Below, piece after piece: positions 1 to 64,000 of a stretch of DNA of 64,000 nt. Source of the stretch: Thoreauomyces humboldtii (lineage: Eukaryota > Chytridiomycota > Chytridiomycetes > Spizellomycetales > Powellomycetaceae). The notes under the pieces are model-generated. The model searched no databases. It was not told where the DNA came from and saw only the letters and a list, made by a program, of their open reading frames with translations. Position numbers and translations under genes: made by a program. The stretch spans positions 1 to 64,000 of the forward strand of contig JADGJA010000028.1 of assembly GCA_027596035.1 (NCBI GenBank). Reading direction: 5' to 3'. Positions within the stretch are counted from its first letter, which is position 1; each line of letters opens with the position of its first letter.

Positions 1-301
1 TTTTTTTTTTTTTTTTTTTGTCGCTCTCTCCCTCCCTCTCCCTTCCTCTCTCTCTGTGAGAGCAGCATCCCTCTCGCTTGCTTTGCATACGACTTTCATC
101 GTCCTGGCTATCCCATCTACTCCCCTCCTCGGGTCTCTCCTTCTCCTCTCCTGCTTAGCCTTAGTCGTTCTATCCGTAGGCCATCTCCTGTGGACTCGCA
201 GCACCAAGACTACCTCCCGCAAGGAACTCTCCCCTCCCAGCCTTTCCCCTGCCGCCGTCGTTCGACGCACTCCTACACCTCGCCTCGCCACCCGTTCCGC
301 C
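1..301 (+). promoter_or_regulatory. Pyrimidine-rich 5' region of the zuotin gene
   Basis: The window opens with a run of 19 T followed by CT-rich sequence up to the zuotin ATG. Such tracts are common in fungal core promoters and 5' leaders. No TATA box or other defined site can be named. The transcript start cannot be placed. Confidence 0.4.
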
Positions 302-2438
302 ATGGCCCCTATCGCTGCCCCTACACTGTCGCTCCCTTCCCCGCCAAAGGCGTGGGACTCCAACAAGGAGCATGTTGTTCACGCTAACAGCCTCAGCGCT
401 CTGCTCTCCCAGGGCATCGAGCCCGTCGGTCATGAGTTCATGAATGTCTGCCGTCGCCACCGTCACAAGCGCTCCATGTCCGAGGATGCTGGCCTCGAGC
501 AGGCCCTCGAGGACGCCGACTCCGAGGACGTCTCCCTCGAGGAGGACGAGCAGGAGAGCCCCAAGCTCCTGAGAAGCGACCCTCTCAAGTGGAAGGTAGC
601 ATTCCGTTGGGCAGGACTTGGTTGGAGCACGTCTTTGGTGGTTCTGACCGCGTCATGACTTTCTCAGGAGCAAGATCACTACGCCGTCCTCGGTTTGTCC
701 AAGCTTCGTTGGGCCGCCAACGACGATGACATCAAGCGCGCGTACCGCCGCAAGGTCCTCAAGCACCACCCCGACAAGAACCCCGACGGTTCCGACTCGT
801 TCTTCAAGTGTGTTCAGAAGGCTTGGGAGATCATGAGCGAGCCCGTCAAGCGTCGCCAGTGGGACTCTTGCGACCCCAAGTTCGACGACAGCATCCCCAG
901 CGTCAAGGCCAAGGGAGACTTCTTTGACCTGTACGCACCCGTCTTCGACAAGGAGCGTCGCTTCTCCAAGACCCAGCCCGTGCCCACCCTCGGCGACGAG
1001 CACAGCCCCCGTGAGTACGTCGAGACTTTCTACAGCTTCTGGTTCGGCCTCGATTCGTGGAGGACGTTCGAGAACCTCGATGAGGAGGACACGGAAGCCG
1101 ACAGCCGAGAGGAGAGGCGTTGGTTGGACCGCAAGAACAAGACCGAGCGCACCAAGCGCAAGAAGGCCGACACCGCGCGTGTGAACAAGCTCGTCGAGCA
1201 GGCATTCTCCCTCGACCCCCGTATCAAGGCTTTCAAGGAGTCTGACAAGTACGCAAAGGACGCCAAGAAGCGTGACCGTGAGGCCGCTCAGAAGGCTGCC
1301 GAAGAGGCCGCCAAGAAGAAGGCCGACGATGAGAAGGCTGCCCTCGAGAAGGCGGCCAACGATGCCAAGGAGGCTGCCCAGAACGAGAAGAAAACCCGCG
1401 AGGCCGCGAAGAACGCCATCCGCAAGGAGAAGAAGACGATCAAGCGCATCATGAGGGACAACAACAACTTCCTTCCCGCTGACGCTTCCGCCGATGCCGT
1501 TGCCTTCCAGCTCCAGAAGCTCGACGAGATTCTCGAGCACGTCGACACGGCTGCCCTTGAGCAGTTCCGAGTCAAGCTCGAGGAGGCTGTTCCCAGCGGT
1601 GCGGAGATCCTTGAGCTTGTTCTCGACGAGGAGCACCTCGCCGTGACCGAGGCGAAGGCTCACCAGAGCACCGACGGGGCGACGAAAGCTCAGTCTGCGC
1701 CCAAGGAAGAGACCGCCAAGGTCGCCAAGCACCCTTGGGCCACCAAGGAGACGGCCACGCTTATCAAGGCCGTGAAGATGTTCCCTGGAGGCACCATCGA
1801 CCGTTGGGAGAAAATCTCCGAGTACGTCAACGAGCACGGTGGAGAGGAAAACGAGACCGCGGATGCCAAGGCCACCCGTTCCCGCACCCCTAAGGAGGCC
1901 ATCAACCAATCCAAGACTATGCAGTCTGGTGAGTGACGCGCACAAATCTTGCGAACTCTGGGGGGCCAAAATATGCTAACCTGTAGGTGTTCCTCTTCTA
2001 GCTCAAGCCGCTGACCGCCAGCGCTTGCAGGCTGCCGCTCACAAGCCTATCGGCAAGGTGAATGTCGGCGAAGACATTTCCGAGCGGTTTGAGGAGGTCA
2101 AGCCCGAGGTCGTCGCCAAGCCCGTTACCGGAAAGGCTGCTGCCGCGAAGCCCATCGTCAACGGCAAGGCCGCTGCGGCCAAACCTGCTACCCCTGCTGC
2201 TGCCTCCCCCGTGACCCCTACCATGATGGCGCCTCCCAACGCGTCGTGGAGCACCGAGCAGCAGCTTGCGTTAGAGCAGGCCATGCGCAAGTACCCCGCC
2301 GCCACCTTCCGTGAGACCCCCAACGAGCGATGGGAGAAAATCGCCGAGGACGTTACCGGAAAGAACAAGAAGGAGATCAAGCAGCGAGTAAAGGAACTCG
2401 CTGACATGGTCAAGAAGAAGAAGCAGGGTGGAAAGTAA
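302..2438 (+). CDS. ZUO1: Zuotin-like ribosome-associated J-protein with SANT repeats
   Basis: Exons 302-595, 668-1928 and 2002-2438 (663 aa); phases agree and both introns are GT-AG. Family role: Hsp40 partner of ribosome-bound Hsp70 (RAC) that assists nascent chains. Seen: a J domain just after the first intron (about residues 99-165) with the HPD motif at 132-134. A long Lys/Ala/Glu-rich charged helix follows (about 240-340), then two SANT/Myb-like segments (about 450-500 and 590-650), each with spaced Trp residues. Yeast Zuo1 lacks the SANT repeats; human MPP11 and many fungi have them. The first in-frame ATG is at 302; the open frame upstream has no ATG. The 5' leader is strongly pyrimidine-rich. 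Next gene starts about 0.7 kb downstream on the same strand. Confidence 0.95.
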
Positions 2439-3151
2439 ACATATACTCGATCTTTTTCCCATCAACTTTCATCGGGTGGCTTACATCCTTGGCTGCTCAA
2501 TCAAAAGTGCCGCCGGGCTCTTGACGGGCTCCGGTGCGTCTTTATGACATTCCGCTACTAGAAAGGTACTTCATGGTGAAAAAAGTGACTGTACCTTACA
2601 AATGTATCTCGAGAAACCTGTTGCTGGGAACGACATGAACCAGCGCAGCCGCTACCCACAGGCCACAGTCTGCTGCCAAACGGCAGTTGCTGTCGATGAC
2701 CTGCGTGACTCATTCTTCCCACCGCCGCTTGCCTGTCTCAGCTCCCTCTCTCTGCGTCACTCTTTCTCCCCTGCTTCCCCCCTTCCGAGTGAAGACAAGA
2801 AGATTGATTTTCGGCGCATAGCAGACGGCACCACACCTCTCGTTTCGAGAAACAGATCCTTTATCGTCCCTGCTAGGCCCACTATCATCCCATCAGAAGA
2901 CTTTTACTCGAGGGGGCCAGCGACTGCCGAGTGGTCGTCTGTCGCTCCTTGAAGGAAAGTTGTGAGAGCTTGCGACTTCGGAAATTGAGCTGCAGGTGTA
3001 TCCTGGCTCCGGTCATTTTGCCATCGTCGCACTGGAGTCTAGCCTGGCAACTTCCAAGCAGTCATCCTTCTTCAAGCCTCACACGCTGGTTTTCCCACGA
3101 CAGTCTCGACCTCAGCACGATCTCATATCACGAAAATTGCAAAAGTCCGTG
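2439..3151. other. Intergenic stretch, no convincing gene
   Basis: About 0.7 kb between zuotin and the cysteine-rich protein. It probably holds the zuotin 3' UTR and the promoter and leader of the next gene. Short open frames exist (for example from 2602) but show no recognisable domain or splice-consistent continuation. Confidence 0.5.
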
Positions 3152-3930
3152 ATGTTACGTCTCGTCTGCAGAAGCTGTGAAGGCGTTTTGGTGGACGAGC
3201 CACGTGCATTCAAGCGGCACTGTCAATCAGAGTGCCCGAAATGGCTGCACGATCGGATGCAACCGCCACTCAGCGAACAGTAAGACATCTTTCTTTGATC
3301 TTCCATGCCGACCTCGGTCGCTAGCAGATCTCAGGAATCCTCATTGCTGATGGGGGGCCTTCTCTCTCTCCCACCAGTCCCCGTAAAATCTTCTCTTGTC
3401 ACGCCTGCCCTCCCCGAAGGTGTGGCGACGATCGTGTTCCTGGATCATTTTCGACCAAGTACGATGCTTCGAGACACGAGTGGGCCAAGCACAAGACGTA
3501 CAGGGAGATTCCTGGTAGGCCCCTCAGTCCAGCTCTGATGGTACTTGGGTGAAGAAACCACGGCGCTCACTGTCGCACACTGCTCTCAGTGCACCAAGAC
3601 AGGGACCAAGACCTGGAAGATCACAAGGACGGTCGCAGGAGCGCATCGCCCGTCGCGGAAGCCAGCAAGTACGAGGATACAGGAGACAACGAGGATGACT
3701 GTCCATGCTGCTTCGGAGACTGCGACAGCTGCCAGAAGCGGGCCAGGGAACGAGAGGAGGTCATCACCCCGCCGCGTAGTCCGGAACCGGAGCTGCATCG
3801 CCCTCGTCAGGATCTCCCTTCGACTCCTTCGTCATCGCCAGCCGGACTGGACCGAGTTGCCTCAAGAACCGTACCGAGGATCTTGCTCAGACTCCCTCGC
3901 CAACCGTCGACGGGGCCAGCTGCTTTTTGA
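3152..3930 (+). CDS. Small protein with zinc-finger-like Cys/His clusters
   Basis: Predicted exons 3152-3279, 3378-3514 and 3590-3930 (201 aa). Both introns are GT-AG and all three phases fit exactly, which is the main support. Seen: an N-terminal C-x2-C ... K-R-H-x3-C cluster (about residues 6-28). A second C-x2-C ... R-H-x4-H cluster lies mostly in exon 2 and resembles a degenerate C2H2 finger. A third Cys cluster (C-x-C-C-x3-C-x2-C, about 120-130) is followed by a Pro/Ser-rich tail. Nucleic-acid or protein binding through zinc is an inference; no named family was recognised. The start is the first ATG of the frame. Confidence 0.6.
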
Positions 3931-4665
3931 TTTAGTATAGACCCTGATGTTGCTTTCTTCTTCTCCTCCGCACTCCTTCCTCAAAGCCGCTTTTGATACT
4001 CAGTGGAAGTCCAATCAGAGTGCAGGGTTGCAGGTCAATCGTACACGGGGCGGTCCGGTTGGAATCCCATGCCCTAAATCAGCGATCACTGTATGTACCC
4101 CCGGACGCTGAGCCTTTTCCACGGTGGCAATGAGAAGTAAGTAATTAATGAGGAACTTTCCCATCGCTTTGCGCAGCAGTCAGAGGGTCCGACAGAAATT
4201 GCTGCGCTTTTCCCAGTGAATCTTGAAACACATTGCAGACGCGTTTCAAGCCGACCCCGCGTTTTAATTGCGGTTCCCTCTTTTTTCTCCCAGGAAGGGG
4301 AAAGGGTGCGGCCAAATCACAAGTCGAGATACATGAGGATATGGGGGCATAAAGGGGGATTACATTGCTCTTGTCGTTCCCTTCAGCCAAGGAGAAGAAA
4401 CAGAGCAAAAGCAACGCAAGCAGCTCACACACGGATCACACGAAAAGGGCCTTCCTCCCTCAGCTGTCCTTCCACGTCCTCTCTCTCTCTCTCTCTCTCC
4501 CTCTCTCTCTGGTTCTTCTTCCCTCTCCCTGTTGATGATATAGGCTACCTGGACCCTTCCCCCTCGTCCCCTCCTCCCTTTACGCATCTTCCCACGTCGC
4601 TTTTCTCTCATCCATCAACGCTTACCAGCACACACAAACTATAGCGACCGACTCTCAACTCTGCG
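3931..4665. promoter_or_regulatory. Promoter and leader region upstream of the Rds1-like gene
   Basis: About 0.73 kb with no credible gene. The proximal part is strongly pyrimidine-rich and contains a CT microsatellite (4479-4510). This fits a long CT-rich fungal core promoter or 5' UTR. A minus-strand open frame (4145-4432) has no recognisable feature. Confidence 0.45.
4479..4510 (+). repeat. CT dinucleotide microsatellite
   Basis: An almost uninterrupted run of CT units, broken by one CC step, about 155 bp upstream of the Rds1-like ATG. It is part of a larger pyrimidine tract. Probably a core promoter or 5' UTR element and likely length-polymorphic (inference). Confidence 0.9.
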
Positions 4666-6114
4666 ATGCTCGTCAAGACACTCGCGAGCTTCATGCTGCT
4701 GGCGGCATCAGCTTCTTCCGTCATCGCCCTTCCCATCTCCTCGAACTCTGCCCTGACCATTGGCAACCTCGGACGACGAGATCTCGCTGACCTCGATATC
4801 CTCTCCCAGGAGGTCCAGGACGAATCCGTAGACACCTCGTCCTCAGCTGCGGCACCAGCCGTCGCAACCACTGCCGAAGCATCTGCAGAAGCCACCGCCG
4901 CTGCCTCACCCGTCGTTGCATCCACCGCCGCGGCTGCAACGCCAACCGCCTCTGTCTCGGTAGCCAGCGCTTCCACCACAACTCCCGATGTCAGTGTAAG
5001 CGTCGCAGAGCAGGCTCCTGCGACCGCATCCTCTGTACCGGATGTCACCATCGTCAGCGAGACCGGAGCCAACGGTACGGCGGTCACGCCAGCCACAGCA
5101 GGAACCACAGGAACCACAGGAACCACAGGATCCACCGGCACAACCTCCGCTGGCAGTTTCCCAGGCGTTCCCGTCGCAGCGGTACCAGCAGCGGCCGCTT
5201 CTCCTGCAGCCGCAGATCTGTTCGTCCTCAACTACGCGCTTACTCTGGAGCATCTGGAGGCAACGTTCTACCAAACAGCCCTGGCAAAGTTTTCGGCAGC
5301 AGATTTCAAGTCGGCAGGATTCGATCCCGCCATCCGAGACCAGTTCCTCACCGTCCAGAGCCACGAGGACACTCATGTCACCGCCCTGACGTCTGTCATC
5401 AATGCCACATTCGGTGCCGGCATGGCCGTACCTCCCTGCGAGTACAACTTTGCTTTCGACACCGTCGGCGGTTTCATCGCGACGGCTGCTGCGCTCGAGC
5501 GGACCGGCGTCCAAGCGTACACCGGTGCCCTCAAGTTCGTCAGCGCAGATGCCATCAAGACCGCGGCAGCCACCATCGCCACTGTTGAGGGTCGCCACGC
5601 TGCCGCTTTGAACGTCATCAACACGGCCAAGGTGAACGGCGTCGTTTCGAACGTGAACCCCATCCCTGGAGCCTTCGACACGGCTCTCGGCTTCACACCC
5701 GTCTTTTCGATTGCCGCCCCGTTCATCAAGTCATGCCCGTTCCCTCTTCCCGTCACACCGTTCCCATCCCTCACCCTATCAAAGTCGACCGGAAACTTCC
5801 AGGACAACCTCGGACTTCTCTTCACTGCGACGCTGACGGCAGCCCAGATCGCCCAGCCCGCCAGCCTCCACTGCGCCGTCCTCTTTGGATTGGCCCAGAA
5901 GCGTACCCCTGTCACAATCACCATGGACCCACGGTCCGGAGGCATGCTCGCTAACTGCGAGATGCCCATCGACGCTCTGGGCAACCAGGAGCTCATGGTA
6001 TTCGTCGTCAACGCGGACATGGATGTGACGATCGACAGCGACAAGCACGTCATTGCCGGACCCGCCACCTTCACGGTGCTGGAGGCAGCCAAGATCAAGG
6101 TCAAGACTGCTTGA
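4666..6114 (+). CDS. Secreted Rds1-like ferritin-fold protein
   Basis: Intronless frame of 482 aa. An N-terminal signal peptide (about residues 1-22, hydrophobic core LASFMLLAASAS) precedes an Ala/Thr/Ser/Val-rich low-complexity linker (about 60-180) with a short Gly-Thr-Thr repeat, probably O-glycosylated. The ferritin-like helical domain (about 185-350) has E-H-L-E-A-T-F-Y and, later, S-H-E-D-T-H signatures with Glu/His residues in helices. A C-terminal beta-rich segment follows. The family includes fungal Rds1, linked to stress and nutrient response; its enzymatic activity is not established. Two stops of adjacent phase (TGA, TAG) close the frame. The CT-rich leader suggests strong expression (inference). 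Confidence 0.9.
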   Translation: MLVKTLASFMLLAASASSVIALPISSNSALTIGNLGRRDLADLDILSQEVQDESVDTSSSAAAPAVATTAEASAEATAAASPVVASTAAAATPTASVSVASASTTTPDVSVSVAEQAPATASSVPDVTIVSETGANGTAVTPATAGTTGTTGTTGSTGTTSAGSFPGVPVAAVPAAAASPAAADLFVLNYALTLEHLEATFYQTALAKFSAADFKSAGFDPAIRDQFLTVQSHEDTHVTALTSVINATFGAGMAVPPCEYNFAFDTVGGFIATAAALERTGVQAYTGALKFVSADAIKTAAATIATVEGRHAAALNVINTAKVNGVVSNVNPIPGAFDTALGFTPVFSIAAPFIKSCPFPLPVTPFPSLTLSKSTGNFQDNLGLLFTATLTAAQIAQPASLHCAVLFGLAQKRTPVTITMDPRSGGMLANCEMPIDALGNQELMVFVVNADMDVTIDSDKHVIAGPATFTVLEAAKIKVKTA

Positions 6115-6431
6115 TAGAAGGCCTTCCCTGTCTCCCTCCCTCCTTCCACCGTTTCTTCATTCACTCTTTCCGTTACATAGCGCCTAGAGTTCATTCCCCT
6201 TGTGCCTGTACATAGCCTCACCTGCTGCTTTCTGCGTCTTGTATATTCCATTCTCTTCTTTTTTTTTCTCAAAAAAGCGCTTTTCTTGCCGCATCTCTTG
6301 CTTCCATTTGACCTGCTCTTTCGGATGCGCTCGTTGCGTCACAACTGCATTGTTTACAGGAGAATCATGACTAGTGACAGTCTCCTCTTTCTAAATGTAT
6401 TGTCGAAGTCTTCTGATGGCTCGTCTCTTCA
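6115..6431. other. Short convergent intergenic region
   Basis: About 0.3 kb between the converging Rds1-like and MYND genes. It is T-rich, including runs of T near 6260-6270, and probably holds both 3' UTRs. No gene seen. Confidence 0.5.
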
Positions 6432-9163
6432 TCAAGAAAGTCTTGCGGGCCGTTTTCCGGGTTTAACCTTCGATCTAGGGATCTTCTTGTAAGTTGTCTT
6501 TTGCACTATGATGGGAGTCGGGAGGGTCGTAGCGTTGTCTACGGGCTGGAAAAATCGCTCGTTAGATATCTCTGATGGAAAGCAAAGACTCGCATCTGCT
6601 GCTTTCTCGTCGCGTACCTGTTTACAATCGGCTGAGGTGCTTGACTTGGTCTCCTTGCGCGCGGCAGCCTGCGCGGCGGCCCGCTTCTCCAGCTTGAGCT
6701 TGAGTCTGGCTGCCACGGGACGATTCTGAGCTAGCGCGGCTTTGGGATCCACTGGCGCCGGGGTTCCGTCCGGCTTCCTGGTCTCGTCTGTCGAAGGAGT
6801 GGGCGGATTGGTGGCAGCCGCAGGACTTGACATCGCAGTGGGAGGCAAAGCGGCAACGGTGGGGACAAGGGAACCTTCTTTCACTGCCGGACTCTGTTCC
6901 GTACTCTTCTTCGGGATATTGTTGACTGCGTTTTTCGCTTGCCGGGAGACGTCCGTCTTGGCGGCTGAAAACGTAAACCAGTCTTGCTTGCTGGCTTTGA
7001 CTCCGACCTCGTCGGACCTCGGCTCCGACGGAGTCACCGACATCCGGGGTATGGCCACGGGTCCGAACCTGAAGGTCGCGTCAGATTCCACGATTCCCCT
7101 GTTCAAGTCCGCCGGGTTCCTCGCAGCCGCCATGCACCACATCGCGTGGTCGCTCTCCCAATGGGCGGTCTGACACGCCTCGTCGCAGTAGCGGACGCAC
7201 ATGCATCGTCCGCAGAGATGCAGCTCCGAGCGAGGTTTCGTCATAGCGCAGTATCCGCATCTCCTCTCGTCCGCCACCTCCCGGATCCTTTCGACGGTCA
7301 GGGTGTCCGGGTGGGCGAGGACCTTGGGGACCTGGAGGAAACGTCGGCTGTCCTTCGGGAGGACCGTGGACGGGATCCCGTGACAGTCTCCCGGTGGCAT
7401 GTTGGACTGTCGATGGACGGGGGCGGCGGAAGGGGATGTCGACACGGCCATGACCATGTCGCTCGCTGCTCGGACCACGTCCGGTGGGGTCGGTTGCATC
7501 TTCTGATCTTGACGGACGAGCCCTGGCAGGAAGCCTTCAGGACTCAGCATCCTATCGATGCAGATCTCGACGTAGATCGGGGCAGGAGGTTGCGATGCGA
7601 GGGCTTCGGTTGGCGCCGTCTTCGAGTCCTCAGAATCTTGCAGCGCCGCGCTTGACGGTCCGTAAGCTGGGTTATGTATGGTCGCCATAATCCCGTCAGC
7701 GTGCATAAATGTCACCGATCCAAACTTTATCCCACGGTACCTAACATATGAAACGAGAATGTAAGAAGTCAGTCTTTGCCTGCGGTGTACAGCAGACAAG
7801 ACCTCTGCCGCCAGGAACTTACGTGAACGGACCGTGAATGATCATTTCGCTGTCAAGTGTCGCGCCTTTTCCCAACTCCATATGAATCCCAATCTTTGTT
7901 CCCTCAGAGTATTCGTGCAACACGAATGGTTTCCTAGGAGTCGAAGGCCTGACGTTCACGATAGCTTGTCGGGTTTCTGAGACTTCCTGCGTCGTGGACA
8001 ATTGCACCCACTGGTATCCTTTGGCTATGGGAATGTCCAGCGAGAAGCCGAACGAGTCCCTTTCCGATTCGTACAGGCCCCTCGCCTTGGGATCATGCGA
8101 TATGATGCCTGCCACGACGGTTCCAATCACCTGGACGGCGGTACCGAGATGTCCGTCGATGCGACGGTATAGCGTGCCACCGGGAAGAATAATCCCGTTT
8201 CCGAGCGTGAAGAAGCTGGGTCTTCTCACTTTGGTCCATTGTACGGACATGGGCTTCGAAAGCTTCGTGCCATGCATCGAACAAGGGTCGGAGTAACTGA
8301 GGTGACGATGTCAGTGGGACATCCTCTAGGAACTGCGAGGTACGTTTCCAACGCGCCATTCCATACCTGCTGATGATATGCTTCCCTTCCACCGTATTCG
8401 CAGCGTGCATGTAACGACAAGGAAACCGACTGTAGGCCGGATCTGTGGCATCGAAGCCACCCTTTATCTTCTGCTGTAGCATCGTGAACACGCGTGCCCC
8501 GTCCTCGGGAACCCGCGGGGCCTTGTTGCGGCATTCGGCGAGATACAGAGTTGTTGGCTCCAGGATTCCCGGCATGGGAGCCAGAACCGCAGTGTGGGGC
8601 AAGACTGTCGAAGATCGACTGCGGACGTGCGGAGGGGCAAAGCCCGGCCTGTCGTCGGCGACAGGCGCAGGAGGCGGGACGGGACAGCTGGAACCGCTGC
8701 CGAAGTGGAAGGTGGACGTCGGAGGGAGAAGAGAAACGCTGCTGCAGACTCGTTCGGCGAATTCCTTCCGTGCGTCCTCCGGTACCGAACGACCGAGGGC
8801 GCTCCTTGTCATGGTTTTGAAAATGTCATGGGGTTGTCCCCTGCTCTCAGCGGCGGGGGCCGACTGTTCCGTCGGCGGCAAAGGCGTAGGTTCTGATCTG
8901 GACAGCGTCACGGGCTGGACACGCGGAGCTAGGCTCTTTTCCCCTTGCACCGTCAGCTCGGGTATCTTGCCCCACCTTGCCTGTGCAGATCCATCGATTG
9001 CTTTAGGTTGCTGCATGAGAGGATCGGAATCTGTCAACTTTCGTGGTGGTTCTGTGCTCGTGCCGATCTCCACGGACTTTTCTGGGGGGAGCGAATGCCA
9101 CTTGCTCATCTGGTTCCAGAATGACTGCGTCTGCCTGGTTCCTGCGTCCCGAAGGGATGACAT
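6432..9163 (-). CDS. MYND-type zinc-finger protein
   Basis: Exons on the minus strand: 9163-8367, 8296-7823 and 7740-6432 (859 aa); phases agree across both introns (70 and 82 nt). The MYND finger lies at about residues 585-626: C-x2-C, C-x2-C, then Y-C-x3-C-Q and H-W-x3-H-x3-C, the complete zinc ligand set. MYND domains usually bind proline-rich partners. A conserved-looking globular region (about 215-440) precedes it and spans the exon joins; I cannot assign it. The first 200 and last 200 residues are low-complexity. Divergent from the GT31 gene. A role in transcription or signalling is only inferred from the MYND domain. Confidence 0.85.
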
Positions 9164-9683
9164 GGTCCAGTCGCAAGTTCGTTCGGGATAACCCTTGATC
9201 GTTGGACCGACCTCGCGGGGATATCGTCCGCTGAACCTCTGGCGGGGAATCTCCGCTCTGTTCCTTCCTCGCGCCTGTCAAAGGACGACGCTCCGCTGAC
9301 GTGGTGGTACCAAGCCATCGGTATACGGTACTGTATCGATACCTTTGGGAGCAGAGACCCAAAAAGCAAGATGGGAGACACAGCCACATGACCGTGAAAC
9401 GGCAACCCCACACGCGGCCTTCTCTCCTGTTTGTTTTTGATCTTTGGGCGCGCAAGAAACCAAAAGACTCTCTCCTTCTCCCCATTGTTCGCACCCATAT
9501 CCTCTTGACCCATACTCCCCTAACACCTTGTCGTCTCGTCTCGGCCGTCAATCTGTTGCACTACGACATGCGCTGCAGTCAAATACTTTAGTGCCCTTTG
9601 ATAGTGCCGCGCAGCCGTTTTCTCAATTCTTTCTGCTTGCTTTGCGTCTCGTTCCCGTCGCGCTCATCCCCCCGCCCCCCACA
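9164..9683. promoter_or_regulatory. Divergent promoter between MYND gene and GT31 gene
   Basis: About 0.52 kb separates the two divergent ATGs. It is CT-rich near the GT31 start. A frame in phase with the GT31 gene is open from 9444 but lacks an ATG and reads as leader. No defined motif named. Confidence 0.45.
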
Positions 9684-10742
9684 ATGCAGTTACGGCTTTC
9701 TTTTCTTTACCAGGGACGAAGACGACGGATCCACCTCCTCATCTTCGTCCTCCTTCTTGTCGCCATCGTCTATCGATTCACGTCAGTTTTCTCCACCGTC
9801 TACCGTGCAGTCCTGCGTTACACGCAAGTTCGCGCACCCCCCACCTTCTACACTCCCTGCGGTTCCTCCAATCCACCACGTCCGCTGATCCACCGTCCCA
9901 CCTTCACCGTCAAAGGACGTCCCATCTGCGACTGGTCTCAGTCAGGCGCCCCTTCCTCCCTCCTCCTGACCGTCATGATCTCGGGCGACCGCTTCGAGAA
10001 GCGCTCCATCATAAGGAACACGTATCCCCGGGACGCTCGCTCCTCCACCCGCGTCGTGTTCGCCTTGGGAAGGCTCGACCGACTCCTCCCCGAACAGCGC
10101 AGGCGCGTCTGGGACGAGTACTACATGTACGGCGACATCCTCCTCCTCGACGTGGACGAGAACGGTGACAGTGGCAAGACCTATCACACGTTCGAGACCG
10201 TCTCGCGCCTCTTCTCCCACTGTCCCTTCACCTACGTGGCAAAGGTGGACGACGACGCCTGGTTCCACATGCCCCACGTCCAGTTGCGGCTGGACGCGCT
10301 GGTCCCGTTCGCTCAGGAACAGGGAGTGTACTACGGCGCCCTGCACGACTGGCCAAAGACCTTCCACTACATGACGGGCATGATCACGGGTCTGTCCTGG
10401 AACCTGGTCCAGTGGATAGGCAAGGATCCCTGGGTGGAATCGAACAAGGGAGGACCCGAGGACTGGATGACGGGGACCTGGGTGCAGGAGTTTGGCCGCC
10501 GGCGAGCCATGGCCCTGCCCACCCCGAATCCGGCCCTTCCCTTCCACAACGACCCCTTGGAGTGTCCGCACGGCGAAGGGTATCCGCACTACCACTGCGA
10601 ACCTCGGGAGGATCTCTGGGATTGGGAGTACCACCACGAGGAAAACTTCGTCGGTTGGAACACGACGTCGGTCATCGGCATGCACAACCTGAAGACGATC
10701 GAGCTCTTCTGCGACGCCGATACCACCGTGCGACCGAGGTGA
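9684..10742 (+). CDS. GT31-type Golgi beta-glycosyltransferase
   Basis: Intronless, 352 aa from the first ATG of the frame. Type II topology: short basic N-terminus, then one membrane helix (about residues 17-34, I-H-L-L-I-F-V-L-L-L-V-A) and a lumenal catalytic domain. Seen: the R-x3-I-R-x-T-Y motif typical of beta-1,3-galactosyl/GlcNAc transferases, and the metal-binding K-V-D-D-D-A-W acidic triad at 189-191. A G-G-P-E-D-W segment near 258 matches the EDV-like C-terminal motif. Such enzymes transfer sugar from a UDP-sugar to glycoproteins or glycolipids in the Golgi. The donor and acceptor cannot be read from sequence. Confidence 0.88.
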   Translation: MQLRLSFLYQGRRRRIHLLIFVLLLVAIVYRFTSVFSTVYRAVLRYTQVRAPPTFYTPCGSSNPPRPLIHRPTFTVKGRPICDWSQSGAPSSLLLTVMISGDRFEKRSIIRNTYPRDARSSTRVVFALGRLDRLLPEQRRRVWDEYYMYGDILLLDVDENGDSGKTYHTFETVSRLFSHCPFTYVAKVDDDAWFHMPHVQLRLDALVPFAQEQGVYYGALHDWPKTFHYMTGMITGLSWNLVQWIGKDPWVESNKGGPEDWMTGTWVQEFGRRRAMALPTPNPALPFHNDPLECPHGEGYPHYHCEPREDLWDWEYHHEENFVGWNTTSVIGMHNLKTIELFCDADTTVRPR

Positions 10743-11119
10743 CATCCCAAAAGTAGCTGAAAATCTCTGCCTGCGTACAACCATCCCTCTATTGGCCTCG
10801 ATTCATTGCCCATAGCGTATATTATATAATCCCCCGTTCTCGCTAGCGGTGAGGCTGCTCCCCTAATTCGTGCGCATTTTAGGAGCCCAACGTTGCTTTC
10901 CTATGACCTCCAGAGACCTTGTGTTTTGCCACAATCCTTATCCCCCTTTCACACAATCCGTCGTGCTCGGTAAAATGTACAATGGTGGAGGTCCACTTTT
11001 CGAAGACTACTTTTGCGAGCTGTTCTCATGGGAACTTCTGTTTCTGAGTTGTAACCGAGATCGTTTCAAACTATTGTCAGAGGTGTTCTTCCGGTCGAAA
11101 TCATGCTCGAGGAGAGGAG
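10743..11119. other. Intergenic 3' region
   Basis: About 0.38 kb between the converging GT31 and VPS9 genes. It probably holds both 3' UTRs; an AT-rich patch near 10815-10832 could contain the cleavage signal. No gene seen. Confidence 0.45.
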
Positions 11120-13466
11120 CTACTTGCTGCCAGCCGACTTCAGTCTAGACCAAAGTCTGAGATCTGGGCTCTTCGGGCTAGCTGGCGGCGGATCGCTCGC
11201 GCTCGAGACCCGAGTTCCGAACGACGGCAGCGGAAGGTGTGGCTCGGGGGTGCCCCCGCGGAATGGCCAGAGACCCGATATCCGTTGACCGATGGAATCC
11301 AGTGCACCGGAAGCGTTTGATCCCGACGCGCGAGATGCTGCTGGGGACGAGGATGCGGCCTCTGGTGCCAGGAGGAGACTGTGGTCCGTCGGCAGAACTA
11401 TCAAATTGTCGTGGTTGCTGTTTCCCGGTTTCAACGAGTAGCATTCTTCCATTTCGGCGTCCAGTCCGAAAGCCGTCACGTCTAGTGTTTCCAAAAAGGA
11501 TTGCACAGCGGACTGCGTTTGTGGCAAATCAGAAAGGGGAAGTTTCCGATATTGAAAGCGATGTTTCCTTACCACATTGGTCCAAGCATATGTCGAATGG
11601 CCCTCGGCACGGCCAGCGTGCAGGAACTTCGATATGTACTTGAGGGTACTAACAAGACGCGGTGGATTCGTTTTCACGACAACATAGATGAGAAATGGGA
11701 CCAGTACGTCCGCCCCTTTCTCCCCCTCTGCATCGCCGTCGGGAAAGCAGAGGTGCACGCGGTCGGTCACATGATTATGCGCCGCGACCAGCGCGGTTAG
11801 CTTTGTAGAAGGTGTGGTTGCTCGTTCCGCCCTCAGGAGTTCTAGGCAAGATTGAAATGCGGTTAGGTAACTGAGTTGTCTGCTAGCTGTTCTCGACCTT
11901 GGACTCACGGAGTCCTGCCAGCTTGACCGTCTCTCGAACCGCGGCCGCTGTGTCGGAAGAGACGGGTATGCCAAGCTGCTCGAGGCCAAAGTCGATGGTT
12001 GACAGGAGAGAGATCTTTCTGTGTATCAAAAGATCCGCGAGCTGTTCCTCGTTCAAGATCGAAACAAAATATGTTCGGTATCCCTGGGCCAACATGTATG
12101 CATCGAGACCCTTTCCTATTGCCTCAGTTTGTGCAGGATCTGTCATCGCATCTCTCTGCCATGCGATCATGAAGCGTCGCATAAATGCATGATGGTATGA
12201 CGCTATCTCATCCGACGAGACTGGTGTCCGGCTGGCCTCCAGGGATGCGAAATATCGCTGAATGTCAGAGACGTATCCGACGCATTTTGGTTCCTTCATC
12301 CGCGTTGCAAAAACTTGGTAAAACGGATCAGAAAGAAGATCCTCGGGCAGATTGTCGTCCAGCACAGGCGTCGGCGTAGCCTTCGTGAACAGCGAAGGGA
12401 TGTTGTTGAGAAGGGATATCGGCACCGACGCGATATTATCGAAGCTGATGTTCGGGTACGTAATCTGCGAACGCGTAGATGCAGTTGAAAGTGCCCGAGG
12501 AGGGGGCGGTGGTGGTTTCGACGGCAACGGCGTGCGGGCGGCAAGATCCTCGTGCATGATGGCTCGCCGCATCAAGTGAACCTTGATCACCGTTGTGTCG
12601 TTCAATGAAACGTCGTCCGCGGTTTCAGAGAGCAATTCAATGGACGGGTGCTGGTCAATGGTCGTGGTCTCAACGTCGATGGTGTCCCAGATCGAGAGAG
12701 CCTTATCTGTGCCATCTGCGCCTTTCTGTAGAAGCTCATGTTCCATCGGCCGATCACCGATGATGATCAATCGCTGGCTGACGGAAGTAGGCGGAGGTGA
12801 GTCGTCAGCATTGTGAATAGTTGTTCGCAAAGACCGTACTCTTTGATGAGCGCTGAAACGACGAGGCGTGTTAGCATTACATCTTTGATCGCGCTGCATA
12901 AGGAGTGTTACACACACCTCTGATTCCACCGAGGGACATCATTTGAGACTCGTTATCCGGATTGCGTACGAAGACTAAGCGACACCCACTGTAAGTATGG
13001 CAAGGTGTACCATGGATTGCGCAAGCGGAACCGGCTTTACCATGATGTTCGAAGAACGTATTGTTCAGCGTATCGGTCACATGCACCAGCGACGAGCCTA
13101 ATGGCAAGAACAGCGATGCCTGGGGATCCGCCGTGTCCGAGCAGTTTTTGTGAGCCAAATATCTAATCACCCCATTTTGCTACTTCTGCCTCCCACCTTG
13201 CCCGTGGTAAGGAGGGACAAAAAAGCGGAATTTCCGTCTTCCTTCCGCAAGGCCGCAATGATGAAATGCGAGGCGAGCTCCTTCTCAACAGCGAAATCCA
13301 GACGAAGGAAAGGGGATGAAGCCGACCGTGCAAGCTTCCTTGGCACATGGAGAGGCGGCAACTGATCTTCAATCGAGCCGGAGGGCGGTGCGGAAGTCTC
13401 GGCTTGAACGCCAGCTAATGGATGATTTTCGAGCGAGGGCGACGTAGGAACTTCGGTGCTCGCCAT
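11120..13466 (-). CDS. VPS9-domain Rab GEF with VARP-like N-terminus
   Basis: Exons (minus): 13466-13219, 13162-12914, 12852-11909, 11841-11573 and 11512-11120 (700 aa). The last three joins are well supported by phase, with branch sites such as CTAAC near 11865. The first join relies on a weak GTCCCT donor and is uncertain. The VPS9 domain spans about residues 390-600: a helical bundle, then S-T-K-L-T-A-L, A-D-V-L-V-P-F-L and Y-A-W-T-N-V-S-A-V. VPS9 domains activate Rab5/Rab21-family GTPases on endosomes. The N-terminal layout (short hydrophobic start, L-P-L-G-S-S-L, then G-C-R-L-V-F-V-R) resembles VARP/Vrl1 (inference). No ankyrin repeats follow; the tail is Ser/Pro-rich. Confidence 0.85.
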
Positions 13467-13950
13467 AATAGCCGTTGGCTCTTCGCGTATCAGGTCTTCG
13501 TTCCCAGCAATTGCCGTCGGGGGAGAGTCTTCTCAGCAGCAATTACATTTGTGTATGGACACCCAAAAACGTCACACTCATCACAAGGAACACCTTCGAC
13601 AGCTTGCTGCCAGCACTTGCCCAGCATTCCCCAGTCAATGCGATGTAGATTAGATGATATGGCCATGCCGGTAGTCCCTTGCAGCCTGGAAGAGAATCCA
13701 ATGATGATAAGAGTATCCAGTGATAGTAAGAGCATGACGCGTTGATGGTATTATCTGACGGCAGAGCCGTCTCCACCGATGGCTGATGCCAACAGCCCAC
13801 TGGATGGAGTCTAACACGGTCAGGTCATTGGGACTTGACACGAAGAAACGAAGGTTCACTTCTATGCCGGCCCGGGACCCTCCGCATCTCGAAGACGCGC
13901 TCGATACACAAGGGCCAAAAGTACGTTGGCCGGCCAACGCTCGTCCCCCC
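13467..13950. other. Intergenic stretch upstream of the VPS9 gene
   Basis: About 0.48 kb between the VPS9 start and the 3' end of the 106-aa gene. Short frames occur on both strands without recognisable features. It probably acts as promoter for the VPS9 gene and 3' UTR of its neighbour. Confidence 0.4.
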
Positions 13951-14271
13951 CTAAGCCCACTTGCTCCCACCCTTCTTCTTCCCAGCGGCCTTCTTTTTCG
14001 TGACGACCTGCTCCGCCTGCACCTGCTCCTCCGCCGTGAACTCGACCTGGCCTCCCGTCGACACAGGAAGCTCGCTGACCGATCCGTCCACCTGCCACTG
14101 TACGTTCTTGTGCAACTCCGTCAGTTGATATACGACATCTGGTTGTATGTTGGTTCGACTCGTCAAGAAGGTGGTGAGTTGTACGAGAACGTCAGCTGAG
14201 GTAACGTCTTGCGGTTCATCGTGCTCGAGGTGGAGTGGAGTCGTGGAAGGAGGAATGTAAGTCGTTGCCAT
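13951..14271 (-). CDS. Small conserved-looking protein with Lys-rich tail
   Basis: Single-exon frame of 106 aa with a clean ATG. The centre (about residues 24-60) is predicted helical and lacks low complexity. The C-terminus is a basic block (K-K-K-A-A-G-K-K-K) ending G-G-S-K-W-A. Divergent from RPC34 with 281 bp between ATGs, so the two may share a promoter. I do not recognise the family. An RNA or chromatin role would be a guess based only on the basic tail. Confidence 0.6.
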   Translation of the reverse strand: MATTYIPPSTTPLHLEHDEPQDVTSADVLVQLTTFLTSRTNIQPDVVYQLTELHKNVQWQVDGSVSELPVSTGGQVEFTAEEQVQAEQVVTKKKAAGKKKGGSKWA

Positions 14272-14552
14272 CGCGGCGAGAGTCTAATTGGGGCGCTTCG
14301 CTGAAGAGGATGGCGGATATGACAGAGAGGACCGAAGGCTTCTATATGCGTGGGGCCTGGCTTCGACCGCGCTGGTAGGTATTGTCAACGGTGCTGATCC
14401 AGAGGATGGTGGTGGTGGTCGTCGTCGTCGAGGGCGAGTCAAAAACAAAAAAGAAAACCACCCTTGCCACGCGCTTTCGCGTCCTCTTTTTTGGCGCACC
14501 CCTCCTGGTCGCTCGCCAAAGGCATCAAACGAATCGTAAACGAACATCCGAC

Positions 14553-15909
14553 ATGCCACCCAAGGCAAAGTCAGGCGTGGCCTCGCTCTCCAGCGATGAG
14601 CAGCAGCTCTTGGCGGCCTTGCGCGCCTATCCTAAGGTGAGTGACTACCAGCTTGGGAATTCTCATGGAAGACTTTGGCGGGCCTGGTTATCATAGTGCT
14701 GACAGTCTCGTGTTATAGCCCGTCACATTGGAGACCATGAATGAAGAACTAGGATGGGACATCGAACAACTTCGTGATAGCATGAACAATCTGAGTACGA
14801 AGGTGGGCATCGCCAACACAACTTTCTATACGCCTCGGAATGGAAACTCAATTTCATGCATATCCTGCAGCAATATGTCGAGTTCCTTATGGGAAGAACC
14901 GGCGAGCTAACCTTCAAGGCCAGATCCGTGGAGGAAGCCAGCAAGTGCGTGCTTCTAGGACATAGCCCTGTGCTGAAAGCAGTCGGCTGACGTGAGGTTG
15001 CAGGACTGGAGGCATGAAGGACGAGGAGAGAGTCATATATCGGATCGTCAAGGATGCCAAGAACACAGGCATCTGGATCAAGCATCTCAAAGATCGCTCT
15101 GGACTCGGCGGTACGCAAGCTACCGCCGCTATCAAGGCCCTGGAAAAGCGAAACATCATCAAATTCGTGAAACCTGTTAAGGTTCGTGCGTTCTCCCTTA
15201 TTCGATTTACGCCAACGCGAAGAACAATGGTCCTGATCTTGCCTCGGCTACAGAATCCTTATAGAAAAGTCTACATGCTCTTTGATGTTGAGCCTTCCAC
15301 CGAACTTACCGGCGGAACCTGGTACACCGACAACGAAATGGATATGGATTTCATAGAGCAGCTTTCGGCACAGGTGTACAAAGCCATCGTTATGAGGGTA
15401 ACTTTACTTACCCATGTTCTGTGATGTTGTCAATCTTCAATGCTAAAACCCCCGCCGCTCTTTTTTTTCAGAGCTACCCAGATCCCAAATCGTCCGCCAT
15501 CTACCCTTCATCGCACGCTAGCTACCCAACAGCGACAGACATGCGCAAGTACATTTTCGATAAAAACATCACGACGGTCCAGCTCACCGTCGCAGATGTG
15601 CAGTCGCTTCTTGATCGACTGTACTACGACGGAAAGGTCACTCGCATCCAGAAGGTCGGTGGCACTGATCCGGATGATTCCGACCGCATGGACACGGACC
15701 ACGAAGACGGTGACGATTTCGCAGGCGAAACCGTTCGCGATCTGAACAGCGACATCTGGATGTACAAAGCCGTTCGTGGTGCTGTGCTGGCTGAGCGTAA
15801 CGCGTTCACGGATCTGCCTTGTGGTCGCTGCCCGGTGCAAGACTTCTGCTCGGAAACCGGACCCGTCAATCCTTCTAATTGCCGGTACTTCAAGGATTGG
15901 TTGGCTTGA
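14553..15909 (+). CDS. RPC34: RNA polymerase III subunit RPC34/RPC6
   Basis: Six exons: 14553-14636, 14719-14802, 14871-14944, 15004-15181, 15254-15397 and 15472-15909 (333 aa), all joins phase-consistent. Family role: specific Pol III subunit in the RPC82/34/31 subcomplex, which contacts TFIIIB and opens promoters of tRNA and 5S genes. Seen: tandem winged helices. The second carries G-I-W-I-K-H-L-K and the typical Y-M-L-F-D-V-E-P-S and T-G-G-T-W-Y-T-D blocks. The C-terminal cysteine set (C-x2-C-x5-C ... C, in the last 30 residues) is the known 4Fe-4S site. An acidic insert (D/E-rich, about 258-275) precedes it. Length matches the family. Confidence 0.95.
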
Positions 15910-16170
15910 TCGTGTTTCTACCCCTCCCCATCTGTATATAGTTCATACCAATTTCCTAGCGTGTTCTCGCTGGACTCCTAAAGTAGCTTGAGTTTATATG
16001 AGTTTTTTTATTATTATTGTGGAGAGTGTCGTGTGCGGAGAGTTCAGGCTCTGCATGGTGTGCTATGCCCGCTACTCCCATCCGCTTTCCTCCCCAGCCC
16101 CCATTCCCCAGCCTCTGGCTCGACTTGGCTCCTTTCATCTTGCCCGAAGGCCATCGTCCAACGCTAGTTC

Positions 16171-17154
16171 CTACATGATGGTGCATCCCATCTTGAGCGA
16201 GTCCCACAAGCCTAGGGACTCGTCAAAGATGGAGGGAATGTCCTCGTCCATCGGGTCGTCAACGGCAAGACGCTTCTTCGGAGCCTTGATCTTGCGAGGC
16301 ACCGCAGCCGTCGCTGTCGAAGCGGGAGCGCTTCGTTTTGCGCGCTTGGTAAACGGCACGACGACGTCGTCATCCTCCGGAGCGGCGGCGCGGGTTCGCT
16401 TGCGGGATGCGGTCGGGGTGGCGTCGACCACAGCGTTCGCTTTCGGAGCCCGCTCGCTCTTGTTCTTGCGGGTGGAGATGGGTTCGGCAGAAACGGTGCC
16501 GCTGGATCTTCTTCTAACCGGCTTGGGTGCGTCTGTTTTCTTTGTCGAGCCGACGGGTCGACCGCGTGGACGCTTGACGGTAGCGTTGTGATCGATGTCT
16601 TTGTTGCTTCGTCGGGAAGTAGGAGTGGCTTCGAGCTTTACTTTCTTGGAGGCGGATGTGGGTCGTTTCTTTCGTACGATGGGAATGATGACCTCGATGC
16701 CCTGAGGTTCTTGCTTGATGCGGGTGTGGCGCACATCACCCGCCGTACGCTCGACGGCGCTGTTGATGACCTTGTCCAGGATGGATGCGTTGTGTTTACG
16801 CCTGATGGCCGAGTCGACGCTGGACGTCAAGCGAGGGGACAAGGCGACGCTTTCCATCTCAGAGTGTTCGGATCGAGCGTCGTCGAATCCGTGAAGCGAG
16901 ACGTATCCGTGCATGGAGAGTCTGTCAAGGGCTCCTCGGAGTTCCGAGAGGGAAGGAGCCAGCTGCGTGGACCCCAGTCCTCCCAGAATGTCCGGGACTG
17001 CCAGCCACTGACCCTGATGAGGGCGGTAGTTCGCGATGAGGCGAAGAAGGATTGCACGCTGAATTGCCGAGTCGCGGGGTTCTTCGATGCTCGAATCGTC
17101 CGAAAGCTCGCGATCGCGCTCGCGCTTGATGTAAACGTTGTCTATGGTCGACAT
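16171..17154 (-). CDS. AT-hook chromatin-type protein with winged-helix-like start
   Basis: Single exon, 327 aa from the first ATG that begins a sensible protein; the frame is open further upstream without need. Seen: a helical N-terminal segment (about residues 28-95) compatible with a winged helix. One AT-hook core (P-R-G-R-P) lies in a Lys/Arg-rich context (about 195-207). Several basic clusters that look like nuclear signals and acidic patches near the end (D-D-D) follow. A minor-groove DNA-binding chromatin protein is a fair inference. I cannot name the family. The plus strand over the same DNA is also open but looks like a shadow frame. Confidence 0.65.
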   Translation of the reverse strand: MSTIDNVYIKRERDRELSDDSSIEEPRDSAIQRAILLRLIANYRPHQGQWLAVPDILGGLGSTQLAPSLSELRGALDRLSMHGYVSLHGFDDARSEHSEMESVALSPRLTSSVDSAIRRKHNASILDKVINSAVERTAGDVRHTRIKQEPQGIEVIIPIVRKKRPTSASKKVKLEATPTSRRSNKDIDHNATVKRPRGRPVGSTKKTDAPKPVRRRSSGTVSAEPISTRKNKSERAPKANAVVDATPTASRKRTRAAAPEDDDVVVPFTKRAKRSAPASTATAAVPRKIKAPKKRLAVDDPMDEDIPSIFDESLGLWDSLKMGCTIM

Positions 17155-17448
17155 CTTCGTGATGATCGTTGGAGTGAGAAAAGGCCGTCCGTGAAAGAAT
17201 GGGCCGAGCGGTTTTACGAAAGTCTGCAAATCCTGATTGTTCAGGAGTGATGTGCCCGGGATGGAAGAGCTTGTCAAGGCCAGCGGGGGATTTCCTGCCG
17301 GGGTTGGCCAATGCCGGGGTATTTTCTGCCTCGATGCTGTACAAGCCTCACATCTAATTTCGGAGTTGGGCACCGGATGACTCATTTCCTGTCGGATGCA
17401 ACATTCGCCTGTTATTCACACCCGTTTATACAGTGCCAGGTCAGCTAT

Positions 17449-19912
17449 TCAAATGTTTCCGCCATCATCCCGACTTCGCTTCCTTGACTGCAGGCCCTCG
17501 ACTGCAGGCTTCACCCATGAGTCATCAGAGGAAGAGGAAGCCGCTTCATTATCGAGCATATCGGAAGCTCGGACAAACCCGCTCGAAGCTCTATTTTGCG
17601 CGTGCGCCAGAACTTCGAGAAGGACGTCATCGCTATCTTCGGGACCGCCATCGTCGTCGACATCAGTCAAGATCATGTCAAATTGCGGTTGTCGATCTAT
17701 GGCCTCTCCGAACCAGTCATTACCTATAGGACAAAGGAAGCTTAGAATCCGTACAAGGCGATATCAGAAAGTGCCGAAGCGTACTCAGTCATTACCGTCT
17801 TCCCCATCGTCCTCGGCCGATGAATCGGAGTCCGTTCCCGCCCAGAAAGTTTCCTGTGGTTCGCCACCTGTCAACTGCGAACGAGGCAGGGGTCACGAAA
17901 CTTTTGGGATAACACTGGTCCGGAGTCCACCATACCAGCATGTCAAAGAGTAGCAAAGTTCGTACGTCCGGCTCGACATCCGGACCCAGGGCTTTGGCGA
18001 AATCAGAGTCTTTGTCCCAATCTCTTTGAAATGCTTCTTCGAAAGGCGAGAACAGACGGACGACCTTCTCCACCCCAGCGGTGGCAACAAGGCTTCGACG
18101 AGGGTGAGGAAGCACAGAGTTGACAATGCTCCCATGGCCTGAGAAAATACATTAGAGGGGCTTGAAGAGATGATGCACTGCCTTTTTCGTACCTTTGAAG
18201 ACATGCGTCGCTTCCGCGACAACAGCAGGCTTAACAGCATCTTGTCCTTCGCCGACATAGGCTACAGACAAAGAACGTTAGCATGGGCCGCATTTCGACT
18301 CGATTGATGCCTCGCTTTTCATCTGTGAATTTGAAGCTTGCGTTCCTGTGTAAACCGTACGGCAAAGTATATGGAAGAATTAGACGTACCGACTGACTTG
18401 ACTGGGTTTGTATCAGCCTGAGTACTCAGCTCGGCCAGTTCCAATTCGGATGGAACCCGCCATGCGTAACCGCGGCAGTCTTCACTGCCGCTGTAGAAAC
18501 ACAAATCATCCAACCCTCCGAATGCAGCGGTTTTGAAGCTGTAGTCATCAAAACATGTTAAAGCAACGGATGCAGGAGCTTGAGGGCAGGTAACCTTACG
18601 TTGTAGCAGATCGAAAGCCCTCTGTTCCATCGGTTGCGGTTCGAAAGACGCATAAAGGTGCTGACGACTCGATCGCATACAGAGTTGGAAACCATTGCTG
18701 AAGCACCGCGCCTATGAGCCTTCGCCAACCCGCTTTTGAGTCATCCCTGTCAGCGAGACCCCGCAAGTTTCACCATCCCACCTTCCATCAGGGCTCCAAA
18801 CAGCCGATGGAATGTCCACAGAAAAGCCAATCGCACGACCGCTGGATCGCTGGAGAGCAGTTGCGTACCGCCGGAGGTACGGCGCATCGATGTGCGACGT
18901 TGACATGTTGTTACGAAGGTGTCGAAGATCTCGCATACTTTCCACGGAGTGGTCGTCAAACGCGAGTTCGCATTTATCTTGCAGTCACAGTACTCACAAT
19001 AACCCTCCACGTTCATCGCTTGTCAAAAGCAGGTTTGAATCGATGGGATGGCATGAGACGCTATTTTGTGCGCGGCCAGGCGTTTTAAGCTGACCTTGCA
19101 AACGCTGAGCAGAGCGCATGTCGAACAGCTTGATGCTACCTGGTCCAGGAGTTCAGGCATGGTTCTGAATTGATCGCAGTGACGTTTGTCCCACTTACGG
19201 TCCTGCCTGAAGTACAAGGAATGGGTCAAGAGGCACGTTCGTGAGCGCGAGGCTCCGCATGTGCCTACCCAGCGGTCAACACCACGTTGTCATTCCCAGC
19301 GCGAACGGAGACTTTCATGACGCCGGCCTCGTGTGCAAGAACCGTTGCCCGGGGTGTGATTCCCTCTCCCTCGATCGTCATGACTGGCCGGTTCCTTCTC
19401 ACATCATAGTATAGAAGCATGCCATCGTTTCCGCAGCTGCAAGACGGAAGCGCATCTCGCGGTCAGAGGCGTCCGGGGCGTCCAAAACCATGGATCACAC
19501 TCACGAAAAGAAGTGTGACCCGCTCGAATCAAATGCGATGCTGAAAATGTTGGACTGGTGGCCCTGATAGACGGCGACGGGCCGCATGCTCGGATCGTGT
19601 TCGTCCACGGGCCAAAGCAACACCGAACAGTCGTCCCCTCCCGTCGCCAGAAGACTGCCGTCCTCGGAGAAAGCCAGCGCATTGACGCAGCCGGTGTGGG
19701 CTTTCAAAGTCCTGAAATCAAGGGGTGCGATCCGTCAGCGAAGAGCACCACGAGAAGAGAGAATTCAGGCCGACGACCGCGCACCGACAACATTGCCAGG
19801 AGCCGTCTCCCAGCTGCAGTGCTGCTGCCCTATCGAGAGCACATAGGGAAGAGGGCGCAGACGCAAAAGAAGGATCCAGCTCTCTCTTCTGCAGTAGTGG
19901 CTGCAAGAACAT
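17449..19912 (-). CDS. DCAF5-like WD40 protein (CUL4-DDB1 receptor type), 12 exons
   Basis: Exons (minus): 19912-19785, 19711-19505, 19436-19269, 19206-19199, 19139-19095, 18977-18782, 18719-18600, 18538-18390, 18261-18193, 18138-17936, 17874-17796 and 17723-17449 (548 aa). All joins keep phase; exon 4 is only 8 nt. Seen: WD blades starting K-A-H-T-G-C-V-N-A-L-A-F and Q-S-N-I-F-S-I-A-F, then A-G-Q-D-R-S-I-K-L-F-D. The DCAF5-specific S-G-S-E-D-C-R-G-Y-A-W-R-V-P and H-G-S-I-V-N-S-V ... G-V-E-K-V-V-R-L-F-S-P blocks follow. Acidic C-terminal tail. Family role: substrate receptor of CUL4-DDB1 ubiquitin ligases. The join into exon 6 (a roughly 117-nt intron) is the least certain. Confidence 0.88.
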
Positions 19913-20169
19913 GGATGTATTCTAACGTTACTAGTTTGTCGGAAAGGTGGTTCTACATGCGCGCAAACATGTAGGAAGTGGCGAGAAGAGGGGTGAGTCA
20001 GAGGTGGCTGTGCTTATCCATGTAATAGGTCTCCACATCCACATCCTCCAACCCAACCAGTTCTCCAGTCAACAACTCGAACGCAGGCCTTAGTGCCACC
20101 TTTAAGTCAAACATACTCACCGTCGCCACCTTCCTCACCACGCCTACGCTCTCTACGTCTCGTTCGACA

Positions 20170-20544
20170 ATGTCCGTTGCTCCGCTCTGGAAAGACGTTT
20201 ACAAACCCCGTGCGCTTCACCCCTACCTCGACTCCCCGCAGCTGCAAGAAACCGTGAAGACCCTATCCCGAGAGGTCCGCGATACCGTCAACACGATCCT
20301 CGCCTCCCGAGAGCGAGTGGGATACACGACCGAAGAAAGCATCCAGCAGCACGTCGCCTCTTTGGTCTTCCACGACCAGCACAGGGCTCAAACCGCTCAA
20401 ACCCTGCGCCGCATCGCTGCGGACCGCGCTGGAAATCCATCCGCCTTCGCTAAGCCTGCAACTGCGGAAGAAGCTTCGAGGATTCTAGCTTTGGTCGCCG
20501 CCGAGGAGTCTCTTCCTTCGGACGACGATGCCAACTACGCTTAG
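20170..20544 (+). CDS. Small unknown helical protein
   Basis: Single exon, 124 aa, ATG in an A-rich context. Composition is non-repetitive and helix-rich (about residues 22-110), ending in an acidic S-D-D-D motif. No membrane segment, signal or known motif. It sits just upstream of a gene-poor stretch and is divergent from the DCAF5-like gene (257 bp between ATGs). Family not recognised. Confidence 0.55.
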   Translation: MSVAPLWKDVYKPRALHPYLDSPQLQETVKTLSREVRDTVNTILASRERVGYTTEESIQQHVASLVFHDQHRAQTAQTLRRIAADRAGNPSAFAKPATAEEASRILALVAAEESLPSDDDANYA

Positions 20545-22161
20545 GTACTATTCGCAACCGCCAGTCATTTTTCACCAAGGTACTGCCCATCGCCACGATT
20601 TTTTGGAAAGTGCAACGTAGGCATGACTGCGTTGATGGATCGCTCGTAATCTTCTGTACGGATCTGGTAAATGCACCGGCAAATCACGAAAACACGTCGG
20701 GCCGAGATCGATCGTTTCTCGTCGACGTTCAGATAGTGTATCGTCCTTTTTCGCTGTTGCGGCCAACAGGCACATCTTTTTGGGGGTGGACGTTCAAGAG
20801 TTGCTTTTCAAGATGATTCTTCAAAAGTTTTAGGGCTGGGACCTCCAGCCTATACGCCTTAAAATAATAAAATCAACTTATTTCAGTATAGAGATACTAC
20901 TTGCTCATACAGTTTTTCGAAACTTTGTTGTTTTGAAAAGTGCCGGAAATCTGCCCTTAACTAGGTTCATGATGCTTCATGAATGGTACAGCAGGTGTGA
21001 TTTGCTACTAAGCATTGTATAGTTTCAATCCTAAGCTGGTATGTGGATTTCCTGAATATGCCACAGTCTCTGAAAACACATGCTCTGGACCAACTCGGAC
21101 AGCTGTAGGTCGTAGGTCTCGAGGTCTAGTCTGCACGACGCGACATTTCCTCAGCATTCTGGTCTGCCCATCTACTCCATCCCTCCAATAAACTTAAAAG
21201 CATCGAGCCTGCGTGCCGTCATTGAATCTTTCTTCATCTTACAAGCACTGTTCTGGTCTCTCTTGCATAGACTTTAAAAACGGCTGCGGCTTTACAGTGG
21301 CCGGTCCGACGACAGGGTGAAACTGCAAATACTCGGCTGGCGAAGACACATGGGCAGGGAGCTAACCTCCCCTCACCACTTGCAGTTATGCTGAGCTCAC
21401 GGTGATCGATGTCCCAAAAAGATACCACTTTTAACCAGAAGGAAGCCTATCTGTATCTCAATGAAAGTGAGCAAAAGAGGCACATGTCTTCGCCTCTGCA
21501 AGCGTAGTCTTATCAGACATCCTACTGCTTTATGATCATGACTAACCTTGCTGGTGTTATCCTCTAGCCTTTAATCGCATTCACGCGCGGGCACACGGAC
21601 CTCAGACACCCGGTCCGTCTGCGCCTAGCCGGGAAAACCCCCGCCCTGAAGCTAAAACTGAGCTACGCCTTCGTTAGATAAACCGGAAGTATACAAAAAT
21701 ACCAGCAGGCATCCCATCGATAGGGGTGTACCGCCAGCGGTTTGGGGCAAACCGGGAGGTGGGATTTGAGACAATCTGGGGTCTTGCATGCACGTGGGTG
21801 TCTCTAAGTCATTCATTTGTCTTCCATGACAGGTCCCGCCCGCCCCGATATCCTGATGAAGATCCTAGCGTGGAAAGGATCCTAGCGCTGGCGCACTGGT
21901 CATCCTGGGCCTCCCATTCTTTTTGCCGTACCAAACCCAGCCAACACATTGATACCCATGCCAAACTCTGGCCGCCTGGGACGTGCTTTGCTTTCCGCGA
22001 TCCATTTTCTAGGTTTCTGTCCGGGGTTTACTTCCGACAGTCTCAGCGGTATCTATTCCGCTACCATCCTCTCGCCATTCCCTTTCCACTTTGGATAGTT
22101 ATCACGTTATAGCAGCAGACATCCTCTGTAGGGAGACCGACCACCTAATAGTCCAATCTGA
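20545..22161. other. Gene-poor, AT-richer stretch
   Basis: About 1.6 kb with no credible coding exon on either strand. Base composition is visibly more AT-rich than the flanks (for example 20860-21060). I see no terminal repeats, tRNA fold or transposase fragment. It could be an eroded transposon, a long 3' UTR plus promoter, or a non-coding RNA locus. Confidence 0.5.
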
Positions 22162-24312
22162 TTAGTCGCTATCGAAATCCAATTCCACCATGCCATTCCC
22201 GTCCACAGCGAGAGCGCAAGCTGCTTGTGCGTGCTCCGCGGCGGTCTTCGCCTTCTTTTGCAGAACCGGAACGAACTGCATGCCCGAAACTGGATCAAAG
22301 CCCATGCGGCTCATCGCCTCCACCGAAAAGATCTGCGCGACGGGGGCAGCTTTCCATGGCGTGTCGCCTATACGTTCGAATGTAGGCATAAGGAACAAGC
22401 GGTCCCGCGTGCGAACGCCTTCCACGTTATTGTGTCTTCCTACCTGACCCTTGACCCGTGAGCTTTCGAGCGGCCTTCAGATATCGCGCCCCAGGCGTCC
22501 CGGATTCCAGCATCCTAGCCCTATCCAATGCAACAATCAGCATGGGAAGACCTCTTGGAAAAGCTTTGGTGAGCTTACATGTCTTCTTCCTCGTCCGCCC
22601 CCATCTTCCTTCCTGACCGACAGGAAGGGAGAACCCGGAGTCCCCCGTCGTTTTCATCTCCCGTCGAGAGAGCCTGCCCGCCTGCGAGCAGATATGTTCC
22701 GTGACTAGCGTCGTACTTTCGAGAGCGTTTACCATTCCTTGCTGCGTCCCGAGGGTTGGAAAGCGAGAATGCAGAGTCTCTGATCGAAGTCCGAAGAGAC
22801 CGAAGTCAGTGGAAACCCTCTCCAGAGAAGAAGGGAATTGACGTACCCCGACAGAAACTCCTGTCGTTTCAATTTAGCTTGCTTGAACAATGTTTCCGCG
22901 TGCTGATCACAATGACGATTTTTTCGACTAACAGGAGAATCAGAAGGGATCAGTGTGGGTAACGGAAGACTTCTGCGCCACTTCCTACCGATCCAGAACA
23001 CGAGTGCATGTTTCCCCATTCGCTGGAATTCCGAGGCAGAATGCCATGTCGCGTGACTCTCCGATCGTAATCCATTGATGAGGGTTGCTGATGGTCAACG
23101 CGACTACCTTTCCTTTCTTCGAAAAATCATATGCGTTCAGAAACTTCGTCTAAGCCGACGAGGAGCCCCGATGAGTAACCCACCTCATTCGGCAACAAGA
23201 TCTTGGGATTCAGGATGCCCACAACGCTCTTCTCGGGAATCTGACCGTGGGCCCTGTACGCCGCCCCGAACAGGAATACATTGACGCATCCCCCCGTCAG
23301 ATCTGTAAGCTTGAGTGTCCCATACGGATCCCCTCTTGGGCTTTTCCTCGGCTTCGCTGCCGACCCATAGACCACTCCGATGGCCACCCAGTCCCCTGGT
23401 ATGTCGGGATGGGTTGAGAGGGTCGACGTCATATGCGACTGTATTTGAGGTAGAGGAATATGTCGACGGTTTTGCAGATAGCGATGAAGAACATCACATG
23501 AAATCTGGCGGGAACCGGTGCTGAGAGGGCCAGAATGAGCACCTTCTTCTGAATAAGGATCGTGGATACTTGGGACGCAATCATACCTGAGGGCGATATT
23601 TGAATAGAACTCCAGATCTGGCTTGTCTTCGGCTCTTTCCCGTTGCTTCAGGATGGGAGCTTTGGACGGAATCATCCGTGGATCCAGTACTTTTTGTTCA
23701 GAAACGCTACATCAGCTTTTCCTGTGAAGGAACGGGGTCCACTCCGGTGACTCACGCACCTGGAGCAGGGGTGGACCACTTCTTGGACTTGACTAGCTCC
23801 GCAATGGCTTCGACCGCCTTGTTTTCGAGTCGAGATTCACCGATCTTATCCGTGAACGGCATCGCCATCCTCCTCCGCTTGATCTCGGCCGACGAGACTT
23901 TTGGAGTGGGTTCCCCAAAGGTTTTTCGTTTGGAAGGTGCACTGTCATTGCTTTCCTGAAGATACACTGGAAGGGGATCTGAGGGAGTCCTTCGCGTTAC
24001 ATTGCCAGCACCAACGGAAAGGCAAATCGATGGAGGCTTTCGGCGCTGCGCGGCTCGATGCTTTTGGCGAAGGCGAGCCAGCTGACGCATTTCCTCGGCT
24101 AGTGCTGGATCCTCTGTATCACTTGTTTCTGCTAGGAATATCTTAGAGTCCGGGGCCCAAGGTGTCGGCTCTCTGGTGGACCAACCTTCGGGAGTCGGCT
24201 TCAACTTTGCTTCTTGTTCAAGATCTGGAGCATCTTCCTCAAAATCCAGGTCCATGTAGAGGTCCTCGGCGTCGCCAAGGAAGGATGCGTCGCTATCCGA
24301 GTCAGTCATCAT
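22162..24312 (-). CDS. MCM10: DNA replication factor Mcm10
   Basis: Eight exons (minus): 24312-23756, 23706-23587, 23520-23184, 23107-22989, 22927-22847, 22737-22579, 22520-22444 and 22367-22162 (551 aa), all in phase. Family role: binds CMG helicase and ssDNA to activate origins and recruit Pol alpha. Seen: an acidic N-terminus, then the OB fold (about residues 240-330) with G-D-W-V-A-I-G-V-V-Y-G and L-T-D-L-T-G-G-C-V-N-V-F-L-F-G. Next is the signature CCCH finger spaced exactly C-x9-C-x11-C-x2-H. K-R-Q-E-F and a short C-terminal region end it. The first intron is short (49 nt). The start ATG overlaps the stop of an upstream minus-strand frame. Confidence 0.93.
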
Positions 24313-24390
24313 GGCTCAAAGGGGTCTTGACGCTTTGGTAATTCGGAAAGTGCAATGACACTTGCAATAGACAATTTTGGGACGGACACC

Positions 24391-24960
24391 ATGTCCGGAC
24401 CAGTCCGAAAGAATCTGACAGCTTCAGCTGTGCCCAATGCCACCTCGTACACCTCCTCACCACGTAGAGCACACGGAGTGTTGGACCTGGAAAAGGCAGA
24501 TTTCATAATGGCCCAGAGTCTCGCCCGGGTATAACGACCGACTCCCCAGACCGAGACTGGAACGGGGAGAGCGACGTGAAAGGACATGCTGGGCACGGCA
24601 GACTACCAGTGCGTCGAGCAGGACGCTATCATGAGCCGAGCGATGTCGGACCGGGCATTCCAGCAGTGGTGGCGGGCGGTACAGTATCCTGTAGACGTTT
24701 GGTGCATCGTAAGTGTTTCCACATACTGGAGATTCAGTTAAAAGGTAGGACCGCAAACTCGCATGCTGAACGTGGGCTTGGGAATCCTGCTCATCGTCGA
24801 TACCCGATACTCCGTGGAGAAAGTGCACCATCTGCTGAAGTACCGTACAGCTGGAAAAATAGCTTCGCTTGAAGAGGCATTATTGGCCATTGCCACGGAC
24901 AGGGTTTGTCTTTCCTCTCCACCAGCGGTGTACTGGTGCCCATTTGTTTCGCGAAGCTGA
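24391..24960 (+). CDS. Doubtful spliced gene of unknown function
   Basis: One frame-consistent model has exons 24391-24528, 24583-24708 and 24745-24960 (159 aa). The second intron would be only 36 nt, although its donor is a perfect GTAAGT. The middle and last exons have G/C-ending codons and plausible amphipathic or hydrophobic segments (M-L-N-V-G-L-G-I-L-L-I-V). No family recognised. An opposing minus-strand frame (24587-24309, 92 aa) also looks protein-like, and its TGA overlaps the MCM10 ATG. Only one of the two is probably real, perhaps neither. Confidence 0.3.
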
Positions 24961-25850
24961 AAGATCGGGGGCTCCTGAGGGAGTACCGAGCACCCCAACG
25001 CCATTTCCTTCACGAATGGGCACGAGGAGACCAGAGATTTCGAGGATGGGTTGCGACGATGGTATGGACGAACGCCGCAATGAAGGGGTAAACGGCAAGG
25101 GTCAGTTCCGTGGGTATAAAGCACATGTCGTGAAGTGCAAGATGACAGTGGCGGTCATACTTGTATCGCTTATGGTCCTTGCAACAATACAGCAAGGAGC
25201 ATGGACGATGTCAAGGTATGACAACCACGCAAGGGCAAACCATTACGGGGGCAAAGCAAGAGACTAGCAGAGACCGATGACAGAGCAAGGAGGAACCCTG
25301 CTGTCAAGCCTGAAGGCAGGTCGTTGTCAGGAGACAAGCTTCTGCCGCCAATGATAAAGCACGGGACTACCGTGGTAGCCCGGCAGTTAATAACCAGGCA
25401 AGGCATGTCTCCGTCGTATGCAAGCATGTATACCATCGATCGTATACCATCTCCCTTTGGCTCCTCGAAGCGCTCAGAGATGCGAAGGAAAGCACCGTAC
25501 CGAGAGGGAAACGTGTCTTCCCGAACCGGCGTTCTGGTTCTGGATCTCTCGTTCCCAGTCCGTTCGCAAGCTTGCTATGACTCAGCAGACAGGCCATCTC
25601 CCTCCGACCGAGAGCGAGTAACGAGAGGTGACGTGCCGCGCAAGAGCTGGAAAGAGCGAGGTTCCTTTTTTTTTCCCATGGACAGTTTGCCGTGGGGATG
25701 TGGCACCATCAGATGGTGTGATCTAAGGCAATCACTCATGGGAACGTGGTCCCACGACGGGTTCCTTCGGAGCTGTGGTCTGGAAGCCGATACCGAAACA
25801 TTGGATCCGCAGCGCGCGTAGTCCGAGGCGATAACGCAGGCACCCCACAC
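24961..25850. other. Unassigned region
   Basis: About 0.9 kb where several frames are open on both strands for 60-165 codons, none with domain features or a coherent splice model. I cannot support a gene. It may contain the 3' part of the doubtful gene at 24391 and a promoter for whatever lies at 25.9-26.9 kb. Confidence 0.35.
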
Positions 25851-25880
25851 CCCCACGTACCGCTCGACAACCAAGCACAC

Positions 25881-26848
25881 ATGGCTCTCTCCTTTCGTCG
25901 CCATCGAGGTCAAGAACCCGCAAGCCTCTGCCACCCTCTACCTTCTTCCCGTCCTTCGTCGTCGTCGACATCGCACTCCTCGAACATGACGCGTCCACCT
26001 ACTCTTCAATCCTCTCAAGGTTCCAGCGCACCTTGCAACAATCGAGCGCCTTCGGTCTCTCACCTCAACCATGCCTCCTTTGTGTCCGGTCCTGCATCGT
26101 CGTCGCCTTGGACATGACCTCCTCTGTCTACCTCGTCTTCGCCCTTCAAGGACCCCGCGACTTCCTCACTCAAGATCGATCTCGATCCCATCGCTCCTGC
26201 CGGTCCCTCGATGTCGTTGCCTCGAACCTGAAGCCTTCACACCATCGTCGACGTCGTTTGGCCTTCACCACTTCCAATATTCCACATACACTTCAGCCTC
26301 CCGTTTCAAGCGCTACTCGTCTCGACCTCAGCCTTCCATTCAGAACCTATCATCCTCCTCTCGCCTTGACCACTGGGCTTCGAACACCTGCTCCGCCTAT
26401 CGAACCTGTCGCTGACATCGATACAAATTTTCTCGTAGGTCCTGCTCGTTGCAGCGCCGACCTCGACAACATCGGTTCAAGCACACGCAGGCAGCTACCA
26501 TCCGTGTTCAAGGTCCCACCAACATCCCGTCCTCGGCAAGCATTCGAGAGTCAAACGTTGCATCCTCCTCCCAAGAGCCGTCTAGTCCCCCCAACGCTAC
26601 CCATCCCTGTCACCACACCCGGAATCGAATCTCTACTCCCCTCAAAAGGAGGTGGCTAGATACCTCGGTGTGGCAATGGAGTGGAGGTCCAAGGGTGCGA
26701 CAAGCTGTTTTCCTCTCCCGTGCAGCGAATCGCGAACCGGGAGAAGAACGGCGCGTCGATCCTTGGCTTCCCCCGGACGGGGTTTGGGACTGCCGACGGC
26801 CTGACGAAGAACGGTTCCAACGGGGTGGGCCCTGCTTCTGACTCTTGA
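25881..26848 (+). other. Ser/Pro-rich possible coding region, structure unresolved
   Basis: The plus strand is rich in TCN and CCN codons, and all three frames give Ser/Pro/Thr-rich peptides interrupted by stops. Two acceptor-like sites are visible: CTGAC followed by TTTTCTCGTAG near 26437, and CTCTCCCGTGCAG near 26725. After the second, a frame reads R-I-A-N-R-E-K-N-G and ends at the TGA at 26846-26848. This could be the last exons of a disordered protein, or a decayed gene. No reliable start or exon chain can be given. Confidence 0.3.
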
Positions 26849-27674
26849 AATGCGATGTTTCACCTAGGTGATCCATCAGGAGGAACTCGAAGACCGGGGA
26901 CGGATACGGCAGGACACTGGACTGGACGGGAGAGCACTTTATTTTCACTTGTACATCTCCGCGCACATAGACATGCCTCTCCGCGCATATACTTGTACAC
27001 TTCTACTTCACCGCTTTCACCCACTTTTGCTGCTTGCTTGGAACCCGCTTTCACCCACGCTTGCACTCTTTCTAAAGTTGTAATGAAAACAATTTAAAAC
27101 GACTATGGTCACGAGCCGAATCATTCTCTCGCGCGACCCTCGACACGGACTAGTACACAGAGACAACGAAACCAGAGGGAGTGTCTCGTCACGGAGTGAT
27201 ATGGAAATAGGTGCACCTGCATCGGCGGCAAAGGAGATGGACTCCGACCCTCATCGTCACTTTCGACCCATTCCCGACGCCCATGCTCGATTCTACGCTA
27301 CGACCATGCTACTCATTTGTAGGTAACCAAGAAGGCACGTCCCCCGGACTATCGATGGCAAATGGACGTGATACTGCCCAAAGGCGTGTACGATGCCGCG
27401 GTTGGTGATGGAATCGGAAGATGACCCTGACGGGGAAAAGTTGAATGGGGGGAATGGAGAGCGCAGGGATGATCGTCAAGGGACCGAGATGATCGACGTT
27501 GAGCCCTTTTTTTTCCCGGGACAACCCCCGTTCCCCCAATCCCGACTACTCTGTCTGAACACAACGCCGCGCCGTACGCCGCTATGTTACTTCTACACAA
27601 GAAAATGCGCAACCTCAAGGACAGACATGCGTAAACCGAGCGACATTCTCAACTCATGATGTGGAAAGGAGAGG
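26849..27674. other. Intergenic, nothing assigned
   Basis: About 0.8 kb downstream of the Ser/Pro-rich stretch and 3' of the DEAD-box gene. Short frames only. No repeat or RNA gene seen. Confidence 0.4.
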
Positions 27675-29813
27675 TTAGCGGCCGCGCTTAGGCCCGCGAG
27701 AGAACCCTTGACCGCCGTGCTGTAAAGCCTCGGGTGACCCTTCGACGAGTGTGCGTAGATGTTCAAGGTTCTGTCGACTGAGGGCTTTGAGGTCGGCAGG
27801 AGTGATGGTACCCTTCTTGATCAGACGGGCCACGGCGTAGTCGTCTCTGCGCGGACAATAAAGACTACTGGCTTTCCCTTCCCGGCCGATGCGTCCCGTT
27901 CTGCCAATACGATGTACTAAGAGAGACGTCAGACTCGTTAGCAAGTACCGCCATACACGCAGTCGCTTACCATATTCATCGTCATCCTGAAGCAGTTTAT
28001 ATCAGTATTCATATTACCAACAAAGATTTCACGAAACCACAATCCGCCATACCTTCGGGATATCAAAATTGATGACTACCAAAGGTCTCAATTAGTTGGC
28101 CATCGGGAAGGGCATTATTGCAAATTGCAACTCACCTTGAGTCACATCCTGGATATCTAAGCCACGAGCAGCTACCGACGTAGCCACCAGAATGCTGATG
28201 GCGCCGCTCTTGAACTTGTCGAGTGCATCCTCACGACTCCACTGGTCTCTACCGCCGTGAATGGCGCCGGCTCGCAAGTTCGGAAGGTTGCTGTTGATCA
28301 TGGTTTCCAACTTGTCCGCAACCGCCTTACTATCCACAAACACAAGGATGCGACCAGGGAGGCACGTCGGGAGAATATCCAGCAAAGCGCTCTCCTTCTT
28401 TTCAACGTCATAAACCACGATAAAGTCTTGCTGGATGGTGTTCGCGACCGAGCCGACCTGTCCGACCATGACGCGGACCGGATCGTGAAGGAAGGTGCGA
28501 GCAAGCGTTTCCATCGACTTCGGGAAGGTTGCTGAAAACAAAAGGGTCTGTCGACCTTCGGCGCTGGTGGGCATGTCGGTGGACATCAACTGATGAATGG
28601 CCGGTGCAAATCCCATGTCTAACATTTTGTCTGCTTCGTCCAAAACGAGGCAACGAACTTCGCTGAGATTGATGAAGTGTCGATTGATGAGATCTTGGAG
28701 ACGTCCAGGGGTGGCAATGAGAAGATCTACACCCCGACCCTTGAGATGATCTACTTGTTTATCAATGGGAACCCCACCGTAGACGATGCGCGATCTGACC
28801 CTGAGGAGTAATACATGAGAAGCTACAAAGGGTCTCTGACCCCACTGGGTACTGACCATGAGCGATATCCATACTTCTTGGTCTCGTCGTGAACCTGTAT
28901 GGCTAGCTCACGAGTAGGTTCCAAGATCAGAACCACTATACAAAGGGGTAGTTGATTTGAGATGCGGATTCGATAGCGATTATCGAGGTCATGGGTGCGA
29001 CCACTCACGAGGGTAAACAGTGGTCAAACGGTCGTCAATGATCTCTGGTTTCACGCCGCACGGTCCACCCATGAGCATCCCATTCATGACGGGGACAACA
29101 AACGCAGCGGTCTTTCCGGATCCAGTCTGAGCACTCGCCATGAGATCGCGTCCGGAGGTCACGACGGGGATGCAATACTTCTGCACAGGAGTCGGCTTCT
29201 CGTAATGACAAAGCTTGAGATTCTCCTTGATGAGCCAGAAGAGTTCTTCACCCTCGAATGTTTCCTATTTGGAATGGATCGAAGGCAATTGGAATGGATC
29301 GAAGGCAAATGAGAATGAACCAGAGCATGCAATACACTTTTTAGACAGTGAACAGGCTTCGCCCAGTACCATCGGCTGTGGCGGGTTGCTTCCTTTCACG
29401 GTAACTCTGACTCGGCTCATGGCCTCCATCCCGATGCTCTGATCCATGCTACTCAGCTTGCCGAAGATGGCTGACTCCTTTTTGGGATCGGCCTCCTGCC
29501 ATGGGTTTATGGATGAGTCAGTAACAGCGTCTGAAGTTCAGTGATGCCATGTTCCTTTATCTTGACACACCTCGAGATCAAAGTCTGGGTCACGTTCTTT
29601 GGCCCTCTTTGCATTAAGTTTGGCTTTCTTGGCGTCTTGCTCGGCCCAAAGGGCTTCCATCTCCTTTTTCTCGATGGCCCACTGTTTGGCGTCGCCCCAT
29701 CCCCTGCCGGCAGGTATGTTGTTGCTGATTGCCTCCCAGCCTGGATCGGGACTCTCTTTAGCAGCAGCAGCACCCCATCCTGAGGGAATGTCATCCATGG
29801 CGGCAGCACTCAT
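27675..29813 (-). CDS. DEAD-box RNA helicase (Ded1/Vasa-like)
   Basis: Eight exons (minus): 29813-29571, 29495-29370, 29264-29009, 28935-28857, 28800-28136, 28075-28053, 27986-27971 and 27916-27675 (549 aa), all in phase; two exons are 23 and 16 nt. Seen motifs in order: Q motif (P-T-P-V-Q), I A-Q-T-G-S-G-K-T, Ia P-T-R-E-L-A, Ib [44 protein letters not shown]. The N-terminus has G-W-G repeats and a charged helix. An ATP-dependent RNA remodeller; the exact subfamily is unclear. An acceptor just upstream of the ATG, with the frame open beyond it, suggests a 5' UTR intron. Divergent from mitochondrial RRF. Confidence 0.93.
29269..29308. repeat. 20-bp perfect tandem duplication inside an intron
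   Basis: The unit TTGGAATGGATCGAAGGCAA occurs twice head to tail. It lies at the acceptor end of the DEAD-box gene's second intron, a few bases from the AG. It lengthens the pyrimidine-containing tract on the transcribed strand. Confidence 0.9.
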
Positions 29814-30191
29814 GCGCTTGTTCTGCGAAATCCCACGTGTAAGCGACGGTCCGTCAGTTGACAAGAACGAAGTCGGCCACCAACGCAAGAGGGAAGTATC
29901 GACGAAGCCTTTTCTGGGCGCATACTCGAGGTGGTCTTTGGGTTCAAAAGTTTGGTGCGAAGAGAACTTCTGTGCTGAGCTGTGCCGTGGTCTGGTCTCC
30001 CTCTGTCTCTTCGAAGATGGGTCGTCCATGTGAAAGAAGGGCGCTCGACAGCCCCTCCCGGCCACCATCCTCGATCCTTTTCCGCAAGAGCACTTACTTC
30101 ACTGGACGAAACGACGACCGTTCCCACCTTACGCCCACTTCCGCCGTTTCCCTTGCACACAAAATATCGTCACTCTCCTACGATCATCGTC

Positions 30192-31187
30192 ATGAGTCGC
30201 TCCATTCTCTTTCGTCGCGCAGCCTCCTCCCATCCTGTGTCCTCCGCACGTCCTCCGCTCTTCCTCCTACCTCGCAATTACACCAACTTGGCGCCCTGCC
30301 TCCGGCGACCCGCTCGCGCAACGACTCCACGCGTATGCCTGCAACCAGCCCTTGTCTGCCAGCAGCGGATGTACGCGAAAAAGAAGGGAAAGGCGGCAGA
30401 CAACAAGAAGGGAGGAAAGAAGGCACCGGTTGCGCAGGACGACGAGGACGACGAGGTGGACGATGACGAGGAAGAAGACCGCGAGGACTTCGATGTTTCG
30501 AAGTATGCCGAGGACATGAAGGCAGAGGTGAAGCGCTTCAAGACGGATCTGGACTCTCTGAGGATTGGACGCGTCAATCCAGGTGCGAGGATGAATCGGG
30601 AGCAGGAACTGGGAGCGCCCCTGACTACCCAATTCTGATGCTCTGCGTCGCTCTGTCGGGCAGCCCTGCTGGAGTCCGTGGTGGTGACCTACAAGGGCAG
30701 CCAAGTTCCTCTGGCTCGCTTGGCGCAGATCAACATCAAAGACGCACAGACCCTCATGATCCTGATGAACGAGGAGGAGGTACGCGAGGAAATGCACAGT
30801 GTTTGCCAAATCTACAAGTACTGCAACGCTGATATACACCTCCCGCAGCATACCTCAACCGTAGACAAATCGATTCGCGCTGCAAACCTGGGGCTCAATC
30901 CACAGGCACACGCACCTGGGGTTCTGCGAGTTCCCATTCCAAAGTTCACGGCAGAATACAAGGCGGGCCTCCTGAAGAAGGCAGCGCAGGACGCGGAGAA
31001 GGCACGGCATCGAGTCCGGACCGTAAGATTGGCGGCTCGAGGAGATTTGAAGGGGAAAAAGAATAAGCATCTTCCCGAGGATACCAGCAAGCGGTTGGAG
31101 AAGGAGTTGGACACTATGACCAAAAACGTTATTGCTGACGTGGACAAGGCTCTGGCGGCAAAAACAAAGGACGTCGAAAAGGCATAA
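30192..31187 (+). CDS. RRF1: Mitochondrial ribosome recycling factor
   Basis: Exons 30192-30582, 30664-30779 and 30849-31187 (281 aa). Family role: with EF-G splits mitochondrial ribosomes after termination. Seen: an Arg/Ser/Ala-rich presequence (about the first 40 residues), a Lys/Asp/Glu-rich spacer, then the RRF fold. R-I-G-R-V-N-P matches the conserved R-x-G-R/K-x-N/S-P-x loop, and I-R-A-A-N-L-G-L-N-P and V-P-I-P-K-F-T-A-E follow. The intron 30780-30848 is 69 nt with no in-frame stop; its translation does not match the family, so I treat it as spliced. Retention would add 23 residues in frame. Confidence 0.93.
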
Positions 31188-31318
31188 ATAAATCGATCAT
31201 AAAAGGAGCTCTAAGGAAACCATATTCCTGCCGGGGTCACCGAGAAGGGGTGATTGTCTATTGCAATGCGGATGCAAGTGTGCGCTATGTACATGATTAG
31301 ATCGGCTGGCCATCAACA
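31188..31318. terminator. Shared 3' region of RRF1 and RPP1
   Basis: The 131 bp between the convergent stop codons include an AATAAA-like stretch right after the RRF1 stop (ATAAATAAAT), a plausible polyadenylation context. Confidence 0.4.
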
Positions 31319-32598
31319 CTACTTCTGTGCTTCCCCAGTCTTCCATTTGTTGGTTTCAGTTAATGAGGCAGAAGGCTCCATGGCCATTATACCGCGATGC
31401 ACCTGTTTCCGGGTTGCTGTAGGTTTGAGTTGCAGAAATGAGTACTTCGATCAGAGGCAGACGGTTGGCATGCAACGACAGCATTTCATACCTGAATGAA
31501 CAAGTACCGCACGACAATTCGCATCCAGTGCATTCTTGGCGCGATCTTGAGACATGCTGAATATTGATCCGCTACAGGAACGCCTGGTTAACTTTGATAC
31601 GACGGACTTCGCCGCCATATGTAAAGCCCTTACAGGTTGATGACATCGTACGGCCCCCGCAGCTCCATGGCCTTTTGTGCTTCGCTAGATATAATGATGT
31701 TCTTGCCCTTCGTTATGCGAACCAGTTGGGCTGCATTACTGATGAGGTGCCGCCGTGAGGAGGCATCTGCAGGTAAGCAGCGCATCAGTCTGACGCCCAA
31801 ATAGCTCTCAGACCAGCCATGTCCCTTAATCACCTCGAATCGCCGGTGCATACGTGATCTCAAAAAAGATACCACGGGTAACAGCCACGTTCACCGTGGG
31901 TTGCTTCAGATACCATGGCAACCGGTTTCCCATATCCAGGGAGATTATGTCGACATCCATCGTTCCGCAAGCCTGCTGGAACATCTTCTCGCTCGTCGGC
32001 TGCACTGCTATGAGATCGTAGGCCGCCATGAACGACGAGTTTCCATCCTGTTGCGGTGGCAAGGTGAGCATAGGCATCAAAGATAGCCAGGTGACGTGGG
32101 CTTCCCACGTACAATGCGAAACCCGCCCCCGCCGCTGGCATCATCCACTATGATGGTCAAACGGGTGAGCTGTTGGAATTGATTTTGCAGCTGACTGACG
32201 GTGCCATTCGCGGAGATGAAGGGAGAGTTGACGCATCGGTCTGATTTTTGCGTGTTATGTATTCCAAGGTCGGAGAGTTTGAGCTGTTGGATGGGATTTG
32301 GCTGTTGCGAGAAACCATAGTTAGGAGGCAGGTTCTTTACGTACGCGTCCTGAGCACGCTCCACCTTGTTGGCCTCCTTTCCAGTGACTGTGACGGTATA
32401 CGCGACGCCTCCGTATCCAACTACGGAAAGAAGTTAAGAGAATTGTTTACGCTCGACTCTTTTGCAGCTCTTGAAGGCGAAAGTTGGTGGACGCATCAGC
32501 GAGGTCTTTACTTTACATTCATGAAGGGTGGTAACAATCTTTTTCAACTCGGATTGATCGCTCGATGCGTTATATGGGACGTTGAGATCCAGGAACAT
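31319..32598 (-). CDS. RPP1: RNase P/MRP protein subunit Rpp1 (p30)
   Basis: Six exons (minus): 32598-32517, 32420-32113, 32047-31834, 31766-31634, 31571-31492 and 31416-31319 (304 aa), all in phase. Family role: PHP-like TIM-barrel protein of nuclear RNase P and RNase MRP (pre-tRNA 5' processing, rRNA processing). Seen: N-terminal M-F-L-D-L-N-V-P and G-Y-G-G-V-A, then Y-D-L-I-A-V-Q-P-T-S-E-K, V-D-I-I-S-L-D and F-E-I-T-Y-A-P-A-I-R. S-S-E-A, Y-D-V-I-N-L and a C-terminal A-K-N-A-L block complete it. Length fits the family. Divergent from ALG10 with 190 bp between ATGs. Confidence 0.95.
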
Positions 32599-32788
32599 GC
32601 CTGCTGCCACTCCTTTTCCTTTGCAAGTACAGTAAGGTGGATATCAGAGTGTGTGCTGTGCCAATGTGGAAAGGAGAGCCACGGGGAGGTGGACAGAGAC
32701 TGGCGCAGCACCTCATGACTAAATTGAAAAAAAGAAGTAGGTAGCGCAGCAAATCGCTTTCGTCTTGCCGCACATCACCGAGAGCATC
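32599..32788. promoter_or_regulatory. Bidirectional promoter RPP1/ALG10
   Basis: Only 190 bp separate the two divergent start codons, so both genes must share control DNA here. No individual motif is claimed. Confidence 0.55.
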
Positions 32789-34670
32789 ATGCGGACTCCA
32801 AGGCTGTCTCTCGTGTTGCAGTCAGCAGGAGGAGCAGGGTTGCTTCTTGCGGGGACCTATGCGGCGCAAGTCTATGTTAACTCAAGGGCGTCGGTTCCCT
32901 ACATGGTAGTTTACTGATGTCTGCCGCCATACCAATCGACCCGTTTCGCTAACTATCGAGATCCTATTAGGACGAGATATTCCACGTGCGGCAAGCTCGG
33001 CAGTACTGTGCTGGTAGATATGATGTGTGGGATCCAAAGATTACCACTCCGCCAGGCCTGTGAGCTAGTTGAGTCGCGGAACCTATTTGAAAACCTGGTG
33101 TCCGGCAACACAGTGGTTAATTGGTCCTTCGTTGTTATTTCAGGTACCTCGTTTCTCGCGTATTGACAATGCTTCCTTTTCCTACCGCCTTCGATCCGTG
33201 TTCGCCCATCGCCTTGCGGTCCCACAATCTTCTCTTCCTCTTGATTCAGTTCGCAGCCCTCGTCTCCATCCTCCGCACCCTTCATCCCAGAACTTCCACG
33301 CGCATATCGATAGTTCATGCATTCTCGTTATCGCTGTGTCCAGTTGCCTGGTTCTTCAATTTGCTGTATTACACTGACCCAGGAGCCACGTGCCTTGTTC
33401 TCTCCTCTTGCTTAGCGGCGAGGAAAGGATGGCACAAGACAAGCGCGCTGGTGGGAAGCCGAATATCCTGCGTTGAGTATATTGGATCGCTGATGCTTCG
33501 AAAGACAGATCGGCCTTCTAGGGTTAGCATTTCGTCAGACGAACGTCATCTGGGTGGGATTCGCAGCTGGCTCGGCCCTCTTGGCGATGGTAGGAGGGTC
33601 TGAAGGAACATCCCCCAGGTTCGACCAGATGCGCGGCATGAGTAAGTTGCATGAAGGGTTGCTCGTTCGGTCGTTATCATTAATCTCTGACTATTTTTGG
33701 TGCCACAGGCGACTTGCTTACTGTATGCTTGTCGTTTATTAGCGCGACGTGGGGATCCCGCGTCGCGGTCATGACGAGCCTTTGGCCGTACGCATGTGCT
33801 GTCGCCACTTTCATCGCCTTCGTGTTCTGGAATGGCAGCATAGTTCTGGGCGACAAGACGAATCACGTCGCAACGCTTCACATACCACAGCTCTATTACT
33901 TCGTGTCCACAGCAGCTGGGCTAGGTGCCTTGACCAGCGACATTTCGGGGGCGGTTACGAGCGCTGTACGAAGTTGTCGAGTTGCGAAGTAAGTGAGGTG
34001 CACATAAAACCATACCGCTCGGCGCTCTTCCTAACAATTGCCCGTAACTCACCAGAGTAAAAACCTTGGTTGTCGTAACCTTGCTCGGTGGCTTCATGTG
34101 CTGGACCATTAGCCGATTTACGTAAGTGCTTCCAATTCTTACGGCACCCTTTGTTTCATGAAAGGACAGCTGAAAGGTTGACTTTGCAGAATCGAGCACC
34201 CGTTCCTGCTTGCTGATAACCGTCACTACTCTTTTTACATCTGGAAGAACATCTACAGAAGGCGCGCCGAGATAAGGTACGCTCTGGTACCGGCATACAT
34301 CTTCGCAGCGTGGACAATCGGGCGCAAGTTCGGTAAGTTTGAGAAAACGCAGAGGTTTTTTTTCCAAGTTGTCATCCTGATCGACGTTGGGTGCTCGTGT
34401 TCTTCAGCCGCAGCGCAACCGGCCCTCATCGTTCTCTTGTACACGGCGTGCACGTCACTGACGCTGGTACCCACTCCGCTCCTCGACTTTCGATACTATG
34501 TCGTGCCCTATCTCATCTACCGGGTACATGCGAATCCACCTGACGCTCGCCAGCTATTCCTCGAAATCGTGCTGAACTGTTGCGTAAACGTTGCGACCCT
34601 GTATCTGTTCGGGGAACGCACATTTGAGTGGCCTTCCGAACCCGGTGTTTTACAACGGTTCATGTGGTGA
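32789..34670 (+). CDS. ALG10: Dol-P-Glc alpha-1,2-glucosyltransferase
   Basis: Eight exons: 32789-32905, 32971-33059, 33144-33450, 33509-33641, 33709-33988, 34056-34121, 34190-34332 and 34408-34670 (465 aa), all in phase. Family role: adds the terminal third glucose to the lipid-linked oligosaccharide in the ER lumen before N-glycosylation. Seen: the catalytic first loop [12 protein letters not shown] and [11 protein letters not shown], the [11 protein letters not shown] block, [12 protein letters not shown], and the C-terminal D-F-R-Y-Y-V-V-P-Y. About ten hydrophobic membrane helices are spread through the chain. Length matches. Confidence 0.95.
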
Positions 34671-34821
34671 CTGCCTTTACCCCGGCATCGAATAGAAATG
34701 ATATAGAGCGCTCTGCTTTATTTGATGAAAGATGCACATGAAACGGAAATGCGAGGAGAAATAGAAAGGGAAGGGGGAGGATGGTTCTAATTCAATATGC
34801 AAGGTTGGGGGTTTTTGGGTC

Positions 34822-36527
34822 CTACTTCTCGTAGTCCTCGGTGCTGTAGTGTTCCGGGTGTTCCTTGACAAGCCTCCTCATTTCCGCCTCCTGCTCAAGA
34901 ATGTTCCAGGGCTGCTCGCCTTCGTACACGTCCCGGAACATGTGGTCCAGAGAAGGCTTCTTGATGGTCTCGGCAGCAGCAAACTCCTTGAGGATAGTCT
35001 TTCGGATGTTTGTCTTGAACTCGGACTCTTCCTCGGCGGTCCAGTAACCCTTGCGTTCCAGGTACTGACGGAACCGCGCGATCGGGGAGTCTTGTGCAAT
35101 CCAGTCGGCAACCTCACGCTTGGGACGGTAGGCCGAAGAGTCGTCGGACGTACTGTGGTGCCCAACACTATGATTGGGTTGCGTGAGATATACATTCTCA
35201 CACGAGAATCGAAGCGGTAAACGGGGTTGTAATTTACGTACCGGTATGTGAGTGCTTCGATCAAGACGGGTCGTGATTCTGCAATTGCACGACGACGCGC
35301 CTCCTTGACCACGTTGTAAACGGCCTGATGGGGGGAGAGAAAGTAGCCGTTAGAAGATGCCAATACCAGAATTCCTATGTAACATACCAGCGCGTCGTTT
35401 CCGTCAACACGAATCGTGTCCATTCCATAACCAGCACCGCGAGAAGCGATCCCATCACCACGGTATTGGTCTTTCACCGGAGTCGAGATCGCATATCCGT
35501 TGTTCCGGCTGCCCGAGAGAAAAATTCGATTAGCAGCGTTCTGCGGATTCATGACAAAGAATCAGGTTGTCATACCAGAAGAACAGGCATGGACTCTCGG
35601 TAGTGGAGGCAATGTTTAGCGCGGCGTGAAAGTCGCCCTCGGAGGCAGCACCTTCTCCGAAGTAGCAGATGACTACGGCATCCTTGCCTTCCCGCTTCAG
35701 AGCGTAGGCTGATCCAGCAGCCTGAGGAAGCTGGGTGCCGAGCGGAGACGAAATTGTTTGGAAGTTGAGTTCACGGGATCCGTAGTGAACGGGCATCTGC
35801 CGACCCTTCCCAAAGTCCTTCGCGTTCGAGTAACATTGGTTCATGAACTGCTCAATGGTGAAACCACGGTACATCAGGACACCGGCTTCACGGTATTGTC
35901 TGGATAGATGGAGTCAGGTTCTGGTCCTTATTAGACTACCTTGCCAAGAATCACTTACCCATAGACAACATCATCGAGGTTGAGCGCTGCAGCGCTGCCC
36001 ATGTGTGTCGCCTCCTCTCCGTAACTGGTCATGTAGAAGGAGATACGTCCCTGCCGTTGCGCCTCGTACAGAATCAGATCCATGGCATTGAGCGTCAGCA
36101 TGGACTTGTACATCTTCAAACAGACTTCCTTCGAGAGCTGATGATCGAGGTCGGGATTAGCAGTCAGCAGGCTCGAGAAACGGTAATCTCGTTCTCACAT
36201 TGGGGTCTTGCGACGGGTCAATCACGGCGCCGGTAAGATCCAAGACGCGGTACGTTGGGATAGGTGCGTCGCCCCGGGCAAACTTCAACGTCTCCGTATA
36301 CGAGGAACCAGATGCTCCAGGAAACAGAACGCGGTTACCGTCCGGGGGCGTGGTGGCCGATGCCAGCTGACAAGAGTAGGTACATCAAGCACTGCATCAG
36401 GAACAGTGAGCAGCAAGCAATGGCTGACCTGGCGAAGCGGAGCCACGAGACGCAGACATGTGGGAGTTGGCAGACGGGCGCTTGTGCGCCCCAAAGACCT
36501 CAGAGCGGGACGGAGAAGGGAATACAT
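34822..36527 (-). CDS. BCKDHA: Branched-chain 2-oxoacid dehydrogenase E1 alpha, mitochondrial
   Basis: Seven exons (minus): 36527-36429, 36366-36199, 36137-35959, 35899-35576, 35508-35388, 35324-35242 and 35167-34822 (439 aa), all in phase. Decarboxylates the 2-oxoacids of Leu, Ile and Val using thiamine diphosphate. Seen: an Arg/Leu-rich mitochondrial presequence in exon 1, and the ThDP motif from [10 protein letters not shown] to [10 protein letters not shown]. The phosphorylation loop [12 protein letters not shown] follows, then D-V-Y near the end. The Glu in place of the usual Asp of the GDG motif is normal for this family. Length equals the mammalian enzyme. Confidence 0.96.
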
Positions 36528-36905
36528 CGAAAAGAGTTGTTGTTGGATTTGTTGTTGGGTGTGAATGTCGCTGTGAAAGGGGGAGGTGTATGGTAAGAAC
36601 GCAGCGTACACGCCTTTTCTATCCGCCACAAGGCCAGTTATGAAGTAACGAACCCAAAGACTCTCTATGCCAAGTCCGGACTCTCCTTCTAGAAACGCTC
36701 GGGTTCCCGTTCTGCTTGTTACGACCAAATGCCAAAGCAATGTGAAGGCAAGCCTGTGGTAGCTGTACCATGTGGTGTTGGCTTTGGATTCCATTCAGCT
36801 GACTTGTCAACAGCAGGTGGCTGTGCTCCTTCATGTGAACTTTCACCTTCTTTTTGACGTGGTTGGTCGACATGCGTTCGACATTCCACAAACAGCAAAA
36901 CAGCA
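36528..36905. promoter_or_regulatory. Divergent promoter BCKDHA/DUS3
   Basis: About 0.38 kb separates the divergent ATGs; no gene or defined motif seen. Confidence 0.4.
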
Positions 36906-39190
36906 ATGCCAGCGTCAGAAGTGCAAAAGGTCTCGTTGATGGCCGGCCAGGAGGTTACTGGTGGTCAGGCGCCCGTAAAGGCAGAGTTCCTGCGACCCCC
37001 TACCGCGAAGCGTCCCCGCGAGGACGGCGACGGCGACCCGACCGATCCCGACGGTAGCCGAAAGCGGTCTCGTCACGAGGACCGGGGAGGAAGAGGGGCA
37101 CGAGGGGGAAGGAACGGCGGGAGAAATAAGCAGGGTCGTGGACAGAACAAGAACCGTCCATCGGCGTCCGTTCAAGACGATGTCAGGCTTTGCTCAGAGG
37201 TCGGACAGGGCCTAGCCGACTGCGTGCGGGGCAGCGACTGCAAGTACTCTCACGACGTAAAGGAGTATCTGGTTTCGAAGGGGGAGGATCTCGGAGTGTC
37301 GTGCCCGACCTTTGCGCTCTATGGCAAGTGCAAGTTTGGGTACAGGTGCCGATACGCTGGCGCACATATGGACGCCGACGGAAAGCTCGTCGTCGATGAG
37401 CAGAAGGCCGCTTCCATATCTGAGTCCGACGTAATCCTGAACACTGTCAGCAAAGACGTGCACAAGAAAGTCAAGGCGGGCCTTGTACCCACGCCGCGAT
37501 CCGACTACTTTGCCGAGTGGCTGGAAGTCGCACGACGGTGCAGATCAGAGATCGAGCAGGCAAGACAGAAGGTGGAGGCAGCAGAAAGGCAAACGAGTGC
37601 ACTGCCTGTCCAGCTTGAAGAAGCGGCAGCGACTTCTTTAGCCTCGCCACCTGGAGACGTCAAGATGGAACACCTTCACGGTGTTAAAACCGAAGCGCTA
37701 GAAGAGCAACAGGACGAGACTGCAGCTGTTAAGGCCGAACCGACAGAAGACCGGCAGGAGGAGGCTGAAGTTGCAGCTGCAGAAGTGGGAGACATTTTCG
37801 CTGTTAAAGCCGAACCGACAGAAGAGCGGGAGGAGGAGGCTGAAGTTGCAGCTGCAGAACGGGCCAAGTTGGGAGACATTTCCGCTGTTAAAGCCGAACC
37901 GGCAGAAGAGCAGCAGGAAGAAAATGAAGTTGCAGCTGCGGAACGGGCGGCCCGTCAGAAGATTCTCAACCGCTTCGATTACGATCCCGCCACCATCCGT
38001 TTCCGATGCTCGAAGAAAAAAACGGTCAATTTCAAAGGAAAGACATATCTTGCTCCCCTCACTACCGTCGGCAACCTACCCTTCCGACGCATCTGTAAAG
38101 GATTTGGCGTCGACATCACGTGCGGGGAAATGGCCTCTACGCACAATCTCTTCGGGGGCGGGCCTCATGAGTGGTCCCTTATGCGAAGACACGCCTCCGA
38201 GGACATCTTCGGAGTACAGATCGCGGGAAACAATGCCAGTGCGGTCACGAGAATCTGCGAGACCTTCAAGGCTTTGGACTTCAAGCTGGACTTCGTCGAT
38301 CTGAACCTAGGATGCCCGGTAGATGCCGTCACAAAATCTGGAGCCGGGAGCGCCCTCATGGAGGGTCGCGGCAAGCTCTGGGACATGGTTTCCGGAGCTA
38401 CCTACGTACTCGACGACATTCCATTCACCGTTAAGATTCGCCAAGGCATCGTCACCGGGAAGCCGATCGCCCATAAGCTCCTTCCCCGGTTCGTGGAAGC
38501 CGGTGTTTCGATGGTTACCCTTCACGGTCGGTCTAAAGAGCAACGTTACACGAAGCTGGCCGACTGGGACTACATAAGCGAGCTCGGCCAGACCCTCCGA
38601 GACGATCCCATCACTTTTTTCGGTAACGGTGACATCATGTCTCACGAGGATTACTGGAAGTACCTCGACAACGCTAACGTTGACGGTGCCCTGATTGGTC
38701 GAGGCGCTCTCATCAAGCCGTGGCTGTTCACCGAGATCAAGGAGCGCCGTGTTTGGGACATTTCTTCTTCCGAACGGTTCGACATGCTCAAGAACTTTGC
38801 TAACCACGGACTCGAGTACTGGGGATCCGACACGCTCGGCGTCAACACCGTCCGAAGGTTCATGTGCGAGTGGATGAGCTTCACGCATCGCTATATTCCC
38901 GTAGGACTTCTCGAGGCTCTCCCCCAGAGGATGAACGACAGACCTCCCCAATATGTTGGACGGGACGACCTTGAGACCCTTATGGCCAGCGACAAGTCCG
39001 AAGACTGGGTCAAAATCAGTGAAATGCTTCTCGGCAAGGCGCCCGAGGCTTTCAAGTTCATTCCTAAGTGAGTTCCATGTTCTCAAGAGTCAGAGCTTTG
39101 ACATCTCTTTCCATTTCTGACCTTCATCTTTGTCATTGCAGACATAAATCCAACTCGTACGAACCCGAAGGAGGTCAATATGAAGGATAA
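36906..39190 (+). CDS. DUS3: tRNA-dihydrouridine(47) synthase Dus3
   Basis: Exons 36906-39067 and 39142-39190 (736 aa). FMN enzyme that reduces U47 in tRNA and some mRNA uridines. Seen: a basic Arg/Gly-rich N-terminus and two CCCH-type fingers (about residues 97-118 and 137-155). An acidic region follows (about 260-355) with near-repeat units of about 29 residues. The TIM-barrel catalytic domain has A-P-L-T-T-V-G-N-L-P-F-R-R, C-G-E-M-A, the active-site Cys in N-L-G-C-P, V-K-I-R, T-L-H-G-R-S-K-E-Q-R-Y and G-N-G-D. The last intron separates only 16 codons. The V-K-A-E-P units match the SUMO consensus (psi-K-x-E). Confidence 0.96.
37658..37945 (+). repeat. Degenerate about 87-bp coding tandem repeat in DUS3
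   Basis: Three to four imperfect units, each encoding roughly G-D-I-x-A-V-K-A-E-P-T-E-E-R-x-E-E-A plus a short Ala/Glu stretch. The units keep the reading frame. Each unit repeats a V-K-x-E tetrapeptide. Confidence 0.8.
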
Positions 39191-39424
39191 AGGTCACGGG
39201 GTGGCGAGTCATCAAACCTGTTTCTGCGTTACTTCGCTTCAGAAATATAGAGCCCATTGATTAGCTGCGCGAACTTCACAATTTGCAGCGTTCGTCCCCG
39301 GATTGAGTCAAGTAAACCCAATCAGAGTCTGGGTGCTTTTGTTCAAAAAAGAAACGTTTGCATTTCAATTGCACCAAAAATTGGGGAACAAGTACGCACA
39401 AAGCAGGAAGGGGTGAAACCTTGT

Positions 39425-41925
39425 TTAACGGTACTGGCCGAGTTGCGGCCCCGACTGCCCTCGCATGAAAACTGCCGGTGGGGGTACAAAGGGGCTACTA
39501 CTGTTGCCCGTCATAGCGAACTGACTGACGGCTCGCCTCACATCGTCCGGTTTCCGCCCGTCCTGCTCCTCTTCGTCGTATGCGGATGACTCGGAAGTTG
39601 GTGCGGAAGGCACAGGCGGCGGCCGGGGCAAGCCAAGGATTGCCTTCAGATCGTGCTGTTGTTTTTGCTGCTGACGTGAATCATGCTGTAGCGCATATCC
39701 AGGTTGGTGATAGCCGGCATCTTGATGATGAGACTGAGGCTGCTGGAAAGGAGGTTGCCCGGTTTGTACGTTCCGGGTTGGACCCCCAAAGTGCGCTGAT
39801 GCCGATGGGGCCGGTCGGCCGATGCCGAGGATTGATCTGAGCTGCGTCGTCACCGCTTCTTCGTCAAGCGGACTCGCTTCTTGTTCTACTTGTGATGGAC
39901 GATGCGATGAAGCAGCAAAGGACGTTTCGTTGCCACTGGATGGATTTTGCGCCCTGGAAAGGGGTGGTCCTCCCGCGCCAGCGCCACCGCCGCCTCTTAG
40001 GATGTCCATCAACATCTGCTGCTTGTTTCCTGGCCCGGATGCATCAAGCAAGGTTTTGGGTGGCACAGGATGGCCCCGCTCGCTTCCTGAAAACGAGGGG
40101 CGATGATGCGGCGCACGCGGTGGCTCCTCGTATCTTGATTCAGTGTCTTCCGCGTTTGACTGATCAAAGTCTGGGTTCTTGAAACTGGGATGCCGGGGAG
40201 GGTTGGGCAAAAAGATGTTCGAGCTGCTCCCAACGGGCTGTGACACAGTGGCAATGTTGTCATCTGAAATCCCCTTCGTGAGAATGTCGAGCAGACTTTT
40301 TTTGTGAGCTTGCCTATCGTTGCCCAAAGGAGTGGCACGTGGAGGAGGTGGTGGTTGGAGAGAATGATACGCTGGCTGCGGATATTCTTGTTGGTGATTC
40401 TGCTGTTGCTGCTGGAACGGCGGACCTGGCAGATACTGCGACTGATGATGCTGTGGTGGGAGCTGAGTCGCGGGGGGCATGTGCTTCGGCGGTTGTTGCG
40501 AAAACAATCGTTCGTGATCAACTCGCTGTTGTACGGATGGCGGAAGGGGAGGGCGGACGGGAGGTTGCCGGTAGTCATGCATTGATTGAACCCCGTCAAT
40601 TGAAACGCCGATAGCGACTTGCGGCATAGGTTGACTTGCTTGTGATTGCAAATCCAGACGGACGCCTAGCTTCGGCTCTCCTGTGGTTCCTCCAATGCCG
40701 ATCATCGCTTTGATGGATTGCGCTGCCGCGTATGTATCAACAACCCGAGGTACCACTGGCATAGGCTCCGCGTCCTCGGGTTCGGTAACCTCTGCAACCG
40801 CAGGCTCCCTCAGCGTGGCAACTTCCCCAGTCATTTCCGCTGCTGTGTACCCGCCTTCGCCTTCGCTATCTGTTCCGGTGTTGTATCCCATCACCACCGA
40901 GAGATGACGCCCGTTGCGAGCTTTACCCTGTCGCTTTGCCTTGCGGTATTTGCTCATCCACTGACGGAGCCCACTGACAAAGGCCGTAACCATGTAGAAC
41001 TTATGCCGCTTCTCGCCCAGGGCTCCGACGACAGCGTTCTTGTTCCAGCCAGGAAGATCATCGAGTCTGTGCCACTGGATGTCCTATTTCGAGAAAGCGC
41101 CAGATCAGAGAAAACCCCATATTGACAATACAATTGCAAAACCATACCCCGATTTCCTTTCTGGTTTGAGGACTAAACAATGTGTTCTCAGGGACGCCGG
41201 TCAAAATGTACAACCGGATCCGCTGACCCTTGATAGTGCGCTCCACGTACTCGTTTTCACGAAGGTAAGGAGCTATATCAAAGCCGGTTTCTTCATAAAC
41301 CTGGTCGAACACTATCAGTGAAACAGGAACGGAATTCAAGCTTGGCGGTATCACTCACTTCGCGGATAGCACATGGCGCTTCTGGTTCATCCTTGTTTAT
41401 TTTTCCCTTCGGAAAACCCCAGCCAGATCCGCTCTTCCATCCTCTCACCAAGACAGCCTGATCGAAGAACCATCTTGGTAAGTATGCTTGCTCTCACGAC
41501 CCCTCATGCCACTAACATCGTACCTTATCAAGCTTAGCGTTCAATATGATGGCCCCGCAAACGGGGACTCTGACTTTATATTCCATAAAGTTCTGGAAGG
41601 CGGTTTCGTGATCATGAGCCCAGCGATGCAGCAGCGGACAGTGGCGGAAGAAGTTTGCGCAGAAGTTCTTCAAGGAAAAGGACGAGAGACGCGGATTCTC
41701 CTCGCGTACGAAGTCCTCGTAGAACCAGTGAGCTTGCTCGATCTGAAAGCAAATGCGCTCCACCGACGAGAGTTCCTCCTCCGGAACGTTGATGATGAAA
41801 CGGCTGTGGAATAGCAGCGGACATGCTTAAGTAAAGGCGCTTGAGACCCAATTCCACTGAGGGGCGGCCACAAACCATTGGAGGTCGTCCAGAACCTCCT
41901 GGAAAGACATTGTTCGGAACGACAT
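39425..41925 (-). CDS. DCP2: mRNA decapping enzyme Dcp2
   Basis: Exons (minus): 41925-41876, 41803-41524, 41457-41359, 41300-41148 and 41083-39425 (746 aa). Removes the m7G cap of mRNA in P-bodies with Dcp1/Edc partners. Seen: the N-terminal regulatory domain R-F-I-I-N-V-P and E-R-I-C-F-Q-I-E-Q-A-H-W-F-Y-E-D-F. A complete Nudix box follows (G128-x5-E-x7-R-E-x2-E-E-x-G149). Box B continues to W-H-R-L-D-D-L-P, and then a 500-residue Pro/Gln/Ser-rich disordered tail with short leucine-rich helices (for example L-L-D-I-L-T, L-M-D-I-L-R, L-K-A-I-L-G), typical Edc3/Pat1 ligands. A second in-frame ATG at 41910 is an alternative start. Confidence 0.96.
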
Positions 41926-42723
41926 GGTCCTGTCCTCGAGACTTCTCGATCGTTCGCGTTGCAGGATGCTTCTTAGGGTATACTCTTATCAGGAAACTGC
42001 GTGCCAGATGTGAGGGAGAAGATGGCGGGAAGATGGCGGCCATCGAAACCTCAGCGGTTTGAACGACATTTGCGAATGCGATGCACAGCCTTCCGCTGGT
42101 TTGACATCGAGTAGCTCGTATGACGACGGATAAGACCAACTCATCGTGGCCCATCAGATAGACGATGGGCCACGATCAGTCTGTCTTGTCCACAGCCAGT
42201 ACTGAGAGGCCTCTATCTCAATCGAAAGGAACAGAGGGTCTTTCACTGGTACGCATTCTGCGGTGCGTATCTTGCGTCTACGACTGATACAGCTCGAACC
42301 ACTACCATCCTAATCATAAAAGAGAGGCGTCTCTAGATGTACGAGCATGTATTGCCACCAGACATCCGTGGCTGTTCAAAGAAGGGAGCCTCCGCGATGG
42401 CACCCGTACAAGTTCGCAGTTTTGTGATTCTTCCTGCCCCTGGACGGCCGCCAGCATCAACGGATGGCTATTCAGCGAACCCTCGAAAGGGAACGAAGAC
42501 CACCTTGCAGTCGGTGCTTTTTTAAAGAGGAGGTATTCCTATAAGAATTTCGCAGAGGGGAGCGGGGAACGTTCCGCTCTTATAGCATCCGCAAAAGGGA
42601 AAAAAAAAATCGCAGGAAGGTGGCACAGCACTCAATTATCGCAGTAGGCATTGGTTGGAACTGGCATTGTACATTGGAATGTTGCAAGGATTGCCTTGTG
42701 TACGCTGGGGAGGACTACGGGCT
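41926..42723. other. Intergenic region with a hairpin and an A-tract
   Basis: About 0.8 kb between the DCP2 start and the GST stop. Apart from the inverted repeat at 42143-42176 and an A-run near 42600-42609, I see no gene. A 62-codon frame (42337-42525) has no support. Confidence 0.5.
42143..42176. repeat. Perfect 13-bp inverted repeat
   Basis: ATCGTGGCCCATC (42143-42155) and its exact complement (42164-42176) flank an 8-nt loop. It lies about 220 bp upstream of the DCP2 ATG. It could be a protein-binding palindrome or an RNA hairpin. Confidence 0.85.
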
Positions 42724-43718
42724 TTACTTCTTTTCCTGCTCCTTCATGATCCAAGCAGAAGCTGCCTTGGCCTTCGCGTCCGCATCGTCCTCGAGCGCAA
42801 AGTCCCGATCGATGATCGAGTTTGGGGTAGGCACGTTCATGCCGCTGACGACAGCGGGTCTTGCGGCACAGGCGTGCAACCACTTGTCAAGCAAAGGGAA
42901 CTCGTCGAGCGACACTCCGCACCAGTTGTGAGCGGCGACTGCAAAAGAGAAAAAAAGTCAGACACCACCATCATGATCATACCGAAGGAGCACCGACGTA
43001 CCCCATCCGAAACACGAGATGTCGGCCAAGCTGTATTCCCCAACGAGGAATTTTCGACCATCGCTCAGCTGGCGCTCCATCACAGAGTAAAGGCGTTTCG
43101 TCTCGTCCTGGTACCTCTTGATTCCGTAAGGAATCTTCTCTGAGGCATATCTAAAGAAGTGGTTGGCCTGACCCCTAAAGCGTAGCGTGAACGCGTCAAT
43201 ACAGAGGTTATGTATGTTCTACTAAGCAATTTGCTCGGCGTACTGCATAGGTCCAAGGCCCCCCATCTGGAAACCGTCCGGCGATGTTAGGTTGTGCTTG
43301 CGGCTCTAACCTTCCTTGCCACTATGCTTTACCTGGAACATGAGCCACTGAATGACCTCCGATCGCTTGTTGGCATCGGCCGGCATGAGGATGTGGTTGG
43401 GATCGTAGTGCTCGGCAAGGTACAAGAGGATCGCTCCAGACTCAAAGACGGGGAAATCGCCACGGGCATGGTCAACAATGGCAGGAATGCGACCGTTCGG
43501 GTTGACCTTGAGGAACCATTCTGTAGCAACGAGAGTGAATGGTTGCACACGAGACAACTCCATTGTCCGAGGTCATCTGGTTACGTACCTTCCTTCTGCT
43601 CGTTTTTGGAAAATGAGATCGCTTGGGCCTTGTACTTGATACCTAGCTCCTCCAACGCGATGCTAGCTTTCTGCCCGTTTGGGGTGTTGACGGTGTAGAG
43701 AGTAATGATATCAGACAT
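42724..43718 (-). CDS. Ure2-like glutathione S-transferase
   Basis: Exons (minus): 43718-43589, 43520-43333, 43266-43244 (23 nt), 43174-43002 and 42938-42724 (242 aa), all in phase. Thioredoxin-like N-domain with [11 protein letters not shown] and [10 protein letters not shown] and the E-S-G-A-I glutathione-binding turn. Then the helical C-domain with G-P-M-Q-G-Q-A-N-H-F and L-A-D-I-S-C. This is the fungal GST class related to Ure2, conjugating or reducing substrates with glutathione. An upstream in-frame ATG at 43781 would add 21 basic residues resembling a mitochondrial presequence. Confidence 0.92.
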
Positions 43719-44051
43719 GTCGGTGGTGGTGGTAGTTCCTAGTTTTCTGAGGTGCTTTGAGAGGGAGGCGATGCGTTGCATTCGTTATTTGAGGAACCGC
43801 CGAAGTCGAAGTCGATGAGAAATGCGGATGTGTCATTTGGACAGAGGACCGCACAGGATGAGTCATGTCAGGAACGGACTTCCGAAGGCATGCACAGCTC
43901 TAATATTTGCTAATAGACGAGTTGGTACTACTTCCACTTTCCTTTCTCTCAAAGGGAATGCTTCAACATGAAACGTTATATTTGTTCGCTATGCTGAGCG
44001 AGAAAGCAGGAAGTTCACTGCTACGGCCCACAACAACGCCTTGCCAAATGT

Positions 44052-45529
44052 TCAGGCAACCCAAATGTATATGATCACCGCGGTGACAAACAAAACTCCA
44101 ATGATCGTTTCATCCCTAGCAAGATATTAGTAAGGGAAACGGTTATTGTGATCAGGAGAAAAACGTTCTTGCACCTCTCGTCTCTGAGCTTCTTCACACG
44201 GCTTCGAGAGCTGCTGTTCTCCTGATATTTGGCGTCGGAGGTCTTGATATCCTGTGCGCCAAGATGCTGGACGATGATGGACAGCGACGTTTCGATACTG
44301 CCAAGGTCGGGAGGAGGGGCAACGCTGGCCAGTTTCATCTGGAGGATGGAAACCTCCTTCTGCATGCTTTCAACGCTCCTGCGAAGGTCAGATAGTTCTT
44401 CAAGAAGCCGCTTCTCTTCCTTAACCCGCTTTTCCTCATCAAACGTCGAGGCGCTGCATGCAGCCTCGAGACGTTGGACAGCGTCTTGAACGCTCAGCTT
44501 CATTGCGTCGATATTCTGCGCCGGAAAATCATCCAGCGACGCCTTTGGGATACGCTCATCTTGGTTGGCTGCGACTTTCTCTGTTCTGTCCCAGCTGGCT
44601 TCTAACATTTGGGGCGGTGCGTGTAGTTCGTCGGGCGGTACATTCGGCACCTGATGACCGAAACCGCATCGAACTGCAGTATATCCAGCCGGGAACTTCG
44701 CGTACGTGGGATCGACCTGATCTCTCGCATCGGTCATGAGCGTCTGCTCCTGATCCCACGCTGGATCGATGAAGGACACGGATCGGACGGCGGCGGCCGT
44801 GGAAGGGTTTCTTGAACGGATGTCGGATCTGCTCATCTGCTCATCGTCAGAATCTGAGCTATCGAAGAAGCCTAGAGCAGTCTCCAGCTGTCTGATGAGG
44901 CTAATGACCCCAGCCCTTTCTCCAGTTGTGAGAGTTTGGTCCCTGTGACTGGTCGCCAGTTCAAACACAAGCTCGGCTACGCGCATGTGGAGCTTCTGCA
45001 TCATTAAGTGTGATGCGGAGTGGTTCATCTGATTCAGGAGGTCGAGGGACTCTGAGGTGTCAGATTCCTGACACAAGGATCTATCGGTTTCGCGTGGAAC
45101 ATGGTCATGTTGGGCCGTGAAAGTCTGTGCAGCAGTATCGTTCGAAGGGTCGATGGCATCGGGAATCGTTGGCACCGCCTCGCAAGCAGAGCCATTGTGC
45201 GTGCGGAGCGTGGTTGTCCTCGTGCTTTTCAATGCTGTATCGATAGCCTCTCTTTCTGAAGTGAACACGGCGTCGAAAGGAAGCACAGTGGTTTGCTGCT
45301 CCTTCTCACACGCTTCCGCGGCGCGTGCCAGCGAATGGAGTCGATCGAGGGTTGAAACAGGACTTGGCATCACGATCAACGACTCAGGAGGCGTGGAAAC
45401 TTTGCCGTTCTCAGAAGGACTTGAGCAGTGAGTCCACGAATCGCCGTCAGAAGAAGAAGCGTCGGGAACGGAGTGGTCAGTAGTCGATTGACAGAGTCTA
45501 GTGTCTGAGGAGCCGGGGAACGGATCCAT
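44052..45529 (-). CDS. Tail-anchored coiled-coil protein of unknown function
   Basis: Exons (minus): 45529-44175 and 44115-44052 (472 aa). The intron has a CTAAT branch site and TTGCTAG acceptor; only splicing creates the C-terminal hydrophobic helix (about 18 residues, I-I-G-V-L-F-V-T-A-V-I-I-Y-I-W) ending V-A-stop. Without splicing the frame ends in an unrelated sequence. The N-terminal half is Ser/Thr/Asp-rich. A helical segment (about 175-225) and a coiled coil (about 360-410, E-E-K-R-x-K-E-E-K-R-L-L-E-E-L) precede the tail. Topology suggests GET-type insertion with the bulk in the cytosol (inference). The frame is open to 46003 upstream, so a longer N-terminus is possible. Confidence 0.7.
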
Positions 45530-46232
45530 GTCTTGAGTAATAGTAGATTGCGAGGCAGCTATTGCTACGAATGCCGAAGCGTACGAGAAGGAACCTGGAA
45601 ACGTTTTGAGAATGTAGAGATGTGGAGAGGACTCCAAGACCTTTGGAGCGCGTCGGCACGGCAGCCTCAACCTCAACGGTGTGACGTTTTGGGAAAAGCT
45701 GTCGAGTCTCATATTGGCCAGCGATTCAGCGAAGGTCTCAAGGGTTGCGCCGCTGCAGGGTCTCCAGACATACCACCCCTTCAATGTCCGTCCTAAACCC
45801 TGCCGGCCACCAGTGCCATGCAAATAAACATTCAGAGCTACTTGCATGAAGCAGTCAACAGTAAGTCGAAAGAACGACGAGAAGAAGAACGGTGCGCGGT
45901 TCTCTCGCACGGAGATATAAATTGGCTCGCTGTCAGCCAATCCCAAGATGTTACCAGCACACTGGCATCTGAGGCTGTAGAGTTGCATAGCTGCTCTCTG
46001 CAACTTGAAGGCAGCGGACCATAAAAACCCTTGCTATTTTTTCGTGGTCAAGGAGGCGATAATCGCGAGAATCACCGTCGGACTTTTTCTGGGCATCAAA
46101 AATAGAACGCCCCGCTCGACTACGTCCGACTACGATATCAGTAGCGTTGCTCATCGGCTGCCCCTTGCCATTTCATATCCCGAACCGTCTTTCGAACCCA
46201 ATACAGAACTTATCGTCAAGCTCAAAAAAGTC
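45530..46232. promoter_or_regulatory. Divergent intergenic region
   Basis: About 0.7 kb between the tail-anchored protein and the repeat protein. The minus frame stays open through most of it, and an ATG near 45.71 kb could start a longer protein. Otherwise it serves as a shared promoter. Confidence 0.35.
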
Positions 46233-47084
46233 ATGGGCTGTGGAACATCCCACCAGAAACAGCCGTATCGCGCGGACAGCATCGTTATTCCCGCAACCAC
46301 TCCATCGCACCCTGTCGTCGACGCAGATGGAAAGGCCCCCACGGAGATGAGCCAGGCGCCTCCGCCGAATGCTGCAGCTGCCCCCGCTGCAGCGACTGCC
46401 CAGCAGACGGGCAGCGGCACCGGGATTCCGCTTCCGACAGCCCAAGCGACAGCCCCGGCGGTCCCACTCTCCCAGCAGCAACAGTCGAATGCCAACTCCG
46501 CGAACGCCAATGCCGGCTCCCAGGTGCAGCTCAACGCGAAAGCCGCCGGTTCCTCTGACCAGCTCAACAAGAACGCAAAGGGCGCCGGATCGTCCGATCA
46601 GCTCAACAAGACCGCGAAGGCAGCCGGTTCCTCCGACCAGCTCAACAAAAATGCGAAGGCTGCGGGTTCGTCCGACCAGCTCAACAAGAACGCGAAGGCG
46701 GCAGGATCCTCGGACCAGCTCAACAAGAATGCAAAGGGTGCGGGATCGTCCGACCAGCTGAACAAGAACGCCAAGGCGGCAGGATCCTCCGACCAGCTCA
46801 ACAAGAACGCGAAGGCTGCAGGTTCCTCAGACCAGCTCAACAAGGCTGCCAAGGCCGGAGGTTCCTCCAACCAGCTCGACGCCAAACCGGCAGGCGATGC
46901 GGCTCCCGAGGTGCTCGAACGTAACCCCGACAAGGACGATCACACTTCGAGCAACGTCGTCACGGACGTGAACGTGTCGACCACAAAATCGGGCGACGAG
47001 GTGGCCGTGGCGGCTACCGCTATTGTGGATGGGAAGGAGATTGCGATCGCTGTCGTCCAGCAGGATGCTCCCAAGGGGGAGTAG
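46233..47084 (+). CDS. Predicted myristoylated/palmitoylated repeat protein
   Basis: Single exon, 283 aa. The N-terminus M-G-C-G-T-S fits the N-myristoylation consensus (Gly2, Ser6) with an adjacent Cys3 for palmitoylation, predicting a lipid anchor on the cytosolic face of a membrane. An Ala/Pro/Gln-rich linker (about 35-99) leads to nine tandem units of the 13-residue type L-N-K-N-A-K-A-A-G-S-S-D-Q (about 100-214; the first unit has 11). A C-terminal region (about 235-275) alternates Val/Ala/Ile in a beta-like pattern (E-V-A-V-A-A-T-A-I-V-D-G-K-E-I-A-I-A-V-V). Upstream ATG-less frame is treated as leader. No known family; the repeat lysines and Ser pairs are candidate modification sites. 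Confidence 0.8.
   Translation: MGCGTSHQKQPYRADSIVIPATTPSHPVVDADGKAPTEMSQAPPPNAAAAPAAATAQQTGSGTGIPLPTAQATAPAVPLSQQQQSNANSANANAGSQVQLNAKAAGSSDQLNKNAKGAGSSDQLNKTAKAAGSSDQLNKNAKAAGSSDQLNKNAKAAGSSDQLNKNAKGAGSSDQLNKNAKAAGSSDQLNKNAKAAGSSDQLNKAAKAGGSSNQLDAKPAGDAAPEVLERNPDKDDHTSSNVVTDVNVSTTKSGDEVAVAATAIVDGKEIAIAVVQQDAPKGE
46530..46874 (+). repeat. 39-bp coding tandem repeat, nine units
   Basis: One 33-bp and eight 39-bp units encoding L-N-K-N-A-K-A-A-G-S-S-D-Q variants. The units are highly similar in DNA as well as protein, with synonymous changes, suggesting recent unit expansion or gene conversion. Confidence 0.95.
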
Positions 47085-47405
47085 GGAGTTGGAAACCATT
47101 CTCCATGATCAATACCCCTACAATGTCCGCAAGAGCCCTCGGACTCTTTGACACCTTTTAACCCTCTCAATACGCGCAAAGGCCTTGTTGCAGTGTGTTT
47201 TCTTGAATCAAAATGATTGGTCTTGTCGAATGCTTTCGGAAACAGATTGGTCACTTTCAGAAGCGAGCTCATGTCATCGCTTTGCCAGGCAGTAGGGTAG
47301 AAGAACACCGCCCAAACTCAACGACGCTCAGTCAAAGTGTTTATTGATATCTCGTTGCACATGATCAAAAGTCCCAGTTGTTTCCATATTTCCCAGGGAT
47401 CGTTC

Positions 47406-47905
47406 TCACTGGCCATGTTCCGGGCGCGGGTTGTCCTGCTCGAAGCGACTCCACTTCTTGAACCTGCCGGAAGGGTCGTAAAGCTGAAAAACAGTGAAGT
47501 CAGAACCGAGAGGCCGATCGAACAATCGAAGGTTCTCGGTGTTACCTTCGAGGTCTGGTCAGGCTGAACGTGCTGCCATGGGAAGGGGTTCTTGCTGAGA
47601 AACGCCGCGGGCGTGAGCACTGACTCTAAGATAGACATCACATACGAACGACAACTCACTTGCGCGACCAAACAACTGAAGACGAGGCATTGATGAGTAA
47701 AAGTGGTAAATGGCTTGATCAGGCAGCCCCTAGAGCTCACCATCGGGCGCCCTGAGCTTGTGGGCGACGAAGAAGCCGAGGCCGGCAGTAGCACCTAGAT
47801 TTTTGCGACTTTCAGAATCCCGAGCGGATCAACTGCGACATATGGATTCAACCACTGACCGGCCATTACAACCACGAGGGGATACACTCCGACTGGGACG
47901 TGCAT
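47406..47905 (-). CDS. NDUFA4: NDUFA4/B12D-type respiratory-chain subunit
   Basis: Five tiny exons (minus): 47905-47860, 47794-47741, 47675-47660 (16 nt), 47594-47546 and 47483-47406, 80 aa in total, all in phase. Seen: one membrane helix (Y-P-L-V-V-V-M-A-G-A-T-A-G-L-G-F-F), then A-P-D-V-V-W-S-R, K-N-P-F-P-W and K-L-Y-D-P-S-G-R-F. This matches the layout of NDUFA4 (about 81 aa), a small inner-membrane subunit of cytochrome c oxidase. An additional upstream exon cannot be excluded. Confidence 0.85.
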
Positions 47906-48941
47906 GTTCAGTCTCGAAAGGCGGGGTGAGCTGAGATTCTTTGGGTTTGAATTTGACGATTACAGTAAATACGGGAGGCCAGCGGGACACGACGATGAAG
48001 AGGTTGAGGAAAGGGAAGGGTTGGTGGTGTTGATATCGAGGCACAGCAAAGCGTGGTGAGCACAACGAGGCAACGAGGCGCAATGCGCGTGACGAACCAC
48101 CACCACCGACCACCACCCACCATGCGCGCTGCCGAATTTACTCTGACTTGCCGAGCTTGCCGACTTTCAAGCTTGACCGGTTGATCATGTGTACGTGTAA
48201 ATCTGAGATGTGATATCTCACGCAGCTGAGATGTGCTCTGAGACCGTGTGGCTCGCCCATCGCATTGCGGTTCTCGCCATTGCATCTGCTTTGATTGCGG
48301 TCCTGGGAACTTTTGAGGGCCGTGCATGGTTCAGTCTTAGGCAGATGCATATACGGTGTAACACATCCCAAACGAGCAGGCTTTCCAGGCGTCTCTGAGC
48401 GTCAGTGACCTCCCAGCTGCTTCTTACTTTGTGACTGTGCATGTATGAGAGTCGAGCAGTCGAGTCGGCCGTTCGAACCTTTCGTCGTGGTGGGTCTTCC
48501 GGAGGTGTCCGGTGGGCTCCCTGCGTCCTTGCGTTGACGTCTTTCCCCCCCTCGTCGTCTCTCCAGGCGTTCCTGTCTGACTTGCCTCTCCTGCTTATCC
48601 CCCACCCTTCCTTCCTTCACAGCAAACGACATCTCTCCGCCCGTAGGTCTTTCTGCAACGTCACTGGGCACGCACCAAACCCAAAGAGGAACTTCCCCAT
48701 ATTCCTGCTCTTCACTGCTCCTGCGTTCAGCGAAATCCTTCACCTCCTCGTCTTTACCCGACGGCCTGCGGTGACGTGCATCCGACCACCCGCCGACACC
48801 CAACTGTCTTTAGTTTCGCACCCTTCGGTGCAACCTCGTCGCCACCCGTCTCTCATCGTCAAAGCAATAGCTATCGGCAGCAGCTTTGCCTCCGCTTCGC
48901 GAATCCCCTGAGCGGTCACCTTCCAGTCACACCTCCAAGAC
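47906..48941. promoter_or_regulatory. Divergent promoter and leader region NDUFA4/ARL8
   Basis: About 1 kb. The half next to ARL8 is CT-rich and holds a long open frame (48441-48911) without features, read as leader. Small imperfect palindromes such as GAGATGTGATATCTC occur near 48205-48220. No gene supported. Confidence 0.45.
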
Positions 48942-49782
48942 ATGGCTTCTATAGTAGCGTCCTTCATGAACTGGCTGCGCAGCCTTTTCTGGAAGCAAGG
49001 TAGGATAGCCCGCTGAATCTACGTCCAAGACATTGCACCTTTCCTTGCCCTGCATGTCAAGTGCTTACCATTCCCCTTACAGAAATGGAGCTGACCCTCG
49101 TCGGTCTGCAAAATTCCGGGAAAACGACTCTTGTCAACGTTGTTGCGGTCAGTTGCACGAACTCTCTGCGTATTCCATGTGCAGAATCTGAACTCTTTAT
49201 CTGACTTCAGAATGGGCAATACAACGAGGACATGATCCCAACCGTGGGGTTCAATATGAGAAAGGTCACGAAAGGGGCCGTGGTGATGAAACTCTGGGAT
49301 CTGGGAGGACAGCAGCGATTCCGTAGCATGTGGGAACGATACTGCCGTGGTGTCAACGCCATTGTGTAGGTTAAGGCTGAGGGCGGCGTGTACGCAAGGA
49401 GTGAGACTTACGGAAAACGGAATATTCCGCAGATTCGTTCTGGACGCCGCAGATCACGAGAAGATCCCTGCCGCAAAGGCGGAACTGCATCAACTTCTCG
49501 ATAAGCCTCAGCTGGCTAGCATCCCCGTCCTCGTTCTCGGAAACAAGAACGACTTGCCAGGAGCCCTCACCAGCGAACAAATCATCGAGCAACTGTATGG
49601 CTTCTGTTGATACGTCAGTCAATCTTTTTCATGTGTAACTGATAACCTCTCATGGCTGCAGGGATTTGAGAACTATCGGAAGTCGTGAAGTCGCCTGCTA
49701 TTCGATTTCTGCAAAGAACTCTACCAACATCGACATTACTCTGAACTGGCTAATCAAGCACGCAACGTCAGGCTCTCGATGA
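48942..49782 (+). CDS. ARL8: Arf-like GTPase ARL8
   Basis: Exons 48942-48999, 49083-49147, 49211-49365, 49433-49594 and 49662-49782 (186 aa, the exact family length). Seen: the amphipathic N-terminal helix with acetylatable Met-Ala start, G1 G-L-Q-N-S-G-K-T-T, switch I P-T-V-G-F-N-M, G3 [10 protein letters not shown]4 N-K-N-D and G5 S-A-K. ARL8 marks lysosomes or vacuoles and, in animals, links them to kinesin and the HOPS tether; it is present in filamentous fungi. All joins keep phase. Confidence 0.96.
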
Positions 49783-50117
49783 TATCGCCTGCTACGCATT
49801 ACTTGCTAGGTCTTACTTGCTAGCATTCCTTTCGCTACCCGTACCGTTCTTTCAGCGCGGTCAATTCCTTTCCACCGCGACCCCGTCAATAATCTTCCTG
49901 TTGGCAGCCCTTCTTTTCTTTCTTTTCCTTCGTTAAATAGACACCCGCACCCACAAACCATCATTTCCAACTTTCAGTTCGCGGAACGCGGTGAACGTAG
50001 ATTACGTCAAATGTGCTGGCAAATACTTACTGTAACTTCGACTTCGCTGGATTGTTGGAGAGCTCCTCGACAGCGAAGCGGAGTGCGGTTTGCTCGTTCG
50101 CACGGTTCCGCTGAACC
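49783..50117. other. Intergenic region
   Basis: About 0.33 kb between ARL8 and the next plus-strand gene; T/C-rich in its middle. No gene seen. It could include an upstream exon of the following gene. Confidence 0.4.
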
Positions 50118-51631
50118 ATGATTGATTGTCTCTGCGATTCCACCAAACATGTCCTTCGCAAAGATATCCGACGACGAATTCTTGGCGAGGCCGTCCGGTT
50201 TGTTGGAGATTGTATTCTGGTCGAGGGCAAGGAGATTAAGTGTAGGTTGGGGTACCCCGTCGAGCAGTGGACGGATGGAATTCCTTAACTCTACTCTTTG
50301 CCGAGGAACAGCTCTGACGGACACTCGCATTCTCGCACTCACAAACCAATTCATCTACATCTCTGCTCGCGGGAAGCACCTTGGCTGCTTCGCTCTCGAT
50401 GCTGTACCTTGGGTGTGGTGCTTGGCTCTCGGCAGCGTGAGCGGAATCGAGCAAGATTGGCTAGTTCATCGATCCTACGGTTATGTAAGTCCTTTCAACC
50501 TGTAAAGATATCACAAGAGAAAGAGCAACGCCTCACTCTCACTTTCACAGCTTCGGAAGCAAATCATTGTCACAGCTCGAGGGGCGGAAAGCTGCATCCA
50601 GATCAGCACGACATCCTCAGAACCCTGGCCATTTGTTCCTGCTTTACGGTTCGCTCTCCGTGCGCTCGAGCTGGTAGAGAACAGTGCACTCTCGCTTCCG
50701 TACCTTACTTTTTCTCGCAGCCGCTCATGAAATGCTACCTCATATTAGGCATGTCCTAGGGCTCACACGCCGACTCCATCTCACGATCCCCTCAGCCTGT
50801 TAGCTCTCCATGAAACGCTCCTTCTCTGTCCGGCATCCATCCCAGCCGCAACCCGAGCCGCTCGAAATCTCCGTCGTCTGGCGTTGCACTGTCCAGAAGT
50901 ACGACGAGAATTCTGGCGAGCTCCAGACATCCTTACTGCGGTGTGCTGGTGGATAGGGGAGTGTTTGAGGGTCCTCAAACCGGTATCCGTGGAAGAGCTC
51001 AAAGTGGCGAGCATCGATTACGAATGGCCGTTTGCTGAAGAGCTTCGACCCAATGGAGTCGACAGACAACGGTCCCCACCCGCGCCCACGACTTCCGAAC
51101 TGCCTGGGAAACTACTGATCGCATTACTGGATCTCTTCAGTGCCATGCTTCTGGATGCCGCGACCGACGATGTCGTCGGACGAGTTGCATTCTCGGATTC
51201 GAAACCTGTGTGCTTCTTGACGCTTTGGAGCCGTAAGCCTTGACGCCGTCGAATCGACACTCAAGCCAGAGCTAACCCTCACTGATATGCTCAGAGATCA
51301 AGGAGATTGCATCCCTCGGGCTTCCTCACACAAAGCGGCCGATATTGCGTTTGATCGCCGCGTACTGCGACGCTAGCTTGTGCTCGAGAAGCGGCTATGC
51401 CCACCGAATCCTGTTCGCCAACTTTGCAGCGTTGCTATCGACGGCTAGTAATGGTAACGTAAACTCCGCAAACACCTAAATCGAGTGTTTCTCATGCCTT
51501 GCGTTACAACAGGGCTGCTGCATGAAGCTCTTGTCCGCACTGAACAAGGAGACTTGGCTATGAAAACGGTCGTCGATCTAGCTTTAGACATATGCCCGGA
51601 GGAGGTGGAGAACGCTAGATGGGCAGAGTAG
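50118..51631 (+). CDS. Unknown helical protein, six exons
   Basis: Predicted exons 50118-50241, 50312-50484, 50551-50699, 50796-51232, 51295-51453 and 51513-51631 (386 aa). Six independent exons join with matching phase and sensible branch sites, so the gene is likely real. The chain is rich in Leu/Ala helices (for example L-L-A-L-H-E-T-L-L-L-C, L-P-G-K-L-L-I-A-L-L-D-L-F), suggesting an ARM/HEAT-like all-helical fold, with Trp-rich segments at about 65-85. No signal peptide or clear membrane helix. I could not assign a family. The start may lie in an additional upstream exon. Confidence 0.65.
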
Positions 51632-51854
51632 CGGTAGTGGGGGTTCCAATGAATAAGATCAATTTGTGTATACGTTATATGGATCGACGTACGATTCCAA
51701 TCATGGCCTCATCCGCGACCACCCCTCAGCTCCAACTCATTCTCCCACGAATCCTATGCGAAAAGTAAATCCCATATGCGCCTGCGCTTGTCATCCTGAA
51801 CACACCTAAAATGACCAAACCCAAGAATCGCACAAACCGGCCATGCGCGGTTTC

Positions 51855-52871
51855 TTATACCTTTGTCTTCTGCTGCTTGACGGGGCTCTGCGATATGAAA
51901 GCATCAGTCCAAAACCGATCGTGTAAAGGGTTGGAACAAGGAGGCCGTACCGCTGGGGACGCAGGTTCTCCGAACCTCTCTGCTCGCTTCCGCTTCCTTT
52001 CTTCCTCTTCCGTTCGCTTAATGATCTTCTCAATGTCGGGAACGACAGCACCAAACCGTTCTGCACGCTTCTTGAGCGTCTCAGCATCGATCTTTTGAAG
52101 GGAACAAGCAGTGAACGAGTTCAGTATGGGAGCACCTTTGCGCAGACAGGGTCTCGATACAAACTCACGTTTACGGTGAGCTTAACGTTCGCGGCTGGGG
52201 CCTTTGCTGCGGAAGCAGTCTTCGCGACTGCAGCAGGTTTGTCGCCAGTTGGAGTGGCCGACTTTGGTGCGGCTGCCTTCGCTCCATTTGCCTTCTTTCC
52301 GGCCACGGACGTGTCGATGACGGTGCTCGCGGCAGTGAACGGAATGCCAAATCGCGCAGCACGTGCTTTACGTCTCTCCTCCTCGGACAAGCCAGCTTCT
52401 GCAGCTTTCTGTTGTTGTAAAAAGTGGTCAGAAGAGCTTCAAATATCGAACGTCTCAAAAAAGGTGGTGAGAAACATACCCCTGTGACGGGTTTCGTTGG
52501 GGCGGGGATGGCAGGGGACTGCTGTTTTGTAGGACTAGAGGCCGCCACCGCTGAATTTGCCGACGCGGCTTCTTTGACTGCGACCGCCGGCGGGACAGCA
52601 GGTGTAGTTGCGGGGAGCGTAGCTGAAGCAGGCTCTGGGTGTTTTGCTCTGTGATCAAGGAGCCTAGCAACCAAGTCCTCCTTTTTTCCAGTGACCGGAA
52701 GGCCCGCCTTGGTCAAGGCTGAATAGAAGGAAGAAGAGGTATCAGCGACTGAGGACTACCTGTGGACAACGCTGCGGTGGGTTTCCATTTAGCGCGTCAT
52801 TGCGACGCGAGCAGCTTACCTTCCTTCAGTTCTGGAACGCGTAGCTTTGAGATCTCTGTTGGTGTTGCCAT
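51855..52871 (-). CDS. THO1: SAP-domain mRNA export protein THO1/SARNP
   Basis: Exons (minus): 52871-52820, 52718-52480, 52408-52169, 52091-51951 and 51887-51855 (234 aa). Seen: an N-terminal SAP motif split by the first intron (L-R-V-P-E-L-K-E ... G-L-P-V-T-G-K-K-E-D-L-V-A-R-L). An Ala/Pro/Lys-rich linker follows. Then two R-A-x-R-F-G repeats (E-R-R-K-A-R-A-A-R-F-G and L-K-K-R-A-E-R-F-G, plus K-R-A-E-R-F-G), the RNA/UAP56-binding signature of Tho1/CIP29. Couples transcription to mRNA export. The last intron (51888-51950) is a multiple of three without a stop, so retention would add residues in frame. Confidence 0.9.
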
Positions 52872-53122
52872 GACAGGTATGCAAGGTATGATATAAATGA
52901 GATCTTGCGTGCGGATTCGAAATCGAAAGAGTTCTGGTAGGCACTCTTGGGTGGAGGGATGGATCGAAGTGGGACTGGGAGAAGTTGAGGTTTGCTTTGT
53001 TGGGGAGGGGGTGAAAAGTCCGTTTCTTTCGGACGCATACAGGTAGGCATCAGAGACAGACAGATCCCCAATACAGTGCCTTATTGTACGTAACTCCTTC
53101 TTGCAACGTACGCCCCGGCGGT

Positions 53123-56100
53123 ATGGACGATGCCGCCCGCGCTGGTCGTGGTTACTTGACCGCAACAGATCTTGGGAGGTACCATGTTCATTTGTGCAAG
53201 AAGCTTCTATGGCTTGCAAACGATCAGCGTCGCGTAAAGGGACCTAGAGTTCAGAAGGATGTCAACGTCTTGGACCAGGCTCGGTTCGACAAAGGCAACA
53301 AATGGGAGATCCGGTTGCAAGAGCGCTTGGATGAAGAGGGTCTCATCATGAGGGGCCCTGGAGAGCGGCACATAACGATCGCAGAGCTCATGAACCGCAT
53401 ACAAACGGATCCGAGAGCACACTATTACTTCGTGGATCTTTCCTTTATTGCGCCAGCGTTTACCGAGCAACTTGCCGCTCGGGGATGGCCCGCAGGCTCC
53501 GTCGCCTTTGGTACATTCAAGCCAGACTTTCTGGAAATGTGGATTGAGCGGGGCCCACCAGGACCTTCCGACAGTGTTGGGCCGATATCATCGCTTCGCT
53601 GGCGAGTGATTGACGCAAAGGCTAGCAAGCGGGTCAAGATCTCGCATCAAGTCCAGGTTGGATTCTACTGGATTTGTCTTGCGTCTCTCTTCGAGACCTG
53701 GGCAGCCCATCACCCTGTCATCAGCGCGAACATCGACATTATACCAGACCCACTAGGGATCGTCTGGATACCTTCTGCAGACGTCGACTTGGCGACTGCC
53801 AACGTCCCAGCGACCGTGGGCGAGTTCTCGTTACCTATGTTTAGACCACTTCTCGAAAACTTCCTTTTCGATGAACTCCCGAAAACGCTGGCTTCGGACG
53901 TGGCCGAAGTCCCTTGGCATTTGAATCCTCTTTGTAGAGGATGCGACTTTGTAGCTCGCTGCGAAAATGAGACCGTGGCCCAAAAGCGCCTCGGCAATAT
54001 TCCGGACTTGGCAATGGCGGATCACGCATTTCTGAGAGATGTCAGGTTATCTTGCGGTGGCAGCCAAATTCGGGATTTAGAGGACCTGCATTATTTCCTA
54101 CATGACAGCGAGGTCCAGGATCGACTCCCGACCGGCGCCCGTGCTCGCGTCGCCCGGTTGCTTAACACGGGAAACGGGAATCTCCTCGGATCCACGAGCC
54201 AAGGCGTTAGCTCCTGCCCGATATCCGAATCTTCTGTGGTTCGTGCGGCTGTAAAACAAACGGTGGTTCCACACCTCCGCCGCTACTTGCGGTTTCCTCG
54301 CACACAGGACGTGGCTGTGTATCTGGCGCTCGGATTGGATCCCGAAACCGATCAGTTGTTTGCGTTCACCATGCGTGCTGTCGAGTGTTCAACACGCACC
54401 GTCATTTACGAAGATAAACGGATTCTCAGTAGCGATAATGCAGGAGAGTCAGGACGCCATTTCGTGGAAAGTCTGGCAGCATTGATACGCGACCTTGTAG
54501 GCCGCAAGCAATCGGCTATCGATCTCAATCCGAAAGCTACCTTGCGGGTCCAGTTTTACGTTGCCTCGCAGTCAGATCATGCCGCGTTGACTCGCGTCTT
54601 GATCATTCAGGCTACGTCGGAGGGGGAGTGCCCAGAGGCGACCAAACTCTGCATCGGCGCATTATTGGACGACGCAGGCATTCTCCTCACTAGTGTGCAG
54701 CCCGAGTTGATCTCGCCGCGTGTACTTGTCAAACTCCGGTCCACAGCCAACGTGCCCGAGATCAAGCGATACCTTCAGATTTTCGGAGGAAGTTCCGTCT
54801 CCCTTGATGGAACGAAACCGGTCCTGCTTGAGCGACTCGCTGGGATCATGCAAGCACCTGCCAGAGGAGTCGTAAAAGGATTGCAAAGGATGGTCCCGAA
54901 GGTCACAGTTCTCCGCGACTGCGTCTCGAATATGTTCGCCCTTCCTATCCCGGGCTTCTTCAGTATTGAGGACTGTCATGCACATCTTGTTCAGGGCGGA
55001 CTGCGCATTGAAGGACCTTTGCATCAACCAGACATGTGGGCCGCAATGTACGCTCTGCAAAAGGAGGACCCCCAGCACCCGGAGATTGACCGATTGCTGG
55101 CGAAAGTTTCGGAAGTGATGGAGGCTGTGGAACTTTCGGCAAGGCGAGTAATGGAGAAGGAATGTAAAGACGCCGAAAAGTCTGTTGCTAGCTTGCTGCC
55201 AAATACGGCGAGAGATTTCGAGGTTCTCTTCATCGACGTGTGCAAAGATCCCGCACTGAAGCGCCTTTTGTTTATGGCTCAATTTGAGGTGGTAACCCAG
55301 CTGGAGAATCTTGTGCAAAGTAGACTGGCAAACACCCACAGTACGCGCTTGACCCTCACAAGCACAGACGGCGCTACTATATTCACTCCCGTTAGCGGTT
55401 CAGAAAACCTGGACAATACTCCGGCGCCAACGTCTCCTGGAACTGGGTCTCAAGGTCCTGGCATGTATCAGTATATCATCACTCGCGCAGATGACGATCA
55501 GGATGCACTCCTTAGTTTTGACGACCTTGAATGGTCTGGTGTCTTTGTCGTCGGTCGGCCGGGCATCACCGGTGGACCCGGTTGGGGGGTTGCCGAAGTG
55601 ATTGGCTGGGATGAGTCCGGGGATGTCGAAATCAAAGTCCGATGTCAGCGTGGATTCCTCGTCAAAAATACCGACTATTTGTTATCAAAAAGAATGGTTG
55701 ATTTTAACACTACAAAGCTGATAAAGAACATCCTCACGATCGATGACGAGTTGCATCAAAGGTGCGCCACGTTGATGTTTCCAGTTTACTGGTGCGGCTT
55801 CCTTGTCTCCTTACTGGTCGGTCTTTCTTCACAGTCCGACCACCCCTCCTTTCGTTACACAACTTCTGCACGAATCTCCCACAATCGACGCGCCCTTGCT
55901 TGTTGCTCAGGACCAGGCCGCGGAGCGTAGGCTCCAGGCGTTTTACCGCGAGTACTACGAGCTTCAGGGCGAGGATAAGGTGCTCCTGTTTGCAGGTAGT
56001 CAACGAAAGGCTTTCCAAGGTGTCCTGAGCAGACGCGTGTCTGTTGTGTGGTAAGCTCTGCAACCAAAATGAAGTTAGTGATTTGAAGTAACATTTGATG

Positions 56101-57689
56101 CACCAAGGGGCCCGCCCGGACATGGTGAGAGTTTTGAAAATGATACGGGCGTTGTTGAGACACGGAACATCCCAGGCCAACATAGAGTTATGTGCAGGTA
56201 AAACGCATACGCTGGCACTGAGCGCCCTCCGACTCATGGAGCTTGCCGGTCGTCGCTCACCTCCGCAACCGTTTCGCATACTCGTGGTGAGCACCACGAA
56301 CAACGCCGTGGAGCTGCTACTTGCGAAGTTCGGGGCTCTGCTAAACCACGCCCGTGGAATCGAGAACATGGCGCGCGGAGAATGGCGAGATAGCGCGCTT
56401 CCTTACCTGCTTCCGAAAGTTGCTGCGGAAATGCCAAAGCCCGACACGCTACCATCTTACGCGATCGTCGGTGCGACATGCTGGGGCGTGTTCAACTGGG
56501 CGGCCCAACGCGCGGGAGTTGGCTCGTGCTTCGATGCTCTCATCATCGATGAAGCGTCGCAGATGACGGTCACTGAAGCGCTGATCCCGATTCATTGCGT
56601 CTTCGGATGTGGAGACACGAAGGACAAGAGGCTCGTGGTCGCAGGCGATCACATGCAGCTTGCCCCGGTTCTGCAAGGCGTGTATCCGCTGTCTCCGTTG
56701 GCTTTGTTCGGCTCGGTGCTTGAATGGCTGGTTGATGTTGGCAACGACGCGCTACCGCCTGGTGAAACCACCACCGTCCATCCAAGGATGGACATGCTCA
56801 CGGAAAACTTCCGGATGGTTCGTGATCTTTGCGCGTTCTCGAACACGTTGTACAAGAAGGGCGGTGTGTTCATACCCATGCGATCAGGCGAAAGCGACTC
56901 GGTGCAGGCATTCGTGCCAACTACGACTTCGCTAGCTCTAAGTATTCCGCCTTCGATTCATCGTGACATGGTCAACTTCGGCACGTTGCCGGTAGCGACG
57001 CGGTCCGTTATTTTCGTTCCAGGAGAGCACATCGACTTTGAGGCGCAGCTGAAGGTTGAAGCGCAAGCCGCAGTGAAAGTATTGCGGGTGCTTGCAGAAC
57101 GTGGACACGACCTGAAAGCGCCGCGGACAGTGATGGTCGTCACGCCACATCGTGCGCAGCGTGTCGCAGTTCGCAGAGCTGTCGAAGCCGACGAAGTCCT
57201 CAGAGTGGATGCAGGAAACATTCGGATCGACACGGTCGAGCGCATACAAGGAGGGGAGGCGGACGTCGTCGTCGTTTGTTACGCGTTCACCGGATGTGCA
57301 AGCTAGTAAGTTCGCCGTGTGTTCCCCGAATTTGAACTTCTGGACGATTGACCCCTTCCAGCCATGAAGCCACCCTAGGTTTCACATACCACCTTCCGAG
57401 ATTGAACGTGGCTCTTTCACGAGCTCGAGATGCCTGCATTTTGCTAGTCTCGGCGTCCTTCCTGGTGCCTCCACTCGCTGCGGTCGGTGATCCTCACACA
57501 AGGGATGGGTTGGCCCACCTGTGGGGATTTGTGAGCGGGGCGCAGGTCGTCCGGTGGTCCGAAGAACACAGTCTTGATTCGGACGTTATTGAGGATTTGA
57601 GCGAAAACTGGGAAGGGGAAGCGTCCTTCGGATACAACGACGAGGATGAGTCAGAGTTAGTTTTGATGTTGAGTGGGTTGGGGGTCTGA
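53123..57689 (+). CDS. RecB/Cas4-like nuclease fused to SF1 helicase
   Basis: Exons 53123-55761, 55835-56050, 56108-56124 (17 nt), 56198-57305 and 57362-57689 (1435 aa), all in phase. N-terminal PD-(D/E)XK nuclease: D135 in F-K-P-D, D164/K166 in I-D-A-K, and H-Q-V-Q at 175-178. Four Cys of a Cas4/Dna2-type 4Fe-4S site are C25 and C271-x2-C274-x5-C280. A middle region (about 395-520) resembles the YprB/RNase-H-like domain of bacterial TM0106-family proteins but lacks the catalytic acids I would expect. C-terminal UvrD/Upf1-like helicase: Walker A G-P-P-G-H-G-K-T at 953-960, DEAS with D1075, G-D-H-x-Q-L at 1107-1112, and N-V-A-L-S-R-A-R. It does not read like Dna2. Function in DNA repair or genome defence is inference. 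Confidence 0.88.
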
Positions 57690-58079
57690 TCTTGGAGAAT
57701 CTGCCTAACTATATGAGGACCTGGCAAAGAAAAGAGAGAGTCCTTCTCACTACTGTGCAAATGATATAAACGTGACCGTAGCACGGTGCGGTATACCTGC
57801 TATGGCTTGTTCGATATCTTGCGCGCTGAACGCTGCTAGGACGCTCTGTCGAAGTGCCCTCACATGTCGACTGACAGGTTCTGCAGGCGGCTTTCACCCT
57901 TTCACCCCACAGGTCTGACCGATCTCAAGCATTCAAAGGGATACGATGCAGGCTTTCTCCTCCGCCGCGCAGGGTGTTGAAAGGTCCTCATTGCAAACAG
58001 ATCTGTATCACAACGCCAAACAAGCACTCCATCCGCCTTCCCATCACACATCCTTTCAAGCCCATACAAACATACCAGC
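57690..58079. other. Intergenic region
   Basis: About 0.39 kb between the nuclease-helicase and the next plus-strand gene. No gene seen. Confidence 0.45.
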
Positions 58080-58786
58080 ATGCAACCTGACGGAAGCAGC
58101 GGTAGGCTTTAACAAGTCTTGAATCGTGTGCAGCCAGTCTAATTAACCGATGTCTGATCTTGAAAGGTGCCATTGACACCGGGGCCCCTTTGCTGCCCAC
58201 ACCAGCTGACTTCGAAGCCAGCATCCGCCGCAAAGTCCACCAAACCCGAGACGCTCTGCTGACTCTCGTCAGCGCCAAGCTACTCGACATGGGTCACAAG
58301 CCCGACGTCATCAAGATCCGCGAACCCCTCTACGTGTGCACGGACTTCACCTGTAAGCTCGACGACGTCTGCGACTCGGTCTGTGCATCGCTCGAAGCTG
58401 CCGGATGGACCGTCAACCGTTGCACCCTCGAGAGCAACAACAGGTTCACCAACTCCACCGAGATCCGTCTCCTTCTCGATCTCGAACTCGACGCTCCCGA
58501 AGACCGTGACGTCGCATCCGACGATTCCGAATCGGAACCCGACTTTGGCTCGGTGGAGGTCGTGGAGGTCGCGCCGGAAGTCATCTGCCCCGAGTCTGAA
58601 TCGGAGGAGGTCGATACTGCCGATGATGCCCTCACTCTTGTCGGTCAGGAAGGCAACGAGAAGGAGCCCGGTGTTGAAGTGATCAAGGTCGCGCAGAAGA
58701 CGGCCGAGATTCGCAAGGCCGAAGAACCTGTCAAATCTTTCGTGTTGCAGAAGAAGCGCCGGCTTTGGTGGGGTGGGCGAGAGTGA
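58080..58786 (+). CDS. Acidic protein of unknown function
   Basis: Exons 58080-58101 and 58167-58786 (213 aa); the intron has a CTGAT branch site six bases from a GAAAG acceptor, and phase fits. The N-terminal half (about residues 8-110) is globular with several Cys (C-T-D-F-T-C, D-V-C-D-S-V-C). The middle is strongly acidic (about 115-170, Asp/Glu/Ser runs) and the end is basic with K-K-R-R-L-W-W-G-G-R-E. Not recognised. The acidic-then-basic layout suggests a nuclear or chaperone-type adaptor, but this is only an impression. Confidence 0.6.
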
Positions 58787-59053
58787 TAGTTAGAGTTGGG
58801 AGAGATCGCCTCGATGATGCCGAGCTGAGTGTTTTTGTGTTCCATCGATATGGTGTACATGTTTTTCCTGTGCTTCAATTGTTCATGCTATCATAGCCGG
58901 AAATCACAGCCGGAAATGGGCTCCGGTGGGGAGCAGTACTGTAGCGGGTTCGCAGAGTAAGGTGTATACAAGATATATTGATAGAAAAAAAAGGACAGAT
59001 GCGCGCAGTTGAAGAGACAGATTCTTGCGGCCCGGTGTGCAGTACTCCCGGTT

Positions 59054-61387
59054 CTACCAGTTCTCAAAGCACGGTCGACTCCTAGCAAAGGTCTCGAACC
59101 TCTGTTTGACCTTCTTGACGAACCTCTTTCCACCGCCGACCTTTCGTTCCACAAAGCTCCGTCTCCTTCCCGGTCTCATCCCTAGAGCAGGTCCGCCCAC
59201 GATGCCGTCCAGGGCCTCGTCCTCATCCTCTCCTTCGTCCTCATCCTCGAAGACGCTGACCACAGGTCGTCTGACCAGTCCCCAGGGACTTCCTCCGACG
59301 CTTCCGGTCTCGCTCCGCCTCAGACACTCGACGAGGTTGTAGCCCTCGCCCCTCACGACCGCCCTCTGCTTCTTCCACATGCGCTCGCTGAAGTCAGCGT
59401 CGATTCGGAAGAGGCGTTCGAGGCCGTCCATCGTCTCGCGCCACCACGTCGGGGAGGTGAGGAGATGGAGGATGTGAACGCGGGTTTCAGGAGAGAAGGG
59501 GATTCGGGAAGCGGGGAGAAACGACCATCCGTACGGGTAAGAGCGCCACCGATCCGGGTGTTTGTACGGGAAGGCGAGCCCATTATCGATAGCTGCAACC
59601 TGGATCACTGGCTTGACTCCGTCTGCGGGTGACGGCTCACTGATGTCTGCGTTGCTAGCCACAGAGACCGGGATGGTCCCGGCAGACGAAACCGGCGATG
59701 CTGTAGTTGCTTGATCAGGGACCGACGTTCGCCGGCCAGGTGCTAGTGGGCTGATCTCAGAATCCGCCTCGCACTCGTTCAAGCCTTCCGCGCCGCTCTC
59801 AGGAGAGCCAGTATCGAACATGGTGTCTGCGAGAGTCACTTCCGGTGATACCGACGTCGCCGTTGGTGGCGGCGGCATCTCTATCGACACGTGAGCTGGC
59901 TTCTTCAGCGCCTCGGAAGCAGCACCGTCGTCTGCCTCCCTCTCAACGGCATCCAATGCAGCGTCGTACTTGACCATCCAGTTGTCCAAACCGCGATCGG
60001 TATTTCGGATGAGATAATCGAGGATCGCTAGCCGCTCGAACCCCCAGCGAAACTCCCTTCGTGCCCGCTCGCTCCATTGATATGGGTTTTGTGGATCGGG
60101 AGTCTGCATCTGCCGCGGAAGGTTCTCCGATGACGGTCGTTGGGAGCTCGGCATGGACGCTGAACCAGAACGTCGCATGCTCTCGTAGCCCTCCCGAAAG
60201 AATGTCGTTGCATCCTTGTATCCTTTCAGAAACACCTGGAACGACCCGACCTTCTCCGGAAGCTCTCCCCCCCGCGTATACGATTTCCAGTCTTTCCTTG
60301 AGTAGTAAAAGGTAGGACTGGCCAGGTAGACAACTTCCGTTCGTGGGACCACGTGGAGTTGCAGGCGTCGGTCAATGTAGCTAGCTGCCGCCTCGGAAAT
60401 GTACCCCAAGTTGGGAATGATACAACTTCGTCCAAAGCAGCATGGAAACATGTTTTTGTGGATCCATTTTGTCCACTTCGGGTTGAGATGACCGTAAGGT
60501 TCCTCATTTTTTGGCTTGAAGACACCCAGCATCTCTCCAGCTCTGTTGCGGCAGAAGTAAGACCCGCTAGATCCCTGTGAGATCAGAGTCGGGTAGACGC
60601 CCTCTGCTATGGCTGCCCGAACTTCATCGATGATGGCCAGAAAATCGGCGGACGATAGAGGTGTGACAGCGGTCACCGAGTTTGCGAACTCAAGGGCAGG
60701 AGTCACCAACGAGTCGCTATACGCACTCCCACCATCGCCATGAGATGGCTCCTCGTCCAGGCCTGGCATGATGCTCGGCGCGTACGAGACGAGAGGTTCC
60801 TGGTGTTCGTACTCTCCGTTGCGACTTCTGTCCCGGGAAGTCGAAGGAAGGGCTGAAGAGTGGGCGCGTTTCGGCTTCTTGCCTCCAAAGTTGAAGAGAC
60901 GATCCTGCGAATGTGCAGACGACATAGATCGGCCGCGACGTTCCGGCGCATCCTGATCGGAATCAGAGTCGTTGGGGTTCGCTGGCGTTCCGAAGTAGTC
61001 CAGTCCGTTCGACGAGCCCGACGCGACCTACAAGGGGAAGACAAGCGCAGAGTGAGCTACTCGATTCAGCAGGCAGCTCGCTGCGAGATGCCTGATGCCC
61101 CTCGCGAAGAGCTGACGTACTGGGCTGACGTCGCTCATTAGGAAGTCTGCGTGATCCTCAGCCAACGGCGCGTAACCCGACTTTTTCTGGTTTGGCTTCT
61201 TGCTAATCTTCGCCTTGTACTGACGCAGTGGCTTGGGAGAGGATGTCTGGGATGGCAGCGTTCGCGAGAGACCGGAAGGAGCCGAGTCCGAAAAGGAGCG
61301 TGCGGCGTGTTGAGCGGCGTTCTGCTGGATGTTTGAGTTTGATGTGCGTCGAGGAAAGCGATGCGGGGGGACTTGGGGAGAGGGCAT
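59054..61387 (-). CDS. LSB6: Type II phosphatidylinositol 4-kinase
   Basis: Exons (minus): 61387-61121 and 61027-59054 (746 aa). Makes PI4P on endosomal and vacuolar membranes. Seen: a long basic/Ser-rich N-terminus, then the kinase domain with S-Q-G-S-S-G-S-Y-F (nucleotide loop) and G-V-F-K-P-K-N-E-E-P-Y-G. N-M-F-P-C-C-F-G-R-S-C is the cysteine cluster corresponding to the palmitoylated CCPCC of animal enzymes. The catalytic R-N-T-D-R-G-L-D-N-W and the metal-site I-D-N-G-L-A-F-P follow. A Pro/Ser/Thr/Glu-rich insert (about 425-540) separates the last two motifs, longer than in yeast. First ATG of the open frame chosen. Confidence 0.94.
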
Positions 61388-62569
61388 GAGCGGGGGGCGC
61401 CGCGCACCAGTACCGTAGATGTGTATCAGCCGGGGATCAAGCGAAAGCGAAGCAGAAGAGGTTTCGGCGGGGACAGGTAGTGCGATGGTGCGTGATGGGA
61501 TTGAGGGTTGGGACAGGCTCAGGTGCGAGCGACAGGTGTGAAGGGTGACGGTCGGTGACCGCACCCCAAGCACCCTTCGGCAGCGTCGTCCCCTCTCTAC
61601 ACATGTACCGGTACTCTCCTTTTCCCGTGGAAGGGAGGTCTCATGTTGGAACAAGTCAAACAACGGCCTCTCAGCGCTTTGCCCTCTCCCTTGCTCTGCT
61701 CGTCATAGCCTTCTTCAGCGCTCCTCATTCTGCTCATCGTTTTGTCCTTCTTCGTCATCCAGCAAGTGCATTGCACCTAGCCCGAGTTCGCTGACAAGCC
61801 ATGGAGCCTACAACAGGTGCAGTGGAACCCCTGACGACGACCCCGTCTCGGCCTACTCCCTTCCACTGAAACTCACTCCGTCATAGTCACCATCCCCACT
61901 CCCCGAGAATACACCCTGATGTGCATCCAGCGGCACAACGAAGCCCAAGCCCAAGCTGCTCATCAAGTCGAGTCCTGCCACCTGTCCAAAAAGGGTCCGG
62001 CTGGCGGTCGCATCGAGATGGACCTGCAGCTGGCAGTTCCTGCGGGAGAAGGTCTGGATGTGCAAGGCTGAGTTGCGGGTGTAAAGGAAACAGCCTCGAC
62101 GACGTGTAAAGGAAACAGCACGGTCCGGTCCCCGCACCAAACACAGTAGTAGCAGGTAGCGCTCTCTCCGTCAAATAGTCCTGAAGTACACAGTGTGCAA
62201 GCCTGCCCGTCTCCCTGCTGCCCTACCAGAGCATGACCTTGTCGCTGATGATGAATGAGCCTGGTGGATGAGCCTCGGATGAGCCGTCTGGATGATGATG
62301 AGCCTCTGGAGATTTGTTTTTTGGCTTTGTCCCCTCTGTTTGTTTTGTTCGTGTTTGTGCGCGTGCGAGTTGACGTTTGCTCGTCTTCCTCCCTTCCCTT
62401 TCCAACCCAACCCCAACAACAACAGCGGACCCGAAAATCACACCAACCGACCCGCTCCCAGGAACGACGGGTGGACCCCATGTAGAGACGCACCCTCGAG
62501 GCTCTTCTTATGTAGCAACCCTTCAAACACCTCTCAAGCCCTCCCCCTTCCAAAACAAGTTGAGCGTAT
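61388..62569. promoter_or_regulatory. Divergent region between LSB6 and the membrane-protein gene
   Basis: About 1.2 kb, no supported gene. Contains a 16-bp direct repeat (62079-62094 and 62104-62119), several G-A-T-G-A-G-C-C copies near 62255-62310, and a pyrimidine-rich stretch next to the downstream ATG. Probably promoters for both genes with long leaders. Confidence 0.45.
62079..62119. repeat. 16-bp direct repeat pair
   Basis: GTGTAAAGGAAACAGC occurs at 62079-62094 and again at 62104-62119, separated by 9 bp. It lies in the divergent promoter region, so it may be a duplicated binding site. Confidence 0.85.
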
Positions 62570-64000
62570 ATGAACGAAAATGACTCACCAGTGACTGGGG
62601 GAACCGACGTGGCCCGCCGCGGGCGCCTTGACGGACGAACGGCACGCGCACGCAGCAGCAACGCGAACGTCCCGCGTATCTCCCTACGTACCGTCTGTTA
62701 CGTACTCGCCGCATGGGCTGTGAGCGAGTGGTTCGAGTCCTTTGGGGCAAGGCGACCCTTCTACAAGCTTGTGCTCCTCGTACGAATCCTGACGCCTTTT
62801 AGCATCTTTTCTCGTGGCGGCGGTCCGCAGACTATGACCAGAGTCCCTACTAGACTGGACGGCATGTGGAGCTTTCTTTCCGTTGTCATCACCTTGATCG
62901 TTGCTCGCGGTGTGTGGACCATAGGTCGCAGGCCTTGGGCGCCGTCCGCGTCGACTCCTCCGCCTTCGAAACAGCAAGCGATAGAGCACGCGGAGGAGCA
63001 GACAATGTTATCTCACGATTCACTCCCTTCTCGATCAACCACTCCAGCGCGACTTCCCGGGGTCCGCGCTCCATCGACTTTGCCCAAAGCACCGTCGCTC
63101 AAAGTCACGACGGTGCATGCCACGACGCTTCCAGCCACCGAAGCGCCTGCGACATTGCCCTTGCGCCGTCCTGATCGCAGTCGTCAAACTTCCACGGCTT
63201 CCTCCTCAAGCGATGTTACCGCAAAGCTTGCGCAAGTGGCATCAGCTGTGGATGCTGATCTCGGGCTTACCCATTTATTTCCAACGCCCGAGCGATCATT
63301 CGACGAGCACCCTGGGCTGAAATTGCAACTAGATCTTCCGGGGATATCGTTCTTTCTCGACGAGTCCCTGGAAGATTTCAGCAGTGATCAAAACCTCCCC
63401 TCTCCGGGAGGCGTCATGTCTAGAGCTCCTGAGCCGAGGACTCCTCGAGGTTCGCCATCTAGGCCAGACATGCTTCACGCTAGCCCTCGATCGGAAACGA
63501 CCTCCACCCACTCCAAATCGGAGAGTTTCGGGGACGAGTTCTGGAAGGCCATCACCGGGGCTTCTGATACAGAAGGATCGACATCAGGCACAAGCTCTCG
63601 ACCGTTGTCGTCCATCAGTGCTCAGAGTCTTCCGATACGGACAGGCACCCCAGAGCTTCCGGCTGATCTTCCTCCGGAGGCAGAGGTTACTCAACCACCT
63701 GGACTTGCGTCTGAATCTAATGGCAACGATGCTACTTCTCGTTCTCGCGCCAAGTCTGCAACGCGTGGACCTCGGCCACCTACCTCGAGAAAACAGAGCT
63801 ACCGTCCACTTCCACCCGTGCCGGATCCTTCAATCGATATGTCTAGTGCGAGGGCTGGACCGGCGGGGGCGGAACTTCCGCGCCGGACTTCCAGTTTCTA
63901 CGGCAAGGAGCTACCATCTCCACCGCATCGATCCTCACCGGATGGGTCAGAGGCTGACTCCGATGAAGAGAAGAACCTTCAACATCCGTATCTAGCCCGA
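62570..64000 (+). CDS. Partial Ser/Pro-rich membrane protein, 3' end outside window
   Basis: The frame is open from the ATG at 62570 to the window edge (477 codons, no stop). After a basic N-terminus come two or three hydrophobic segments (about residues 45-60, 65-85 and 99-117, the last W-S-F-L-S-V-V-I-T-L-I-V-A-R-G-V-W). A long disordered Ser/Pro/Thr/Glu region follows with S-P-R and S-x-P sites and a P-L-P-P-V-P-D-P proline block. Looks like a membrane-anchored scaffold or regulator with phosphorylation sites; family not recognised. Introns cannot be excluded. Confidence 0.65.
   Translation, partial: MNENDSPVTGGTDVARRGRLDGRTARARSSNANVPRISLRTVCYVLAAWAVSEWFESFGARRPFYKLVLLVRILTPFSIFSRGGGPQTMTRVPTRLDGMWSFLSVVITLIVARGVWTIGRRPWAPSASTPPPSKQQAIEHAEEQTMLSHDSLPSRSTTPARLPGVRAPSTLPKAPSLKVTTVHATTLPATEAPATLPLRRPDRSRQTSTASSSSDVTAKLAQVASAVDADLGLTHLFPTPERSFDEHPGLKLQLDLPGISFFLDESLEDFSSDQNLPSPGGVMSRAPEPRTPRGSPSRPDMLHASPRSETTSTHSKSESFGDEFWKAITGASDTEGSTSGTSSRPLSSISAQSLPIRTGTPELPADLPPEAEVTQPPGLASESNGNDATSRSRAKSATRGPRPPTSRKQSYRPLPPVPDPSIDMSSARAGPAGAELPRRTSSFYGKELPSPPHRSSPDGSEADSDEEKNLQHPYLAR

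What the first reader, a model, noticed from the sequence alone, without database searches (positions are those of the whole stretch)
53123..57689. Fungal three-part nuclease-helicase resembling bacterial TM0106/RecB-type proteins
Seen: a Cas4-like nuclease with four Fe-S cysteines, a degraded YprB/RNase-H-like middle, and an intact SF1 helicase in one 1435-aa chain. Established: in eukaryotes the known nuclease-helicase fusion with such an Fe-S site is Dna2, whose conserved blocks are not found here. Inference: an independent nuclease-helicase, possibly acquired from bacteria and then intron-bearing, with a possible role in repair, replication-fork processing or defence against foreign DNA. 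The nuclease half sits in one 2.6-kb intronless exon while the helicase half has four introns.
Basis: partly seen in the sequence, partly recalled or inferred. Interest (0 to 1): 0.8.

Follow-up and report, generated by a model that had tools for sequence, protein, structure and literature searches.

The report
Fungal branch of bacterial nuclease-helicases
A soil chytrid fungus carries, beside its normal Dna2 repair enzyme, a second DNA-cutting and DNA-unwinding protein that belongs to a family known from archaea and bacteria, and the same gene occurs in other chytrids and in some mushrooms.

Summary
Window 53123-57689 (+) encodes one 1435-aa protein in five exons; the contig is from the chytrid Thoreauomyces humboldtii. 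It is a Cas4/RecB-type nuclease with four Fe-S cysteines, a central RNase-H-fold (DEDD-like) domain predicted inactive, and an SF1 helicase. It is not Dna2: the genome has its own Dna2 elsewhere. Nor is it TM0106 proper (TIGR03491 10.6 bits, cut-off 97.45). It is homologous over its length to archaeal/bacterial 'bifunctional RecB family nuclease/DEAD/DEAH box helicase' proteins (fungal-only against prokaryotic profile: E 1e-102, 1193 columns), which share the layout published for Bad, the bacterial DNA2-like enzyme. Chytrid and mushroom versions form one clade in separate trees of nuclease and helicase, among prokaryotic branches and away from Dna2. Ten nuclease and Fe-S positions never vary (gaps aside) in 18 fungal and 124 other members. 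Likely mechanism, inferred: a 5'-3' ssDNA motor with an ssDNA/flap-cutting nuclease. The cellular role is unresolved: some bacterial relatives sit in Dpd, BREX-like or methyltransferase loci, others do not. It is a eukaryotic branch of a known kind; my searches found no printed description.

The parts
53123..57689 (+). Whole gene: 1435-aa nuclease-helicase, five exons, join(53123..55761, 55835..56050, 56108..56124, 56198..57305, 57362..57689)
   Evidence: Open translation; four of five exons matched one by one by Powellomyces P0002; relatives of similar length in other chytrids
53135..54112 (+). Residues 5-330: Cas4/RecB-type PD-(D/E)XK nuclease with Fe-S staple
53195..53197 (+). C25, first Fe-S cysteine
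   Evidence: C in 17 of 18 fungal (1 gap) and 118 of 124 other rows (6 gaps)
53612..53620 (+). D164-x-K166, nuclease motif III (in IDAKAS)
   Evidence: D and K in 18 of 18 fungal and 123 of 124 other rows (1 gap)
53933..53962 (+). C271-x2-C274-x5-C280, three Fe-S cysteines
   Evidence: C271 in 141 of 142 rows (1 gap), C274 and C280 in 140 of 142 (2 gaps each)
54287..55231 (+). Residues 389-703: RNase-H-fold, DEDD-exonuclease-like domain, predicted inactive
55232..55970 (+). Residues 704-925: connector, no assignment made; holds intron 1 (55762-55834)
   Evidence: Model to residue 879; alignment
55971..57491 (+). Residues 926-1370: SF1 helicase (AAA_11/AAA_12)
   Evidence: Pfam; NCBIfam helicase models
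56108..56124 (+). 17-nt micro-exon carrying most of the Walker A motif (GPPGHGKT spans 56109-56205)
   Evidence: demanded by alignment to the relatives; skipped in the deposited model P0001
57226..57258 (+). Helicase motif IDTVERIQGGE
57399..57428 (+). Helicase motif VI RLNVALSRAR (in the last exon, missing from the deposited model)

Best explanation
The gene is a fungal member of a prokaryotic family of single-chain nuclease-helicases: Fe-S-stapled RecB/Cas4-like nuclease, inactivated RNase-H/DEDD-like central domain, and Upf1/Dna2-type SF1 helicase. It was most likely acquired from an archaeon or bacterium before the chytrid and mushroom lineages parted, or passed between them later. Shown: gene structure, homology along the chain, conserved nuclease and Fe-S residues, loss of the first catalytic Asp in the centre, a separate Dna2 in the same genome. 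Inferred: it works like the characterised bacterial enzyme Bad. The helicase tracks 5'-3' along ssDNA, the nuclease in front of it cuts the same ssDNA or 5' flap, and the dead exonuclease-like domain serves as a DNA-binding or positioning module. The most likely role is processing of 5'-ended ssDNA (flaps, resected ends, stalled forks) in genome maintenance, additional to Dna2; clearance of foreign DNA is the main alternative.
For: Fungal-only profile (18 rows) against a prokaryotic profile (8 rows, none shared): prob 100, E 1e-102, 1193 columns. Profiles built from chytrids alone hit the prokaryotic proteins with all three parts, e.g. Methanosarcina mazei P0102: nuclease 98.0, middle 33.0, helicase 219.8 bits. 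Helicase tree of 58 chosen rows: fungi 99/89, and the family split from own-genome Dna2 and three other own-genome SF1 helicases at 100/99. Nuclease tree of 53 rows: fungi 100/100, sister to the main prokaryotic clade 95/88. Catalytic and Fe-S positions unchanged, gaps aside, in 142 sequences. The genome's only Dna2-nuclease match is elsewhere, G000:C374, 178 bits. Five of ten large window frames scanned match families that I know from eukaryotes, such as a DUS3L-type Dus and a PI3/PI4 kinase, so contamination is unlikely.
Against: No biochemistry, expression or phenotype was found for any fungal member. Bad's own sequence was not retrieved, so its place in the family is judged from layout only. 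The best PDB sequence match is DNA2 (5eax_A, 41 bits, helicase part only). In the helicase tree the fungi are one branch of an unresolved fork among prokaryotic branches; in the nuclease tree chytrids are not one clade (two rows join the agarics at 87/68 and 91/94) and long branches are flagged, so one vertical descent is not proven. Direction of translocation rests on SF1B kinship. The middle-domain fold rests on models (mean pLDDT 83.2 and 84.8).
Confidence: 0.72

Rival explanations
1. A domesticated restriction-like defence enzyme: the nuclease-helicase destroys foreign DNA (virus, plasmid, transposon intermediates), as its relatives may do in bacterial defence loci.
For: Relatives beside defence genes: a 771-aa nuclease+middle protein overlapping a 2113-aa AAA protein, in the same stretch as dpdA, two dpdB, queE and a 6-carboxytetrahydropterin synthase gene, in Skermanella; the same pair in Methylobacterium and Caulobacter, there without dpd genes in the stretch shown; in Caulobacterales L015 the 2108-aa partner is DpdJ at 2216 bits. 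These stand-alone nucleases match the chytrid-only nuclease profile at E 7e-14 to 4e-8 and, with a profile that also holds five prokaryotic rows, both nuclease and middle parts. D12 adenine methyltransferase directly after it in Fibrella, with patatin and TIR-LRR genes near; BrxL directly upstream in L013. HSDR_N-type and helicase genes beside L192. DNA methyltransferase and anti-phage dGTPase beside a distant member. Bad lies beside a type III-like Mod gene (PMC7430649, passage). Sporadic: 23 of 344 genomes, the seed genome included, and 1 of 398 at E<=1e-60.
Against: Those placed in the trees (L034, the Dpd nucleases, L012) are not in the clade nearest to fungi; L192 and Bad were not placed. 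In 6 of 23 fetched loci the downstream genes are a conserved set, identified in the one locus scanned as ParA-like ATPase, MCP sensor and CheR; Methanoculleus L011 has NHL and fasciclin neighbours; Chlorohelix has no annotated defence neighbour. With chytrid-only profiles the middle part of the Dpd nucleases is not significant (E 0.014-0.041). No N6_N4_Mtase (PF01555) match in the fungal genome. One copy in the fungus.
Confidence: 0.25
2. It is a divergent Dna2 paralogue that arose inside eukaryotes.
For: Same two activities in one chain; Dna2 is the best PDB sequence match.
Against: Own-genome Dna2 groups with three other own-genome SF1 helicases, away from this family, 100/99; all three parts match the prokaryotic proteins in the same order.
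Confidence: 0.03
3. The fungal proteins have lost function and the gene is drifting.
For: The deposited model P0001 is truncated and some agaric entries are short (P0020-P0023, 921-1038 aa).
Against: Nuclease and Fe-S residues are kept across fungi, gaps aside; the Walker Lys column holds K in 15 of 18, two gaps and one I; relatives at 32-54% identity keep the chain.
Confidence: 0.03

Closest known systems
Bad, bacterial DNA2-like helicase-nuclease of Geobacillus stearothermophilus (PMC7430649; passages read)
   Same: Three-part chain: Fe-S staple nuclease, conserved centre, SF1B helicase; like spacing in prokaryotic members found here
   Different: Fungal, 190 aa longer, intron-bearing; no direct alignment to Bad was made. 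The paper calls Bad's centre unknown; here the centre of this family is modelled as an RNase-H/DEDD-like fold
Proteins that NCBI names 'bifunctional RecB family nuclease/DEAD/DEAH box helicase' (Methanoculleus, Methanofollis) and like archaeal/bacterial proteins
   Same: Homologous along the chain (fungal-only profile E 1e-102), same unchanged nuclease residues
   Different: Most listed ones have 1220-1300 aa; position 402/404 mostly T/Q there, S/G or like in fungi
TM0106 family (TIGR03491)
   Same: Nuclease, RNase-H, helicase order; with prokaryotic rows in the profile the nuclease and RNase-H parts match (E 1.6e-28; prokaryotic rows alone E 1.3e-35)
   Different: TM0106 consensus keeps F-D-F-E. 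Fungal rows alone match TM0106 in the helicase only (E 3.5e-19, 192 columns). Query far below the cut-off; outgroup in the tree
Dpd system: stand-alone nuclease plus DpdJ
   Same: Nuclease part matches; SF1 part of L015 DpdJ groups with seven family rows at 98/82
   Different: Split in two genes; DpdJ continues beyond the SF1 part
Eukaryotic Dna2
   Same: Fe-S nuclease fused to SF1B helicase; likely similar chemistry
   Different: Separate gene in the same genome; the Bad paper states that eukaryotic DNA2 lacks Bad's central domain (passage)

Membership tests
Prokaryotic bifunctional RecB nuclease/helicase family (Bad-like layout) | Homology over nuclease, middle and helicase parts in one chain | tested here: met
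   Fungal-only profile against prokaryotic profile E 1e-102, 1193 columns; three chytrid-only profiles match in order
Prokaryotic bifunctional RecB nuclease/helicase family (Bad-like layout) | Groups with it, away from Dna2 or TM0106, in trees of each half | tested here: met
   Helicase tree; nuclease tree
Bad itself | Sequence homology to WP_053413574 | not tested
   Sequence not retrieved; layout only
Bad itself | Fe-S content, ssDNA endonuclease, 5'-3' helicase activity | not testable with these tools
   Needs protein
Iron-staple RecB/Cas4 nucleases | Four Cys in C...C-x2-C-x5-C pattern and RecB motifs | tested here: met
TM0106 family (TIGR03491) | Score above the curated cut-off 97.45 | tested here: not met
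   10.6 bits; no match in own genome at E<=1
TM0106 family (TIGR03491) | RNase-H part with D-x-E | tested here: not met
   First Asp absent in either register
Dna2 | Pfam Dna2 nuclease domain PF08696 | tested here: not met
   Not among the matches of the protein at E<=1; the genome's only PF08696 match is on C374
Active DEDD exonucleases | D-x-E of motif I | tested here: not met
   Position 402: D in 0 of 142. Position 404: Q 101, H 10, G 8, E 8, D 1, others or gap 14 of 142. Other motifs not settled
DpdJ | About 2100 aa, SF1 part plus a second helicase part | tested here: not met
   P0002 matches only profile positions 50-281 of 2112 in its best stretch, 74 bits; 1435 aa

The most novel reading that the evidence does not exclude
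Fungi keep a restriction-like DNA immunity enzyme taken from prokaryotes: a Bad/Dpd-type nuclease-helicase that loads on free 5' ends of foreign or replicating DNA and destroys it, perhaps told apart by DNA modification. It would be a DNA-level defence in chytrids and mushrooms separate from RNA interference.
Probability: 0.2. Interest if true: 0.85.

Novelty: new member of a known kind. Interest (0 to 1): 0.55.

Why it matters
Dna2 is usually taken as the eukaryotic nuclease-helicase with an Fe-S staple. This family shows that several fungal lineages carry another one with prokaryotic kin and keep its nuclease site; in the genome studied it stands beside Dna2. It also gives a fold assignment (an inactivated DEDD/RNase-H-like domain) for the centre of these enzymes; the Bad paper called that of Bad completely unknown. 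It makes direct tests possible in cultured chytrids and mushrooms.

Tried and rejected
Dna2 orthology: rejected. TM0106 membership proper: rejected by score, kept as distant kin. Bacterial contamination: rejected, introns plus neighbours plus chytrid relatives. Rfam and tRNA scans of the window: nothing. Foldseek alone gave no match at E<=0.001 for either model; the fold rests on the VIA re-alignment. 'PLuB' is the best NCBIfam name (helicase part only): the one paper found was unrelated. Literature: 'TM0106'+'RecB' 0 papers; the other searches listed no title or abstract start about a fungal member; lists were capped in part. I read an outline and passages of PMC12458937 and passages of PMC7430649, PMC7641849 and PMC5704561. 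'Not in print' is limited to this. A PF01555 partner in the fungal genome: none. Context surveys were partial: Pfam on 10 neighbour proteins of 6 loci and 10 of 5 loci out of 23; 8 of 146 plasmid records opened, one unannotated, one a TM0106 protein, one without the nuclease part. Phage records: 1 of 50,697 matched, not opened. In Fibrella's phylum 5 of 198 genomes matched at E<=1e-20, but one is Fibrella and four match over the helicase part only, so I do not count them.

Mended on checking: my first profile comparison (E 4e-186) shared five prokaryotic rows between its two sides; I repeated it with fungal rows only, and the conclusion stands with E 1e-102. The same repeat against TM0106 left only the helicase match. 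The register of the D-x-E is not certain: by the shared D-P, TM0106 F-D-F-E-G-D-P faces L-T-L-Q-x-D-P; as I read it lies two residues later, so D406 would face the Glu. The first Asp is lost in both.
Full report
What is there. The window lies on contig C201 of a 20.67-Mb assembly and its gene is 98% identical, over 92%, to a protein of Thoreauomyces humboldtii, a chytrid of the Spizellomycetales. The stated gene is real: five exons, 1435 aa, no internal stop. Powellomyces protein P0002 finds four of the five exons and nothing else in the genome at E<=0.001, and exon 1 finds only itself at E<=0.01, so the gene is single-copy at this sensitivity. The 17-nt third exon is needed to form the P-loop GPPGHGKT seen in the relatives. 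The deposited protein misses it, and misses the last exon. Of ten other large frames of the window scanned, five match a Pfam family, among them Dus with a DUS3L zinc finger and PI3/PI4 kinase, so the gene appears to sit in a fungal chromosome.

Relatives. The first search gave 13 proteins, of which 8 are from species that I know as chytrids (P0001 being this gene). A profile search added Spizellomyces and Nowakowskiella, and Agaricomycetes (two Mycena species, Flagelloscypha, Crucibulum, Coprinellus, Dendrothele), plus unnamed P0018. The taxonomy of Thoreauomyces, Polychytrium, Nowakowskiella, Flagelloscypha and Dendrothele was looked up; that of the others is recalled. P0020-P0023 are short entries of 921-1038 aa. 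A search seeded with prokaryotic members gave 131 proteins at E<=1e-20, 120 listed, most of them 1220-1300 aa, from Methanoculleus, Methanosarcina, Methanofollis, Desulfobacterales, Anaerolineales, Competibacteraceae, Isosphaeraceae, Gemmatimonadetes and others; NCBI calls several 'bifunctional RecB family nuclease/DEAD/DEAH box helicase'. A fungal-only profile (18 rows) and a prokaryotic one (8 rows), with no row in common, match over 1193 columns at E 1e-102. An earlier comparison with shared rows gave E 4e-186 and is not used.

Trees. Helicase part, 58 chosen rows: chytrids 99/92, agarics 100/100, together 99/89; own-genome Dna2 and three other own-genome SF1 helicases stand apart at 100/99; the fungi are one branch of an unresolved fork with several prokaryotic branches. 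Nuclease part, 53 rows: fungi 100/100, sister to the main prokaryotic clade 95/88, TM0106 outside 100/100. Within fungi the nuclease tree puts two chytrid rows with the agarics at weak support (87/68, 91/94), and the tool warns of long branches. The two halves agree that the fungi form one group among prokaryotic branches. Whether there was one old acquisition with many losses or a transfer between fungi is not settled.

Mechanism. The published biochemistry that I found to fit is that of Bad (PMC7430649; passages): Fe-S protein, monomer, ssDNA endonuclease, 5'-3' translocase and helicase, cutting ahead of the motor, with a conserved centre of unknown structure. Bad's sequence was not retrieved, so this is a likeness of layout, not a tested homology. 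By inference the fungal protein does the same chemistry.

Role. For defence: relatives in the same stretch as Dpd genes (pairs without dpd genes in view; DpdJ at 2216 bits in L015), the stand-alone nucleases matching the chytrid-only nuclease profile (E 7e-14 to 4e-8) but not its middle profile (E 0.014-0.041), and both parts of a profile that also holds prokaryotic rows; relatives beside a D12 methyltransferase (L034) and BrxL (L013), beside HSDR_N (L192); and Bad beside a type III-like Mod gene. Against: in 6 of 23 fetched loci, 22 of them archaeal-phylum genomes of L011's kind, a conserved downstream gene set occurs, and in the one scanned it is ParA-like ATPase, MCP sensor and CheR; other neighbours scanned include metabolic genes, and only part was scanned. 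The family is sporadic (23 of 344, seed included, and 1 of 398 genomes). The fungal genome shows no N6_N4_Mtase match. I favour DNA maintenance next to Dna2, with defence as a serious second.

Verdict. A real, intact, conserved gene family, a eukaryotic branch of a known prokaryotic kind. The new points are its presence in chytrids and mushrooms, here beside Dna2, the inactive DEDD-like centre, and the split form next to DpdJ.

Noticed in passing
L134:8992-17645, L135:8992-17834, L136:5004-13597, L015:7143-15862: A 762-805-aa Fe-S nuclease is encoded just upstream of a protein of about 2100 aa (DpdJ in L015; same size and place in the others), in L134 in the same stretch as dpdA, dpdB and queE: the family in split form.
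   Followed up: partly
window:56051-57689: The deposited protein HKX48_004236 skips the Walker A micro-exon and the last exon; other fungal entries (P0020-P0023) are also short, so automatic annotation may hide this family.
   Followed up: yes
L185, L186, L187, L188, L189, L190: In 6 of 23 fetched loci the gene is followed by a conserved gene set (clusters of about 240, 870 and 262 aa, the last in 5 of 6), in L186 ParA-like ATPase, PAS/MCP sensor and CheR: unexplained link of a nuclease-helicase with chemotaxis genes.
   Followed up: partly
L012, L096, L196: Distant members lack the CxxC...C pattern searched for, so they may have lost the Fe-S staple; L196 lies beside a DNA methyltransferase and an anti-phage dGTPase gene.
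   Followed up: no
L193:10486-11250: Nucleotidyltransferase-HepT protein (toxin-antitoxin type) directly downstream of a member close to Methanosarcina mazei P0102; a protein of the same cluster lies near the gene in L191 and L194.
   Followed up: no
window:52171-53080 (-) and 59057-61027 (-): Neighbours: a SAP-domain-like gene (my reading of the frame, not searched) and a PI3/PI4-kinase gene.
   Followed up: partly
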